A DNA stretch of 64,000 nucleotides from Chitinibacter sp. FCG-7 (GTDB taxonomy: Bacteria > Pseudomonadota > Gammaproteobacteria > Burkholderiales > Chitinibacteraceae), in assembly GCF_040047665.1 (NCBI RefSeq), contig NZ_CP157355.1, positions 3,224,001 through 3,288,000 of the forward strand. Reading direction: 5' to 3'. Shown here piece by piece: positions 1 through 64,000 of this stretch. A model generated the notes under the pieces. That model ran no database searches and was not told the DNA's origin. It saw only the letters and a list, made by a program, of their open reading frames with translations. The position numbers were made by a program, and so were the translations under genes. Each line of letters starts with the position of its first letter. Within the stretch, counting starts at the first letter, position 1.

Positions 1-2394
1 GTCTTTTGGCACGACATCGAAGCCAATTTTGCCTCTGAACTAACGGGCTTAGGCGATATCACCATTGTTCAGCTTGATAGCACCCCAGCATTAGCCGTGA
101 AGCTAGATATTGAACGCGCACCTGCAGATAGCAAATGGCTGTTTTATAGCCAGCAAGCGCAGCCTGCGCCTGAGGATGATTGGCTGCTGGATGTGCGTAT
201 GCGCGCCAAGCCTTTTCATGCGGATGAAGCATCGATTCAGTTAGAAGATCTGGGCTTGCACACGGTTTCTGTGCGTGCGCATTTGAAAGAGAGAAGTGCA
301 TTTTTACGCGCCAAAGAGCGTTTTGAGAAACTCAAGCGACTAACCTTGTCGACCGATCAGGCGGCGGATCTGGATCGAAAAATGATTGCGGTGCTGATTC
401 GGGCTGAGCAAGCCGATTTGTTCAGTATGCTGACCAAGCTGTTTACGGCTATGGATGCAGAAGGCGAGGTTAATTTGGCGGTCGAGCCTAAGGGCTGGGC
501 TGAGTTATTGACCTACGGTTTACGCGCTGCATTTTGGGATTTGGTCGAGGCGGAGTTGGGTTATCGTGATACGAACCCGTCTTTGCGTGATTTGTTGTTC
601 CATTTGATGGTGACCGATTTAGCGCAAGGTTTGGTCGGCGATTTGCCAAGCCAGTTATCCCATTTCCAAATTCATGATCGTGCTAAGGCGGCATCGGCTT
701 CGGTGTTTTTGTCGCAGTGGCGTGGCAGTATCACGCATTACGGTAGCTATGATGCAGTCTCTGCTGCCGTTGCTGAAGCATTGCAACTGACGACGATCAT
801 TGCCACGTTGCCAGCCGAGAAAATGCTGGATGCGATGACGTTTGCCGAGGTTGAAAAGTGGATTATCAAAGATCTGCGTGATCGGATATTGAGCAGCGCA
901 GTTGCATCGGCTGACGCGGTACATGCCATTTTTGAGCGCCGCCGTGACGGACATTGGGCGAACCCCAAATTGGCTGCCACGAGTGATGTCACTCGCGCAT
1001 TGCTCAATTGCTATGAGGCACTGGAAGCCGCAGCCGATTTCTTGTGTTTGTGTGAGCAATACAAAGCTGGCTTTAGTTTTGATAGCGCTATGTCGGGCAT
1101 CGAAGCGTATCAAAAAACGCTTTACCACTTTGATCAGCATTATCGCCATTTCCATCGTGCCGCCGAGCAAGTCGATATGATGGGCTGGCAATTATTGCAA
1201 TTGCTGCGCGAGCGCGTTGAAGAGGCCTATACCGGTTGGTTTGTGCCGCAACTGGGTATTGCATGGAGCAAGTTGCTAGAGGGCGATAGCGGGTTACTCA
1301 AAAACTGGTCTGTACCTGGCGTGATTAATCAGCAAGACTTTTATCGCCGCGAAGTAAAAGCCACGCTGGATAACACCAGCGTGAAGCGCATCTTTGTGAT
1401 TATCTCGGATGCTTTCCGCTATGAAGCCGCTGAAGAGTTGAGTCGACAAATTCTCACACGCAATAAATACAAAACCGAGCTACGGGCAATGCTGGGTGTT
1501 TTGCCAAGCTATACCAGTTTAGGCATGGCCGCATTATTACCGCACGATACTTTGAGTTATAAAGTCGGCGCTAATATTAGCGTTTTGGTTGATGGTAAAT
1601 CGACCGCATCTTTAGAAGATCGTAATGCTATCTTGGCGAAACACGGCGGCATTGCCATTAATTGGGAAGAGTTGGTTAGCCTAGGAAAAGATAAAGCACG
1701 TGATCGAGTTCGCGATGCGTCCGTCGTGTACATCTACCATGACCAGATCGATATGCTGGGTGATAAGGCAGCATCGGAGAATAAAACGTTTGAGGCGGTC
1801 GAAAACACCCTCGAAGAGCTCAATCGCTTGGTGGGTTTTGTGGTTGGCAATTTGGCGGCATCAACCGTGCTAGTGACCGCCGACCATGGCTTCTTGTATC
1901 AGGAATCTCCGCTGGATAACGCAGATCGTTCTACCTTGAATATCAAAGCCATCGGCGCATTGAAAGCCAAGAAGCGTTATGTATTGGGGAACGATCTAGG
2001 GCAAACCGACAAAGCTTGGTTTGGTTCTACTGAGCAAACGGCAGGCACCGAAGCCGATGCGAGCCTTCATTTCTGGGTACCCAAAGGCGCAACGCGTTTT
2101 CATTTCTCGGGGGGCGCAAAATTTGTTCATGGTAGCGCCATGCCGCAGGAAATAGTCGTGCCCTTGCTGACTATCAAGCTGAGTGAAACCGACAAGGCCA
2201 AGGTTGAGCATGTCGGCATTGCGCCGATGCTACTGTCCAACAAGATTGTTTCGAATATTTCTCGGTTTGAATTTGTCCAGACAGCCCCTGTTTCAGCCAA
2301 GGTATTGCCGCGCACGGTGAATATTTCGGTGCGTGATGGTGATACCGTGATTAGTAATGAGCAGGTCGTGACTTTTGATAGCTCGTACCGATAA
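1..2394 (+). CDS. pglZ: BREX-1 phosphatase-like protein PglZ, 5' partial and frameshifted near the 3' end
   Basis: The reading frame is open from base 1, so the gene starts upstream of the window. The protein has the alkaline-phosphatase-like core of PglZ: SDAFRYE near 1405-1425, PSYTSLGMAA near 1505-1535 and TADHGFLY near 1875-1898, which in this superfamily carry metal-binding and catalytic residues. PglZ is a core component of BREX phage defence, acting with the PglX methyltransferase and BrxC ATPase; those genes would lie to the left. The next gene is brxL, the usual last gene of type I BREX. The frame stops at 2392-2394, but a typical PglZ C-terminal tail follows in another frame (2390-2551). 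Family assignment is firm; whether the frameshift is real is open. Confidence 0.93.
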   Translation, partial: VFWHDIEANFASELTGLGDITIVQLDSTPALAVKLDIERAPADSKWLFYSQQAQPAPEDDWLLDVRMRAKPFHADEASIQLEDLGLHTVSVRAHLKERSAFLRAKERFEKLKRLTLSTDQAADLDRKMIAVLIRAEQADLFSMLTKLFTAMDAEGEVNLAVEPKGWAELLTYGLRAAFWDLVEAELGYRDTNPSLRDLLFHLMVTDLAQGLVGDLPSQLSHFQIHDRAKAASASVFLSQWRGSITHYGSYDAVSAAVAEALQLTTIIATLPAEKMLDAMTFAEVEKWIIKDLRDRILSSAVASADAVHAIFERRRDGHWANPKLAATSDVTRALLNCYEALEAAADFLCLCEQYKAGFSFDSAMSGIEAYQKTLYHFDQHYRHFHRAAEQVDMMGWQLLQLLRERVEEAYTGWFVPQLGIAWSKLLEGDSGLLKNWSVPGVINQQDFYRREVKATLDNTSVKRIFVIISDAFRYEAAEELSRQILTRNKYKTELRAMLGVLPSYTSLGMAALLPHDTLSYKVGANISVLVDGKSTASLEDRNAILAKHGGIAINWEELVSLGKDKARDRVRDASVVYIYHDQIDMLGDKAASENKTFEAVENTLEELNRLVGFVVGNLAASTVLVTADHGFLYQESPLDNADRSTLNIKAIGALKAKKRYVLGNDLGQTDKAWFGSTEQTAGTEADASLHFWVPKGATRFHFSGGAKFVHGSAMPQEIVVPLLTIKLSETDKAKVEHVGIAPMLLSNKIVSNISRFEFVQTAPVSAKVLPRTVNISVRDGDTVISNEQVVTFDSSYR

Positions 2395-2551
2395 GCTCGA
2401 CGACCTCAAAAAATCAGTGATTTTGACGCTGCAAGCAGGTAGTTATGATGCCAAAAAGGATTATTTCCTGATCTTGCGCGATGTTGATTCCAAAGTTGAG
2501 ATCTTGCGCCATGCCTTAAAAATTGATTTGGCACTGGCTAACGACTTTTAA
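2390..2551 (+). pseudogene. Displaced C-terminal tail of PglZ in a shifted frame
   Basis: Read in frame 2, this stretch encodes about 53 residues beginning DKLDDLKKSVILTLQAG and ending DLALANDF before a TAA at 2549-2551. It has the character of the last beta-rich segment of PglZ and ends 8 bp before brxL, the spacing expected if it were the true end of pglZ. Joining it to the upstream frame needs one base removed (or two added) around 2385-2390. Either pglZ makes a protein lacking this tail or the base count here is wrong. Confidence 0.7.
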
Positions 2552-2559
2552 GGCTCAAA

Positions 2560-4617
2560 ATGAATACAGAAACCATGCCCATCGAAAACACCAACGCGCA
2601 GTCTAACCTTGAACTCGACGACCTACTCACGCGCCATTTTGCTGGGAAGGTGGTTCGCAAAGACCTGACCAAGCTAATCAAGGAAGGAGCAAACGTTCCC
2701 GTTTATGTGCTGGAATATTTATTGGGCATGTACTGCGCATCTGATGATGCGCAAGTCATTGAAACTGGGCTACAGAACGTTAAGCGGATTCTGGCTGAGA
2801 ACTATGTTCGCCCCGATGAAGCCGAGAAGATCAAATCCAAGATCCGTGAATCTGGCAGCTATAAGGTAATCGACAAGGTTACCGTCAAACTCAATGAAAA
2901 GCGCGATGTGTATGAAGCGCTGCTGTCCAACTTGAATGTTAAAAACGCTGAAATTGGCGACGCGCACGTTCGCGAGTTTGAAAAACTGCTGGTTGGAGGG
3001 ATCTGGTGTATTGTTTCACTGCGCTATCAATATGAAGAAGGCCAGAAAGGTTCTCCATTCTTTGTGACCGATCTAAAGCCAATTCAAATGCCCAATACCG
3101 ATATGGAAGGGCTGTTTGCGGGGCGTCGTGAATTCAATAATGAGCAGTGGATCGATGCATTAATTCGCTCTACCGGCATGGAGCCGACTTGTTTCAAATC
3201 GCGAGTGAAGTGGCACTTGCTGGCACGCATGATTCCGCTGGTTGAAAACAACTACAATTATTGCGAACTGGGCCCACGGGGCACAGGTAAAAGCCATATT
3301 TACAAAGAAATCAGCCCGAACAGTATTCTGGTATCTGGTGGTCAAACCACCGTCGCCAATCTGTTTTACAACATGTCGGCGCGCAAAGTGGGCTTGGTGG
3401 GCTTGTGGGATGTGGTTGCATTTGACGAAGTTGCGGGGATTAACTTCAAAGATCATGACGGTATTCAGATCATGAAGGATTACATGGCTTCTGGTTCATT
3501 CAGCCGTGGCCGTGAATCGATTAATGCAAATGCGTCGATGGTGTTTGTCGGCAATATTAACCAAAGTGTCGAAACGATGGTAAAAACAAGCCATTTATTG
3601 GCCCCATTTCCAGAGGCGATGATTGATTCAGCATTTTTTGATCGTTTCCATGCCTACGTGCCAGGCTGGGAAATCCCTAAAATGCGGCCTGAATTTTTCA
3701 CCAACCAATATGGCATGATTGTCGATTATTTGGCTGAGTTCGCACGGGAAATGCGTAAGCGTAGCTTTGCTGATGCCATCGATAAATGGTTTCGCCTTGG
3801 CAATAACCTCAATCAGCGCGACACCATCGCCGTCCGCCGCACAACCTCTGGCCTGTTAAAACTCATTGCGCCACACGGCGAGTACGACAAAGAACTGGTT
3901 CGCCAGTGTCTTGAATACGCATTAGAAACACGCCGCCGTGTCAAAGAGCAGCTGAAAAAGATTGGTGGCATGGAGTTTTACGATGTTCACTTCAGCTATA
4001 TCGATCTAGAAGACAACCAAGAGCGCTTTGTAACTGTCCCCGAGCAGGGCGGTGGCAGTTTGATTCCAGAGGGGCGATCGAACCCCGGCACCTTGTACAC
4101 CATCGCCATGGGCGGTGCAGAAGTACCGTCTTTGTATCGCATTGAGATTCAAAGCATGAGCGGTAGCGGTAAATTGTCCATTTCCGGTTCAATGGCGCGC
4201 GAGCAAGTCAAAGTGGCATTTGATTACTTCAAAGCTAACTCTGGCCGTATTAGTGCCGCAATTCATACCAACGAAAAAGACTTCCATCTGCATTTGGTCG
4301 AGATGCAAAACAGCGGTCAACCTGAAGCAACCACCCTAGCCAGTTTTATTGCGCTGTGCTCAGCCGCGTTAGCCAAACCGATGCAAGGCCAAATGGTTGT
4401 GATGGGCGATATGAGTCTTGGTGGCACGATTACGCCCGCACGAAATTTGGCCGAGACATTGCAGGTGGCATTTGATGCCGGTGCGAAACGCATCCTATTA
4501 CCCATGTCGAGTGTAGTCGACATTCCATCAGTGCCTGGTGAGCTGTTTGCCAAGTTCCAGACGAGTTTCTTTTCTGATCCGGTTGATGCTGTTTTTAAGG
4601 CGCTGGGCGTGGATTAA
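2560..4617 (+). CDS. brxL: BREX system Lon-like AAA+ protein BrxL
   Basis: This 685-residue protein has the BrxL layout: an N-terminal domain, an AAA+ ATPase with Walker A GPRGTGKSH (about residues 239-247) and Walker B VVAFDEVAG (about 285-293), and a C-terminal Lon-protease-like domain (about 480-680). BrxL is the terminal core gene of type I BREX and forms DNA-binding rings needed for phage exclusion. In the Lon-like domain the motifs that hold the Ser/Lys dyad in Lon read GQPEATT and NLAETLQ here, so the protease dyad does not look conserved by eye. It follows pglZ directly and a terminator lies 84 bp downstream, so it ends the operon. Confidence 0.95.
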   Translation: MNTETMPIENTNAQSNLELDDLLTRHFAGKVVRKDLTKLIKEGANVPVYVLEYLLGMYCASDDAQVIETGLQNVKRILAENYVRPDEAEKIKSKIRESGSYKVIDKVTVKLNEKRDVYEALLSNLNVKNAEIGDAHVREFEKLLVGGIWCIVSLRYQYEEGQKGSPFFVTDLKPIQMPNTDMEGLFAGRREFNNEQWIDALIRSTGMEPTCFKSRVKWHLLARMIPLVENNYNYCELGPRGTGKSHIYKEISPNSILVSGGQTTVANLFYNMSARKVGLVGLWDVVAFDEVAGINFKDHDGIQIMKDYMASGSFSRGRESINANASMVFVGNINQSVETMVKTSHLLAPFPEAMIDSAFFDRFHAYVPGWEIPKMRPEFFTNQYGMIVDYLAEFAREMRKRSFADAIDKWFRLGNNLNQRDTIAVRRTTSGLLKLIAPHGEYDKELVRQCLEYALETRRRVKEQLKKIGGMEFYDVHFSYIDLEDNQERFVTVPEQGGGSLIPEGRSNPGTLYTIAMGGAEVPSLYRIEIQSMSGSGKLSISGSMAREQVKVAFDYFKANSGRISAAIHTNEKDFHLHLVEMQNSGQPEATTLASFIALCSAALAKPMQGQMVVMGDMSLGGTITPARNLAETLQVAFDAGAKRILLPMSSVVDIPSVPGELFAKFQTSFFSDPVDAVFKALGVD

Positions 4618-4700
4618 CTTGCTTTGACTAGCTAACCGTATCTGCCGACCAAATGTGTGTATTTCGAGGAGTACACAACTGCGAGTACACCGGCTTTGTA

Positions 4701-4730
4701 CGCCCTTTTTCGAAATAAAAGGGTGTTTTT
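4701..4730 (+). terminator. Rho-independent terminator after brxL
   Basis: CGCCCTTTT (4701-4709) pairs with AAAAGGGTG (4717-4725) around a short A/T loop, followed by five T. It lies downstream of brxL and would close the BREX operon. Confidence 0.7.
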
Positions 4731-4789
4731 GCCTCAAATCTAGCAGAAATTATGATTTTATTAGATATCGAAGCCGAAATAGCTATCGA

Positions 4790-4885
4790 CACATAGTACG
4801 GCACATATCCAGCACATAATACGGCACATAACGGGGTTATCGACACATAGTACGGCACATAACATGGCACATAGTACGGCACATA
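4790..4885. repeat. Four-copy 18-bp direct repeat CACATARTACGGCACATA
   Basis: Copies start at 4790, 4813, 4844 and 4868, all in one orientation. Three are identical and the second has A for G at position 7. Spacers are 5, 13 and 6 bp, too short for CRISPR. Copies 1 and 3 are both preceded by TATCGA. The block lies between the brxL terminator and an IS element, in 417 bp without a convincing gene. Regular half-turn-like spacing would suit a protein-binding array, but its role is unknown. Confidence 0.8.
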
Positions 4886-5042
4886 ACAATGTTTCGCACT
4901 TAAATGACCACTCACACGCACGCTGTTTTGATCTCACAAAATGGACTTATACCGTACTCAATTTCACAAAAAACTGGGAACAACCACGCAACCCCCCTGT
5001 TAGTCCCATTTGAGCCCCCTAACACATAGCATTTTGTTGTGG

Positions 5043-6205
<1,163 letters not shown>

Positions 6206-6272
6206 GAAACACCTCGTTAATGGTGGCGAGATTACCACCTAAGTTGGTGTCCGAAATCATTGAACCACAACA

Positions 6273-6590
6273 ACCGCGTTTTCAGTGGATGAGGCTGCGA
6301 GGCATGAATTGGTCATCCGCATTCAGTCTGGGGAAGTATTGGATAGCCTCTTAATGACTTGCCTGCGTACTAACATTCCTTTTAGTGAAAAAAACGTCCA
6401 ATCAATAGCGGAACTTCTCGAATCTGAACGTCCGCAGACTCGCTATACTGCAACTGGAGTACTTAGCCTCCAGTACATGTCGCCTGATGAGATCAGAAAA
6501 TGGGCTCAAAAACTTATAGGCGATTCCTATCAACGTATCCGAGACAGAGGACATGAGCGACTTTCAGCACTGCAGCGCACCTCCGGGTAA
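6273..6590 (+). pseudogene. 3' fragment of an unrecognised helical protein, cut by the IS
   Basis: The frame is open from the IS right end through a possible GTG at 6285 to a stop at 6588-6590, giving about 101-106 residues with alternating helices (SIAELLESERPQTRYTATGV; EIRKWAQKLIGDSYQRIRDR) reminiscent of HEAT-like repeats. There is no ribosome-binding site, because the IS end lies 12 bp upstream. No matching 5' part is found left of the IS. I read it as the C-terminal remnant of a gene whose beginning was lost with the IS event. Function is not recognised. Confidence 0.55.
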
Positions 6591-7069
6591 ATGATTTCAA
6601 TCTTCGCCCATGAGGCAATTCAAAAGTATCAAGGTTTAGCGACCGCTTTTGGCCGAATTTAGGCAATCTCTGGTGATCAGGCAATCAGTAGCCTCTGGAT
6701 GAGTTAACAGGCAGGTAATCACGAGATAAAAATAGTTATCAATTGGAGCTTTTAATAAAAATATTTATGGCAGATGGTTTATGGGTGGTAGGCTTTGTCC
6801 CCTTGCTTGTGCTCTGGTGAGCTAGTGGTGAGTACAACACTATGATCTGGTCATGGTATTTTTAATGGCTTTAGTTTTTATATTTCATATTTATGATGAA
6901 AATAATGTGGTTATGCAGCCTGTTAATGATTGAGTGGGAGTGAGTTTTTCTGTTCGCAGAAATGAAAAATGCCCTTTGCAGGGCTTTTTTCATTTGGAGC
7001 GTTAATTGTCGGGTTCCTAGTAATAAAATATACATTCGCATTGAAATTTTAAAAAATATATAGGTAACT
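6591..7069. other. Gene-poor AT-rich spacer
   Basis: I see no convincing gene in these 479 bp. The stretch becomes AT-rich after about 6720 and contains one rho-independent terminator at 6968-6990. It separates the truncated IS-flanking gene from the STAND gene. Confidence 0.6.
6968..6990 (+). terminator. Rho-independent terminator
   Basis: GCCCT-TTGC-AGGGC (6971-6984) is followed by six T at 6985-6990, a compact hairpin with a T tract for rightward transcription. No intact gene now precedes it, so it is probably left from the gene truncated at 6273-6590 or from a lost neighbour. Confidence 0.7.
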
Positions 7070-7327
7070 ATGTCTGACTACGACTTCAAAGCGCTTAATG
7101 ATAAAGAGTTTGAAATATTATGCGCAGATCTACTCGGTGATGCTGAAGGTCAACGCTTCGAACGATTTAAACCGGGTAAAGATGCAGGTATTGACGGTCG
7201 ATTTTTTACGAGCAATAGCTGTGAGGTAATCCTTCAGTGCAAACATTGGTGCGGTACACCTACTAAACAGTTAATCAACACATTAAGTACTACTGAAAAA
7301 ATAAAGATAGAGAAAATAAAGCCATAG
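7070..7327 (+). CDS. Segment 1: PD-(D/E)XK restriction endonuclease-like domain
   Basis: The 85-residue segment MSDYDFKALNDKEFEILCADLL... has the Mrr-type nuclease pattern: a helix with DKEFE, then KPGKDAGIDGRF (catalytic Asp) and EVILQCKHW (the E-x-Q-x-K core). The domain is nearly complete but stops at TAG 7325-7327 directly after KIKP. Translation past the stop continues RYILAISNSLSRADKKKIKE, the expected end of the nuclease fold, so this is the front of a longer gene. An AGG lies about 6 bp before the ATG. Confidence 0.6.
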   Translation: MSDYDFKALNDKEFEILCADLLGDAEGQRFERFKPGKDAGIDGRFFTSNSCEVILQCKHWCGTPTKQLINTLSTTEKIKIEKIKP

Positions 7328-8389
7328 CGATATATATTAGCAATTTCAAATTCTCTTTCGCGCGCGGACAAAAAGAAAATCAAAGAAGCGCTCTCTCCTT
7401 ACCTACTGTTGGAAAGCGATATTTATGGGAAAGAAGATCTAAATGATTTGCTGAAAATAAAGCCTGATATAGAAAAACGACATTATAAGCTCTGGCTTCA
7501 AAGTGCCAGTGTGCTCAGTCATGTTTTAAATCATGCAGTTTTTGGGCGAAGTGAGTTTTCATTGCAAGAGACATTACAGTCTTCTTCAAAATATGCGGTG
7601 ACAGAAAATCATCGATTAGCTCTCGAGCTATTAGAAAAATTGCATGTGGTTATTATCACGGGCGAACCCGGGGTAGGAAAAACCACTCTTGCTGACCATC
7701 TATGTTTGCACTACGTAGCACAAGAATTTAGTTTTGTTAAAATAACTAATGAAGTGCGAGAAGCGGAGTCTATTTTTGAGAATGACAGTAAGCAGGTGTT
7801 CTATTTTGATGATTTTTTGGGGAGAAATTATTTGGATGCTCTCAAAGGACACGAAGGAAATCAAATAACTCAATTTATTCGACGAGTGTCCAGCAATAAA
7901 AACAAAAGATTCATTTTGACATCAAGAAGTACAATTTTAAATCAAGGCAAGCTACTTATAGATTGTTTTGAGCACAATAACTTGCAAAGAAATGAGTTTG
8001 AACTAAAGATCAAATCGCTATCTGAGTTAGATAAAGCTCACATTCTGTATAACCACATTTGGCATTCAGGGCTTGAGGAAGATTACATCAACCAGCTTTA
8101 TGTTGATAAGCGATGCAAATTAATTATCACTCATAAAAACTTTAATCCTCGGTTGATTGGCTATATCACAGATGCCAATAGAATTGAGAGCTATGGCACA
8201 ACCGAATATTGGTCATATATTAATCAGTCTTTAGATAATCCATCCTTGATGTGGGAGAATCCTTTTATTGCGCAACAGGATGATTTTGGGCGTGCAATCA
8301 TATTTCTAGTAGTGCTAAATGGCAAAGAGATTGCAGAGAAAAAATCAACGGGGGCATACCATTCGTTTACAGCACTACCCAGTAATTAA
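7328..8389 (+). CDS. Segment 2: STAND-type P-loop NTPase domain
   Basis: In frame with segment 1; an ATG-like start is available only at TTG 7409. The segment holds Walker A GEPGVGKTT (near 7663-7689) and Walker B VFYFDDFLGRN (near 7798-7830), then a sensor-like RFILTSRS, as in nSTAND NTPases. In this family the NTPase senses a trigger and oligomerises to activate the attached nuclease. It ends at TAA 8387-8389 after ALPSN, within what should be a continuous helical region. Confidence 0.6.
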   Translation, partial: RYILAISNSLSRADKKKIKEALSPYLLLESDIYGKEDLNDLLKIKPDIEKRHYKLWLQSASVLSHVLNHAVFGRSEFSLQETLQSSSKYAVTENHRLALELLEKLHVVIITGEPGVGKTTLADHLCLHYVAQEFSFVKITNEVREAESIFENDSKQVFYFDDFLGRNYLDALKGHEGNQITQFIRRVSSNKNKRFILTSRSTILNQGKLLIDCFEHNNLQRNEFELKIKSLSELDKAHILYNHIWHSGLEEDYINQLYVDKRCKLIITHKNFNPRLIGYITDANRIESYGTTEYWSYINQSLDNPSLMWENPFIAQQDDFGRAIIFLVVLNGKEIAEKKSTGAYHSFTALPSN

Positions 8390-9325
8390 AATTTTCAAGG
8401 TCGGCGTGATTTTCAGTCAAATATTCGACAGTTGACTGGTTCTTTTTTGAATAGAAGAGTATTTGATAGAGCTGCAACTCTAGATTTGTTTAATCCTTCA
8501 ATTGGTGATTATGTTTTACAGAGATATAAAGATGATGTGAGTATGTTGCGTAATGGCATGCAAAGCCTTAGATCGGAATCATCTTTAACTACATTATTAA
8601 GTTTGCAACGTAATGGGGATTTGTCAAAAGTTGACTTTAATGATATTTGTAACTTTATGATGGGTGAACTTGTAGCTTGTGGGTTTGAAGGTGTAAGCAC
8701 TTCGTATGTTTCGCTGTTATGTTTGTACCGAATTATTGAAATTAATGATGGTGAAATAATATTTCAAGGTGATTGGAGTTGCGCTATTGATTTTATACTT
8801 TTAAATGCCGATGGTTGTGCAACCTACGATTCATTTGTCGTTATTGAATGGGCGCTATCCGAAGGCGAGATAAGCAATAAGCAAGTGCTGGATTTTGTAG
8901 AAAAGAATGTTTGTTCTATTGGGTCGGATGATGAAATTCGAGCTGCATCATCTCTAATTTCGAGTGTGCCTACAACGATAGAAGCCTACCAGGAAAATGT
9001 GGAGCTGTTGAAAGAACATGTTATTAATTTAATGTGTGATAATTTTTGTGAATTTATTGAGGTTAGTGATGCCTTCTCTAAGGTTGGTTATGGAGAGTAT
9101 GATGAAGCAGAAAAAGAAATAAAAAACCTCATTAAATATAAACTTAGTGAATTGAATGTAAATTTTTTAGAAAGTGATATTGAGATCGTAGCAGGGTCAT
9201 ATAGTATCTCATATGAGCTTGATCGATACTATGAAGATCATGGCGATGATTATAGCTACGACAATGATAGAAGTTCAAAAGTATTTTCCATTAATGAAGT
9301 TGATGAGTTATTTGATCGGAGCTAG
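8390..9325 (+). CDS. Segment 3: C-terminal region of the STAND protein
   Basis: Same frame as segment 2. The first residues after the stop (NFQGRRDFQSNIRQLTGSFL) continue the typical post-NTPase linker, followed by VFDRAATLDLFNPSIGDYVL, a motif seen after the NTPase in such proteins. The rest is acidic, helical and unrecognised, probably the sensor part. The only local start is TTG at 8432 without a ribosome-binding site, so independent translation is doubtful. Confidence 0.55.
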   Translation, partial: NFQGRRDFQSNIRQLTGSFLNRRVFDRAATLDLFNPSIGDYVLQRYKDDVSMLRNGMQSLRSESSLTTLLSLQRNGDLSKVDFNDICNFMMGELVACGFEGVSTSYVSLLCLYRIIEINDGEIIFQGDWSCAIDFILLNADGCATYDSFVVIEWALSEGEISNKQVLDFVEKNVCSIGSDDEIRAASSLISSVPTTIEAYQENVELLKEHVINLMCDNFCEFIEVSDAFSKVGYGEYDEAEKEIKNLIKYKLSELNVNFLESDIEIVAGSYSISYELDRYYEDHGDDYSYDNDRSSKVFSINEVDELFDRS

Positions 9326-9356
9326 TTTATCAGTCCGTGCTGATAACCATGTTTAT

Positions 9357-10892
9357 TCAATCAGCAAAAGCCTGCTTCACCATATCAACAACCCGTTCAC
9401 CAATTGCTGGGTTTTCGGCAAGGATTGGGTAGCGTTTGCAAAGCTGATTAGATAGCTCGTTGCCATTTTGCCGGATGCTGCGGATGATGCTATCTAGCTC
9501 ATTGTCCGGTGCTTCTAAAAATTGCTTGATTGCGTTGCGGGCCTGATCGTTGGCTTTTAAGAAACGGGCTTCTTTGCGCATTTCTTGTGTTAGCGTTGTG
9601 TCGATGATTTTGGCGAGATATTCGGCGTGTGCCGTGAGGTCGGGGTAGCGCCATGCGGGTAGTGCATCGTCGTAAGCACTGAAATAAAGATTGTATTCAA
9701 CGCCATCCTCGGCGATGACAGGCTCGCCAAACGCATATTGATCGGCATATTTGCGCATCAGGCGGCGCGAAAAACGCTCAAGCACTTTGTCATAAGCGGC
9801 GCGCGCTTGCGTGCTGTCGGCGATGGTCGCTGAAACTGGCAGAATAATCGGCGCGGGCACGAGGCCATCGCGGCGTAAGATGTCGTTGATTAAAAAGCGC
9901 GATATTCTGCCATTGCCATCCGCCATTGGATGAATATAAACAAAGCCGAAAGACGCGACTGCGGCGCGCACGATGGATGACGCGCCTTGGCTGCGTTTGA
10001 GAAAATGCGCAAGTCCTGAGAGAAGGGCGTTTGTTTGTTCCCAATGTGGGGCGATGTAATCAACGACCGCTTGATAATGATCTGAAGGAGCTGAAGGCCC
10101 AACGTAAACGGGTGAACGGCGCAGTCCATAGCGCAGTGCCATATCGCCCAAAATACCGCGCTGTAATAGGCTCAGGGTTTCGGGCGTGAATGGATTTTCG
10201 TGTTGCCCGCATTCGTTTTTCATGACGGCGGCAAAGCGGCGGATGCGGTCTTCTTTATCCTGCTCACGCTCAATCAGAAAACTGGCGCGGCTCTCTTTGA
10301 CGGTTAGCCAAACTGTACTGCGCAAAATCAGATCAACGCCGAAGTCTGATTCCAGCTCGGCCAGCTTGGCGGGTAAATCGTAGGTTTCAGTCGCCTGTAT
10401 TGCCGCGGTTCGACGAACGATAGGACAGTAATCGCGATTACCTGGCAGATTGTCACGCACCCGCCAGCGCGGGCAATTGATCGGAGTTCCGACTAGATAC
10501 AGTTCGGCATCAAGTGCATTAATGTAGTTGCCTCGCGTTAGATTGGGCGCAGCCAGCGTGTCATCCAATAACCATTCATACAAGAAGCAGGCGCGGCGGG
10601 CATAACTTCCTGTTGGTTCTCGCGCAATCCATTGTTCTAGCTCTTGCTTGATCAAAGTTTGAGAAAAAAGCCGAGCCAGAAATTCCAGATGGATGCCTTC
10701 ATACTTGAATGCAAAAGCCAGTTGTTCACTAAAACTGTCAAGAGGGCGGTAGCTTTCTGGGTAAACTTCAAAACGTATGTCACCGTCACTCGACGTGGAG
10801 CGGTTACGCCCAATTTCACTCTGTACGGCCAGAGGGTGTACCGGATGCACGTTGTAGGTCAGCGATAGCCATTGATACCCGATCTCATCCAT
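9357..10892 (-). CDS. Fic family protein (predicted AMPylase)
   Basis: A 511-residue protein with the Fic active-site loop HPMADGNGRISRFL, matching HPFx[D/E]GNGRxxR, so the catalytic His, metal-binding Asp and phosphate-binding Gly/Arg are present. Fic enzymes usually transfer AMP to hydroxyl side chains of target proteins. The N-terminal half carries AFAFKYEGIHLEFLARL, where a class II inhibitory helix would sit, but the Ser/Thr of the canonical inhibitory motif appears to be Ala. It stands alone, convergent with the STAND gene and next to the BREX locus, so a role in defence or growth control is possible. The target cannot be read from sequence. Confidence 0.85.
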   Translation of the reverse strand: MDEIGYQWLSLTYNVHPVHPLAVQSEIGRNRSTSSDGDIRFEVYPESYRPLDSFSEQLAFAFKYEGIHLEFLARLFSQTLIKQELEQWIAREPTGSYARRACFLYEWLLDDTLAAPNLTRGNYINALDAELYLVGTPINCPRWRVRDNLPGNRDYCPIVRRTAAIQATETYDLPAKLAELESDFGVDLILRSTVWLTVKESRASFLIEREQDKEDRIRRFAAVMKNECGQHENPFTPETLSLLQRGILGDMALRYGLRRSPVYVGPSAPSDHYQAVVDYIAPHWEQTNALLSGLAHFLKRSQGASSIVRAAVASFGFVYIHPMADGNGRISRFLINDILRRDGLVPAPIILPVSATIADSTQARAAYDKVLERFSRRLMRKYADQYAFGEPVIAEDGVEYNLYFSAYDDALPAWRYPDLTAHAEYLAKIIDTTLTQEMRKEARFLKANDQARNAIKQFLEAPDNELDSIIRSIRQNGNELSNQLCKRYPILAENPAIGERVVDMVKQAFAD

Positions 10893-11109
10893 AAAATCGA
10901 TTACTCCGCCATAAAAACAGTTATAAATTGATTTTTTCTAATGAAAATGATTGTAGCAGGCGGATTTGGGGGTTGGCAGGCTAAGTTGCTTGGCTTGAAC
11001 TGAGGTGTGCTAGAGGGATGGAAACGCTATGAACTGATCGTGGTATTTTTCATGTTCTTATTTTTTTGCTTGGAATATTTCCTTAATAAGTCAGTAGTTT
11101 ATGCGGCTG

Positions 11110-11889
11110 CTAATTATGGAGTGGCTTAAATGGCAAATACCCATCAAATCGGGTGCTTTCGCCCTCTAACGTGAAATCGGGTTTGATCCCCGCCAGATGT
11201 GGCGCGTGGCGGGGACGTTTGACGGTGACGCGTTTGAGCGCGATTTGCCGTGCCGGGGTGAGCAGCGCATCGGCGTCTTCGTCGCCGCCGATCAGCGTTT
11301 GAAATGCCGCCATGTCTTTTTTGGATTTGGCTCGTTTGCCCGGCTCGGGAAACATCGGGTCAAGATAGACGACATCAAATGCTTGTTCAGCCAGGGGGCC
11401 GATGCCCGTAGCGCGCTCGGTCAGCCATTGGCGGCCATCGCCAAAATGCAGCGTCATGCGTTGGGCAATTTCTGTGGTGTGGGTATCTTGCTGTGCGCGT
11501 TGTAGGCCGTCTTTCAGCAGCAGATACGCTACCGGGGTACGTTCGATCAAGGTCACGTCACAACCCAAGCTGGCCAAGACAAAGCCATCTCGCCCTAGCC
11601 CGGCGGTGGCATCAAGTACGCGTGGCAGGTAGCCACTTTTGATGCCGACGGCTTTGGCTACCGGCTGGCCACGTCCGCCACCAAACTGGCGTCGATGCGC
11701 AGCTGCGCCGCCGACAAAATCAACAAACACCGGTGCTTTTTCGGTGAGCGAGTGCAGCTCAAGATGTTCATCAACCCAGCACAAATAGTGGGTCGCATCG
11801 CTAGGGGGGGTATCCCATACTGGCAAGCCTAGCGATTGGGCTTCAGCGCAAAGCTCGGGGGGGGTATTGGTATGGATCAGGCCTATCAT
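11110..11889 (-). CDS. rsmJ: 16S rRNA (guanine-1516 N2)-methyltransferase RsmJ
   Basis: The 259-residue protein has the RsmJ signature: DATAGLGRDGFVLASLGC (SAM-binding motif I), IERTPVAYLLLKDGLQRA, and YLDPMFPEPGKRAKSKKD containing the DPMFP catalytic-type motif. Length matches the family (about 250). RsmJ methylates G1516 of 16S rRNA using S-adenosylmethionine. It begins 2 bp after mtfA ends on the same strand, so the two are probably cotranscribed. Confidence 0.93.
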   Translation of the reverse strand: MIGLIHTNTPPELCAEAQSLGLPVWDTPPSDATHYLCWVDEHLELHSLTEKAPVFVDFVGGAAAHRRQFGGGRGQPVAKAVGIKSGYLPRVLDATAGLGRDGFVLASLGCDVTLIERTPVAYLLLKDGLQRAQQDTHTTEIAQRMTLHFGDGRQWLTERATGIGPLAEQAFDVVYLDPMFPEPGKRAKSKKDMAAFQTLIGGDEDADALLTPARQIALKRVTVKRPRHAPHLAGIKPDFTLEGESTRFDGYLPFKPLHN

Positions 11890-11890
11890 C

Positions 11891-12697
11891 TTAGTGCACT
11901 ACGGCTTCGGCAAAATAAGGGCGATAGCCTACACGAGGCAGACGGCTTTGGGGGTCTTGCCGATAAAAGAGTTTGAGCTGTTCGTACACCGCCGGATAGG
12001 TGTCGAGTAGCGTGTGTGGGTCTTCAAAAAATACTTCGGAGCAGACTGCAAAGCATTCGGCGGCATTGCTCGCGGCGTAGAGATCAATCGGGCTGTATTC
12101 GCCACGGTCTGCTTTTTGCTGCAAATCGATAAAGGCATGGCTAAATGCGGCCTGCCAGTGTTTCTGGTTCATACCGTGATGCAGCGGCGGGTTGCCATTG
12201 GGAAAACCATTGCGCATATCGAGTTTGTGCGCCAGCTCGTGAATGACGACATTAAAGCCATCTTGCCATGGCGCTTCCATCACATCGTGCCATGACAGTA
12301 ATACCGGCCCGTCGCTGCGCGCTTGTCCAGCCAGCACTTGCTCGCCTTCATGCACAAAGCCGTGGTGATCGCGCTCGCGAGTGGGCGTCACAAACTGGCT
12401 GGGATAAATAATGATTTCCTGCCAGTCATCGTAGGCGTCAAAGCCCAAATTCAAAATCGGCAACACCGCTTGCACGGCCAGCACCAGCCGCATGGGGTCG
12501 CTAAATTCAATGTCTTTAGCGGGGGAAATTGATTTGGTATGCAAGAACCACGCCGCTAGTGCTTTGAGGCGTTGTAATTCGTCGCTGCTGAGCCCGCGCA
12601 GTATCGGCATTGTGGTCAGCGGCTGCCAGAGTTCATCGTTAATCGGGTGGCGCTTGAGCCACCATTGGCGGTAGGCATTCTGGAAAAATTGCAACAT
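11891..12697 (-). CDS. mtfA: Zinc metallopeptidase MtfA (M90 family)
   Basis: A 268-residue cytosolic protein with the zinc-peptidase motif VVIHELAHKLDMRNG (HExxH), preceded by GPVLLSWHDVMEAPWQDGFN and followed by ECFAVCSEVFFEDP, which supplies the third ligand region. This is the pattern and length of MtfA, the Mlc/DgsA-interacting peptidase that modulates glucose PTS expression in enterobacteria; no Mlc is seen here. It is followed immediately by rsmJ. Confidence 0.93.
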   Translation of the reverse strand: MLQFFQNAYRQWWLKRHPINDELWQPLTTMPILRGLSSDELQRLKALAAWFLHTKSISPAKDIEFSDPMRLVLAVQAVLPILNLGFDAYDDWQEIIIYPSQFVTPTRERDHHGFVHEGEQVLAGQARSDGPVLLSWHDVMEAPWQDGFNVVIHELAHKLDMRNGFPNGNPPLHHGMNQKHWQAAFSHAFIDLQQKADRGEYSPIDLYAASNAAECFAVCSEVFFEDPHTLLDTYPAVYEQLKLFYRQDPQSRLPRVGYRPYFAEAVVH

Positions 12698-12934
12698 GGA
12701 TGTGCTCGGGCTATGGATATACCGTGCAGATTGTTATCTCAGGCTTTATTTTCAATCGTGATGGTCAATAATGAAGCTCGATTGCAGCGTGAATGTGTAC
12801 ACAAATCCACAAAATCAAGCTTTCGTAAGTTTACAGAGTAAGAGTTGGTTTATGCTGATAGGGTCTTGCCTATTGGGTGTATTGCCAATTGCGCCCTGTG
12901 CCGGATGTAATTTTCTTTTTATCGTGGTGACATT

Positions 12935-15262
12935 ATGTCGATTCGAGCTCGTCTTCTTCTGATCGCTGGTGCGGTGTATGGCGCAAGCATGATTGCACTG
13001 ATCATTTTTCTGAGCAGTGACTCGCAGGGAAGCATCTTGCTGGTCGGAGTGGTCGGCCTGCTGGTGCTACTGGCAGCGCTGTTCTGGGCCATGAACGATT
13101 CTCTGGGTCAACTAGGCAAACTCAGTGATGCGATTCGCACCCAGGCGGCCGAACATGGTGATTTGACCCTGCGTTTACCGGTCTCGGCTGGCGAAGTTGG
13201 CGAGCTGGCGCAGGCGTATAACCAGTTTGTCAGCAAATTCCAAAACGTGTTGCGCGATGTGCAGCGTGAAATGGAAGGGTTGGCGATCAGCTTGCATGAA
13301 TTGAGTTCAGTAACCGCCCAGATGGCCAAAGACACGCGCAGCCAGTCGGATTTTGCCGCCTCATCGGCTGCAACGGTCGAAGAAATTACGGTGAGTATCA
13401 ATCACATTGCCGATAGCGCGCGTGATATGGACTCGGTGGTGAGCGAAACGCAGCGTATTTCCGGCGATAGCGCCGATGCCGTACAACGGGTATCCGAGGA
13501 AGTTGGCCAGGTCTCGAATGCCATGGTTTCGTTGGGTAAAACCATGGATGGTCTGGGCGAGCGCTCGGTAGAAATCAGCGGGATTATCGGCGTGATCAAG
13601 GATATTGCCGATCAGACCAATTTGCTGGCGCTCAATGCGGCGATCGAAGCTGCGCGTGCTGGTGAGCAAGGGCGTGGTTTTGCGGTGGTTGCCGATGAAG
13701 TGCGCAAGCTGGCCGAACGCACCGCACAGGCCACTGTAGAAATTGCCCGCAAAATCGAATCGGTTGGGCTTGAAACCGATCGCGCAGTAAATAATATGTC
13801 AACCACGTCCGAGCGGGTAGGCCAGAGTGTGACGCTGGCTGATGATGCCCGTACCCATATGCTGGATATTCGTGAACGCATGGATCACGTGGTTAGTCTG
13901 GTACGTCAGATTGCCGATTCGACGACCGAGCAATCTTCCGCAGCAATGTCCATGGCCACTTCGTCCGAGCAAATCAATGTGATGACGATGGCGACTGATT
14001 CGGCCTTGCAACAAGCGAGCAAAACCATTGTTTCGCTCGATGATAGAGCCAAACGTCTGCTGCAAATCGTCGGCAGCTATAAACTGGCCGATATTGAAGT
14101 ATTGCACTGGTGGCAAGCGTCCAGCGAAGCCAAAGCGGTTTCTGAAATCAAGGCTTTGCTTAATCAGCGTGATCACCACTGGGTTGATGCCCAGATTGGT
14201 GGCGATAATCCAATGGGCTCGCTCAAACAGCGGGTTATCGCTGGTCATCCGCCTACGGCAGCCGCAATTGGCGGTGTTAAAATCCAGAACTGGGCCAAAG
14301 ACGGCGTGCTGGCCGATCTGACCGACATTGCCCAGCGCGAAAACTGGCCCAGCATTCTGCCTGCTGTACTCGACAAAATGATGCAGGCCGACGGCAAGTA
14401 TGTGGCTGTGCCTCTGGGCGTCGCACGCGTCAACATGATGTGGATTAATGCTGCAATGTTCAAGCGTACCGGCCAGAATGTGCCCAAAACCTGGGACGAG
14501 TTTTTTGCCGTGGGCGAGCGTTTCAAGCAAGCCGGTATTCCGATGATTGCGCTCGGTGAGCAACACTGGCAAATCGCCACCATTTTTGAAGCGCTGGCCT
14601 TGGGGCAGGGGGGCGCTGATTTTTATGTCAAAGCCTTCAGTCAGCTTGATCCTTCCGCTCTGACTGGCCCAGCGATGATTCGCGCTCTGGAAACATTGCG
14701 CCGCATGAAGCCTTATTGCACGCCCGATTCAGCCGGACGCGACTGGAATCTGGCCACCGCCGATGTGGTCAATGGCCGCGCTGCGTTGCAGATCATGGGC
14801 GACTGGTCCAAAGGTGAATTTGTGCAAGCGGGTAAAGAGCAAGGCGTTGATTACCTCTGTGTGCCATCACCTACCCTGAATGGCGAATACAGCTTTGCCG
14901 CCGATACCTTGACGATGTTCAAGTTGAGCGAGCCTAAAGCCATTACGGCACAGCGCGACTTTGTCAGCTTGCTGATGAGCCAGGAGGGGCAGGAAGTCTT
15001 CAATCTGTTTAAAGGTAATATCCCGGCGCGTACCGATGTGAATCTGAGCCGCTACGATGATTACGCCAAACAGTCGGCACGCGACTTTACCGGTGCCGCC
15101 AGCAAAGGTGTACTGGTGCCATCATGGGCGCATAATATGGCGGTGCAGGATGAAGTGCGTATGGCTTGGTTCGATATTATCGAAGCCTTCTGGCGCAACG
15201 CCAATATGAGCCCGCAAGACGCAGCCAAGCGCTTTGTTGATGCGTGCAGAATAGTGCGTTAA
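12935..15262 (+). CDS. Chemoreceptor fused at its C terminus to a sugar-binding protein domain
   Basis: 775 residues. Two hydrophobic helices (about 5-25 and 33-52) joined by a very short loop (SSDSQG) replace the usual periplasmic sensor. A HAMP-like region (53-105) follows, then a full methyl-accepting signalling domain (about 110-385) with the conserved tip [19 protein letters not shown] near residues 224-242. Residues 386-775 form an entire ABC-type solute-binding protein resembling Pseudomonas GtsA (glucose/mannose), with HWW at the start, [17 protein letters not shown] and GDWSKGEF segments, and [14 protein letters not shown]. By topology this domain lies in the cytoplasm; it has no signal peptide. 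Inference: a receptor that reads cytosolic sugar. The adjacent sugar ABC transporter fits the theme but uses a different binding protein. Confidence 0.9.
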
Positions 15263-15310
15263 TACTGACTGTACAGATTTAATTGTCACAAGTTGAAAGC
15301 TTTGAAATTT

Positions 15311-15365
15311 AAAGGGTATATCTCTGTAGCCTATAAATTAAAATGGCTATGGAGATATACCCTTA
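15311..15365. repeat. Dispersed intergenic palindrome, copy P1
   Basis: AAGGGTATATCTC (15312-15324) pairs perfectly with GAGATATACCCTT (15352-15364), with an inner GTAGCC/GGCTAT pairing and an A/T loop. It sits between two convergent genes and lacks a T tract. It belongs to a family also found at 23180, 28501, 34108, 38504, 39967, 42041, 46133 and 56048. Confidence 0.85.
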
Positions 15366-15369
15366 TTAT

Positions 15370-16338
15370 TTACTCCTCGCTTGGTGTCGTGCTCTTTGCT
15401 GAGCTCTCTTTGTAGCGATGCCATATCCAGCTTAGGGAAATGATTGCGGCAATGAGCAGTAGTGGCCACAGATGGCTCAGGGCAATGATCACTTCCAGCG
15501 TACCTTTCCAGCCTGCTTGCAGGGCAGCAAGAACTCTTTCGCCAAAAGCGGGCTCGGCTGCAAGTAACTCGGCGGATATGTCTTCATGCTCGCTGCGGCT
15601 GATCTGGCGATCCTGATATAAATTCAGGCGGATGGTGCTAAATGCGACCTGATCGGCGATCAGTTTGCTCTGGATAAGTGCTTCATCCTGTCTGGCCTGT
15701 AGCTGGTTTTGAGCCAGGATGCGCTCGGTAGCTGATGCGGCTGTGGTGCTGTCGGTATTGCCGAGCGCCTGGGCGCTGGATTGGTTGCGTGCCTGTGCCA
15801 GCTGTTGCTGCAGCAACTCCAGTGCGACGTCCTGCGCTGTGAAATCTCGCTCGTCCAGAAACAGAACCAGCGGCGCCAGTGCATGTAGCAGGTTCTGAGT
15901 CTCGGCGCTGGGCACGCGCAAGGTGATATTGCCGTTCAGTGTATATTCGGTCAGTCGCAAAATCCGGCCATTGGCCTGCTTGCGCTCATGCTGGGCATAT
16001 TGTTGCGACTCGATGTGGTTCTGGGTGATAAACCCACCGAGTTTGGCAACGATATTTTCAATTTGCATACTGCTCTGATACACATCCTTGACCCGAAAGC
16101 GCGCTTGAGCCTGCCGGATTAACTGACGGTTTTCCGGTGTCTGACTATTAGTGCTGGAGCTAAGTTGCTCTACTGCGCTTGTTTGGGTTGATTCGGTTTT
16201 GGCCGAATCAGTTCTGGCGGCATGCGAGGGGGCTGATTCGGCGACATCGGCAGGCATTCCGCCAGACATTTCTGCTTTTTTCCCGCAAGCAAAGAGCAGG
16301 CTTGTGCATAGCAAAACAGGCAAGGCAAGTTGGCGCAT
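15370..16338 (-). CDS. DUF4349 lipoprotein, membrane-anchored
   Basis: The 322-residue product starts with a lipoprotein signal (MRQLALPVLLCTSLLFAC, lipobox Cys at 18), then a Ser/Thr-rich linker, a DUF4349 core beginning RQLIRQAQARFRVKDVYQSS with FITQNHIESQ and NITLRVPSAE, a coiled coil (about 200-240), and one C-terminal membrane helix (WPLLLIAAIISLSWIW) with a basic tail. DUF4349 proteins are envelope proteins of unknown role. Being both lipidated and helix-anchored is common for this family. It is convergent with the chemoreceptor gene, with palindrome P1 between them. Confidence 0.85.
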   Translation of the reverse strand: MRQLALPVLLCTSLLFACGKKAEMSGGMPADVAESAPSHAARTDSAKTESTQTSAVEQLSSSTNSQTPENRQLIRQAQARFRVKDVYQSSMQIENIVAKLGGFITQNHIESQQYAQHERKQANGRILRLTEYTLNGNITLRVPSAETQNLLHALAPLVLFLDERDFTAQDVALELLQQQLAQARNQSSAQALGNTDSTTAASATERILAQNQLQARQDEALIQSKLIADQVAFSTIRLNLYQDRQISRSEHEDISAELLAAEPAFGERVLAALQAGWKGTLEVIIALSHLWPLLLIAAIISLSWIWHRYKESSAKSTTPSEE

Positions 16339-16494
16339 GATGGTGTCCTAGTGAAAGTGTTGTCGCAGTTTAGTGCGGCATCGCCCGGGCTTGCTGTAAC
16401 CATCTAGCGTGATGTTTTTACCAAAGTAAGTAATTTGTACGAATTTTGTAATAACCTGGGCGCGGATGCACAGCAGGGGCGTGCTATTGATCAC

Positions 16495-18207
16495 TTAGTA
16501 ATCGGGTAGCGTATTGCTCAGCGCTTGCAAGATGGCAAACATCGTCTGCAATTGCTTTGGAATGCTGTCACGGCCTTTGATTTCGGCTGCTTCGGCAATC
16601 TCCAGCGCCATCCCGGGTTTGCTGTGGTAGCGCAGCGCACGGGCGATGATTTCCTCATCGCTGTAATGCACCGGCGTTTGCAGCGCCAGCGCTGCGGCGT
16701 GTTGCGCTGACATTGGCGTTTTCAGATTGCTGGCGGCCTGGCGATACACCGCGTCAAAACCTTGCTCCCATAAATAGTGCTCAATATCGCGACTCGGCAA
16801 AACGGTGATATGGCGATCTTGCTCACGCTCTCGCAGCAGCTTTTGCGCGCGCTGCAGATATTTTTGTCCCGCCTCGTCGCCGTCACAAATCACATGCCAA
16901 TGGATGCCCAGATGATCGGCAAATTTGATCAGGGGGGCCAGTCCGGCTTGGGCAAACTCAACACAGCGAATGCCTTCCAGCGGGAAATTAAGGCCACAAA
17001 TGCGCGCTAATTCAGGCAATAGCCAGAATTCGGTTTCACCCTCGACCAGCAGCCAGACGCGCGCAAACATGCTGCTGGCGCGGTTGCTGCGGATATGAAA
17101 CGCCACTTTGCGCGCATCGGTAATTGACAAAGCATTGGCTGCCAATTGATACACATGCACATGATTGGGCCAGCGCACCAGACGGCGCAGCGCGTGTTGC
17201 GCAAAGCTGGCCAGCAAATCGCCATGATTGGTGGTGATGATTTTTTGCAGCGGCAATTGTTCGATCAAACCCCAGATCATCGCCAGCTGGATCGGGTGTA
17301 AATGCGTTTCCGGGTCTTCCATCACCAGAATAGGGCTGGCTCCAGCACTAAGCGCGTATTCACCGCGCGCATGCAGCAGCGCGCCAAGTAGCATCAGTAG
17401 TGCCACACGACGCAAATTCGATCCCGAACGATTTGCGATTTCAAGCAGACTGTCTTCATCGCGAAAATTAAGCGGCGCATTGGCGATTTGCTCGGCTAGT
17501 CTTTGTGCTGGCGCATCGGTTTTGACCAGCGCCATATTTTCGCTGAGTAATCGCTGCATCGCCGCTAAGCCTTGACGTAATTCTTGCGGATGAAGCTGAT
17601 GCGGCACCGTCAGAATCCGCTCAAACACCGTGCGGACGGCATCGCTGGCCGGCAATTGCGGGTCTTCCGGTTGGGGCTGATTGGATAGCCGCGGGTGCTC
17701 CAGCCAGTCGGTCAGCTGCATATCGCGAAAGCGCAGCACTGGATGCAGCTTGATCAGCAAGTCGGCGAGCTGATCACTGGCGGCGTGCTCGATTTCCGCG
17801 CCTTCGCCATCGATAAAAAACCGGCGGGCCCGGATGTCGCGATGGCCAAAACGCTCGGCAACAAAGCGCAGTGCCAGCGTGGGCAGCTCTGGTGCGTCAG
17901 TGTTATTGCGATTGGAATAAAAGCACAGTGGCTCAAATTCAGCAGAGGGGGTATTGCCCTGAAAGTACAGTGTGATATTGAGTCGCCGGGCAATACTGGC
18001 CCTGGTATTGGCGATACGATGAAAATCTTCCTGCGTAAACAGTGTTTCAACTGCCGCCGGCGCAGTCAGGCAGCGGCACAGCGCCACAATCAAGCTGGTT
18101 TTGCCCCAGTTGTTTTCGCCAAACAGCGCCGTCGCGATTTCATCCAGCGTTAAATCAATCTGGCTGATGCCGCGAAAATTGGTCACTTGCAATCGAATCA
18201 GTTGCAT
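16495..18207 (-). CDS. YbjD/OLD-like ATPase with TOPRIM domain
   Basis: The start at 18207 (MQLIRLQVTNFRGI) is chosen because SMC/RecF-type ATPases begin this way; an upstream ATG at 18252 would add 15 unrelated residues. Walker A is GENNWGKTS (about 30-38), the ABC-like Walker B is ILVMEDPETHLHP, and a TOPRIM domain follows with LLVEGETEFWLLPEL and CDGDEAGQKYL (acidic metal ligands). Length (570) and order match E. coli YbjD, an OLD-family predicted endonuclease. Overcoming-lysogenization-defect nucleases can act in phage defence or repair; a chromosomal housekeeping role is equally possible. Confidence 0.85.
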   Translation of the reverse strand: MQLIRLQVTNFRGISQIDLTLDEIATALFGENNWGKTSLIVALCRCLTAPAAVETLFTQEDFHRIANTRASIARRLNITLYFQGNTPSAEFEPLCFYSNRNNTDAPELPTLALRFVAERFGHRDIRARRFFIDGEGAEIEHAASDQLADLLIKLHPVLRFRDMQLTDWLEHPRLSNQPQPEDPQLPASDAVRTVFERILTVPHQLHPQELRQGLAAMQRLLSENMALVKTDAPAQRLAEQIANAPLNFRDEDSLLEIANRSGSNLRRVALLMLLGALLHARGEYALSAGASPILVMEDPETHLHPIQLAMIWGLIEQLPLQKIITTNHGDLLASFAQHALRRLVRWPNHVHVYQLAANALSITDARKVAFHIRSNRASSMFARVWLLVEGETEFWLLPELARICGLNFPLEGIRCVEFAQAGLAPLIKFADHLGIHWHVICDGDEAGQKYLQRAQKLLREREQDRHITVLPSRDIEHYLWEQGFDAVYRQAASNLKTPMSAQHAAALALQTPVHYSDEEIIARALRYHSKPGMALEIAEAAEIKGRDSIPKQLQTMFAILQALSNTLPDY

Positions 18208-18505
18208 CGGGCGCTCGATAGGGCGTGCGTGGCGATGCTGCGAGTCTAGCAAAGATTGCCGCTGTTGGGCTTTTGTGCCTCGTTAGGGGGCCTGTGCATC
18301 AGCTGCAATACGCAGCGTTTAGCCTTGTTCAGCGGCTTGCCGCGTCTGCAAGATGCTGTGATTAGCCAAAAAAGGATGAAAACGAGCCATTGCAGCATGT
18401 TCGGTGGGTGAAGAAATCGAGAATAAGCACTGTGTAGTGCCCTGGACATCGCTACATGACACTGAGTAGCACGACATCAAACCCGGAAAGACCCTGGAGG
18501 AAAGA

Positions 18506-19780
18506 ATGAAAAAGCACCCTGTTTCTCTGTACTGCCTGCCTTTGGCTGCGGCCTTGATGGCTGGTAGCGCGTTTGCACAAAAAACCACGGTCGAATTTTG
18601 GACCTTCAATCTGTCACCGTTTGCGCCGTATTTTGAAGAGTCGGTCAAAAAATTCAATGCCGCCAATCCAACACTGGAAGCCAAATGGGTGGACATGAAC
18701 TGGGATCAGATTCAGCCCAAGCTGATTACCGCCATGGCGGCGGGCAAAGCGCCTGCGCTGGTCAATTTCAACGTGCCTTGGACGCATGAATTCGCCCGCA
18801 AAGGCCATTTGCAAGCGATTGATACGCTGAGTAATGGCAGCAACCGTGCGGTGTATCTGCCTGTAGCCCTGGACGATCTGGCGGTAAACAATAAAGTTTA
18901 TGGCTTTCCGTTTTACAACTCGGTGTCGGTGATTGCCTACAACAAGGATTTGTTCAGCAAGGCCGGCATCAAGGCGCAGCCGACGACATTCAATGAATTT
19001 ATCGCCCAGGCTCGTCAAATCAAGGAAAAAACCGGTGTGCCAGCCTTTTCTCCCAAGCTGGCCACCAAAAGTGGCGATGGCGGTATGGTGCGCTGGTTTA
19101 TGTATCTCGGCCTGCCCGTCGTGCAAAACGGTAAGGCCGCTTTCAATACGCCTGAGCATGTAAAAGTGGTCGAATCCTTTGCTGATCTGTACCGCAGTGG
19201 CGTGATTCCAAAAGACAGCTTCCGGCTGGAATACGAGCAGGAAGTGGCGTCGTACTCATCTGGCAAGCTGGCCATGATGACCACATCATCCACTGCGCTA
19301 AAACGCGTTGAAGTGGATAACAAGGCCATGTACCAGAAAACCGAGGTGATGCCGTTCCCTATTGCCGAGGGCAAAATGGCCTTGGGTGCCTGGCTGATGA
19401 GCTATGTGATTCCAAAAGGCTACGCCAATACCGAAGCGGCGACCAAGCTGGGCTTGTTCCTGACCAGTGATGAGCGCCAGCTGGCAATTGCCCGCTTTAC
19501 CGAAACCATGCTGCCATCGTCGAAAAAAGCCACCGAAGATTCATATTTCATGGCCGGCAAAAACAGCAACGAGCCGATTGAGCGTGCCCGCGCTGCGGCA
19601 GCGCAATCGATGAAATACGCGCGTACGCCGATGCTGCCACCCAATGCACTGCCCGACGAAGCCACCATGATGAAGCTGTTTAACGATCAAATGCAGATGG
19701 CGATCGAAGGGCGCAAACCAGCGCAAAAAGCGCTGGCCGATGCCGCTGCTGATTGGAATCGCCGGATGGCCAAAAAATAA
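18506..19780 (+). CDS. Sugar ABC transporter substrate-binding protein (family 1)
   Basis: The 424-residue protein begins with a Sec signal peptide (cleavage after AGSAFA) preceded by a strong GGAGG ribosome-binding site. The mature part starts KTTVEFWTFNLSPFAPYFEE and continues as a cluster D solute-binding protein (PALVNFNVPWTHEFARKG; GFPFYNSVSVIAYNKDLF; GAWLMSYVIPKGYAN). It should deliver a mono- or oligosaccharide from the periplasm to the two permeases encoded downstream. The substrate is not evident. It is a different subgroup from the GtsA-like domain in the nearby chemoreceptor. Confidence 0.92.
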   Translation: MKKHPVSLYCLPLAAALMAGSAFAQKTTVEFWTFNLSPFAPYFEESVKKFNAANPTLEAKWVDMNWDQIQPKLITAMAAGKAPALVNFNVPWTHEFARKGHLQAIDTLSNGSNRAVYLPVALDDLAVNNKVYGFPFYNSVSVIAYNKDLFSKAGIKAQPTTFNEFIAQARQIKEKTGVPAFSPKLATKSGDGGMVRWFMYLGLPVVQNGKAAFNTPEHVKVVESFADLYRSGVIPKDSFRLEYEQEVASYSSGKLAMMTTSSTALKRVEVDNKAMYQKTEVMPFPIAEGKMALGAWLMSYVIPKGYANTEAATKLGLFLTSDERQLAIARFTETMLPSSKKATEDSYFMAGKNSNEPIERARAAAAQSMKYARTPMLPPNALPDEATMMKLFNDQMQMAIEGRKPAQKALADAAADWNRRMAKK

Positions 19781-19935
19781 GCCACAGGCATCCGCTATCG
19801 GTCGGTTGCGGATGCCTTGCTGCTGATGTGCTGTGTGAATTAATGAATTGCGCGTGAAATAAGCTGCTGATCATCAATGATGGTTAGCGCTGGTATATCC
19901 CATTCCCGATTTGGCTTTTGCAAGCAGGTGTTTGA

Positions 19936-20823
19936 ATGAAACCCCGTCATACCTATATTCTCGTGGCCTATCTTTTTCTGGGCCCGGCATTAATCCTGTT
20001 GGCTCTGTTTACTTTTCTGCCGGTTGGTTTTAATACCTATCTTGCATTTCATGAATACAATATTTCCGATGGTTCGGCCACCTGGCTGGGGCTGGAGAAT
20101 TTTGAATACATTTATCATGAAGAGCTATTTCATAGTGCACTGAAAAACTCGCTGATTTATTTGCTGATTGTGCCCATTGTGCAAATCATGGCGCTGGTGA
20201 GCGCCAAGCTGGTTAATAATCAGCTGCCCGGTATGACGCTGGTGCGGGCCACCATTTATATCCCGGTGATTACCGCCATTTCAATTGCCGGCGTGGTGTG
20301 GGGCTTTGTTTATAAATACGACGGCATGCTCAATGGATTTTTTAGCTGGCTGGGGCAGCACACCTGGTTGCTTGAAGCGGGCGAGTTGATCGAAATCGAC
20401 TGGCTGGGGGATCCGGATATTGCCCTGTATGCCACCATGGCCTTTACCTGCTGGAAAGGCGTTGGCTATTACATGGTGCTGTATCTGGCTGGCCTGCAGG
20501 CTATTCCGCGCGAAGTGGAGGAGGCCGCCGAGCTTGATGGTGCCAATGCCTGGCAGCGTTTCTGGAAAATCACCGTCCCCATGGTCAAGCCGACCATTTT
20601 GCTGTGCACGCTGCTATCGACCATTGCAGCCTTAAAAGCTTTTCAGGAGGTGATCGTACTCTCCAAAGGGCAGGCCGATACCTATACCGCGCTGTATTAC
20701 GTTTACGATCAGGCATTTAAAAATTTTGTCTTTGGCCGCTCGGCAGCGGCTGGGCTGGTGGTGACTTTCTTTTGCGTTTTATTGGCGATTGCGCAATTCA
20801 GAATGTTCCGGGAAAAAGATTAG
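19936..20823 (+). CDS. Sugar ABC transporter permease, MalF/UgpA type
   Basis: A 295-residue inner-membrane protein with six predicted helices beginning TYILVAYLFLGPALILLALF and the EAA coupling loop EEAAELDGANAWQRFWKITVPMVKP. It lies 155 bp after the binding-protein gene on the same strand and 50 bp before the second permease, forming a binding protein-permease-permease operon. No ATP-binding subunit is encoded in the operon, so it probably borrows a shared MsiK/MalK-like ATPase from elsewhere. Confidence 0.92.
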   Translation: MKPRHTYILVAYLFLGPALILLALFTFLPVGFNTYLAFHEYNISDGSATWLGLENFEYIYHEELFHSALKNSLIYLLIVPIVQIMALVSAKLVNNQLPGMTLVRATIYIPVITAISIAGVVWGFVYKYDGMLNGFFSWLGQHTWLLEAGELIEIDWLGDPDIALYATMAFTCWKGVGYYMVLYLAGLQAIPREVEEAAELDGANAWQRFWKITVPMVKPTILLCTLLSTIAALKAFQEVIVLSKGQADTYTALYYVYDQAFKNFVFGRSAAAGLVVTFFCVLLAIAQFRMFREKD

Positions 20824-20873
20824 GGTTGATTGAATTTGGTTTACCGTCGCGGCGGCTAAATAGGAAAAAGAGC

Positions 20874-22106
20874 ATGCAATTGACAAAAAGAACGGTTAAA
20901 AAAACCTTATCGTATTTCTGGCATTATTCAGCGCTATTGCTGATGGTCGCTTTTACCGCATTTCCACTGGTCTGGGCGCTGGCTTTTGGCCTGTCGAGTG
21001 ACGCATCAATGGCGTATTTATTCCCGGATGGCTTTTTTCCGCATCAGGATAGCAGCGCGTGCACGCTCAAGGCCGGCAGTTATTGTTTATTTGCCAGCGA
21101 TCAGCCCGGCCAGCATATTGGCTTTAGTCTGGATTGGTTTCAGCGCGTCTTTCAGGAAATGCCTTTTCTGACTTATCTGAAAAACTCGCTGATTATGTCG
21201 GTGATGAGTATTGTCGGTGTACTGCTGGTTTCGGTGCTGGCCGCTTACCCTTTGGCCAGAATGGATTTTCCGGGACGCAAAGTGATTTTTATCGCCATTG
21301 TGACGACGATGATGCTGCCCTCCGAAGTGGGCATCGTACCTAATTTTATTATCATCAAAAAGTTCGGCGACTGGGCCAATGCTCTGCAAGCCTTGCTGTA
21401 TGGCGGCGACTGGCTGGCCTGGCTGTGTGTACTGGTGTTTGCTGCCACTTTGCTGCTAGCCGCCATACTGGTTTATCGCCAGAAAGCTACGGCCAAATCC
21501 TTGCTCTTGCTGGCTGCGCTGGCCTTTGTCGCTCAGGCCTTGCTGATTGCCAAAGTGACGGCCTGGCAGCCGGATGCGATAGCAGGCGGCGATTTCTGGC
21601 GCGCTATCCAGCCGAGCTGGGCGGCTATCGCACACACTGTATTTGGCTCGACCCAAAGCCCGGCTAGTTGGTCTGGCTGGGTAGGGCTTGATAGTCACTT
21701 TGCGGCCGTGGTGCCCAATTTTGCTACCGCGTTTGGTATTTTCCTGATGAAGCAGGCATTTGAGGCCATTCCGCAAGATCTGATCGACGCCGCCCGGGTC
21801 GATGGTGCCAGCGAGATGCAGATTCTGTGGCTGGTGATGGTGCCAGTGACCGCGCCAGCGATTGCTGCGCTCAGTATTTTTACGCTGGTAAGCGCGTGGA
21901 ACGACTATTTATGGCCATCGATTGTCATCAATACCAAGGAAAAACTGCCGGTTGCCGTGGGGGTATTTAATGATCTAACCGGCCCGTTTGCCACCTCGGA
22001 CAATCTGCTGATGGCCGCGATTATCCTCACAGTGCTGCCGGTGCTGGTGTTCTTTGCCTTTACGCAGCGCTTTTTTATTTCCGGCATGGATGGTGCCGTC
22101 AAGTAA
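20874..22106 (+). CDS. Sugar ABC transporter permease, MalG type, with an internal insertion
   Basis: The start at 20874 (MQLTKRTVKKTL) is preceded by AGGAAAAAGAG and gives 410 residues; an upstream in-frame codon at 20772 overlaps the previous gene and adds no family sequence. The MalG core is clear: first helix, FLTYLKNSLIMSVMS, MLPSEVGIVPNFIII, and EAA loop DLIDAARVDGASEMQILW. MalG-type subunits are usually about 280 residues. The excess is a Cys-containing loop after helix 1 (about 63-76) and about 100 residues (172-272) with two extra hydrophobic helices inserted between FGDWANALQALL and VVPNFATAFGIFL. It overlaps the convergent regulator gene by 8 bp. Confidence 0.9.
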   Translation: MQLTKRTVKKTLSYFWHYSALLLMVAFTAFPLVWALAFGLSSDASMAYLFPDGFFPHQDSSACTLKAGSYCLFASDQPGQHIGFSLDWFQRVFQEMPFLTYLKNSLIMSVMSIVGVLLVSVLAAYPLARMDFPGRKVIFIAIVTTMMLPSEVGIVPNFIIIKKFGDWANALQALLYGGDWLAWLCVLVFAATLLLAAILVYRQKATAKSLLLLAALAFVAQALLIAKVTAWQPDAIAGGDFWRAIQPSWAAIAHTVFGSTQSPASWSGWVGLDSHFAAVVPNFATAFGIFLMKQAFEAIPQDLIDAARVDGASEMQILWLVMVPVTAPAIAALSIFTLVSAWNDYLWPSIVINTKEKLPVAVGVFNDLTGPFATSDNLLMAAIILTVLPVLVFFAFTQRFFISGMDGAVK

Positions 22107-22983
22107 GACTTGCTTGTGCCGCAACCTCGCTGCGTGACGGCGCACGTAGACGGCGAAATGCATGCGGGGTCAGTTGGGTGTAGGCCTGAAAAATGCGATG
22201 GAAATTGCTCAGGCTGGGAAAACCGCTCTGGCTGGCGATATTTTCGATTTTCATCGAGCTGCTCAGCAGCAGATTGCAGGCATGAATCACGCGCAATTCG
22301 GCCAGTATTTCGCTAAAGCTTTTGCCCAGCTGCTGATTGAACAGACGCTTAAGATTGGCCTCGCTGGTCAGGGCCACTTTGGCCACTTCGGATAAATAAA
22401 CCGGCCGGGCAAAGTGCTGGGATAGATAAGCCAGCGCCTGCTCGACTCGCTGATCGGGCAAGCTAATCTCGCGCCCGCTGTTAATACTGGCCGCATCGGG
22501 CGCTTTGTAGAGTATCGCCAGCAGCTCCAGAATCAGGCTGATCCGCTCCAGCCCGCGGCTTTCATGCAGCCGGTCAAACAGCGGCGCCAGCTGCTCGGCC
22601 AGTGTGGCGCTAAACTGAATGGCATGCCGGATATTGCCCAGCCAGTTGCACACGCCGCGCAACTCGGGCAAGCCCGACTCAGCCAGCTGGCGAAGCCAGC
22701 TTTCACGAAAAAACAAAACCTGCAAAGTTTGCGGGCTGCCATCGGGATTGGGCGCCGCCTCCCAGCTGTGCGGCTGATTGGGCGCAACCAGCACCAGATC
22801 AAAGCGCGGAAAAGCCTCGGCTTTGCCGCTGATATAGCGTAAACCCGATGCATTGCGGGTGTAGGTTAGCTCGAATTCGGGATGGTAATGCAGGTGAAAC
22901 TGGATTTTGGGCACCACATACTGCTGGTAATGCCAGGGTTGGCAGTGCGAATTGGTAATCCATTCTCTGATTAACATAGACAC
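22099..22983 (-). CDS. AraC family transcriptional regulator
   Basis: The 294-residue protein has an N-terminal cupin-like sensing domain (HLHYHPEFELTYTRNASGLRYISG) and a C-terminal double helix-turn-helix (VYLSEVAKVALTSEANLKRLF and KIENIASQSGFPSLSNFHRIF). This layout is typical of sugar-responsive AraC regulators. It converges on the sugar transporter operon and overlaps its last codons, so it probably controls that operon, an inference from position. ATG 22977 is an alternative start two codons in. Confidence 0.9.
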   Translation of the reverse strand: MSMLIREWITNSHCQPWHYQQYVVPKIQFHLHYHPEFELTYTRNASGLRYISGKAEAFPRFDLVLVAPNQPHSWEAAPNPDGSPQTLQVLFFRESWLRQLAESGLPELRGVCNWLGNIRHAIQFSATLAEQLAPLFDRLHESRGLERISLILELLAILYKAPDAASINSGREISLPDQRVEQALAYLSQHFARPVYLSEVAKVALTSEANLKRLFNQQLGKSFSEILAELRVIHACNLLLSSSMKIENIASQSGFPSLSNFHRIFQAYTQLTPHAFRRLRAPSRSEVAAQASLT

Positions 22984-23179
22984 CTGTGGGCAGGTATAGC
23001 CTGCTGCAGATTGAGTGCCATGATTACATTACACCGCTGAGGCACTTACAGCTGGGTTTTGATTTTAACTATGCCCGCAAGTGAAGAACAAGAGCGCCAT
23101 CACATGCAGGCCAGACTTGACTGCTGGTGAGCCAGGCATTCATCGACGCTGTATGAGATGGATTTTGTGTCCTAATTAT

Positions 23180-23230
23180 GGGGTATATTTCTGTAGATGA
23201 TGCATAGATTGATGTGTATAGATATACCTA
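23180..23230. repeat. Dispersed intergenic palindrome, copy P2 (degenerate)
   Basis: GGGTATATTTCTGTAG at 23181-23196 faces GTGTATAGATATACC at 23214-23228, an imperfect stem of the same family as P1. It lies in a 469-bp gap between the divergently transcribed AraC gene and a secreted-protein gene, so it is not simply a terminator. I see nothing else convincing in that gap. Confidence 0.65.
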
Positions 23231-23452
23231 GTGACGTATTTTGGCATTTTGAGTCTGTTCTTGGTCTGAATGCTGACTGATATGTCTTTTTTCTTTCGAA
23301 GTACTGCCATTGGTATTGGGTTTTTATGAGGTAGGAACTGATTTGTATTTACACACAGCTTTAATCGCTTGCCTTGACGGGCATTTTTTGCAAACCCTAT
23401 GATCTGCTGCCTTATGACATTTGCAATATAAAAATAATCCGGGAGATTAGTG

Positions 23453-24013
23453 ATGAAACTGTCACACCTTGCAATCAGCATGCTGGCCTTTGCGGCGTGC
23501 ACCAATACCGCGCTAGCGGCCAATGCGCTCAGCGAGCAAGCGGCGCAATATCAGGCCGCCTGCGCTCAGGCAAAAGGCTATTTCCAGTATGGCACGATCA
23601 ATTCACCGCCCAATAGCGACTACCCGGCGGTGACTAACTTCAAACCAGGTAACAAACTGCACGGCGTTCCCCTGTCGCATACGCACATTGAAATCACCTC
23701 GGCTTTGGATGGCAAAGTTTACGATGTCGCGATTGATAATGTCTTTGCCAAAGACTTCAACCGCTATCGCCGTGAAGTGCCAGCCAGCTACCGGCGCAAT
23801 CTGAAAGCAGGGCGCACCGTTTATTTCTGCGGCGGCAATCCCGGCAGCGAGCCCTATACATTATCGGGCCAGAAATTTGCGCAGCACGGTTTTGACTGGG
23901 TGCATACCAACTGCGAATCACCCAATTCACAATTTGCCGATGGCTGGATGATCACTGAAAACGGCAGCAAGCTGACCAATAGCCACAAGTATTGCTATCT
24001 GTGGAATGAATAG
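23453..24013 (+). CDS. Secreted protein of unknown function
   Basis: ATG 23453 has GGGAG 7 bp upstream. The 186-residue product begins with a Sec signal (LAISMLAFAACTNTALAA). The mature part contains LSHTHIEITSALDGKVYDVAIDN, VYFCGGNPGSEPY, GFDWVHTNC and ADGWMITENG. The histidine- and cysteine-containing motifs loosely recall DUF2278/YukJ-type proteins, but I would not assign the family. An internal Cys pair (FCGG...TNC) may form a disulfide. A terminator follows, so it is probably monocistronic. Confidence 0.7.
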   Translation: MKLSHLAISMLAFAACTNTALAANALSEQAAQYQAACAQAKGYFQYGTINSPPNSDYPAVTNFKPGNKLHGVPLSHTHIEITSALDGKVYDVAIDNVFAKDFNRYRREVPASYRRNLKAGRTVYFCGGNPGSEPYTLSGQKFAQHGFDWVHTNCESPNSQFADGWMITENGSKLTNSHKYCYLWNE

Positions 24014-24050
24014 GCAACTGGCCATGCCAGATTGCCAATTATCATCACTT

Positions 24051-24075
24051 AAAGGCGACGCAGCGCTCGCCTTTT
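24051..24075 (+). terminator. Rho-independent terminator after the secreted-protein gene
   Basis: AAAGGCGA (24051-24058) pairs with TCGCCTTT (24067-24074) over a short GC loop, with T residues at the end. It separates the secreted-protein gene from the adenosine deaminase gene. Confidence 0.65.
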
Positions 24076-24089
24076 TCACTGGAAAACCC

Positions 24090-25631
24090 ATGATCAAATC
24101 AACACCACGGCTAAACACCTTGCTGGCCAGTGCATTGCTGGCCATCGGTCTGAGTGCTCAACCGCTACAGGCCAAACCGGTCGCCAGCGATGAGGCGCAA
24201 ACGGCCCGCTTCTTTGCACATTTACTCTCCGGCACGCCCAAGACTTCGATTCTGAACCTGTTTGTGACGCAGCTGCCCAAAGGCGGTGATCTGCACCATC
24301 ATTTTTCCGGGGCAATTTATGCGGAAAACTATCTCACCTGGCTGGCAGCGCAGGATGGCAAAATTGATAGCTGTACCCTGCGCGTCGTTCAGGCAGGCAG
24401 CAGCCCGGCCACAGGTTGCCAGGCGCTGAGCGTGGCGCAGTTACAGCAGGATAATGCCAAATATCGCCAGCTACTCACACTGTGGTCGGATGCTGATTAC
24501 GGCAACCATTTTCATCTGCAAGTCCCGCCCGACAGCAATTTCTTCAATACATTTTCCTATTTTGGCGCACTAGCCATGCCCAATGCGGCGCAAGGCCTAG
24601 CCTCGCTCAAGCAACGCGCGATTGATGAAAACGTTAGCTACATCGAGACGATGTTCTCCGCAGTCGGCTTCAAACAGAATGCGCTGTATGAGCAGCAAGC
24701 CAGAATCGACGAAGTCAACCGCGCACTGCGCCTGGCCAGCTCGCAGGCCGAAGTCAATGCAGTTCTAGAAGCAGTTGTTGGCGATGTGCAGCAATCGGCT
24801 GCCTTTGCGCCTGTGTTGCAAAGCTACATCGGCAAGCTTGAGCAAGCACATCAGGGTATTGATGACGAGCGCTTTATGATGCGCTACCAGACCTATGCCG
24901 CCCGCACGCAAGACCCATTGCAAGTCTTCCTTGATCTGTACGCAGGCTACCGAGTGGCTGCGCAAAGCCCGCTGGTGGTGGGGGTAAATATTGTTGCGCC
25001 GGAAAACAACTATGTCTCGCTGCGCGACTATACCTTGCATATGCGGATGTTCAATTTTCTGAATGAGCGCATCAAAGTCAGTAACGGAAACACCAGCCGC
25101 GCAATGAATCTGGCCTTGCATGCCGGTGAGCTGACCCTAGGGATGGTGCCGCCGGAAGATTTGCAGTTTCATATTACCGAGGCAGTGGATATTGCCAATG
25201 CGCGGCGAATTGGCCATGGCGTGGACATTAGCTACGAGAAAGAACCGCTCAAATTGATGAACACGATGAAATCGCGTGATGTCGCGATCGAGATCAATCT
25301 GACCAGCAATGAATTTATCTTGGGCGTCAAAGGCAATGATCATCCTTATCTGCTCTACGCGGCCTACGATGTACCGATGATTATCTCCACCGACGATGCA
25401 GGCGTCTCGCGCAATAATCTGTCAAACCAGTATTTGCTGCTCGCCACCCGTTACTCACCCAGCTACAAAACGCTCAAAACTTATGTGTATAACAGCATCC
25501 GCTACTCATTTCTCAACGAAGCTGACAAGCGCCTAGCCTACCGCCGGCTGGATAAATCGTTTGTGCAATTTGAAGAAAAGATGGCCAAGCTGTATCAGAA
25601 GGTGAAGCATAAACCTCATCATTCACGCTAA
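24090..25631 (+). CDS. Secreted adenosine deaminase family protein (ADGF/CECR1-like)
   Basis: The start at 24090 (MIKSTPRLNTLL) is chosen because a signal peptide follows (ALLAIGLSAQPLQA). The 513-residue enzyme has the metal-dependent deaminase motifs: LPKGGDLHHHFSG (HxH zinc site), LHAGEL (zinc His), RIGHGVDI (catalytic/zinc His) and ISTDDAGVSR (Asp pair). Family members hydrolyse adenosine to inosine plus ammonia; exported forms salvage extracellular nucleosides. Length exceeds cytosolic Add (about 340) and matches the secreted growth-factor type. It ends before a shared bidirectional terminator opposite cysA. Confidence 0.9.
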   Translation: MIKSTPRLNTLLASALLAIGLSAQPLQAKPVASDEAQTARFFAHLLSGTPKTSILNLFVTQLPKGGDLHHHFSGAIYAENYLTWLAAQDGKIDSCTLRVVQAGSSPATGCQALSVAQLQQDNAKYRQLLTLWSDADYGNHFHLQVPPDSNFFNTFSYFGALAMPNAAQGLASLKQRAIDENVSYIETMFSAVGFKQNALYEQQARIDEVNRALRLASSQAEVNAVLEAVVGDVQQSAAFAPVLQSYIGKLEQAHQGIDDERFMMRYQTYAARTQDPLQVFLDLYAGYRVAAQSPLVVGVNIVAPENNYVSLRDYTLHMRMFNFLNERIKVSNGNTSRAMNLALHAGELTLGMVPPEDLQFHITEAVDIANARRIGHGVDISYEKEPLKLMNTMKSRDVAIEINLTSNEFILGVKGNDHPYLLYAAYDVPMIISTDDAGVSRNNLSNQYLLLATRYSPSYKTLKTYVYNSIRYSFLNEADKRLAYRRLDKSFVQFEEKMAKLYQKVKHKPHHSR

Positions 25632-25657
25632 AACCTCAGTAGACTCCAGTGGCATTG

Positions 25658-25691
25658 AAAAATGGCAAAGCTGCTTGGCTTTGCCATTTTT
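25658..25691. terminator. Bidirectional terminator between convergent genes
   Basis: AAAAATGGCAAAG (25658-25670) and CTTTGCCATTTTT (25679-25691) form a perfect 13-bp stem with A and T tails on both sides, so it can terminate both the deaminase gene and the cys operon. Confidence 0.85.
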
Positions 25692-25718
25692 GCACATGCG
25701 GCATACCGGATGGAACGT

Positions 25719-26762
25719 CTACACCGTGGCGTAGACCTTGGCTTCGCGTGGGATCAGGTAGACGGTTTCGGCCACTTGCCAGGCTCCTTCCTGCTGGCGC
25801 TCGCGGGTTAATTCCACTTCCACAACGTCATGTTCGGGCACTTCAACTTCCAGCCTTACCGTGGCACCGAGCAGGCGGATATGCGTAATCGTGCCGCTAA
25901 TTGCGCCGGGTGTAGCAATCCGGCTTAGGTCGATTTCATGCGGGCGGACGTACACTGTGGCGTGCTCGCTGGTTTCGCTGGCGGCAAATTTCGCGCTACC
26001 CACTTGTGCCCAGCCTTCGTGTACGCGGGACTGGAATAGATTCACATCGCCGAGGAACTGATAAACAAACGGGCTGGCTGGCGTGTCGTAGACTTCGCTA
26101 GGCGAGCCGATTTGTTCGATCTGGCCTTTGTTCATTACGACCACGCGGTCGGCGACCTCCAGGGCTTCTTCCTGATCGTGCGTCACGAACACCGAAGTCA
26201 CATGAATTTCATCATGCAGGCGGCGCAGCCAGCGGCGCAACTCTTTGCGCACCTTGGTGTCGAGTGCGCCAAATGGCTCGTCGAGCAGCAAGACTTTGGG
26301 CTCAACGGCTAGTGCACGCGCCAAGGCAATGCGCTGACGCTGGCCGCCCGATAGTTGCGCCGGGTAGCGATCAGCCAGCCAGTCAAGTTGCACCAGTTGT
26401 AGCAAGTCATGCACTTTACGTTTGATTTCGGCATCGGATGGGCGAGTTGATTTAGGGCGCACGCGCAGGCCGAAAGCGACATTTTCAAATACCGTCATAT
26501 GGCGGAACAGGGCATAGTGCTGAAACACAAAGCCTACTTGGCGTTCACGCACATGCCTGTCGGTGGTATCTTCGCCGTGGAACAGAATCTGCCCCGAATC
26601 GGGTGTTTCCAAACCCGCAATGACGCGCAGCAAGGATGTTTTGCCGCAACCCGAAGGGCCGAGCAAGGCGACCAATTCGCCCGATTCAACATTCAGGCTT
26701 AAATCATTCAGTGCTTTAAATTCGCCAAAGGTTTTGACGATATTACGAATCTCGATACTCAT
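25719..26762 (-). CDS. cysA: Sulfate/thiosulfate ABC transporter ATP-binding protein CysA
   Basis: 347 residues with Walker [10 protein letters not shown], signature LSGGQRQR, Walker [13 protein letters not shown] and the H-loop [10 protein letters not shown], followed by a C-terminal TOBE/regulatory part ([13 protein letters not shown]). It starts [20 protein letters not shown] as CysA does. It is the last gene of sbp-cysT-cysW-cysA and begins 3 bp after cysW, powering sulfate import at the inner membrane. Confidence 0.95.
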
Positions 26763-26765
26763 GGT

Positions 26766-27644
26766 TTATTCCTCAGTCGCATGTTTGCGATCTTCAATCG
26801 CTTGTTGCTCGGTGCGCCATTCCACATAGCTCTTCAGTGCCAGCGTCAACAAGGCCAGCAGGGCCAGAATCGAGGCGCAGGCAAAAGCGGCGACAAAGTT
26901 GTATTCGTTGTACAAAATCTCGACGTGCAGCGGGATTGTGTTGGTCATGCCACGAATATGGCCCGACACCACCGATACCGCGCCAAATTCGCCCATCGCG
27001 CGGGCATTGGCCAGAATCACGCCATACAACAAGCCCCATTTAATGTTCGGCAAGGTCACGTGCCAGAACGTCTGCCAGCCTGAAGCGCCCAGCACCAGTG
27101 CAGCCTGTTCTTCGTCGCTGCCTTGCGCTTCCATCAATGGAATCAGCTCGCGTGCCACAAAGGGAAAGGTGACAAACACCGTGGCCAGCACAATGCCGGG
27201 GACGGCAAAAATGATCTTGATGTCGTTCTCGATCAGCCACGCGCCCCACCAGCCATGCGCGCCAAACAGCAGCACGTAGATCAGACCAGCGACTACCGGT
27301 GAGACGGCAAACGGCAAATCGATCAGCGTGACCAGAATGCTTTTGCCCTTGAAGTCAAACTTGGCAATCGCCCACGCCGCAGCCACGCCAAACACCAGAT
27401 TCAGTGGCAGTGAAATGGCAGCGACAATCAGCGTCAGTTTAATCGCCGAGACCGCATCGCTTTCGATTAGTGCGTCTTGATACAAACCCCAGCCCTGATG
27501 CAGCGCCTCGTAAAACACTGACAGTAGTGGAACGATCAGCAGGATCGTAATCAACAACAAGGCAAGACCGGTCAGCAGATAACGCACCCACGCTGACTCA
27601 GTGGTCACGACTTTATGATTGAGATTGTTGATAGCGGTACTCAT
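26766..27644 (-). CDS. cysW: Sulfate ABC transporter permease CysW
   Basis: The start at 27644 ([13 protein letters not shown]) overlaps the cysT stop by one base (TAATG arrangement), indicating translational coupling; an upstream codon at 27680 lies inside cysT. The 292-residue membrane protein has six helices and the CysW coupling loop [29 protein letters not shown]. It pairs with CysT to form the channel. Confidence 0.94.
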
Positions 27645-28477
27645 TACTTGCGTCTCCCTAGGCGTTTGGCCATCCACCACTGCAGGCCGTTAATCAGCAG
27701 CAGCAGGGCAAACGACACCAGCAACATCACCACGGCAATCGCCGTCGCGCCCATATAATCGTATTGCTCCAGTTTGGAAATAATCATCAGCGGGGTGATT
27801 TCCGACTTAAACGGCATATTGCCGGCGATGAAAATCACCGAGCCAAATTCACCAATCGCTCGGGCAAAAGCCAGTGTGAATCCGGTCAGCAGCGCGGGGA
27901 AAATCGTTGGCAAAATCACTTTGCTGAAAATCTGCCAGCGCGTTGCGCCCAGACTCGACGCCGCTTCTTCCAGCTCGCGCTCCATATCTTCGAGCACGGG
28001 TTGGACGGTGCGCACGACAAAGGGCAGCGTGATAAAGGTCAGCGCCAGCACAATGCCCAGCGGGGTAAACGCCACCTTGATGCCAAGCTTGTCCAACGGC
28101 TCTCCGAGCAAACCGTTTGGCGCGTACAAGGTGGCCAGCGCAATCCCGGCCACGGCCGTCGGCAGCGCAAATGGCAAATCGACCAGCGCATCAATAAAAC
28201 GCTTGCCCGGAAACGGGTAGCGCACCAGCACCCAGGCGATCAGCATGCCGACAAATAAATTGATCAGCGCGGCAATCAGCGAGGCACCAAAAGTGACTTT
28301 ATACGTCGCCACTACGCGCGCCTCGGTGACAATCGCCCAGAAGCTGCTCCAATCGAGCCCCATGGTTTTGGCAAACAGCGCGGAAAGCGGTAGCAGTACA
28401 ATCAGCGAGAGATAGAGCAGGCTGTAGCCTAGGGCCAGATTAAAGCCCGGCAGAACACTGCTTTGTTTGAGTTTCAT
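27644..28477 (-). CDS. cysT: Sulfate ABC transporter permease CysT (CysU)
   Basis: A 277-residue membrane protein beginning [26 protein letters not shown] with the conserved [19 protein letters not shown] and coupling loop [23 protein letters not shown], typical of CysT. It follows the binding-protein gene by 79 bp, with palindrome P3 in the gap, and is coupled to cysW. Confidence 0.94.
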
Positions 28478-28500
28478 TGCGGATACCTTATTTTTATACT

Positions 28501-28550
28501 AGGGTATTGCCCTGTAGATCAATTGCAGATTGCTCTGCAGGGCAATACCT
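28501..28550. repeat. Dispersed palindrome, copy P3, inside the sulfate operon
   Basis: AGGGTATTGCCCTGTAG (28501-28517) pairs with CTGCAGGGCAATACCT (28535-28550). The outer bases match the family while the stem interior differs in both arms (TGCCCTG/CAGGGCA), a compensating change. It lies between sbp and cysT, where a stable hairpin could set the ratio of binding protein to permease messages. Confidence 0.8.
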
Positions 28551-28556
28551 CGATGT

Positions 28557-29567
28557 TTATTTCTTCTTGGCAATGTCAGCGGCGATCTGGTCGTAAATCG
28601 CGCCGTCATCAAAGAACTTCTTCTGCGCAGCTTTCAGCCCGCCAAACTCAGCGACGCCAAACAGTTTGACGTTGGGGAATTGCTTGGCGTATTTCGCCGC
28701 CACGGCGGCGTTACGCGGGCGCAGATAGTTTTGCGCGGCGATTTCCTGGCCTTGCTCGCTCCATAGGAAGCTCAGGTATTCGATTGCCGCTTTGCGGCTG
28801 CCTTTCTTGTCGACCACTTTATCAACCACGGCAACGGGCAAATCGGCATCGATTGAAGCGCTTGGATAAATCACCTCGAAATTGCCACGGCCAAATTCGC
28901 GCGCGATCATTTCGGCTTCGTTTTCAAACGTCACCAACACGTCGCCAATCTGGCGCTGCATAAACGTGGTCGTTGCTGCGCGCCCACCCGCGTCCAGCAC
29001 CGGCACGTTATTAAAGATCGCTTGCGTGAATTCGCGCGCCTTGGCTTCATTGCCGCCGTTTTGTTTTAGTGCTGCGCCCCAGGCCGCCAGGAAGGTATAT
29101 CGACCATTACCGCTGGTTTTCGGGTTGGGCACTACCACTTGCACGCCAGCCTTGGTCAGGTCATTCCAATCCTTGATGCCTTTTGGATTGCCTTTGCGCA
29201 CAATTAGCACTTGCAAACTAGAAAATGGCGCAGCCTCGTTCGGGAATTTCTTGTCCCAACCCGCGTTGATCTGCTTGCCTTTTTCGACAATTGCGTCGAT
29301 GTCGGTCGCCATATTCATCGTCACCACATCGGCCTCCAGCCCGTCGATCACTGAGCGCGCCTGCTTGGACGAGCCGCCGTGCGATTGCTGGATCGTCACT
29401 TTGTCCTTGAATTTGGCCTCAAAGTGTTTAGCAAAAGCCGGGTTATAGTCTTTATAAAAATCGCGCATGACGTCGTACGAGACATTGAGCAAGGTGGTGT
29501 CCGCCAGCGACAGGGCAGAGATGCTGCTTAGTGCGATGGCCAGAGTAAGTTTGCGCAGCGGTAGCAT
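28557..29567 (-). CDS. sbp: Sulfate-binding protein
   Basis: The 336-residue periplasmic protein starts with a Sec signal (AIALSSISALSLA) and continues TTLLNVSYDVMRDFYKDYN, the hallmark opening of Sbp/CysP. Other family blocks are [41 protein letters not shown] and AAQNYLRPRNAAV. It captures sulfate or thiosulfate for CysTWA. A close paralogue is encoded at 56138-57142. Confidence 0.95.
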   Translation of the reverse strand: MLPLRKLTLAIALSSISALSLADTTLLNVSYDVMRDFYKDYNPAFAKHFEAKFKDKVTIQQSHGGSSKQARSVIDGLEADVVTMNMATDIDAIVEKGKQINAGWDKKFPNEAAPFSSLQVLIVRKGNPKGIKDWNDLTKAGVQVVVPNPKTSGNGRYTFLAAWGAALKQNGGNEAKAREFTQAIFNNVPVLDAGGRAATTTFMQRQIGDVLVTFENEAEMIAREFGRGNFEVIYPSASIDADLPVAVVDKVVDKKGSRKAAIEYLSFLWSEQGQEIAAQNYLRPRNAAVAAKYAKQFPNVKLFGVAEFGGLKAAQKKFFDDGAIYDQIAADIAKKK

Positions 29568-29670
29568 GGGGTTTTCCTTCCGGTTTTGAATGACACCACT
29601 CTAACAAGCTCTAAATAGCACCACAAAGAATATAAAATTATTTCTATATGCATAAATGGTTTTAAAGGCA

Positions 29671-29720
29671 AAAAAAGACCCTTCGCTGGCCATTGAGCTG
29701 CAATTGGCCGGCGAAGGGTC
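29671..29720 (-). terminator. Rho-independent terminator after the porin gene
   Basis: GACCCTTCGC-GGCC (29677-29690) pairs with GGCC-GCGAAGGGTC (29707-29720) and ends in a T tract read on the minus strand (A at 29671-29676). It ends transcription of the porin gene before sbp. Confidence 0.85.
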
Positions 29721-29754
29721 TGAGAATATTTAGTGTCGGTGCAATTAGAAATAA

Positions 29755-30465
29755 TTAGAAATTGATCACGCTGCCGACACGCACGCGCCAGTCGTTGGTC
29801 AACACCTTGTCCTTGATGAGCGCATCAGGCAGATAGCCGATTTCAGCGTAAGGGCGGAAGGTTTTGTTCAGCTTGTAGCTCGCACCAATATTGTGCTCGA
29901 AAATATTTTTGCTGGCGTCCGGGTAGGCGTAGTTGGCCAGCTTGTGATCCCAGCGCAAATTGTAATAAGCGTCGATGTCGCTATTCACGCTCTTGCGCAG
30001 CCATACTTCGGTGCGCGTCGTGTCATCATTGTCGAGCTGCTTGTTCAGATTGCGGGTGTCGCGTGTTTTGTGTTCATAGCGAATGCGGCCATCCAGACGC
30101 CAGCCGGGGGCAAAAGCCCAATTGGCGCGTACGCCCACTTTGGCAATATCACCGGCGCTTTTGCTGTCCTGAAACAGCACGCTAGGCAGTAGCGTTAGCG
30201 TATCGCTGACTTTGTATTTGTAATACAGCTCGAATTCGGTTTCTTTCCAGCGCGACTGATCAATGCCTTCGCCGCTTTTGCTGGTATGGTCAACCACATA
30301 CTCAACGCCGCCACCAATGCCGTTGCTCAGTTCATGGCTGAGCAGGTAGCGCGTTTCATATTTTTCCTGCTCGGTACGGTATTGCCCGCGTACGTCTAGG
30401 CTCGCAGCTTGTGCATTCAGTGCCAGTGCGGCCAACACGGTGGCCCATAGATATTTCTTGTTCAT
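29755..30465 (-). CDS. KdgM-like outer-membrane porin
   Basis: ATG 30465 (MNKKYLWATVLAALALNAQA) gives a clean signal peptide; an upstream codon at 30489 adds eight residues without support. The 236-residue mature barrel has alternating beta strands such as YETRYLLSHELSNGIGGGVEYV and ends WRVRVGSVINF with the terminal Phe needed for outer-membrane insertion. The start ASLDVRGQYRTEQEKYETR resembles KdgM/NanC monomeric porins for acidic oligosaccharides. Its own terminator separates it from the sulfate operon. The substrate is unknown. Confidence 0.8.
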   Translation of the reverse strand: MNKKYLWATVLAALALNAQAASLDVRGQYRTEQEKYETRYLLSHELSNGIGGGVEYVVDHTSKSGEGIDQSRWKETEFELYYKYKVSDTLTLLPSVLFQDSKSAGDIAKVGVRANWAFAPGWRLDGRIRYEHKTRDTRNLNKQLDNDDTTRTEVWLRKSVNSDIDAYYNLRWDHKLANYAYPDASKNIFEHNIGASYKLNKTFRPYAEIGYLPDALIKDKVLTNDWRVRVGSVINF

Positions 30466-30721
30466 ATTCAATCCCCTGTAGATGTCCAACTATCGCCCCA
30501 AGCGCGGCTGTGCTTGGCATGGGAAGAACTATATTGCAGTTTTGTTATGCCATTTAATACTTTAATATTATTTTAATATTCCATTTTGCATTGATTGTGG
30601 CTTTGCTCTATTTTATTATTTTGGTTATATAAAAATAGTTAAATGTAATTAAATAGAATATTGTGCCTGTGTTAGGGTTTGCTTACCGATCAAGGAAGAT
30701 TTGGCACAAAGGAGAGGTGGC

Positions 30722-31030
30722 ATGCAGGCATTGATTGTTGGCGCGGACCATCTGGGCAATATTCCGCAGACCCTGGCGCAGTTCGGCATTACGGTGGGGC
30801 ACCATGTCAGTGGGCGCAACCCGTCACATCAGCGCAGCCCAAGCCATATCAATGGCATGGATGTGGTGATTCTGTTTACCGATTTTTTAAACCACAATGC
30901 CATGCGCAACTATCGCGATATTGCGCAAAAACGCAATGTCCGCTTTGTCGCCTGCCGCCGTTCAAGCTGCGATCTGACGCGCTCGCTGGAAAAAATCGGG
31001 GCAGTCAAAAGCCTGTCTGCCGTGCATTGA
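30722..31030 (+). CDS. DUF2325 domain protein
   Basis: ATG 30722 follows GGAGAGGTGG. The 102-residue protein MQALIVGADHLGNIPQTLAQFG... has the DUF2325 pattern: a Rossmann-like GADHLGNIP, an HVSGR segment, DVVILFTDFLNHN and VACRRSSCDL. The family is small, cytosolic and of unknown role. The region upstream (30490-30721) is AT-rich and could hold the promoter. Confidence 0.85.
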   Translation: MQALIVGADHLGNIPQTLAQFGITVGHHVSGRNPSHQRSPSHINGMDVVILFTDFLNHNAMRNYRDIAQKRNVRFVACRRSSCDLTRSLEKIGAVKSLSAVH

Positions 31031-31128
31031 CGCAGCAGGAGATGGCAAGAGCCCGGTTGTATGGCGGCCTGTCATGATGGCGGGCAGGCCATAGCGCTTG
31101 ATTGGATCAAGGCTTTGGTCTGCAAGCA

Positions 31129-31596
31129 TCACAAACCCAGCTCGCTCAAGCCCGGATGATCATCGGGGCGGCGGCCTTGGGGCCAGCGAAATAGCCGCTC
31201 ATCCTCGCGAATCGGCAGATCGTTAATGCTGGCAAAGCGGCGCTGCATCAAGCCGTCCTCGTCAAACTCCCAGTTTTCATTGCCGTAGGAGCGAAACCAT
31301 TCCCCGGCGGCATCGTGCCATTCGTAGGCAAAGCGCACGGCGATACGATTGCCCTCAAAGGCCCACAGCTCTTTGATCAGCCGGTATTGGTGTTCGCGCT
31401 GCCATTTGCGGGTGAGAAACTCAACAATCTGTGCGCGACCACGAGGAAATTCGTGGCGATTGCGCCAGATGCTATCGGCGGTGTAGGCCAGCGCCACCCG
31501 TTCGGGGTCGCGCGAATTCCAGCCGTCTTCGGCCAGCCGAACTTTTAAGCTGGCCGATTCAAGATCAAACGGTGGCAGGGGTGGGCGGGTAGACAT
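31129..31596 (-). CDS. NTF2-like DUF1348 protein
   Basis: The start at 31596 ([10 protein letters not shown]) is preceded by GGAG 9 bp upstream. The 155-residue protein has the SnoaL/NTF2-like fold typical of DUF1348: [48 protein letters not shown] and [11 protein letters not shown]. These are small single-domain proteins without settled function. It follows the GST gene by 15 bp on the same strand and is probably cotranscribed. Confidence 0.85.
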
Positions 31597-31611
31597 TTTT
31601 TCTCCAATCAA

Positions 31612-32235
31612 TCAGACATGCACTTGCGACTCAATGCCCGGCATCGCAATATAGCCGGGCAGTGTCTCGATGCGCGCTAGCCATTGGCAAACTGCGGGGT
31701 ATTGCGTTAGCGCTACTTTCCCTTCAACGCTGAGCGCGATATACGGGTAGAGGGCAATGTCGGCGATGGTACAGTGCGGCGCGGCCAGCCAGGGCTGTTT
31801 CGTTAAGCTTGTTTCCAGCACCGCCATTAATTGTGCGGTGATGCTTTCAGCCTCGGCCAGCGCCACGGCTCGCCCCCATTTATGAAACAGCCGCAGCGCA
31901 TTCGGCCCACGCGTGACTTCATTGGCCGCAGTGGCGAGCCACGCTTGAACTTGGGCTTGCCCGACTGGATCGCTCGGTAGCCAGAAATCAGCTTGCGCCA
32001 CACCGTATTGCCGCGCCAGATACACCAGAATGGCCTGACTATCGCGTAGCACCACGTTGCCATCGACCAGCACCGGCACCTGGCCAAGCGGGTTTTTGGC
32101 CAGAAACTCGGCCGATTTATGCTCGCGATCTGCGCCATTCACGGCAATACTCTGGTAGGGTATATCCAGCAAAGACAGCATGAGTCTGACTTTGTGGCAA
32201 TTACCGGAGAGGGCGAATTCATAGAGCTGGATCAT
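31612..32235 (-). CDS. Glutathione S-transferase family protein
   Basis: 207 residues with an N-terminal thioredoxin-like domain (MIQLYEFALSGNCHKVRLML, NPLGQVPVLVDGNVVLRDSQAI) and an all-helical C-terminal domain containing CTIADIALYPYIAL, as in bacterial GSTs. The SGNCHKVR motif puts a Ser/Cys at the active-site position. It lies in a three-gene row (oxidoreductase fusion, GST, DUF1348), suggesting detoxification or catabolism of an electrophile. Confidence 0.92.
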   Translation of the reverse strand: MIQLYEFALSGNCHKVRLMLSLLDIPYQSIAVNGADREHKSAEFLAKNPLGQVPVLVDGNVVLRDSQAILVYLARQYGVAQADFWLPSDPVGQAQVQAWLATAANEVTRGPNALRLFHKWGRAVALAEAESITAQLMAVLETSLTKQPWLAAPHCTIADIALYPYIALSVEGKVALTQYPAVCQWLARIETLPGYIAMPGIESQVHV

Positions 32236-32271
32236 TATTTTTTCCCTTCTTCAATAAGGATTCAATAAGCA

Positions 32272-33849
32272 TTACAAATCAAGTTCAAGCCGCGCCGATT
32301 TTGCGCGCGAGACACAAATGCACATCAGCCCGGCGCGTTCGCGCTCGTTGGCGTTCAGCGCGTGATCGCGATGCTCGACCTCACCAGCCAGCACTTTCAC
32401 CGCACAGGTACCGCAATTGCCCACACCACAATCCGACAGCGTATCCACGCCCGCCGCTTGCACCGCCGCCAGTACGGTTTGATCGGCCGCAATCGGAATC
32501 ACCCGTTGCGAGCGGCGCAGCAGCACTTCAAATGGCCGGTTTTCACCGTGCGCCGCAGCGGCAAAACGCTCGAAATGAATCCGCTCGGTTGCAATCTGCA
32601 ATTGCGCGGCAGTATTGGCTACAGCATCAATTAATCCGCTAGGTCCACACACATACACCTCGGTAGTATCCCCGGCCTGGCTGAGGACATGCCTCAGATC
32701 AAGGCGTGTACCTTCCGCGCTAAAATACGGCGTGATTTGCCCGGCCAGATCGCGCAGCAGCCGATCACCGTAGGCCATCTCGCGGCGGCTGCGGGCGGCA
32801 TAGTGCAAATGAAAGTTGCGGCCTTGCGCTTTGAGCGCCTGCGCCATGGCTTTAATCGGCGTAATGCCAATGCCACCGGCAATCAGCAGCACCGGCGCAG
32901 CGTTGGTGCGCAGCGCAAAATCGTTCTGCGGCAGGCCGCAATGCAGCGTCATGCCCAGCTGATAATGCTGATGCACAAAGGCCGAGCCGCCTTCGCCTTC
33001 GTCTTGCCGCAGCACGGCGATTTCGTAAATATCTCGCCGCGCGGGGTTGGATGCGATAGAGTAATTGCGCACGCTATCCTGACCATTTTTCAGTTTCACC
33101 GGCACTTTCAAATGCGCCCCTGCCGTCACCGGCGGCAAGTCTTCGCCGTTTGGAAGGCGCAATTCATAGGCGCGCACCTGTGGCGTTAGCTGGCGCACGC
33201 CGCTGATGACTAATTCCAATTCGCCGCTGCCTAAGTGATTAAGCGGCTCGGCGGCCTGCGGTTTCGCGCGCAGCGCGGCGAGTTCAGCTTGCAATGGCGC
33301 AATCAGTTGCTCAATATCGGCGTCGGTGTAACGCGGCGTAATGTGCTGCGGGCAATTCCAATCCCAGGCCTCGACGGTAATCACCATCGCGCGCTCGATG
33401 CGGGCGCGGTAAGCCGGGCTTTCCAGCGCGGCGATCAGCGCCGGATCGTCGATTTCATGCACGATGCGCACCCGGCCCCAGATTTTCAGCCGACGGCGAT
33501 TGGGGTAATCCATCAGAATGATCGAAATTTTGTCGTTGGCATTCAGATTACCCACCGATAAATACTGCACATTGCCGCGAAAATCGGCAAAGCCCAGCGT
33601 GTGCTCGTCCAACACTTTTAAAAACCCGGCCGGGCCGCCGCGGTGCTGCACATAAGGCCAGCCGTTTTCGTTCACGGTGGCCATATAAAAGCTATCGCGC
33701 TCGGCGATAAAGTCGGCCTCGCGGGCGGTGATCTCGCTGCGGCTATCTGCAGCCAGCTCAAAGCCCAGATTGCCATCGCGGCTGTGATAGCGGGTTTGCG
33801 CCGCTTTAACGCTATCGGTAAAGGTAATGGCAGCAAAGGCGCGCGGCAT
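32272..33849 (-). CDS. PNPOx-like / FAD-NAD(P)H reductase / [2Fe-2S] ferredoxin fusion
   Basis: This 525-residue protein joins three modules. Residues 1-190 are a pyridoxamine-phosphate-oxidase-like flavin domain (FYMATVNENGWPYVQHRGGP; DYPNRRRLKIWGRVRIV). Residues 205-430 are a ferredoxin-reductase module with FAD motif RNYSIASNP and NAD motif VLLIAGGIGITPIKAM. The last 90 residues are a plant-type ferredoxin with CGVGNCGTC and a later Cys (LMCICVS). It should move electrons from NAD(P)H through FAD to the Fe-S centre and the flavin domain. The partner is unknown. It is first in a row with GST and DUF1348. Confidence 0.9.
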   Translation of the reverse strand: MPRAFAAITFTDSVKAAQTRYHSRDGNLGFELAADSRSEITAREADFIAERDSFYMATVNENGWPYVQHRGGPAGFLKVLDEHTLGFADFRGNVQYLSVGNLNANDKISIILMDYPNRRRLKIWGRVRIVHEIDDPALIAALESPAYRARIERAMVITVEAWDWNCPQHITPRYTDADIEQLIAPLQAELAALRAKPQAAEPLNHLGSGELELVISGVRQLTPQVRAYELRLPNGEDLPPVTAGAHLKVPVKLKNGQDSVRNYSIASNPARRDIYEIAVLRQDEGEGGSAFVHQHYQLGMTLHCGLPQNDFALRTNAAPVLLIAGGIGITPIKAMAQALKAQGRNFHLHYAARSRREMAYGDRLLRDLAGQITPYFSAEGTRLDLRHVLSQAGDTTEVYVCGPSGLIDAVANTAAQLQIATERIHFERFAAAAHGENRPFEVLLRRSQRVIPIAADQTVLAAVQAAGVDTLSDCGVGNCGTCAVKVLAGEVEHRDHALNANERERAGLMCICVSRAKSARLELDL

Positions 33850-34107
33850 GGTGAGACTCCTCGGGACGGGTTTTTGACTCTGTAGCGCTTAGTATGTCGC
33901 CTACCCGCAGGCGAGAGAATCACCATTGGCGTGAATTGATTATTGCTGCAAGTGGAATAAACAGTCGCTGCGTGCAGAAAACCCAGTGTGAAATAGCTTG
34001 GGTATCTTCAGATCGTGTGTTGTTCACACGCAGGGGGTTAGGCCATCACTAACTTGCTTAAAGCAAAAATAGCTTTTCGGCCGTAAGCCATCGTGGCACT
34101 TTTTAAT

Positions 34108-34156
34108 GGGTATATAGTTACGGAGTATGTTGATAGCTACTTGTAGCTATATACCC
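34108..34156. repeat. Dispersed palindrome, copy P4
   Basis: GGGTATATAG (34108-34117) and CTATATACCC (34147-34156) form a perfect 10-bp stem, with a nested TAGCTAC-TTGTAGCTA hairpin near the right arm. It lies 9 bp past the end of the GST gene in a 315-bp gap that otherwise shows no gene. Confidence 0.85.
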
Positions 34157-34164
34157 GTGTATGC

Positions 34165-34860
34165 TTAAAAGGTGCAGCTTGCCGCTTCTGCCTGCATCTG
34201 CGCACTGAGCACCGAATTGCGCTGGCTCAGAAATTCATTTAAGCGCCGAGGATAGTCGGCCACAACGGCTTGTTGCACCGATGGCCGCTGCGCCAGCGCG
34301 CGCCGCCAGGCCTGCACTTGCGGCCATGCTGCCAGCGACACCAGCTCGCGAATCGGCTCAATCGTCTCAAAGGCATCGTAATAGCGAAATACCGGGGCAA
34401 ATACGGCGTCGACCAGCGTGAATTGCTCGCCAGCAAAATACGGGCCACTACCCAGCGCCGCCTCAACTTGCGCCCATTTCTGCTGCAGCTGCTGCGCTTT
34501 AAGCTGCAAAGTGGCTTCGTCTTTAGCCGAATAAAATCCGGCAATATCAGTCAAAATGGCCGAGCCCAACTCCATCCAGCCACGATGCCGGGCGCGCAAG
34601 AGTGGATCGGCCGGGTGCAGCTGCGGTGCCTGCGTTTCATCCAGATATTCACAAATCACCGCCGATTCAAAAATCGCCGCCTCGCCTACTTGCAATACCG
34701 GTACTTTGCCCAGCGGCGAAATGGCCAGAAACCAATCCGGCTTATTGGCCAGATCAATATTTTTGCGCGTAAATGGCACGCCTTTTTCCAACAGCACAAT
34801 GGCGGCGCGTTGCACAAAGGGGCAGAGCAGGTGGCTTACCAGCGTGAGTGGCTGCGACAT
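34165..34860 (-). CDS. Glutathione S-transferase family protein
   Basis: 231 residues: thioredoxin-like N-terminal domain with LVSHLLCPFVQRAAIVLLEKG (CPF motif as in omega-like GSTs), ISPLGKVPVLQVGEAAIFESAVICEYLDE, and a helical C-terminal domain with FAGEQFTLVDAVFAPVF. It is divergent from a LysR gene 78 bp away, which may regulate it. Confidence 0.92.
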   Translation of the reverse strand: MSQPLTLVSHLLCPFVQRAAIVLLEKGVPFTRKNIDLANKPDWFLAISPLGKVPVLQVGEAAIFESAVICEYLDETQAPQLHPADPLLRARHRGWMELGSAILTDIAGFYSAKDEATLQLKAQQLQQKWAQVEAALGSGPYFAGEQFTLVDAVFAPVFRYYDAFETIEPIRELVSLAAWPQVQAWRRALAQRPSVQQAVVADYPRRLNEFLSQRNSVLSAQMQAEAASCTF

Positions 34861-34938
34861 ATTGATTTCCTTATTGGGTGTAATTTGCGTTAGTCTAAGC
34901 TTGCTCTATTGCAATCAACATAAGCAGGAATGCAGATT

Positions 34939-35823
34939 ATGCATGCAAAAACGCAATACCATCTGGCGAGCCAAGACCTAGAGTTTTTGCTGGCGGTGAC
35001 ACGGGGCGGCACACTGGCCGCTGCTGCCGAACGGCTGGGCGTTGATGCCTCAACGGTTTTTCGCAGCATCCAGCGCATTGAAAAAGGGTTGGGGCAGCGC
35101 CTGTTCGAGCGCAGCAAGGCGGGGTATTTCCCGACTGAAATGGCGCAGATCCTAGCTGGCCACGCCGAGCAAATGGAAATTGCGCTTGAGTCGGCGCGCT
35201 CGGCGGCGCAATTGCAGCCCGAAGATGTGGCTGGCAGCGTGCGCATCACTACCACCGATTCCATCCTGCATGGCCTCATCGCCCCCGAGCTTGATGTGCT
35301 CTCCACGCAGCATCCGCAGCTGAGCTTTGATTTGCACACCGGCAATGAGCTGGCCAATCTCAGCCGCCGCGACGCTGATATTGCGATCCGCGCCACCCGC
35401 AAGCCGCCGCAACATCTGGTGGGCAAACACCTAGGCAGCATCAAAGTGGCGTTGTTTGCGGCGCAAAACAGCCCCTATGCCGATTTGCCTGCGGTGATCG
35501 AGCAACATGCGCCGTGGATTGCACCTGATGACGCGCTGCCTGATCATCCGACGGTGATCTGGCGCAAAAAGCATTATCCCAAAATCATGCCGCGCTACCG
35601 GGTGAACAGCATTTTAACGTTGGTGGAGTTGATCGAACGCGGCATGGGAGTGGGCATGGTGCCGACATTTCTAGCCGCCACGCGGCCAAATCTGCGCGCC
35701 TTGACGCCCGAGCTGGACGAATGTGCCACCGATCTGTGGCTGCTCACCCACCCCGAATCCCGCCACCTGCGCCGTGTGGCTACGGTGTTTAGTCATCTGG
35801 CGCAGCATATCCAATTGCGCTAA
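34939..35823 (+). CDS. LysR family transcriptional regulator
   Basis: The start at 34939 is favoured over 34930 because AGGA lies at proper distance. The N-terminal winged helix (DLEFLLAVTRGGTLAAAAERLGVDASTVFRSIQRIEKGLG) and the periplasmic-binding-like effector domain (about 90-290) are typical. It is divergently arranged with the GST gene, the classic LysR layout, so it probably controls that gene in response to an unknown ligand. Confidence 0.9.
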   Translation: MHAKTQYHLASQDLEFLLAVTRGGTLAAAAERLGVDASTVFRSIQRIEKGLGQRLFERSKAGYFPTEMAQILAGHAEQMEIALESARSAAQLQPEDVAGSVRITTTDSILHGLIAPELDVLSTQHPQLSFDLHTGNELANLSRRDADIAIRATRKPPQHLVGKHLGSIKVALFAAQNSPYADLPAVIEQHAPWIAPDDALPDHPTVIWRKKHYPKIMPRYRVNSILTLVELIERGMGVGMVPTFLAATRPNLRALTPELDECATDLWLLTHPESRHLRRVATVFSHLAQHIQLR

Positions 35824-35837
35824 GCGCCGCCGCTTGC

Positions 35838-36449
35838 TTAGTGGCCGTTCACAGGCCAGGCCTTCATGGCAAGGTCTGCCATGTTGAGCAAATCCACCGT
35901 ACTTGCCCCATCAATCGCTTGTACTGACATCCCCTGAATCACCCCAGCATAAAATCCGGCTAGCGCGTGGATATCCAGATCGGCTGGTAAATCACCATCC
36001 TGCTGACCTTGTTGCAGCCGCGCCAGCATCATCGCCCGTGTGTTACGGCGATGATCGGCAGTGAGTTCGCCAATCGCCGCATTGGCCTCGGCGCAGCGCA
36101 ACACCCCGCTGGCAATTGGGCAACCGGGGGGATGATTGGGCGCGGTAAATTGCTCGGCAGCGCCACGCAGCATCGCGTTCAGGCCAATGCGCGCGGTCGG
36201 CGCTTGCGAGAGCAATGCGCTAATTCGCTCGTATTGCTGCGCCAGATATTGATTGATCGATTCACGATACAAGGCGGGCTTGGATTCAAAGGCGGCATAC
36301 AGGCTGGGCGCATTGATACCGAGCGTGCTGGTCAGGTCGCTCAGCGACGTGCCCTCATAGCCTTTGGCCCAGAACAATTGCAATGCTAATTCAAGCGCTT
36401 GCGTGCGATCGAACGCCCTTGGCCGGCCTCGCGATTTTTTTATTTCCAT
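35838..36449 (-). CDS. TetR family transcriptional regulator
   Basis: ATG 36449 (MEIKKSRGRPRAFDRTQAL) gives the usual TetR start; the codon at 36482 adds 11 residues lacking family character. The HTH is QLFWAKGYEGTSLSDLTSTLGINAPSLYAAF, and the C-terminal part (GAAEQFTAPNHPPGCPIASGVL) places it in the YcdC/AcuR-like group that often controls oxidoreductases. It is divergent from a dehydrogenase gene, with two copies of TATCGATCACTA in the shared control region, one touching its own start codon. Confidence 0.92.
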   Translation of the reverse strand: MEIKKSRGRPRAFDRTQALELALQLFWAKGYEGTSLSDLTSTLGINAPSLYAAFESKPALYRESINQYLAQQYERISALLSQAPTARIGLNAMLRGAAEQFTAPNHPPGCPIASGVLRCAEANAAIGELTADHRRNTRAMMLARLQQGQQDGDLPADLDIHALAGFYAGVIQGMSVQAIDGASTVDLLNMADLAMKAWPVNGH

Positions 36450-36460
36450 ATCGATCACTA
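36449..36460. promoter_or_regulatory. Candidate TetR operator, site 1
   Basis: TATCGATCACTA abuts the start codon of the TetR gene and is repeated exactly at 36503-36514 in the same orientation, 54 bp away. The core ATCGAT is self-complementary. Position between regulator and divergent target suggests autoregulation. Confidence 0.5.
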
Positions 36461-36502
36461 CAAAATGTGTTGACGACGTCATCTTAGCCTGATTATATTA
36501 TG

Positions 36503-36514
36503 TATCGATCACTA
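36503..36514. promoter_or_regulatory. Candidate TetR operator, site 2
   Basis: Second exact copy of TATCGATCACTA, 20 bp before the start codon of the dehydrogenase gene, where a bound repressor would block transcription. The AT-rich stretch just upstream (ATTATATTATG) is a plausible promoter element. Confidence 0.5.
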
Positions 36515-36534
36515 TATAAACAGGATTAAACACG

Positions 36535-37578
36535 ATGCAAGGCGTTCAAACCCAGCACAGTAGCCACTATCAGTTGCAACGCAACGACGATACTTTTCAA
36601 TTACAGCAGGTGCCAAGCCAGCTACCGGCCTTGGCGGCCGATCAGGTTTTGATTCGGGTCGGCGCGGTGAGCCTGAATTACCGCGATTTGCTGATTTTGC
36701 GTAATGCCGGTCAAGATACCGTCGATGGCCAGATTCCCTTATCCGATGCGGCAGGAACGGTGATTGCAATCGGCAGCAAAGTGCAACGCTGGCAAGTCGG
36801 CGATCGGGTTGCGCCCAATTTTTTCCCTCAATGGCACGATGGCAAATATCAGACCCAACATTATTCACACGGCGCGCTGGGCGGCGCGAATCTGGCTGGC
36901 GTGCTTGCCGAGCATATCGTCGCCAGCGAAGACGACATTGTGGCGATTCCAGCGCATTTGAGTTTGCAAGAAGCCGCTACTTTGCCGTGCGCCGCGGTGA
37001 CGGCTTGGCATGCGCTGTTTGAACGCGGGCAATTGCAAGCGGGTGAAACGGTATTGATTCAGGGTACGGGCGGTGTGGCGTTGTTTGCGCTGCAACTGGC
37101 GGTGGCACAAGGCGCCAAGGTGATTATCACCTCGTCATCGAATGCCAAACTGGCGCGCGCCAAAGCACTGGGCGCATGGCAAACGATCAACTACCGCGAG
37201 CAGCCAGCTTGGGACGAAGTCGCTCTCACCCTAACCGATGGCGTGGGTGTCGATCATATTCTGGAGCTGGGCGGCCCTGATACCTATGCGCGCTCGATCA
37301 ACGCGCTGGCCGCAGGCGGGCATATTCATCAAATCGGCGTGCTCACCGGCTTTGGCCCAACGCCCAATTTGTGGCCGCTGCAATTTAAAAACGCCAATAT
37401 CAACGGCATTCTGGTCGGCTCGGTCGCACACTTTAACGCGCTCAATGCCTTCCTCAGCCAGCACCAAATCACGCCCGTGATCGATCAGGAATTTACCTAT
37501 GCGCAAGCCAGCGAGGCCTTCGACTACCTCGCCAGCGCACAGCACTTCGGCAAAATCGTGATCAACGTTCAATCTTAA
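36535..37578 (+). CDS. NAD(P)-dependent medium-chain alcohol dehydrogenase family protein
   Basis: 347 residues in the MDR/quinone-oxidoreductase fold: GroES-like N-terminal half (VGAVSLNYRDLLILRNAG, PLSDAAGTVIAIGSKV) and a Rossmann half with QGTGGVALFALQLAVAQGA as the nucleotide site. Lack of the structural-zinc cysteine cluster fits the zinc-independent or single-zinc MDR groups. It is probably repressed by the divergent TetR protein and cotranscribed with the AhpD-like gene 19 bp downstream. Confidence 0.9.
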   Translation: MQGVQTQHSSHYQLQRNDDTFQLQQVPSQLPALAADQVLIRVGAVSLNYRDLLILRNAGQDTVDGQIPLSDAAGTVIAIGSKVQRWQVGDRVAPNFFPQWHDGKYQTQHYSHGALGGANLAGVLAEHIVASEDDIVAIPAHLSLQEAATLPCAAVTAWHALFERGQLQAGETVLIQGTGGVALFALQLAVAQGAKVIITSSSNAKLARAKALGAWQTINYREQPAWDEVALTLTDGVGVDHILELGGPDTYARSINALAAGGHIHQIGVLTGFGPTPNLWPLQFKNANINGILVGSVAHFNALNAFLSQHQITPVIDQEFTYAQASEAFDYLASAQHFGKIVINVQS

Positions 37579-37597
37579 AGCCACAGGAATATTCAAA

Positions 37598-38146
37598 ATG
37601 ACCCGCTTTCAAACTCACACCATTGAAACCGCGCCTGAAGAAAGCCGTGCATTACTGAGTAATGCCAAAGCGAACTATGGCTTTGTTCCCAATCTTTTTG
37701 CCAATATGGCCGAATCACCCGCACTACTGGAAGGCTATCTGACGTTGACGCAGATTTTTAATAAAACCAATCTGAGCGAAACCGAAAAACAAATCATTAT
37801 GATGACGGCCAATCGGCTCAATCGCTGCGACTATTGCATGGCCGCGCACACCACGATCGCTAAAGCCGCAGTGCCCGCCGAGGTCATTGCCGCGCTGCGC
37901 GACAACACGCCAATTGCAAATGCCAAGCTCGAAGCATTGCGCCAATTTACCATCCAAGTTGTTGAAAACCGTGGCTGGCCTACGCAGCAAGAAATCGCCA
38001 AATTCATCAGCGCAGGTTATGGCCAGCAAACGGTGTTGGACGTCATTTTGGGGATTAGCTTAAAAATCCTCTCGAATTACACCACCAGCATGGCCGATAC
38101 CAAGCTGGACGACGTGTTTAAAGCCGATCTCTGGCAGGCGGCATAA
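37598..38146 (+). CDS. Carboxymuconolactone decarboxylase / AhpD-like protein
   Basis: 182 residues with the AhpD-type redox motif NRCDYCMAAHTTIAK (CxxC followed by His), preceded by LSETEKQIIMMTANRLN. Such proteins act as peroxidase-like thiol enzymes or in small-molecule catabolism. It follows the MDR gene closely and is closed by a strong terminator, making a two-gene unit under the TetR operator. Confidence 0.9.
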   Translation: MTRFQTHTIETAPEESRALLSNAKANYGFVPNLFANMAESPALLEGYLTLTQIFNKTNLSETEKQIIMMTANRLNRCDYCMAAHTTIAKAAVPAEVIAALRDNTPIANAKLEALRQFTIQVVENRGWPTQQEIAKFISAGYGQQTVLDVILGISLKILSNYTTSMADTKLDDVFKADLWQAA

Positions 38147-38150
38147 AGAA

Positions 38151-38190
38151 AAAGGATAGCCATGCGACATGCAGTGTGGCTATCCTTTAT
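38151..38190 (+). terminator. Rho-independent terminator after the AhpD-like gene
   Basis: AAAGGATAGCCA (38151-38162) pairs perfectly with TGGCTATCCTTT (38177-38188), a 12-bp stem just past the stop codon. The T tract is short. Confidence 0.8.
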
Positions 38191-38226
38191 TGAGAGCTGC
38201 CCAATCACGGGCTGACCGGAGGCACA

Positions 38227-38499
38227 TTGGAAACGGTTGATCAACTCAAAGGCCTAGGGCCCAAAAGCCGCGAAATGCTGGCACAAATCGGCATCACCAC
38301 CGCTGCACAACTGCGCGCGGCGGATGCGTTCGATGTGTATGCGCAGCTGCAGCAAGTCATGCCGAATGTCTCGCTCAATATGCTGTACGCGCTGATTGGC
38401 GCGCAGGAAGATTTGCCGTGGCAGCAAATCAAACAAGAGCGCAAAACCGAAATCTTGCTGCGGCTGGATGATATGGGTTTGGCACCAAGACGAAAATAG
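38227..38499 (+). CDS. Stand-alone TfoX C-terminal domain protein
   Basis: A TTG start at 38227 follows GGAGG. The 90-residue protein LKGLGPKSREMLAQIGITTAAQLRAADAFDVYAQLQ... matches the TfoX/Sxy C-terminal helix-hairpin-helix-like domain, including LNMLYALIGAQEDLPW. TfoX is linked to competence regulation, but the N-terminal domain is absent here; stand-alone copies are frequent and their role is unclear. Confidence 0.82.
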   Translation: METVDQLKGLGPKSREMLAQIGITTAAQLRAADAFDVYAQLQQVMPNVSLNMLYALIGAQEDLPWQQIKQERKTEILLRLDDMGLAPRRK

Positions 38500-38503
38500 T
38501 GAT

Positions 38504-38553
38504 AGGTATATCGCCAAAAAATAATCGTTTAAAGCTCTATAGCAATATACCCA
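38504..38553. repeat. Dispersed palindrome, copy P5
   Basis: TAGGTATATCGC (38503-38514) faces GCAATATACCCA (38542-38553), an imperfect stem of the family, with CTATAG near the right arm. It sits between convergent genes. Confidence 0.7.
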
Positions 38554-38617
38554 TGAAATTATCCTTCATCACCACGAAAACTGCGATGCCACGCCCAGCC
38601 CGATTGTACGTCGCAGC

Positions 38618-39679
38618 TTAAGCTGTTTTCGTTTCGTGCGCTTGCTCATACCCCTGCGGCAAATGGCCGAGCAAATTTTCATATTGATTGATTAATTGGC
38701 GATTTTTACGCCCTAGCTCGCCCTCCCCCAATACCGGTGCGCGGCTGGCATCAACTTCGTAATTATTGGCACGGAAAATCTGCTCGAACTGCACATCGGC
38801 CAGATCATGGGCGTAGGCGCGCGTTTGTAGCGATAAATGGGCAACAGCCTGAATTTGATTGCTGCGGCTAAAGCGCGCAAAGCCGCGAAAACGGAAAGTC
38901 TCATCCACATGGCGATCACTATGCGCAATCAGCGCATCCATCAGCGCATAGGGCAACTCGTGCAAGCGTGCGACAGACAGCAATACACTAAGTTGCAGCT
39001 TTTCAAATTCGGGAAAATCGCCCTCCAGCTGACGCGCTAGCGGCGCAGCGCCCAATTGTAGATCGATCAGTACGCGCTCTCCCGCCAGCTCGTGCAGCTG
39101 CACCAGCTCGATCGCCCGTTGCGCAAAGCGCAGCGGGGACAGCTCAGCCCGAACTGCGCTCGCCAAATCCAATGGAGTGATTGGGCGAGCCGAGGCCTGC
39201 AAAGCATTCCGCTGCTGCGCCAGTAAAGGCAAATCATGATGATTACTGAACGCTGCGCTGGTTTTGCCATCGCCGCTGCGCACCGTTAGCAATTCGCGCA
39301 CTTCGTGTTCCCGCGCTTTTTTGATCGCCAGAAAAGCGGTTTGGATAATTTCTGATGTTGGGGTATCGGCGTCAATCCGCCATTTTCTGCCGTACACCAG
39401 CTTATGCGGACGCAGGGCATTGCTGCGATCATAATTCTCGCGGCCGATCAGGCCCACTTGCAAATACATGCCGTTCGCATCTTGCCCAGCAAACAGCGGC
39501 GTATGCGCGTCAAAATCGATCTGCGCGAGCAGTATCGACACGCTCTGAACCGTGTGCTGATAGCACAAATAATGTTGCGCAATCCAGCGCTGGCCATTGG
39601 GTAAAGTCAGCGTAGGCGCCAAAGGCATCACGCGCTCACCAAGGCCGTGCGGGGTAAGATTTAAAGTATGTAGCGTCAT
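38618..39679 (-). CDS. Unrecognised 353-residue cytosolic protein
   Basis: ATG 39679 (MTLHTLNLTPHGLGERVMPL) or 39691. The product has no signal peptide or membrane helix. The N-terminal half is beta-rich and aromatic (WIAQHYLCYQHTVQSVSILLAQIDFD, MYLQVGLIGRENYD, LVYGRKWRID), the middle is charged and helical (AFLAIKKAREHEVRELL), and the C-terminal half includes ADVQFEQIFRANNYEVDASR. Codon use fits its neighbours and the frame is uninterrupted, so it is a real gene. I do not recognise the family. Confidence 0.75.
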   Translation of the reverse strand: MTLHTLNLTPHGLGERVMPLAPTLTLPNGQRWIAQHYLCYQHTVQSVSILLAQIDFDAHTPLFAGQDANGMYLQVGLIGRENYDRSNALRPHKLVYGRKWRIDADTPTSEIIQTAFLAIKKAREHEVRELLTVRSGDGKTSAAFSNHHDLPLLAQQRNALQASARPITPLDLASAVRAELSPLRFAQRAIELVQLHELAGERVLIDLQLGAAPLARQLEGDFPEFEKLQLSVLLSVARLHELPYALMDALIAHSDRHVDETFRFRGFARFSRSNQIQAVAHLSLQTRAYAHDLADVQFEQIFRANNYEVDASRAPVLGEGELGRKNRQLINQYENLLGHLPQGYEQAHETKTA

Positions 39680-39966
39680 CACAATAGCCATTCAGATCAA
39701 TGACGCTATTGTGCTTGCGCACACCAAAAAGAAGAATCGCCACAAAATACAATTGATTATTGCATTTAATGCAATTGAGTGTGCCCGTACCTGATCTCTA
39801 GCTACTCGACCTCGGGACAAAAACGGCAATGTTCTGAATCCGTATTGATCCCAACCTCGTCGGTGAATTTAGGGCTTGAGTCCCCGTCGCGGATTTCGAC
39901 CGTAAAACACCGCACCGAAGGCGCTAAAACCTATCAATACGCATTGAGAATATTGCCATAGAAGCA

Positions 39967-40017
39967 TAGGTATATTGATTTAAGTATTAAATTGCTTGGC
40001 TTATAGCTATATACCTA
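39967..40017. repeat. Dispersed palindrome, copy P6
   Basis: TAGGTATAT (39967-39975) faces ATATACCTA (40010-40018), with GCTTATAGCT before the right arm as in other copies. It lies in a 365-bp gap, downstream of the FMN reductase gene and upstream of the 353-residue gene; nothing else is evident there. Confidence 0.7.
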
Positions 40018-40044
40018 ACTATGTATCAGTGCTAAACAATCACT

Positions 40045-40587
40045 TCAGATTGCCACTTCACACTGTATTTCGGCAAACACCGCCAGCGCCGCGCGCAAGT
40101 CGGCGCATAGCTGTGGATTTCGCAAAATCGCCTCGGTCGTCGTCGTAGCGCCAACGATCGGCACAGTAATCGACGCCGCCTCAATCCACTGCGCCGACAT
40201 CATCGTTAGCGTTTCTTTCAAAGCATCAAAAGCATGGTGCGCACGGGGCGAGGCATTGAGTGTTGCGACGGGTTTATTCACAAACGCGGGGGTATTAACC
40301 AACCAATCGAGCAGATTTTTCATCACCCCACTAACGCCATGCGCGTACTCGGGGCTGGCGATCAGCACACCATCGGCAGCGATAATCTGGTCGCGTAAGT
40401 CCGCCAACAGCGGCACGGTTTCGAGGTCGAGATCGGGATTAAACGGCGACACTTGGGCAAGGTGCTCAAACAGCGTGACCTGAATCTCGTGCGGTGCTAA
40501 CGCCTGCACCGCGCGCAGCAAAGCCGTATTACACGACGCAGCGCGCAAGCTGCCGGAGATGGCGATCAGGTGTAGGGCTTGTGACAT
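40045..40587 (-). CDS. NAD(P)H-dependent FMN reductase
   Basis: ATG 40587 (MSQALHLIAISGSLRAASCN) begins at the flavodoxin-like FMN-binding loop (SGSLRAASCN), as in the YieF/ChrR family. The middle GVLIASPEYAHGVSGVMKNLLDWL is the second FMN site motif. At 180 residues the length fits the family. These enzymes reduce free flavin, quinones or chromate. Palindrome P6 follows the gene. Confidence 0.9.
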   Translation of the reverse strand: MSQALHLIAISGSLRAASCNTALLRAVQALAPHEIQVTLFEHLAQVSPFNPDLDLETVPLLADLRDQIIAADGVLIASPEYAHGVSGVMKNLLDWLVNTPAFVNKPVATLNASPRAHHAFDALKETLTMMSAQWIEAASITVPIVGATTTTEAILRNPQLCADLRAALAVFAEIQCEVAI

Positions 40588-40743
40588 GGCGAACTCGGTG
40601 GGAGTTGAAAGATGGGAGCGGTATATGGCCCAATGCAGAAAGCTGTCGTAGGGTTTGAAACGCGAAGCGATGCGCACCATTATGCGGTCCCGCGTACGCT
40701 CGGCACACCCTACAAGGCTGACCCTGCCGCCAACTCTAACCGA

Positions 40744-41874
40744 TTAGTCCGAATGCTGCTTAGCCCACTCTACAATCTGGGGTAAAAACTCCGGGGCGAA
40801 GGCATCTTCGGCGGCGATGAAATAGCGCAGCGTCATCCACCAAGTCCACTCGCTGGGTAATTGCATGCTGTAGGTGGCCGAATCCAGCATGGTGTGATCG
40901 GCCTGCGGTATGATGGCGACTCGATGCTGTGGATGGGCTTTGGTATTGAGTAGGGCGGCAAAGGCCTGCGCGTTTGCTTTGGCATCCACATTCAAATCGT
41001 CTTGACCCCAAATCGCGAGTAATGGCGTTTGCAGGCTGGCCAACTGCTGGCTGCTGTTGGCATTGATATTGAGCGCGATGAAATGATAGCGCGCGGCGCT
41101 CAGTGGCTCGGTATTTGCCCCAACAGGAGCGGGGTGTTGGGCGAGGTAGGCCTGATATTGCTGGCGATAGTCGGCAAAGCTGAGCGAGAGCGAGGGTTGG
41201 GGCGCGGCGTGTTGCCATTGCAGCGCTTGCGCCATGGCCGGCGCGCTAAGGCCCGCGCGGCGCAGGCGTTGCTGGGTGAAATACGCCCCCTGCGCCTGCC
41301 AGTCGAGCGCCGCGCCAACGGTGATCAGATAGGCGGGGGCAGGTTGCTGCGTGCCGACGATGGGCAAGACCCAGCCGGCTTGGGAAAACCCCAGCACGCC
41401 AATGTGGTGCGGCTGAATGTCTTTGCGCTGGGCCAACATCTGCATGGCGGCCTGCGTTTCTTGCGCTCGATCGGCCATCGATTGCTGTAGCCAATCGCCA
41501 GTGGATTGGCCGGTGCCTGGTTTATCCCAGCTAAAACACGCGATTCCCGCCGCCAAAAACGCGTTGATGATCTGCGTGTAGCGGTCTAGCCCGCGGGTTT
41601 GCGGCCCATCGCCATGCACCAGCAGCACCACCGGAAAAGGCCCGCTGCCTGCTGGCAATAATAATGTGCCAGCGAGCTGGTTTTGCTGGTGGCGAAAGCT
41701 GAGCTCGACTTGCTGCTGCGCTTTGAGCTCATGGCGCTGCGCCAAGAGCAGTAACGCTAGTATTAGTAAAACTGCGCAGGCGCAGGCCAGCCATAGTCGA
41801 CGACGTAATTTGCTATGCAAGCGGATGTGCTCCCAATTCAGAGGATAAGGCCGAGCGCGCGTGGGCGCAGACAT
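40744..41874 (-). CDS. Membrane-anchored alpha/beta hydrolase
   Basis: 376 residues with an N-terminal membrane helix (about 28-45, LWLACACAVLLILALLLLAQ) and a periplasmic-side hydrolase domain: PVVLLVHGDGPQTRG (oxyanion HG), GVLGFSQAGW (nucleophile Ser in GFSQAG), WGQDDLNVD (acid) and PQADHTM (His). The complete triad suggests an active esterase or peptidase-like enzyme; the substrate is unknown. Confidence 0.88.
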   Translation of the reverse strand: MSAPTRARPYPLNWEHIRLHSKLRRRLWLACACAVLLILALLLLAQRHELKAQQQVELSFRHQQNQLAGTLLLPAGSGPFPVVLLVHGDGPQTRGLDRYTQIINAFLAAGIACFSWDKPGTGQSTGDWLQQSMADRAQETQAAMQMLAQRKDIQPHHIGVLGFSQAGWVLPIVGTQQPAPAYLITVGAALDWQAQGAYFTQQRLRRAGLSAPAMAQALQWQHAAPQPSLSLSFADYRQQYQAYLAQHPAPVGANTEPLSAARYHFIALNINANSSQQLASLQTPLLAIWGQDDLNVDAKANAQAFAALLNTKAHPQHRVAIIPQADHTMLDSATYSMQLPSEWTWWMTLRYFIAAEDAFAPEFLPQIVEWAKQHSD

Positions 41875-42040
41875 CAGATCCGGAAATACTCAAATCATCC
41901 GACTCACGCAGCCGCATTGCGCTGCGATGGCAGATGGAATGCGTTTTGAATAAAACACCAATCATACAGCTTGAGAAAGATCAGCGTCATTTCAGTTGGA
42001 TTGCACAGGCGATCCTGCGTTTTGCTAATTTATTACCCTA

Positions 42041-42091
42041 GGGGTATAGCAGCCTAGCTGTTATTCAGTAATGACTTTAGCCATATACCCC
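42041..42091. repeat. Dispersed palindrome, copy P7
   Basis: GGGGTATA (42041-42048) faces TATACCCC (42084-42091), with AGCAGCC and TTTAGCC near the arms. It lies in the 357-bp gap between divergent genes, so it cannot be a terminator for either; nothing else is evident in the gap. Confidence 0.8.
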
Positions 42092-42231
42092 ATATGGCTG
42101 TTGCCAGTGATCATGCCCCAAACCATTACATCGCAATTGCGCAAGATTCGGGTCGGCGCAGCGAGTGCTGCGCCGTAGGATGAAGCCAGCTTGGGCATGA
42201 GCCCGAGCATCATCTGATCAGGGGAAGCACA

Positions 42232-42999
42232 ATGGGGCGTTTAGCAAATAAAGTGGCGATCATCACCGGGGCGAGTAGCGGCATTGGCTATGCCACGGTA
42301 CGAGCTGTTTGCCCACGAAGGGGCGGCGGTAGTGGTGGCGGCGCGGCGGGGTGCGGCCTTGCAAGATTTGGTGGCGCAGATTCAGGCGGCAGGTGGCCGG
42401 GCGAGCGCGCTGACGGGCGATGTGGGGGATGAAGCTTTTGCGCAGGCGCTGGTGGCGCGCGCGGTGGATGAATATGGCGGGCTGGATATTGCTTTTAACA
42501 ATGCCGGTATCTTGGGTGAAATGGGCCCGGTATCGCAGCTAAGCCTGGCCGATTGGAATCAGGTGCTGACCACCAATCTCACCAGCGCCTTTCTGGCCGC
42601 CAAACATCAGCTGCCAGCGATGGCGGCGCGGCAGGGCGGTTCGCTGATTTTTACTTCCACTTTTGTTGGCCACACCGCCGGTATGCCGGGCATGGCCGCC
42701 TATGCTGCCAGCAAAGCCGGGCTGATTGGCCTGACGCAAGTCTTGGCCAGCGAATATGGCGCGCAGCAGATTCGGGTGAATGCGCTACTCCCCGGCGGCA
42801 CCGATACGCCGGCTGGGCGCGAATTTGCCAATACGCCTGAAGCCATCGCGCTGGTGCAGCAGCTGCATGCGCTCAAACGCATGGCTACGCCGGTACCGAA
42901 ATTGCCCGTTCGGCTTTGTATTTGGCCTCGGATGAGGCAAGCTTTACCACCGGCACGGCCATGCTGGTGGATGGTGGTGTGTCGATTCAGCGGGTGTAA
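42232..42999 (+). pseudogene. Short-chain dehydrogenase/reductase with two apparent frameshifts
   Basis: ATG 42232 opens MGRLANKVAIITGASSGIGYAT (TGxxxGIG cofactor motif). At 42298-42301 the frame shifts by +1 and continues LFAHEGAAVVVAARRG, NNAGILGE, the catalytic S...Y-x-x-x-K region (AAYAASKAGLIGL) and PGGTDTP. At about 42893-42897 the frame shifts back, giving EIARSALYLASDEASF and GTAMLVDGGVSIQRV before TAA 42997-42999. Together these make a complete 250-residue classical SDR. The two shifts cancel. Both coincide with GTAC. Either the gene is broken or the sequence has two indel errors. Confidence 0.85.
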
Positions 43000-43009
43000 G
43001 GGGGAGCAA

Positions 43010-43850
43010 ATGTCGGATTTCCAGCGCGTGGCGCAGGCCATGCAGTATTTAGCCGCGCATGCGCACGAGCAGCCTAGCCTCGCCGCCGTAGCTAGCGCGG
43101 TGCACCTGAGCCCGTTTCATTTTCAGCGCTTGTTTTGCCGCTGGGCCGGCACCACGCCCAAGCGGTTTTTACAGGCGCTGACGCTGGAGCGGGGCAAAGC
43201 GCTGCTCGATCAATCGGCCTCGGTGCTGGAGACGGCGCATGCGCTGGGGCTCAGTGGCGGCTCGCGCCTGCATGATCATTTTGTGCAGCTGGCCGCGGTG
43301 ACGCCCGGCGAATACAAAAGCCGCGGCGCGGGGCTGATGATCGAATATGGCCTGCACCCCACGCCGGTGGGGCCGCTGTGGCTGGCGCAAACCCCGCGCG
43401 GGGTGTGCCGTGCCGAGCTGCTGGATTTTCATTCCCCCGCCACTTTGCTGGCCGAGCTGCAGCAAGCTTGGCCGCTGAGCAGCATACGCGAAAACCCGGC
43501 CGCCACAGCGCCCGCAGTGGCCGCAATGTTTGGCTCGGCAGACGCCGCCGCGGCGGGACCGGTGTCGCTGCATGTGGCTGGCACTAATTTTCAGCTGGCG
43601 GTGTGGCGTGCTTTACTCAATATCCCGCCCGCGGCGTTGACGAGCTACGGGCAGATCGCAGCGGTACGTGGGGCGGCCCAGCGCGGCGCGGGCGGTGGGC
43701 AATGCCATTGGTGCCAATCCGGTGGCACTGCTGATTCCCTGTCATCGGGTGATCCAGCAAAGCGGGGCGCTGGGTGGGTATCGCTGGGGCTTGGGGAAAA
43801 AGCTGATGATCCAGACTTGGGAGCAACTGCAAGCCGCGCCCGTGCTCTAG
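43010..43850 (+). pseudogene. Ada-like AraC-HTH / O6-methylguanine-DNA methyltransferase, frameshifted
   Basis: The protein MSDFQRVAQAMQYLAAHAHEQ has an AraC-type HTH (about 1-100), a linker, then a methylated-DNA-protein methyltransferase domain starting [27 protein letters not shown]. At 43664-43667 the frame shifts and the catalytic part continues as [26 protein letters not shown] (acceptor Cys), [10 protein letters not shown] and stop at 43848-43850. The family transfers alkyl groups from O6-alkylguanine to that Cys. If the shift is real the active-site Cys is lost. It starts 10 bp after the SDR gene. Confidence 0.85.
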
Positions 43851-44026
43851 TCGCACGGCAAGTGCATCAGTACCCCCGCTGCTTAGCTGCTTTTGACTAT
43901 GTCGCAAATGCCCTAGGTAGTATTGCCGTGTAATGCAATATGGCATTGGCTTTTGCGTATATACCCATGCCAATTATGCTGCTGGCTAGAATTGCCGCTC
44001 GCCCATTCACTGCATTGCCATTGTGC

Positions 44027-44521
44027 CTATTGATTTTGCAGTGCCGTCCAGATGTCGTCCCAGTCGGCATCCTGGATTATGCCTTCGCGTTTGAGGGTGA
44101 TTTCGCCGGTTTTGCCGATCACGAATACAGTGGAATCGCTATTCATCTCGCCAAAGTTATCCTGCTGTGCGCCGTCAAACCGCCACAGTAGTGGAAATTG
44201 CTCATCCTTGGGTGTGGTGGCGCGCACCAGCTCGGCATAGCTGCGAAATAGCTCGGGTTTACTATCGAGCCCGACGCCAATCACATTAAAGCGGCTGGTT
44301 TTATTGGCTTTGTAAAACTCGCGGATCAGCTTGAAGTTGTACACGCAGGTATTGCAGCCAGCTTTAAAAAACACCAGCAGCACGGTTTGATCTTTGCCGC
44401 GCAGCTGCGCCAGATTGATGCTTTTGGCACTGATGACGTCGCGTCCCTGTAGCGTCGGGGCGGCAATGGCACTGGTACAGAGCAAAACACTATACAAAAA
44501 AGCCTGCCAGAAATTTTTCAT
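44027..44521 (-). CDS. Periplasmic thioredoxin-like (TlpA/redoxin) protein
   Basis: 164 residues with a signal peptide (AFLYSVLLCTSAIAA) and a thioredoxin-like fold carrying FFKAGCNTCVYNFKLI (CxxC, CNTC). It resembles TlpA/ResA-type reductants. It lies 21 bp after the DoxX gene on the same strand, in a run with bufferin-like, DUF302, glutaredoxin and YHS genes, suggesting a thiol or metal stress function in the periplasm. Confidence 0.85.
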   Translation of the reverse strand: MKNFWQAFLYSVLLCTSAIAAPTLQGRDVISAKSINLAQLRGKDQTVLLVFFKAGCNTCVYNFKLIREFYKANKTSRFNVIGVGLDSKPELFRSYAELVRATTPKDEQFPLLWRFDGAQQDNFGEMNSDSTVFVIGKTGEITLKREGIIQDADWDDIWTALQNQ

Positions 44522-44542
44522 TACCGCTCCTTTTAAATCTGT

Positions 44543-44998
44543 TTAGTTAGTTTGAGATGGGCGAAACCACAGACGATCCAGCGCCCAGCGCTGCACAGGG
44601 ATGGCAATCAGCACCAGCAACATCAAGCCCCATTCCAGATGGTCCTGCAGTGCGGGCGGAATATCTTTGAGCACATGGTAGTAGGAAGCCACTGCAACCA
44701 GATTAAGTACAAACAGCCCAAGTGCCGAGAAGCGGGTGAACACGCCCAATACCAGCAACACCGGCAAGACCAGCTCGCCCACCGTACCGCCGAAGGCGGC
44801 AAGCTGGGGCGAGAGCAGCGGCACTCGGTATTCGTCGGTAAACAGCATCACCGTGGTTTCCCAATCGGCGAATTTGGTGAGGCCCGACATAAAAAAGATT
44901 TTCGCGATGTATAGGCGCAGCAAGAGATCGGTCAGTGGTGCGATCGGGTTGAACAGATTGGCCGCCGCAAGGCGGGATAAGAGTGACTTAGCTAACAT
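44543..44998 (-). CDS. DoxX family membrane protein
   Basis: 151 residues with four hydrophobic helices and the DoxX opening LLLRLYIAKIFFMSGLTKFADW, then GELVLPVLLVLGVFTRFSALGL and HLEWGLMLLVLIA. DoxX proteins often accompany DUF2282/DUF692 bufferin genes and redox proteins. It is upstream of and probably cotranscribed with the thioredoxin-like gene; a terminator separates it from the DUF2282 gene. Confidence 0.9.
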   Translation of the reverse strand: MLAKSLLSRLAAANLFNPIAPLTDLLLRLYIAKIFFMSGLTKFADWETTVMLFTDEYRVPLLSPQLAAFGGTVGELVLPVLLVLGVFTRFSALGLFVLNLVAVASYYHVLKDIPPALQDHLEWGLMLLVLIAIPVQRWALDRLWFRPSQTN

Positions 44999-45062
44999 GG
45001 TGGTTTCCTAATGGCGTTTTACAGATTAGTCGGTCATCGACCAATATTCTGACTAACCGGAC

Positions 45063-45092
45063 AAAAAAATCCCCTTCGGGTCAGCAAAGGGG
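45063..45092 (-). terminator. Rho-independent terminator after the DUF2282 gene
   Basis: CCCCTT (45071-45076) pairs with AAGGGG (45087-45092); read on the minus strand the stem is followed by seven T (A at 45063-45069). It ends the short DUF2282 transcript before DoxX. Confidence 0.75.
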
Positions 45093-45129
45093 CAAGAACG
45101 GAGATGAAGATCAATAGCAATTGGAAAAA

Positions 45130-45378
45130 CTAGCGTGGGCTAAGTGAGCCTTGCAAATTCAGGCAAGTACCCTTGGCGACCAGTTTCCACTCTTTGCCAT
45201 CGCGGTCGGCTTTGGCCATGCCCGCGCACGAATGCCCGTTGGCCGCGCAGTCGTTACCACCCGCTTTGGCCACACCAAAGCACTTTTCTTTGCTTGGATC
45301 GGCTGCCAAGCTCGGTTGGGCTGCCAGTGCGAGTACGGCGGTCATCGCGCTGGCAAGAATCAGATGTTTGCTATCCAT
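45130..45378 (-). CDS. DUF2282 protein, bufferin-like (BufA1) precursor
   Basis: 82 residues: signal peptide (LASAMTAVLALAAQPSLAA) then a short cysteine-rich core with Cys at 33, 44, 51 and 72 (EKCFGVAKAGGNDCAANGHSC, KGTCLNL). This is the DUF2282 pattern of bufferins, ribosomally made peptides whose cysteines are modified by DUF692 (BufB) with DUF2063 (BufC) to bind copper. Neither partner is encoded anywhere in this window, and a terminator separates it from DoxX. It may be matured by a distant BufBC pair or act unmodified. Confidence 0.88.
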   Translation of the reverse strand: MDSKHLILASAMTAVLALAAQPSLAADPSKEKCFGVAKAGGNDCAANGHSCAGMAKADRDGKEWKLVAKGTCLNLQGSLSPR

Positions 45379-45394
45379 GGTGTACTCCTAGGGT

Positions 45395-45799
45395 TTAAAT
45401 CGCGTTAATGCTGTCGGCCAGTGCCTGCTGCAGCGCCTGCACTGGGACGAGCAATTCCGCTGCCAAGCCATGCCGCAATTGCAGATAATCGGGCTGATTA
45501 AAGTAGACCCAGACCTGATCATCACACGCTTGCGTCACCAATACTTTCAGCGGTAAATCCAGGCCGGTGCTGATGGCTGAATTCATCAGCACGGTGCCTA
45601 GTTTGGGATGACCAAAAATCAGCAATTGCGTTGGCGGTAATTCCAATTGCTGGCTGTGCGCCAGCGCTTGGTGATCAATCTGGGTAAATAGCGTTACCCC
45701 TTTACTGATGATCGCAGCGCGTAAACGCTCGACCGTTTCGGCCATTGCATACGCCGAAATCAATTTATGAATGCCAAAGGCCGTCGGCTGCTCGCACAT
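45395..45799 (-). CDS. DUF302 domain protein
   Basis: 134 residues. The core AETVERLRAAIISKGVTLFTQIDHQALA and LLIFGHPKLGTVLMNSAISTGLDLPLKVLV is the DUF302 pattern (a small alpha/beta domain, function unsettled, often in redox or metal settings). It ends 16 bp before the DUF2282 gene begins and starts 3 bp after the glutaredoxin gene, so these three are probably one operon. Confidence 0.88.
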   Translation of the reverse strand: MCEQPTAFGIHKLISAYAMAETVERLRAAIISKGVTLFTQIDHQALAHSQQLELPPTQLLIFGHPKLGTVLMNSAISTGLDLPLKVLVTQACDDQVWVYFNQPDYLQLRHGLAAELLVPVQALQQALADSINAI

Positions 45800-45802
45800 G
45801 CT

Positions 45803-46066
45803 TTAATCCTCCGCATCAGCCAGCCACTGTGGCAACTGGCCGGCTTGCTCCAGCGCGAGCAAATCGGTAAAACCGCCTACATGACGCTCGCCAATAAAAA
45901 TCTGCGGCACCGAGCGGCGCGCGCTGCGCGCGATCATCGTGGCAAATTCATCCGGGTTTTGATCGACCAGAATCTTGTTCACCGCCAGACCTTTGCGCGC
46001 CAGCAGGTTTTCGGCTTGCACGCAAAATGGGCAAGTGCGGGTGCTGTACATGGTAATGGTTGCCAT
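45803..46066 (-). CDS. grxC: Glutaredoxin 3 (GrxC-like)
   Basis: ATG 46066 (MATITMYSTRTCPFCVQAENLL) is the family start; the codon at 46090 adds eight residues. The 87-residue protein has the CPFC dithiol site, RSVPQIFIGERHVGGFTDL (cis-Pro and GSH-binding GG) and the length of GrxC. It reduces disulfides with glutathione. It leads a tight row with DUF302 and DUF2282. Confidence 0.93.
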   Translation of the reverse strand: MATITMYSTRTCPFCVQAENLLARKGLAVNKILVDQNPDEFATMIARSARRSVPQIFIGERHVGGFTDLLALEQAGQLPQWLADAED

Positions 46067-46132
46067 TGTTGCTTCCTTGATCGTGGCCAAGCACGCTCTG
46101 CTACGGCACGGCCCAATACATTAAAATTTGAT

Positions 46133-46181
46133 GGGTATATCGCTCTACAACAATTAGTATCGAATCACTAGCGATATACCC
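46133..46181. repeat. Dispersed palindrome, copy P8
   Basis: GGGTATATCGCT (46133-46144) and AGCGATATACCC (46170-46181) form a perfect 12-bp stem. Stem interior (CGCT/AGCG) differs from other copies in both arms. It lies 9 bp past the YHS gene and upstream of glutaredoxin. Confidence 0.88.
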
Positions 46182-46190
46182 AAGAGGCTA

Positions 46191-46688
46191 TTACAAATCT
46201 TTCGGCGCTTTATCTTTGATGCTTGGCCATTCCATATTGGCTTTCTTCAGATTGCCCGCTACGTCTTCCAGCCATTTTTTCTGAACTTCTTTATTCACGT
46301 TCAGGTACAGCTTGCCATCGACTACTTTCCACGCTTGCGGATCACCATCGAGCTTTTTATCCAGCGCCACACCCATTGCGCAGAAGCCACCGAATTGCGG
46401 CGCAAAACGAGCTGGGTTAGCAGTAAATTTGTCGCGGTTGGCTTTCGAAGCAAAGTGGTAAGTCACACCGTCATAGCTGGCGCTGTAGGCCGCATTACCC
46501 AAAGTCGGCGCTTTTACGGTGAAGTACGCTACCGGGTCAAAACCTTTTAAGCCAACGCCTTGTTCATCGACATTGATCGCGGCGGTTGAGTTTTCGTCGT
46601 AGGCCATGGCGGTGCTTGGCACGGCGGCAAGGAAGGCGAAGCCCGACATCAAAGTAGCGGCGATCAGGGTTTTGCGAAGGTTCAACAT
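46191..46688 (-). CDS. Exported YHS domain protein
   Basis: 165 residues with a signal peptide (LMSGFAFLAAVPSTAMA) and a YHS domain: GVGLKGFDPVAYFTVKAPTLGN, YDGVTYHFASKANRDKFTAN and RFAPQFGGFCAMGVA. YHS domains are often linked to heavy-metal binding or transport. The C-terminal DKKLDGDPQAWKVVDGKLYLN is the usual extension of this exported type. Palindrome P8 follows it. Confidence 0.9.
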   Translation of the reverse strand: MLNLRKTLIAATLMSGFAFLAAVPSTAMAYDENSTAAINVDEQGVGLKGFDPVAYFTVKAPTLGNAAYSASYDGVTYHFASKANRDKFTANPARFAPQFGGFCAMGVALDKKLDGDPQAWKVVDGKLYLNVNKEVQKKWLEDVAGNLKKANMEWPSIKDKAPKDL

Positions 46689-46747
46689 GGGATATTCCTT
46701 TTCAATATGAAGTAGTGAGTGTGGGTACCACGGGGTGCAGCAAACTT

Positions 46748-47284
46748 TTAAGCCAAAGTCACTTTCGGGAAGTCGATTTCCACGCGGCTGGCTTTGCCCA
46801 GGATATTGGTCAGCAAATTCATGCCGACATGCGTGATGATCTCGACGATGTCGGCATCGCTAAAACCGGCGTTGCGCGCTTCGATTAGCTCGGCGGTGGT
46901 GATTTCGCCTTTGTGTTCGGCCAGCGAGCGCGCCAGTTTTACGGCGATGGCGGCTTTGGCGTCTTGGCTGCTACCGGCGCGGTTGGCGGCGATTTCATCG
47001 CCATTCAGGCCTGCGCCTTTACCAATCGCGGTATGCGCCGACAAGCAGTATTCGCAGGAGTTTTGCTGCGCCAGCGCTAGGGCGATGCGCTCGCGGGTTT
47101 GCAGATCCAAGCTGCCTTCTTTGGCAATACCGTGCAGGCCGAGGAAGGCGCGCAGTGCGGCGGGCGAGTTGGCAAACACTTTCAAGAAATTCGGTACGAT
47201 ACCGAGCTGGGCGTGGATCGCGTCAAACAAGGCTTGTTGTTCGGCGGTGGCAGTTTCAGTAGTGATGACGTTAATGCGGCTCAT
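46748..47284 (-). CDS. Carboxymuconolactone decarboxylase / peroxidase-related protein
   Basis: ATG 47284 (MSRINVITTETATAEQQAL) is the family start. The 178-residue protein has QQNSCEYCLSAHTAIGKGAG (CxxC-His) and HVGMNLLTNI near the end, as in AhpD-like proteins. It is divergent from a LysR regulator 128 bp away that probably controls it. It is a paralogue of the AhpD-like gene at 37598. Confidence 0.9.
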   Translation of the reverse strand: MSRINVITTETATAEQQALFDAIHAQLGIVPNFLKVFANSPAALRAFLGLHGIAKEGSLDLQTRERIALALAQQNSCEYCLSAHTAIGKGAGLNGDEIAANRAGSSQDAKAAIAVKLARSLAEHKGEITTAELIEARNAGFSDADIVEIITHVGMNLLTNILGKASRVEIDFPKVTLA

Positions 47285-47412
47285 GGTGTTTTCCTTCGTT
47301 GGGTTAAGTTGTTTCGCTCGGTATTGAGCGAATGAGTGCATTGTGCCGATCTCCACTTGAAAGAAGAATCTATATGCCAGACAATAGATTGTTGCTAAAA
47401 ATGGAATAAACT

Positions 47413-48312
47413 ATGGATCGATTTCATCAGATGAGCGTGTATGTGGCGGTAGCGGAAACGGAGAGCTTTGCCGCTGCGGCGCGCAAGCTGGCGATGTCGC
47501 CGCCAGCGGTGACGCGCGCCGTGGCCGCGCTGGAAGAAGCATTGGGCGTGAAGTTACTGAACCGTACCACGCGCTATGTGCGCGTGACTGATGCAGGGCA
47601 GCGCTATCTGGACGATGCACGGCGCATTCTGGCCGAGGTACAGGAAGCCGACGAAGTGGCCGCCGGGATTAACGCCGAGCCGCGCGGGCATCTCACCATC
47701 ACCGCGCCGGTGTTATTTGGCCAGCTGTATGTCATGCCGCAGGTGGTGAAATTTTTGCAACGCTACCCGGATGTCGATGTATCGGCGATGTTTCTCGACC
47801 GGGTGGTGAATATGCTGGAAGAAGGCGTGGACGTGGGTATCCGCATCGGCGCCTTGCCCGATAGCACCATGCGGGCAATACGGGTAGGGCAGGTGCGCCG
47901 CGTGCTGTGCGCCTCGCCCGACTATCTGGCGCAATATGGCATCCCGCAAACGCCGCAAGATTTGCTCAAGCACCAGATCGTTGCCGCCAGCGGCATTAGT
48001 CCGACGATTGAGTGGAAGTTTGGCGACGATGAGCACAGCAAAGCCGTGCGCATCAAACCCCGCATTACCGTGACCAGCAATGATGGTGCAATTTCGGCGG
48101 TGCGCCATGGTGCGGGGATTACGCGGCTGATGTCGTATCAGGTGGCGGAGTATTTGCAGCGTGGCGAATTAAAGACGGTGCTGGGTGAGTTTGAAGCCAA
48201 ACCATTGCCGATTCACATCGTTCATCGCGAAGGACGGCATGGTTCGGCCAAAATCCGCGCCTTCGTCGATTTTATGGCGCAAGCACTCAAAGAAAACAGC
48301 GCGCTCAACTAG
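47413..48312 (+). CDS. LysR family transcriptional regulator
   Basis: 299 residues starting MDRFHQMSVYVAVAETESFAAAARKLAMSPPAVTRAVAALEEALG, the HTH of the CrgA-like LysR group, with LLNRTTRYVRVTDAGQRY and an effector domain. Divergent from the AhpD-like gene, which it probably regulates. Confidence 0.92.
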   Translation: MDRFHQMSVYVAVAETESFAAAARKLAMSPPAVTRAVAALEEALGVKLLNRTTRYVRVTDAGQRYLDDARRILAEVQEADEVAAGINAEPRGHLTITAPVLFGQLYVMPQVVKFLQRYPDVDVSAMFLDRVVNMLEEGVDVGIRIGALPDSTMRAIRVGQVRRVLCASPDYLAQYGIPQTPQDLLKHQIVAASGISPTIEWKFGDDEHSKAVRIKPRITVTSNDGAISAVRHGAGITRLMSYQVAEYLQRGELKTVLGEFEAKPLPIHIVHREGRHGSAKIRAFVDFMAQALKENSALN

Positions 48313-48367
48313 CCCTCATGCAAACCCTGCCATGGGGCTATCAGCGCGCTGGTGCTGGCTCGGTTGC

Positions 48368-49948
48368 TTATTGGCTGCGCACGTTCAGCCAGTTTTGCCG
48401 CCCGAAGGGATTGACGATATAGCCTGTGACTTTGGGCGTGGTAATCACCGAAATCAGCGGGTGCGCCAGCGGTATCCATAATGCTTGCTGCGCGATGATT
48501 TTTTGCGCGGCCTGATATTGCTTGCTGCGCTCGCTGATATTGGCTGTGGTGCGGCCTTTCTTGATCAGAGCATCGAGCTGCGGCTGGCAGTAACGGGCGA
48601 AATTGAGTCCCGATTCAAGCGAAGCGCAGGCAAATTGCGGCGTCAGGAAATTATCCGGGTCGCCATTGTCACCGCTCCAGCCCATAAACAAAATATCATG
48701 CTCGCCCGCTTTGGCGCGTTTGATCAGCTCGCCCCATTCTATGGTTTTCAGCTCAGCACGAACGCCGATTTTGGCTAGATCGGCTTGCAGCAATTCGCCA
48801 CCCAGCCGTGGATTCGGGTTCAGTGTGCTGCCAGCCGGACGAATCCAGATTGTGGTGTCAAAGCCATTGGGAAAGCCTGCTTTGGCCAGCAGCGCTTTGG
48901 CTTTGCCCGGGTTGTAGCTGGTGTCCTTGTCGCCCAGATAGCTCCACGTTGCAGGTGGCAGCGGGCTATTGGCCGCGGTAGCGGTACCCTGGAAAACTTG
49001 ATTTAGATAGGTTTTCTGGTCGAAAGCGAGTTTGAGCGCTTGCCGCACTTCGACTTGATCGAGCGGTTTGTGCTGCGTATTGAGTGCGACAAAAGCGGTG
49101 GCAAACATCGGTGTGCTCAGTACTTTGAGGTTTTTATCCTGCTGTGCGGCGGTGATTTCCTGTGGTTTGGGGCCGAGCGCAATCTGGCATTCGCCTGCTT
49201 TGACTTTTTGCACCCGCACCACTGGATCCGGGGTGATGGCGTAGATTAATTTATCCGATTTGGGCTTGCCGCCAAAATACTGTGGGTGGGCATCAAAGCG
49301 GATTACGGCGTCTTTCTGAAAGCTGCGCAATGCAAATGGGCCGGTGCCAATCGGTTTGCTGGTGAATGCATTTTGCTGATTTGTGGCCAGTAGCTGGGCG
49401 GCGTATTGCGCTGAGTAAATCGATGCAAACCCCATGCTCAGCAATGGCAAGAAAGTGGCGTCGGCCTGCTGCAAAGTAAATTGCACGGTTAAATCGTCGA
49501 TTCTGCGGATGTCTTTAACCAGCTTGCCTAGCCCAAATGATTGGGCGTGCGGGTAGCCGTTGGGGGCGCTGGCATGCCAGGGGTGATTGGGGTCGAGCAT
49601 GCGCTGGAAGCTGAAAATAACATCGTCGGCATTCAGCGCCCGGGTAGGCTGGAAATAATCGGTGCGTTGAAACGCCACCTTTGCTCGCAGCTTGAAAGTG
49701 TATTGCAGGCCATCTGCGCTCACTTGCCATTGTTGCGCCAAGCTGGGTACCAGCTTGCCGCTGCTGGCATCGTATTCAAGCAGCCGGTTGAAAATGGTGT
49801 CGGCCGCCGCGTTGGTATTGGTCAGTGAATTGTATTGCACCACGTCAAAACCATCGGGGCTGGCTTCAGTGCACACGGTCAAAGCTTTGCCGTGTGATAT
49901 ACCGCTAAGTAGTATGCCGATCAAGGCAAGAGTTAGATTGATTTTCAT
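48368..49948 (-). CDS. Peptide ABC transporter substrate-binding protein (DppA/SBP_bac_5)
   Basis: 526 residues with signal peptide (LALIGILLSGISHG) and the family 5 pattern: CTEASPDGFDVVQYNSLTN, YTFKLRAKVAFQRTDYFQPT, LNADDVIFSFQRMLDPNHPW and GWSGDNGDPDNFLTPQFAC. It resembles DppA (dipeptides, heme). No permease or ATPase genes adjoin it, so it is an orphan binding protein that probably feeds a Dpp transporter encoded elsewhere or acts in sensing. Confidence 0.92.
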   Translation of the reverse strand: MKINLTLALIGILLSGISHGKALTVCTEASPDGFDVVQYNSLTNTNAAADTIFNRLLEYDASSGKLVPSLAQQWQVSADGLQYTFKLRAKVAFQRTDYFQPTRALNADDVIFSFQRMLDPNHPWHASAPNGYPHAQSFGLGKLVKDIRRIDDLTVQFTLQQADATFLPLLSMGFASIYSAQYAAQLLATNQQNAFTSKPIGTGPFALRSFQKDAVIRFDAHPQYFGGKPKSDKLIYAITPDPVVRVQKVKAGECQIALGPKPQEITAAQQDKNLKVLSTPMFATAFVALNTQHKPLDQVEVRQALKLAFDQKTYLNQVFQGTATAANSPLPPATWSYLGDKDTSYNPGKAKALLAKAGFPNGFDTTIWIRPAGSTLNPNPRLGGELLQADLAKIGVRAELKTIEWGELIKRAKAGEHDILFMGWSGDNGDPDNFLTPQFACASLESGLNFARYCQPQLDALIKKGRTTANISERSKQYQAAQKIIAQQALWIPLAHPLISVITTPKVTGYIVNPFGRQNWLNVRSQ

Positions 49949-50015
49949 AGATATACCTCTGGTTTTAAAATCGGCTAAGGCAGTGTTGTTGTTCTTGTTA
50001 TCGCCCTGTTTGTTG

Positions 50016-50366
50016 CTAGTGATGCTGCTGTTCTTCCGGCGCCAGCAGCGCGTATCCGTATTTATTTAGTATTTCTTTGGCTTTTGCCAGCTGTTTATCG
50101 CTGCGCGAGATTTTGTGCTCTTTGCTGGCGGGGATATGTACATCCAGGCCGTATTGTTGCAGCCAGCTGCGGATCAATTGCAGGCTTTTTTCTCCCAGAC
50201 CCGGGATATGCAGCAGATGCCGGTAGCTGATTGCCGCTACATCTTGCGGGGTAAAGGACTCGCGATCCAAGTGATTTTTTAATGCGTTGATCTGCCGATT
50301 GGTCAGTGGGGCATAACAGCCATCAAAGTCAGTGGCTGCCGGACCTTGTTGCATGCTCATCTTCAT
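50016..50366 (-). CDS. Small helix-hairpin-helix-like protein of unknown function
   Basis: About 116 residues; starts at 50366, 50360 and 50354 are all ATG and the middle one has the best-spaced GGAG. The core ISYRHLLHIPGLGEKSLQLIRSWLQQYGLDV resembles RpoA-CTD or HhH nucleic-acid-binding segments, followed by a lysine-rich helical tail. I do not recognise a named family. It lies downstream of the encapsulin operon terminator. Confidence 0.6.
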   Translation of the reverse strand: MKMSMQQGPAATDFDGCYAPLTNRQINALKNHLDRESFTPQDVAAISYRHLLHIPGLGEKSLQLIRSWLQQYGLDVHIPASKEHKISRSDKQLAKAKEILNKYGYALLAPEEQQHH

Positions 50367-50378
50367 GCTCCATGAAAA

Positions 50379-50404
50379 ACGCCCTCCGCTGGCGCGGAGG
50401 ACGT
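50379..50404 (-). terminator. Rho-independent terminator after the encapsulin operon
   Basis: ACGCCCTCCGC (50379-50389) pairs with GCGGAGGACGT (50394-50404) with one mismatch; on the minus strand it ends in a T tract (A at 50375-50378). It closes the serine acetyltransferase-encapsulin-desulfurase operon. Confidence 0.8.
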
Positions 50405-50408
50405 GATT

Positions 50409-52205
50409 TTAGAGTGCGTTTTTGCCGCTTTTGATTTTCAAAATCGCTGCGGCCAGCGCATCCAGATCGCTGCAAGTGTTGTAAAACGCCAGCGATGGAC
50501 GCACGGTCGCTTCCAATCCGAAACGGCGCAAGATCGGTTGCGCGCAATGATGGCCCGAGCGCACCGCAATGCCTTCCTTGTTCAGCAATGCGCCAACCTT
50601 GATCGTCTCAAAGCCATCGAGCACAAACGACAACACACCCGCTTTTTCAGCCGCCGTACCAATCAAACGCAAGCCCGGAATATCTTTGAGCAAGCGCGTG
50701 CCATAGACCAAGAGCTGATGCTCGTAGGCTTCGATATTGGCTATGCCGATGCGCTGCACGTAATCGAGCGCAGCACCCAGACCGACCGCATCGGCAATAT
50801 TGCCGGTGCCTGCTTCAAAGCGGAACGGCGCAGCATGAAAACGCGTGTTCTCAAACGTCACGTCTTCAATCATGTTGCCGCCGCCTTGCCATGGTGGCGT
50901 TTCGTTCAGCAAGGCTTCTTTGCCGTAGAGCACGCCAATGCCGGTCGGCCCGAAAACTTTGTGACCCGAAAACACAAACCAGTCGCAATCAAGTGCCTGT
51001 ACATCAGCACGCAGATGTGACACTGATTGCGCGCCATCGAGCAACACTTTCGCGCCAACGCTATGTGCCAGCTCGATAATCCGCTTGGCGGGTGTAATCG
51101 TGCCCAAGGCATTCGATACCTGGGTAAATGACACCAGCTTAGTGCGAGGGCTGAGCAGTTTGGCGTATTCGTCGAGCAACAATTCACCGTTGTCATTGAC
51201 CGGAATCACCCGCAATACCGCCCCAGTTTTAGCAACGAGTTGCTGCCATGGCACGATATTGGCGTGATGCTCTAGCCAGCTGATGATGATCTCATCGCCC
51301 TTGCCGATATTGGCTTCGCCCCACGATTTGGCGACCAGATTAATCGCTTCGGTCGTGCCACGCACAAACACGATTTCATTCGTCGAACGGGCATTTAAAA
51401 AGCTGCGCGCAGATTCGCGCGCGCCTTCATACGCATCGGTCGAGCGCGCAGCCAGCTCGTGCGCTGCGCGGTGAATGTTTGAGTTTTCGTGCTCGTAGAA
51501 GTAGCTAATCCGATCAATGACTGCCTGCGGCTTTTGCGTTGTCGCCGCGTTATCGAGCCAGATCAGTTGCTTGCCGCCGCTCACCCGCTCACGCAAGATT
51601 GGAAAATCCTTGCGCAATAGATGCGGGTCAAACGGTGGGCGAGCAATACTGGATAAGCCTTGCTGCGACTGGCCGTGACCCGCTTGAAACGGATCCGCAT
51701 GCAAACCGGGCACTTGAATGCCCGCTGGGCTGGTAGGCTGGGCGTAATCGAGGAAGTAAAAACTCGAGCCGAAGCTGCTCGGCACCGCAGCTTGCGGCTG
51801 GGCCTGCAATGTTGAATCAATCGGGCTCGTGCTTAAACGCGGTGCCAATAATTGGCGCAGCTGGGCTTCATCGGGCAAGCCGAAATCAGCTGGATTAACG
51901 CCACTGCTGTGCAAGCTCGATTGTTTTGCGTGCAAATTCAAGGCATCACTGCTGTACGGGCTATCGAGCCGTTGCTCAGGCACACTCAGTGGTGGTGGCG
52001 TCGGAATCGCTGGCGTGGCCGAGGCGATGGCTGGATTAAAGCCTGCGCGATCACCCTGTGGCAGACTGCCCAGTTGATTGATCCCCACGCTTTGCCCCGG
52101 CACAGCGCTGAACAGCTCATTGGCCAGTTGCTCCAGCCAAGGCGTCAGATTGCCGACATCACTGAGATCGCCCACGCTGGGTGGAAGAAGCTCACTTGTA
52201 CTCAT
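50409..52205 (-). CDS. Family 2A encapsulin cargo: cysteine desulfurase with N-terminal loading extension
   Basis: 598 residues against about 410 for SufS. Residues 1 to about 190 are low-complexity, Pro/Ser/Gln-rich and disordered-looking, with short conserved-looking islands (LTPWLEQLANELF, DEAQLRQLLAP, SSFYFLDYAQP) that fit the cargo-loading region of encapsulated desulfurases. The catalytic domain follows: WLDNAATTQKP, PLP Lys 416 in FSGHKVFGP and active Cys 554 in SGHHCAQP. The enzyme releases sulfur from cysteine inside the shell. The gene overlaps the shell gene by 14 bp, implying coupled translation. Confidence 0.93.
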   Translation of the reverse strand: MSTSELLPPSVGDLSDVGNLTPWLEQLANELFSAVPGQSVGINQLGSLPQGDRAGFNPAIASATPAIPTPPPLSVPEQRLDSPYSSDALNLHAKQSSLHSSGVNPADFGLPDEAQLRQLLAPRLSTSPIDSTLQAQPQAAVPSSFGSSFYFLDYAQPTSPAGIQVPGLHADPFQAGHGQSQQGLSSIARPPFDPHLLRKDFPILRERVSGGKQLIWLDNAATTQKPQAVIDRISYFYEHENSNIHRAAHELAARSTDAYEGARESARSFLNARSTNEIVFVRGTTEAINLVAKSWGEANIGKGDEIIISWLEHHANIVPWQQLVAKTGAVLRVIPVNDNGELLLDEYAKLLSPRTKLVSFTQVSNALGTITPAKRIIELAHSVGAKVLLDGAQSVSHLRADVQALDCDWFVFSGHKVFGPTGIGVLYGKEALLNETPPWQGGGNMIEDVTFENTRFHAAPFRFEAGTGNIADAVGLGAALDYVQRIGIANIEAYEHQLLVYGTRLLKDIPGLRLIGTAAEKAGVLSFVLDGFETIKVGALLNKEGIAVRSGHHCAQPILRRFGLEATVRPSLAFYNTCSDLDALAAAILKIKSGKNAL

Positions 52206-53103
52206 GGTATTTACCGATTTCTACGTCTTCGAGCACCGCAATCGCGTCGTCGGTCAGCACGGCCAATGAGCAATATAGCGATACCAGGTATGAGGCGATG
52301 GCTTTGTGGTTAATGCCCATAAAGCGCACCGACAAGCCCGGGCTTTGCTGACCTGGCAGATCCGGCTGATACAGACCCACGACGCCCTGACGGCTTTCAC
52401 CGGTGCGAATCAGCAAGATCTTCGATTTGCCGTTTTCGATTGGCAGTTTGTCTGAAGGGAACAGGGGTATACCGCGCCAAGTCAGGAACTGTGAGCCAAA
52501 CAGCGATACAGTGGGTGGGGGTACCCCACGGCGCGTGCATTCACGGCCAAAGGCGGCGATTGCCAATGGGTGCAAGAGGAAGAAGCCCGGTTCTTTCCAC
52601 ACTTTGGAAATTAGCTCGTCCAGATCATCTGGCGTTGGCGCGCCGGTGCGCGTTTTGATGCGCTGGCTCGGCGCGATGCTGTGCAACAGGCCATATTCTT
52701 TATTATTGATCAGCTCGCTTTCTTGACGCTCTTTGACTGTTTCGATGGTCAGGCGCAACTGCTCGCTAATCTGGTTGTACGGCTTGCTATACAAATCAGA
52801 TACGCGGGTATGCACATCGAGCACGGTATTGACGGCCGATAACAGATATTCACGTGGGTTTTCGATGTAATCCACAAAAGTATTGGGCAATACGCGCTCG
52901 TCGCGTGCAGAACAATCGACTTCAACGCTGCTGGCGTCTTTCACTTTATTGACGCGGTAAATACCGGCCTCAACGGGCACCCAGTTGAGTAAATGCGTCA
53001 ACCAGCGCGGTGTGATCGAGGTGAGCTGCGGTACGGTGCGGGTCGCAATGGCTAGCTGCCGTGCGGCTACGTCGCCTAATGCCGTTTGTTGTTCGGTGGT
53101 CAT
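52192..53103 (-). CDS. Family 2A encapsulin shell protein (SrpI-like)
   Basis: 303 residues beginning TALGDVAARQLAIATRTVPQ with the HK97-fold family 2A blocks: LLNWVPVEAGIYRVNK, ARDERVLPNTFVDY, IETVKERQESELINNKEYGLL, GFFLLHPLAIAAFGRECTRRGVPPP and SRQGVVGLYQPDLPGQ. These shells form T=1 nanocompartments around cysteine desulfurase for sulfur storage. It sits between the serine acetyltransferase and cargo genes, the standard family 2A order. Confidence 0.95.
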   Translation of the reverse strand: MTTEQQTALGDVAARQLAIATRTVPQLTSITPRWLTHLLNWVPVEAGIYRVNKVKDASSVEVDCSARDERVLPNTFVDYIENPREYLLSAVNTVLDVHTRVSDLYSKPYNQISEQLRLTIETVKERQESELINNKEYGLLHSIAPSQRIKTRTGAPTPDDLDELISKVWKEPGFFLLHPLAIAAFGRECTRRGVPPPTVSLFGSQFLTWRGIPLFPSDKLPIENGKSKILLIRTGESRQGVVGLYQPDLPGQQSPGLSVRFMGINHKAIASYLVSLYCSLAVLTDDAIAVLEDVEIGKYHEYK

Positions 53104-53181
53104 GGCTTAGTGCTCCTTTGAGCAAGTGAGAAATGAATAGAGAAATGAATAAAATGCATCTGTGTGTTGGTCAGCATGGCG

Positions 53182-54150
53182 CTAGCTATTTCGATTGCTG
53201 GCTTGCGAGATATGGCTGTTGGCCGGTACCGATTGCGTGAGCCAAACATTGCCGCCAATCACCGAGCCTTTGCCAATCGTGATACGGCCCAAAATCGTCG
53301 CGCCGGCATAAATCACCACATCGTCTTCCACAATCGGGTGGCGAGCATTGCCTTTGACCAGATTGCCGTTTTCATCGGTGGGAAAGCTTTTTGAGCCTAG
53401 CGTGACGGCCTGATAAATCCGCACGCGCTCGCCGATAATGCTGGTTTCACCAATCACAACGCCGCTGCCATGGTCGATAAAGAACTCGGCACCAATCCGC
53501 GCGCCGGGGTGAATATCAATGCCGGTGCTGGCGTAGGCCAGATTGGAAATAATCCGCGCCAGAAAGGGCGCGCCGAGCAAATACAGCGTGTGCGCCAGCC
53601 GATAGCTCAATACTGCGCGAAAGCCCGGATAGCACAGCAGGATTTCGGAAATGCTGTTGGCAGCCGGATCGCCCTGCTGCGCGGCGTTGAGATCGCCCAC
53701 CAGAAAAGCGCGAATATCCGGTAACTGGCTGGCAAAGCTGCGCGTGACTTCATCGGCGATCTGTTTCAGATTGTGATCAAACGCGGCGCTGCGCTCGGCG
53801 CTAAATAGCAGGCTGCGGCGGACTTGTTCGGCCAGCTGCGTCAGGCAGGCGTGCAGCGTGCTGCCGACAAAATGATCGATACTTTCATCGTTCAAATCCG
53901 GTCGGCCGTAATGGGTGGGAAAAAGCGCAGCGGCAAGGCCATCCAGAATCTGCTGCATGATTTCGCGTGAGGGCAGTTCGCGCACGCGGCCCTGATAGCG
54001 GATCTTTTTGGTGTGCTCGCGCGATTGGCGCAAGCCGTTGACGACCTCGCTCAAGCCCCAGTGTTTGTCGTGGCTGCCATCGGCGTTGGCTGCCGGTGTG
54101 AGGCGTGATTCGGCCGTCAAGGCATCAGGCATATTCAGCAGTGCGTTCAC
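53182..54150 (-). CDS. Serine O-acetyltransferase (EpsC/SrpH-like)
   Basis: 322 residues with a long helical N-terminal part and a left-handed beta-helix: GIDIHPGARIGAEFFIDHGSGVVIGE, VTLGSKSF and RHPIVEDDVVIYAGATILGRITIGKGSVIGGNVWLT. The catalytic His/Asp set of CysE lies in FIDHGSG and RHPIVEDD. It makes O-acetylserine for cysteine synthesis, the substrate of the encapsulated desulfurase. It heads the operon, 78 bp before the shell gene. Confidence 0.93.
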   Translation of the reverse strand: MNALLNMPDALTAESRLTPAANADGSHDKHWGLSEVVNGLRQSREHTKKIRYQGRVRELPSREIMQQILDGLAAALFPTHYGRPDLNDESIDHFVGSTLHACLTQLAEQVRRSLLFSAERSAAFDHNLKQIADEVTRSFASQLPDIRAFLVGDLNAAQQGDPAANSISEILLCYPGFRAVLSYRLAHTLYLLGAPFLARIISNLAYASTGIDIHPGARIGAEFFIDHGSGVVIGETSIIGERVRIYQAVTLGSKSFPTDENGNLVKGNARHPIVEDDVVIYAGATILGRITIGKGSVIGGNVWLTQSVPANSHISQASNRNS

Positions 54151-54505
54151 GGTGCTCCCCCTTGGTCGATGTCGTTCTGGTCTGGATCGGCGTGCTGGCT
54201 TCGTGTCGCAGAAGCCGCAGCTGAACCGCAGCGCAATCTTTTGTAAGTGCTGCGTTTAAATCTGCCGCGATTATGCGCGGCCAATTTAAATAAACAAAAG
54301 AACTTATGTTTATATTCAAAATAATAAAAAAGAATATGCAAAGGATGGCAAGGCTTGGTTCTGCGCTCGATTGAGGCTATCGCGCGCGATGCTGTCGGCG
54401 TGTGGGAGTATGGTCGTGCGGGCAGTTTGAATGTGCCAGCCACCCGGCCGGGATGGCTGTGCACAGATGAGTCAAGCCGCGTGTGCCACTAGGCAAGCTG
54501 CGGTT
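54151..54505. other. Intergenic region upstream of the encapsulin operon
   Basis: This 355-bp gap contains an AT-rich stretch (about 54280-54345) likely to hold the operon promoter. I see no gene, palindrome copy or clear operator. Confidence 0.5.
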
Positions 54506-55114
54506 TTAGTGGGCGAAATCGAGATTGATCAGCAGTTCCTGCTCATGGATTTTGCTGATCAGCTGCGCCAGCAGCTGCAAGCCCTCAGGCCATTCGCCGT
54601 GCCCTGATTCGACATTGATGTGGCCGCCGTTTTCTATCCAGTGCAGCTTGCTGCGCCAGATCTGGCTCAATTGCACGGCGCGATCCACGCTGCAGCTCGG
54701 GTCGTTATCGCTGGCGATCACCCAGCTGGTAAACGGCAGGGCAATCGACGGTAGCGGCATAAAGCCTTGAAATTCGTCGGGCGCTTCGGGTCGCATTACA
54801 TCGGCAGGGGCAACGAGCAAAACGCCTTGTACGGCTCTGTTGCGGCCAAATAGTGCCGCCCAGTGAGCCAGCGTGGCGCAAGCCAGGCTGTGCGCGACAA
54901 TGATCGTCGGTGCGTCGCCCTCAGAAATTTTCTGCTCAAAGCTGCGCACCCAGTCGGCGGCTTTAGGATGCTGCCAGTCGTTTTGCTCAATGCGCTCGAT
55001 TTGCGGGTATTGCTGCTGCCAGATGGATTGCCAGTGGTCTGCGGGCGAATTATTCCAGCCCGGGGCAATCAGGATGCGTTTTCCGGCGCTCAGCCAGCTT
55101 TCAATGGTCGCCAT
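54506..55114 (-). CDS. RBBP9/YdeN family serine hydrolase
   Basis: 202 residues with ILIAPGWNNSPADHWQS, nucleophile motif IVAHSLACATLAHWA, acid region SDNDPSCSVDRAVQL and catalytic His in GGHINVESGHGEWPEG, matching the short alpha/beta hydrolases of the YdeN/RBBP9 family. Cytosolic, substrate unknown. It lies 31 bp after the EAL gene on the same strand. Confidence 0.9.
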   Translation of the reverse strand: MATIESWLSAGKRILIAPGWNNSPADHWQSIWQQQYPQIERIEQNDWQHPKAADWVRSFEQKISEGDAPTIIVAHSLACATLAHWAALFGRNRAVQGVLLVAPADVMRPEAPDEFQGFMPLPSIALPFTSWVIASDNDPSCSVDRAVQLSQIWRSKLHWIENGGHINVESGHGEWPEGLQLLAQLISKIHEQELLINLDFAH

Positions 55115-55144
55115 AAGGTGTTCTCTATCTAAAGCCTGTTGTGT

Positions 55145-55957
55145 TTAGAGTGGGCGGTAATTAGGTCGGGCCAGGAAAAAGCCTTGCAGGCCGTCCACGC
55201 CACTATCCAGTGCAATGTTTTTCTCGGTTTGCGTTTCGACGCCTTCGGCAATCACCTGGCTGCCTGCGTCGTGCAACAGCGACACCAGCTTGGCGTAGCC
55301 TTGCCGGGCTTTGTCCTGCTGGGCGGCCAGCGCCAGAATATGGCGGTCAAGCTTGACGAAATCGGGCTCAAGCAGCCAGAGCCGGTCCAGATTGGCCATG
55401 CCGTGACCAAAATCATCCAGCGCAATCCGGTAGCCTTTGGCGCGATAGTTTTTGACTGCGCGGCTGATCGCGCTGGCATCGACGGCGACGGCTTCGTTTT
55501 CCAGTAACTCAAGCACCACCTGATTGGGGCCAAAGCCCAGACTACTTAAAATATGCTCGAAATACGCGCCATGATCGCTGATCTCGACCAGCAATTCAGG
55601 GTGAACATTTAAAAACAGCAGCCGGTTCGATTGGGCATAGCTGCTGTAATTCATCACATGCAGGGTGCGGCATAGGCGGTCAAATGCGACCAGCTTGTTG
55701 CCTTGTCGTGCCGAGGCAAAAGCTTGTGGCGGCGAAATGGCTTTATCGCGCACTGAGGCGCGCAGCAAGGCTTCATCGGCAAAGTGGTGATTGTGGCGGT
55801 CAAAAATCGGCTGAAACGCTGACGCTAGCGTCGAGCCCAGTGCCTTGACCAGAATGCCGCGCAGCGAATCGACCTGAAACAGGCTTTCTGGCCAGTCGCG
55901 GGCAATTTCGGGCGGCACCGGCAAGCGCTCGCTTGCTTGTATTTGTGGCCAGTTCAT
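55145..55957 (-). CDS. EAL domain c-di-GMP phosphodiesterase
   Basis: ATG 55957 (MNWPQIQASERLPV) follows AAGGA; the codon at 56023 adds 22 residues. The 270-residue EAL domain keeps catalytic motifs: DEALLRA, LNVHPELL, LELLENEA, IALDDFGHG, VKLDRHIL and VIAEGVET. It should hydrolyse c-di-GMP in the cytosol. There is no sensor domain apart from a short N-terminal segment. Confidence 0.9.
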   Translation of the reverse strand: MNWPQIQASERLPVPPEIARDWPESLFQVDSLRGILVKALGSTLASAFQPIFDRHNHHFADEALLRASVRDKAISPPQAFASARQGNKLVAFDRLCRTLHVMNYSSYAQSNRLLFLNVHPELLVEISDHGAYFEHILSSLGFGPNQVVLELLENEAVAVDASAISRAVKNYRAKGYRIALDDFGHGMANLDRLWLLEPDFVKLDRHILALAAQQDKARQGYAKLVSLLHDAGSQVIAEGVETQTEKNIALDSGVDGLQGFFLARPNYRPL

Positions 55958-56047
55958 GGCGCAATCCTTCGCATGGAATGTATTTCTGTCCCGGGCATGG
56001 CCTGCGATGGCGTGGTTTGCCAACAGGCCTACACAGAATTACCTATG

Positions 56048-56096
56048 GGGTATATGTCTGTAGCTATTTTGAAATATTGGCTGCAGACATATACCC
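56048..56096. repeat. Dispersed palindrome, copy P9
   Basis: GGGTATATGTCTGTAGC (56048-56064) pairs with GCTGCAGACATATACCC (56080-56096), a near-perfect 17-bp stem, the longest of the family. It lies between the EAL gene and the end of the second sulfate-binding protein gene. Confidence 0.9.
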
Positions 56097-56137
56097 GGTG
56101 GTGTGTGCCCGGCTGCTGCCGGGCGGGCGCGGTGGCC

Positions 56138-57142
56138 TTATTTGCCTGCGCTGTAGATCTGGTCGAACACGCCGCCGTCGCTAAAGTGAGTTTTCTGCGC
56201 CTTGGCCCAGCCACCGAACACATCGTCGATGTCGAACAGTTTCACGTTCGGAAACTGCTTGGCGTACTTGGCCAGCACGGCTTTATCCTGCGGACGGTAG
56301 TAGTTTTGTGCGGCAATTTCCTGACCTTCTTTGGAGTACAGATAGTTCAGGTATTCGGTCGCCACTTTGCGCGTGCCTTTTTTGTCGACTACTTTATCGA
56401 CAATCGCCACCGGTGGCTCGGCCAGAATCGACAAGCTAGGCGCCACAATGTCGAATTTATCCGGGCCCAGCTCCTTGATCGCCAGCACGGCTTCATTTTC
56501 CCACGACAGGAACACATCACCCTGGCCGCGCTGTGTGAATGTCACCAGCGAGCCGCGTGCACCGGTGTCCAGAATCGGTACGTTTTTAAACAGCTTTTGC
56601 ACAAAATCACGCGCTTTGGCGTCGTTGCCGCCTGGCTGCTTGAGGGCGTAGGCCCAGGCCGCCAGATAGTTCCAGCGCGCACCGCCCGAGGTTTTCGGAT
56701 TAGGGGTGATCACCTTGATGTCGTCGCGAATCAGGTCATTCCAGTCTTTAACCTTTTTCGGGTTGCCTTTGCGAACCAAAAAAACAATGGTCGAGGTGTA
56801 AGGGCTGGCATTGTTTGGCAATTTTTTCTGCCAGTCCGGGCCGAGCAATTTGCCTTTTTCAGCCAGCTCGTCAATGTCGTAGGCGAGGGCAAGGGTCACT
56901 ACATCGGCTTCCAGTCCGTCGATGACCGCGCGGCCTTGCTTGCCCGAGCCGCCGTGAGACTGGCGAATCGTTACATCGTCACCCGTTTTGGCTTTCCAGT
57001 GTTTGGCAAAAGCTTTGTTATATTCCTGATACAGCTCACGCGTTGGATCGTAAGACACATTCAGTAGCTCGATGCTGGCGGCCAGACTGGTGCCGCTGGC
57101 GATGGCGAGGGTGATTGCTGTAAGGGTGTGCTTGAGTTTCAT
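56138..57142 (-). CDS. Sulfate-binding protein, orphan paralogue
   Basis: 334 residues with a signal peptide ([16 protein letters not shown] region) and Sbp blocks [57 protein letters not shown] and [13 protein letters not shown]. It is clearly related to the Sbp at 28557 but has no adjacent permease genes. It probably supplies the same CysTWA transporter, perhaps with another sulfur oxyanion. Confidence 0.93.
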
Positions 57143-57556
57143 GATTCCCTGTCCTTGTGTTTGGGTTGGCGAGGTGAATCATGTCATGGAATTTATATTT
57201 CATTTAATACTAATAAATTTTAACTTTATAACTTTAATTTTATTTTTGTCGTGCTGATCGGCATGCTCCGCAATCCCTTGCAGTGTCTTTGCTCTGGCCG
57301 CGCATTCAATTTATCCACAGAGAATGTGAATAAACCCGCGTTTGAAACGCAGTATTTCCTTTTACATCAAGCATTTTGTGGTCTGATTATTCTTTTGGCG
57401 AACAAACGTTCAGCGCTTTGCGCTGCTGTCTATGCGCTTGTTGATGGCCGCAAGCTGGTGGTTTTTCACCCACTGCGCGGGCGGATCAATGTATTTGCTC
57501 TCTGATCACGCTACACTGAACAGGCTGTTCATCAACACGTCATACTAGGGGTTGCG
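57143..57556. other. Intergenic region between divergent genes
   Basis: The 414 bp contain an AT-rich block (57175-57250) just upstream of the sulfate-binding protein gene that could hold its promoter. I see no gene, palindrome or terminator. Confidence 0.5.
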
Positions 57557-59251
57557 ATGCTTTGGTTGCTGGCAATGTCTGTCGCCGTTTGTGCCTTGCT
57601 GCTGATTTATGCCTGGCGCGCACGGCGTTTGCGCCAGCGCTATCAGGCGCTGGTCGATAGCATTCCTGATCTGGCCTGGGCCAAAGACGCTGATGGCCGT
57701 TTTGTGGTGGTCAATCGAGCCTTTTGTGACATCTGGCAAATCAAAGACCCCGCCACCTTGCTCGGCAAGGACGACTATTTTCTGTCGCCGCCGCATCTGG
57801 CGGCGCAATACAAGGCTGACGATCTCAAGGTACTGCAGTCAGGGCAGGCAATACGCGAAGAACACCCTTTTGATCATGTGATCGACGGCAAACGCTGGAT
57901 GGAGCTGATCAAGGTGCCGGTACGCGAGGGGCGACGAGTGATCGGCACGGCAGGCATAGCCCGTGACATTAGCGAGCGCAAGCAGGCGCAGGAACAGCTG
58001 CAATGGCTGGCTTGGCACGACCCTTTAACTCAGCTGTATAACCGTACCTATCTGGAATTGCAGCTGGCCGCGTGGATTGAGGCCGGGGCTGGCTTTGGCC
58101 TGTGGCTGATTGATCTGGATCATTTCAAGCGGATTAATGATGCACTGGGCCATGCCGCTGGCGATGCCGCGTTGGTGCAGGTGGCCCAGCGTCTGCAAAG
58201 CCTGAATCAGCTGGTGTTCCGTCTGGGTGGGGATGAATTTGTTTTACTGGCGCCCACCGAAGAAGCGAGCCGGGTCGATGATCAGTTGCTGGGCTTTTTA
58301 AGTGGCCATATCCAGATTGAAGAGCTTGATTTCCAGCTGAGCTTTACTGCTGGCCGTGTACTGTTTCCTGCCGATGGTCAGAGCGCAGGGCAGCTGCTAA
58401 AGCACGCCGATATTGCGCTCTATCAGGGCAAGGCCGACGGGCGAGGGCAGATCAGCGTGTTTGAGCGAGCCATGGCCAAGTACGCCGTTCTGCAACTGGA
58501 GCTGGAGCGCGAATTGCGCCAGGCGCTGGCGCGGCAGGAATTCAGGCTGGTTTACCAGCCGCAGATCTGTTTGAGCGATACCAGCCTGATCGGTTTTGAA
58601 GCGCTGATCCGCTGGCATCAGCCGCAACGTGGTGAAGTTAGCCCGGTTGATTTTATTCCGTTTGCCGAGCAAACCGGCATTATTGCAGCCATCGGCGATT
58701 GGGCGCTGGATGAGGCGATTGCACAAGTGCAGGCCTGGGCTAGCGCGGGTTTGGCTGTCGTGCCTGTGGCGGTGAATGTGTCGGCCTTGCAGCTGGCCAG
58801 CGTGGATTTTGCCGATACGGTGATTCGCCGCATACACCGGCTACCGCTTTTTTTGCAGGACAAAATTGTACTGGAGCTGACCGAATCAACGCTGATGCAG
58901 GTTCCTTCCTTGCAGTCGCTGCGCACGCTGACGCAGGCGGGGATCGAGGTGCATATGGATGATTTTGGTACCGGTTACTCCAATCTGGCGCAGCTCTCGC
59001 GCATGTCCTTGTCCAAGCTGAAGTTTGATCGCAGCCTGATCCACAATATCGCCGGCAATCAGGCCGCCCAACAGGTTTGTCGCGCACTGGTCGATCTGGC
59101 CTACGCTTTGCGGCTGGAAATCGTCGCCGAAGGCGTGGAAACCGAAGCTGAAGCACAATGGCTGCACGCGCAAGGCGTACAGCATGCCCAAGGCTACTGG
59201 TTTAGCCGCCCGCTGGAAAAAGATGCTGCGGCAGAATATCTAAGCTCGTAA
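57557..59251 (+). CDS. PAS-GGDEF-EAL c-di-GMP enzyme, membrane-anchored
   Basis: 564 residues: one N-terminal helix (MLWLLAMSVAVCALLLIYAW), a PAS domain (YQALVDSIPDLAWAKDADGR; about 30-140), a GGDEF domain with intact LGGDEFVLL and DHFKRINDALGH (about 150-305), and an EAL domain with GFEALIRWHQP, NVSALQL, LELTEST, HMDDFGTGYS and EGVETEAE (about 315-560). Both catalytic motifs are intact, so it may make or break c-di-GMP under PAS control. Confidence 0.93.
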   Translation: MLWLLAMSVAVCALLLIYAWRARRLRQRYQALVDSIPDLAWAKDADGRFVVVNRAFCDIWQIKDPATLLGKDDYFLSPPHLAAQYKADDLKVLQSGQAIREEHPFDHVIDGKRWMELIKVPVREGRRVIGTAGIARDISERKQAQEQLQWLAWHDPLTQLYNRTYLELQLAAWIEAGAGFGLWLIDLDHFKRINDALGHAAGDAALVQVAQRLQSLNQLVFRLGGDEFVLLAPTEEASRVDDQLLGFLSGHIQIEELDFQLSFTAGRVLFPADGQSAGQLLKHADIALYQGKADGRGQISVFERAMAKYAVLQLELERELRQALARQEFRLVYQPQICLSDTSLIGFEALIRWHQPQRGEVSPVDFIPFAEQTGIIAAIGDWALDEAIAQVQAWASAGLAVVPVAVNVSALQLASVDFADTVIRRIHRLPLFLQDKIVLELTESTLMQVPSLQSLRTLTQAGIEVHMDDFGTGYSNLAQLSRMSLSKLKFDRSLIHNIAGNQAAQQVCRALVDLAYALRLEIVAEGVETEAEAQWLHAQGVQHAQGYWFSRPLEKDAAAEYLSS

Positions 59252-59380
59252 GGTATTGCGGCAAAACCGGTGTGGCTGAGTTATTCAATATTGCCATTAA
59301 TGAGGTTTGGTTTGCAGATCGGCAAATCAAACGTCAACATACCCTGACCACATCAAGCCGCACGGGTGCACATCAGGCCG

Positions 59381-59420
59381 CTACTCCGCACTAGTCACGG
59401 CGCGCGCAAGCAGGTTATCT
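59381..59420 (-). other. Displaced 3' end of the 504-residue gene, left of the IS
   Basis: Removing the IS and one TCT copy joins the gene at 60625-62139 to this stretch and gives an uninterrupted ending STDNLLARAVTSAE before a stop at 59381-59383. It is the original C-terminal coding end, now cut off by IS copy 2. Confidence 0.65.
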
Positions 59421-59487
59421 TGTTGTGGTTCAATGATTTCGGACACCAACTTAGGTGGTAATCTCGCCACCATTAACGAGGTGTTTC

Positions 59488-62139
<2,652 letters not shown>

Positions 62140-62303
62140 GGTATGTCATTATTTTCGGCAGAATTAACTACATATCGGCCTAGGTTTGATTTCTTGAATT
62201 TATATTGATGATTTCATTTAAATTTCATCTTGTAATCTCAAGTTGTTATTTTTTGCCAAGTAAGGTGGCAACAGTCAGGTTTCTGGTGATCCGAGGGTGT
62301 CAA

Positions 62304-64000
62304 TCAATGGCTTGTGGCCAGCCATGATTTTTGCCAGCCGGGTATCTGGCTGGAGGGCATGGGTTTGGCGATGCCGTAGCCTTGTGCGTAGCGGCAGCCA
62401 ATCTGGCGCAGGGCGTGGCCGTGTTCTTTGGTTTCTACGCCTTCGGCGATTACCTCCAGATTAAAAACGGTGGCCAGCTTGATTACGCTCTCGACAATCC
62501 CAAGGTCATCGCTATCGATCAGCATGTCACGAACAAAGCTCTGATCGATTTTCAGCGTATCAATCGGTAATTTGCGCAGATAGGTCAGTGACGAGTAGCC
62601 GGTGCCAAAATCATCGAGCGCAATTTTCACGCCCAGCTCGCGACAACGCTCCAGAATATCCACAGCCTGCGTCATGTCCTCAATCGCTGCCGACTCCAGA
62701 ATTTCCAGCTCAAGCAATGATCTGGGTAGCTCAGGGTAGGGAGTAAAGCTCTGAGCGAGTTGCTCGTAAAAATACGGTTTAAGCAGGTGGTTGGCGCTGA
62801 TATTGACGCTAATTTTGAGTGCGCAGCCTTGCTCTTGCCAGTGCCAGGCCTGCGCCAGCGCAGTCTCGATAACCCAAAGCCCAAAGGCCGCCTCCAGCTC
62901 GTTGCCGTGCAAATAGGGTAAAAATTCTGCTGGTGAGAGCAGGCCCTGTGCCGGATGTTGCCAGCGGATCAGCGCCTCGACGCCGATAACGGTATTGTCG
63001 AGCAAGTCCACCTTGGGTTGATAAAACAGTTCAAACTGACCCTCTTGCAGTGCGTATTGCAATTGCTCCAGCCGATGCCGGTGTAGTTGGGCCTTGCGAT
63101 CACTTTCCGGGTCGAACAGCTGATAGCGGTTTTTGCCCGATTCTTTGGCCAGATACATGGCCTGATCAGCATGGCGCAGTAGCGTATCCGGGTCGGCATT
63201 GTCGTCGGGAAACAGGCTCACGCCAATGCTGGCCGAAATATGGAGCACCAGGCCATCGAGCTTGACCGGATGACAAATTGCTTCAAGTACCCGGTCCAGA
63301 ATCTGGGTGCATTCTTCTGTGTTGTGTATTTCAGAGAAAACCAGTGCAAACTCATCGCCACCCAGTCGGGCAATGGTGTCTTCTGCCCGCAAGGTTTCCT
63401 GTAGCCGCTCGGTGATGGTGATCAGCAGGCGATCGCCGATCTGATGGCCATGCCTATCATTAATCGTTTTAAAACCGTCCAGATCAAGCAGGCACACTGC
63501 ACAGGCCTGATTGTTGCGGCTGGAACGCAGGATGGCTTGCCGCAGCCGGTCTGAAAACAGCAGGCGGTTGGCAATACCGGTGAGCTTGTCGTAGTGAGCC
63601 ACGCGATCGAGCTCGGCTTCGTGTGATTTGATCATGCTGATGTCGGAAAATAGGCCGACATAGTGTTGAATCTGGCCGGAGGCATCACGAACGGCCGAAA
63701 TGGACAGCAGCTCGGGGTAGATTTCGCCATTTTTGCGCCGGTTCCAGATTTCGCCACGCCAGAAGTCGTGTTCATTGAGTGAGGCCCACAGATCGCGGTA
63801 AAGCTGCGGATCATTTCTGTTCGATGACAGAATCCTGGGCGTTTGGCCAATCACTTCCTCAGCCGCATAACCGGTGATCTGAGTAAAGGCCGAGTTGACT
63901 TTGACGATCTTGTTATCAGGGTCAACCAGCATAATGCCTTCATAGCTGCTATCAAAGACGATGGCCGCTTCGTTTTGCGCGCGCTCCAGCAGCTTGCGCT
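62304..64000 (-). CDS. PAS-GGDEF-EAL c-di-GMP enzyme, 5' partial
   Basis: The frame stays open to the window end (IVFDSSYEGIMLVDP precedes the internal Met at 63932), so the start lies outside. Domains: PAS (GIMLVDPDNKIVKVNSAFTQITGY) with a PAC segment (NGEIYPELLSISAVRD), GGDEF with intact LGGDEFALV, and EAL with GVEALIRWQHP, LEILESAAI, ALDDFGTGYSS, LKIDQSFVRDM and VIAEGVETKEH. Both motifs look catalytic. A typical bifunctional or phosphodiesterase sensor. Confidence 0.93.
   Translation of the reverse strand, partial: RKLLERAQNEAAIVFDSSYEGIMLVDPDNKIVKVNSAFTQITGYAAEEVIGQTPRILSSNRNDPQLYRDLWASLNEHDFWRGEIWNRRKNGEIYPELLSISAVRDASGQIQHYVGLFSDISMIKSHEAELDRVAHYDKLTGIANRLLFSDRLRQAILRSSRNNQACAVCLLDLDGFKTINDRHGHQIGDRLLITITERLQETLRAEDTIARLGGDEFALVFSEIHNTEECTQILDRVLEAICHPVKLDGLVLHISASIGVSLFPDDNADPDTLLRHADQAMYLAKESGKNRYQLFDPESDRKAQLHRHRLEQLQYALQEGQFELFYQPKVDLLDNTVIGVEALIRWQHPAQGLLSPAEFLPYLHGNELEAAFGLWVIETALAQAWHWQEQGCALKISVNISANHLLKPYFYEQLAQSFTPYPELPRSLLELEILESAAIEDMTQAVDILERCRELGVKIALDDFGTGYSSLTYLRKLPIDTLKIDQSFVRDMLIDSDDLGIVESVIKLATVFNLEVIAEGVETKEHGHALRQIGCRYAQGYGIAKPMPSSQIPGWQKSWLATSH

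Follow-up and report, generated by a model that had tools for sequence, protein, structure and literature searches.

Architecture and surroundings of the receptor gene

The window, i.e. the whole 64,000-nucleotide stretch from Chitinibacter sp. FCG-7 that was analyzed, harbors a reading frame on the forward strand (12935..15262) that runs uninterrupted from ATG to stop. It encodes a receptor of 775 amino acids, arranged as transmembrane hairpin, HAMP domain, MCP signalling hairpin and solute-binding protein (SBP). Hydropathy places two membrane helices at about residues 5-27 (12947..13015) and 33-55 (13031..13099), with a loop of only a few residues between them. In the predicted model of the full protein (mean pLDDT 82.4) they correspond to helices 3-26 and 31-71. 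The model continues with helices 87-241 and 243-380, which form the MCP signalling hairpin (13193..14074) and turn at about residue 242. The HAMP domain at residues 60-100 (13112..13234) is borderline, with 26.2 bits at a cut-off of 25 (Pfam PF00672), and the MCPsignal family of Pfam matches residues 183-349 with 162 bits. The kinase-contact tip (residues 227-256, 13613..13702) is intact and nearly invariant in an alignment of 38 fused members. The protein shows two features of an MCP: an N-terminal membrane anchor ahead of a cytosolic signalling part, according to the model and a simple hydropathy scan, and an MCPsignal domain with a conserved tip. The stretches VEEITVS and SSEQIN, located within the adaptation helices of the window protein, are candidate methylation sites for CheR and CheB. 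A junction of residues 381-386 (14075..14092), constant in length in the 38 members, leads from the returning helix to the first strand of the SBP, which comprises residues 387-390 in the model. The SBP itself (residues 386-775, 14090..15259) is complete and shows the fold of the Pseudomonas glucose-binding protein. SBP_bac_1 of Pfam covers residues 414-687 with 87.7 bits, and SBP_bac_8 also matches. No match to Rfam was obtained at 12600-15500, and no convincing promoter was found.

An initial annotation, made from the sequence alone, had given these coordinates and SBP limits and had called the domain GtsA-like, all of which proved right by Pfam, the match to structure 5dvf and the model. 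Its description of a single-chain receptor, in which an intact MCP hairpin is joined to a full cytosolic SBP, is supported as well, and this architecture is conserved across a family. Its placement of the SBP behind the kinase-control tip finds no support. As the returning helix runs back from the tip at about residue 242 in the model, the SBP is predicted to lie at the membrane-near, adaptation end of the hairpin. Taken as a whole, the earlier interpretation is partly supported.

The direct flanks of the receptor gene are an mtfA gene and a DUF4349 gene. The former encodes an MtfA-like M90 peptidase (11891-12697, reverse strand), is divergent from the receptor gene and is followed by rsmJ; the Pfam family of MtfA bears the title glucose-regulated. 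Synteny was assessed in 12 loci, the own locus and 11 of relatives, whose flanks were compared with the genes of the window only. The fused gene was recognized in 10 of the 11 relatives' loci (the exception is L139, for which the simple ORF picker settled on frames that overlap), and homologues of mtfA and rsmJ flank it in four of the 11 (L134-L137). With the genes of the window as the only reference, no partner gene emerged from this mtfA/rsmJ synteny in the 12 loci. Elsewhere in the window, 18506-20823 on the forward strand is occupied by another SBP gene, which is UgpB-like, and the ABC permease gene that follows it (at 19936). Two adjacent frames with TTG starts at 7409-9325 (forward strand), the first encoding an nSTAND3 P-loop ATPase (175 bits) and the second lacking a Pfam match, are possibly one defence-type system. 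The reverse strand also encodes a Fic-domain protein of 511 amino acids (9357-10892) and a DUF2813/OLD-like ATPase of 585 amino acids with a TOPRIM domain (16495-18252).

Distribution and origin of the fusion

In a protein search limited to long proteins, at least 70 of the best 120 of 148 matches exceed 700 amino acids and combine an MCP domain with an SBP domain, the window protein included; two other long proteins (P0117, P0120) are excluded from this number. Both domains also occur in a 545-residue piece (P0055), and five further fusions (P0240-P0244) came from a second protein search started from another branch. Named carriers among the matches listed are Chitinibacter, Deefgea, Chitiniphilus, Chitinolyticbacter, Andreprevotia, Silvimonas, Chitinilyticum, Jeongeupia, Amantichitinum and Iodobacter, and Catenovulum is the sole named member of a second fusion branch. 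With this second branch the architecture extends beyond Neisseriales, the group in which the initial annotation had suggested looking for it.

At the genome level, a match to the SBP part was counted as a fused-length frame if its open frame reached 770 or more and its identity was no lower than 53%. Among 43 genomes of the window's family, its own included, 35 carry at least one such frame and 16 carry two, giving a total of 51 frames, none of which has internal stops. A long frame with 45% identity in G037 was left out as spurious. The remaining eight genomes either gave no match at E 1e-30 (three) or contain frames of stand-alone length only (five). In a sample of 398 genomes of the phylum, fused-length frames were found in the own genome only (E 1e-40, with a maximum of four candidates per genome). 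The own genome encodes 29 MCP domains and a second fusion that is 55% identical to that of the window. A scan of contigs responded to the MCP tip, with the SBP part in none of its 80 loci; L001 consists of an MCP only, and L029 stops at residue 220. Among plasmids, 80% of the query was covered at one place in a single record, a two-gene case from Vibrio; among phages there was none.

Since fused relatives exist, chance or artefact can be excluded as the source of the architecture. SBP and MCP genes can adjoin, as in Vibrio sp. THAF190c with 10 bases between them, and a sequencing or assembly join of two such genes could in principle mimic a fusion. This explanation was rejected and its probability is negligible, given the 51 frames in 35 genomes, the at least 70 fused proteins of the database search and the junction itself: alignment columns for residues 92-423 are without gaps in all 38 aligned members. 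The initial annotation had named a stop or start close to residue 385 in related genomes as the mark of such a join; none was seen in these members. A join is also at odds with the phylogeny, in which each half forms one clade.

A tree built from the SBP domains of 43 fusions together with 46 stand-alone SBPs groups the fusions in a single clade (100/99), which received 0.999 in a FastTree analysis of 70 fusions, 163 stand-alone SBPs (among the matches listed) and ppGBP. For the 43 fusions of the first tree, the MCP halves likewise form one clade with respect to 67 other MCPs (SH-aLRT 99, quick method). These controls derive from 79 of the 80 contig loci (L029 excluded) and six loci of the own genome; 67 of the 85 passed the length filter, L001 included. 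That each half forms one clade in the sets examined would be explained by a single fusion inherited as a unit, a reading that an unsampled relative could change. Sister to the fused SBPs (100/100) are P0086, P0125 and P0164, which are stand-alone proteins with signal-like N termini and both cysteines of the pair discussed below, and which also lack the contact residues Q90, K92 and N301. As these residues are absent from the sister SBPs as well, parsimony suggests that the specificity change preceded the move into the cytosol. By the same reasoning the window protein would have retained the altered specificity and the second paralogue of the own genome would have changed it further.

Sister-type stand-alone SBPs were also located on contigs (L153:9229-10539, L154:9628-10905 and L155:9528-13160); they lack Q90, K92 and N301 and retain both cysteines. 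The SBP of L153 adjoins ftsK, and the long neighbour frames in L154 and L155 resemble the off-frame of ftsK. A LysR-type regulator gene and a frame of 135-160 amino acids without Pfam match are located on the other side in all three. No permease gene was found among the annotated neighbours of these SBPs and their gene context gave no ligand clue; L153 ends in an ABC ATPase-like frame about 9 kb away. A further candidate, L156, was rejected as sister-type because the classical Q, K and N are present. An order-wide search of 399 genomes with P0164 returned nothing at E 1e-128, a cut-off too strict to show absence.

Predicted location and pocket residues of the solute-binding domain

The tip of a chemoreceptor must face the cytosol to meet CheA, and neither the model nor hydropathy revealed a membrane-spanning segment after the tip. 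A hydrophobic stretch beyond residue 90 occurs in only four of the 70 fusions, in each case 17 residues wide and inside the SBP. Within the first 90 residues two segments were counted in 32 fusions, three in 22, four in eight, five in four, six in two and one in two, a ragged distribution from a simple scan that counts overlapping peaks apart. The fused SBP differs from GtsA and ppGBP in that no exporting segment precedes it; it starts about six residues after the MCP hairpin. As judged from sequence, the SBP has no visible route out of the cytosol. Many relatives are named 'extracellular solute-binding protein' in the sources, which would fit a domain that reaches the periplasm after all, but this label derives from the SBP family alone. 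A periplasmic SBP is very improbable in view of the tip, which must be cytosolic with no membrane-spanning segment seen after it, and of the cysteines, both of which are retained in the sister SBPs but not in the fusions. Positions 288 and 356 (ppGBP numbering) are cysteines in all 163 stand-alone SBPs among the matches listed, where they presumably form a disulphide. Position 356 is a tyrosine in all 70 fusions, which may go back to a single ancestral event, and position 288 is a cysteine in 25 of them. Loss of the pair is no proof of a cytosolic place, because the Thermus glucose-binding protein has neither cysteine and the fusions are of one ancestor.

Residues 386-772 match the glucose-binding protein of P. 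putida CSV86 (5dvf) with an E value of 1.3e-97 and 42% identity across the whole domain, and agreement with GtsA and ppGBP in fold and sequence extends over the entire SBP. The structural comparison with the glucose-binding protein proposed in the initial annotation gave a complete SBP fold for residues 386-775. The VIA-align and Foldseek lists of the window protein are filled by the SBP part, and the nearest solved structures are, going by their titles, glucose or galactose binders.

In the CSV86 protein glucose is contacted by twelve residues (PMC7927077). The window protein retains nine of them, W35, W36, E41, G68, W250, W270, D303, K339 and H379. The other three are missing from every one of the 70 fusions, with alanine in place of Q90 and N301 and glycine, alanine or arginine in place of K92. 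W36, W270, D303, K339 and H379 are invariant in the 70 fusions and W250 is retained in 63, whereas E41 (29), W35 (20) and G68 (19) differ between fusion subgroups. At the twelve contact places the window protein reads WWEGAGWWADKH and the sister SBPs read WWEAAGWWADKH (P0164), WWEATGWWADKH (P0125) and WWEGAGWWDDKH (P0086); pairwise reading gave GWGGAGWWADKH for the second fusion of the own genome and YWEGQKWWNDKH for its transporter SBP. This stand-alone SBP (genome 2834696-2835886) is 47% identical, has the classical pocket and is followed by two permeases and an ATPase. Of the 12 pocket positions 7 are invariant, as against 55 of the 390 positions that make up the domain (P 0.0003), and two of the seven, A444 and A655, are the new alanines in place of contact residues.

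It is possible, though doubtful, that the domain binds free cytosolic glucose and thereby gauges uptake or the hydrolysis of imported sugar. The glucose- and galactose-binding relatives, the nine retained contacts and the presence of the classical transporter SBP in the same genome are in favor of this narrower form of sugar sensing. It is opposed by the absence of Q90, K92 and N301 from the fusions, since alanine exchange of six residues including K92 reduced glucose binding by the CSV86 protein (PMC12918735) and exchange of glucose-binding residues for alanine in GltB of P. aeruginosa abolished signalling (PMC7927077). With these three residues replaced in every fusion and W35, E41 and G68 variable, there is no basis for taking the ligand to be glucose or to be the same throughout the fusions. 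The initial annotation had also considered a phosphorylated sugar or a chito-sugar, to which nothing in the pocket and gene-context evidence points in particular.

The same replacements would also suit an SBP that binds no small molecule and serves as a rigid body, either as an array spacer or for a protein partner such as a transporter, an enzyme or an adaptation protein. In addition to the loss of Q90, K92 and N301 throughout and of W35 and E41 in subgroups, the fusions lost N141, H143 and W147, which are fixed in most stand-alone SBPs. Such a role is unlikely, as five contact residues are invariant in all 70 fusions and pocket positions are more often invariant than the rest of the domain. 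Moreover, the nearest stand-alone SBPs lack Q90, K92 and N301 as well, so that by parsimony these changes predate the fusion and do not reflect decay after it.

Proposed signalling and relation to known systems

It is fairly likely that a former periplasmic sugar SBP, now at the C-terminal end of the hairpin, reads a small molecule in the cytosol, most likely a sugar or a sugar derivative. The receptor would then be anchored in the membrane but have dispensed with a periplasmic sensor, and it probably reports sugar that is already in the cytoplasm and not sugar outside. We infer ligand binding, the ligand class, mechanical coupling and an effect on swimming. The SBP is tethered about six residues past the returning helix, a distance constant in 38 members, and such a tether at the end of this helix would keep it close to the HAMP and adaptation end and away from the tip. 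Binding of the ligand would close the two lobes of the SBP and act through the short junction of fixed length on the returning helix of the adaptation bundle. Closure could alter the packing or twist at the end of this helix, and the resulting bias of the bundle would be passed on to CheA at the tip. We slightly favor the further idea that cells steer by an internal free sugar or sugar-like metabolite with no periplasmic sensing, and that in lineages with two copies the paralogues, whose pockets have diverged, read two different cytosolic ligands.

SBPs are regarded as extracytosolic proteins that chemoreceptors meet outside. If the proposed reading is true, the fusions are a directly testable case of internal-nutrient sensing by direct binding, and they show a two-lobe domain driving a signalling bundle from its C-terminal end. 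The label 'extracellular solute-binding protein' in public records would then need correction.

With the CSV86 protein the window SBP shares the complete two-lobe fold and nine of the twelve pocket residues, but it lacks an export segment, follows an MCP, has Q90, K92 and N301 replaced and has a broken cysteine pair. In the GltB/GtrS system and in E. coli receptors an SBP and a receptor also sense a solute together; there, a separate periplasmic SBP docks on the outer domain of the receptor (PMC7927077, PMC9602780), whereas the SBP of the window protein is covalently attached and predicted to be cytosolic. On the megaplasmid of Vibrio sp. THAF190c (L130:4936-8176) an MCP gene is followed, after 10 bases, by the gene of a related SBP (P0121, P0122). 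This SBP resembles the fusions in part, lacking W35, Q90 and K92, but it is encoded by a gene of its own, keeps both cysteines behind an N terminus that is signal-like, and its MCP has a large outer domain; in the tree it is not among the sisters of the fused SBPs. A survey states, in passages that do not name the present architecture, that SBP profiles of Pfam also match sensor domains and cytosolic proteins (PMC9602780).

A parallel in design is offered by TlpD of H. pylori and further chemoreceptors that end in a CZB domain, in which a cytosolic ligand-binding domain follows the hairpin and, in TlpD, is structurally coupled to the tip (PMC12871147). TlpD is soluble and its domain is helical and binds zinc, whereas the receptor described here has a membrane hairpin and an ABC-type sugar SBP; no CZB family match was obtained for it in Pfam at E 0.001. 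In the model its C-terminal domain follows the hairpin as in the TlpD type, and like that domain it would bind its ligand in the cytosol. The initial annotation had not known this design as described, and the titles and abstract beginnings of open-licence literature among the matches listed likewise describe no MCP that ends in a sugar SBP. Chemoreceptors that carry a cytosolic sensor at the C terminus are known; what is new here is the use of an SBP as that sensor.
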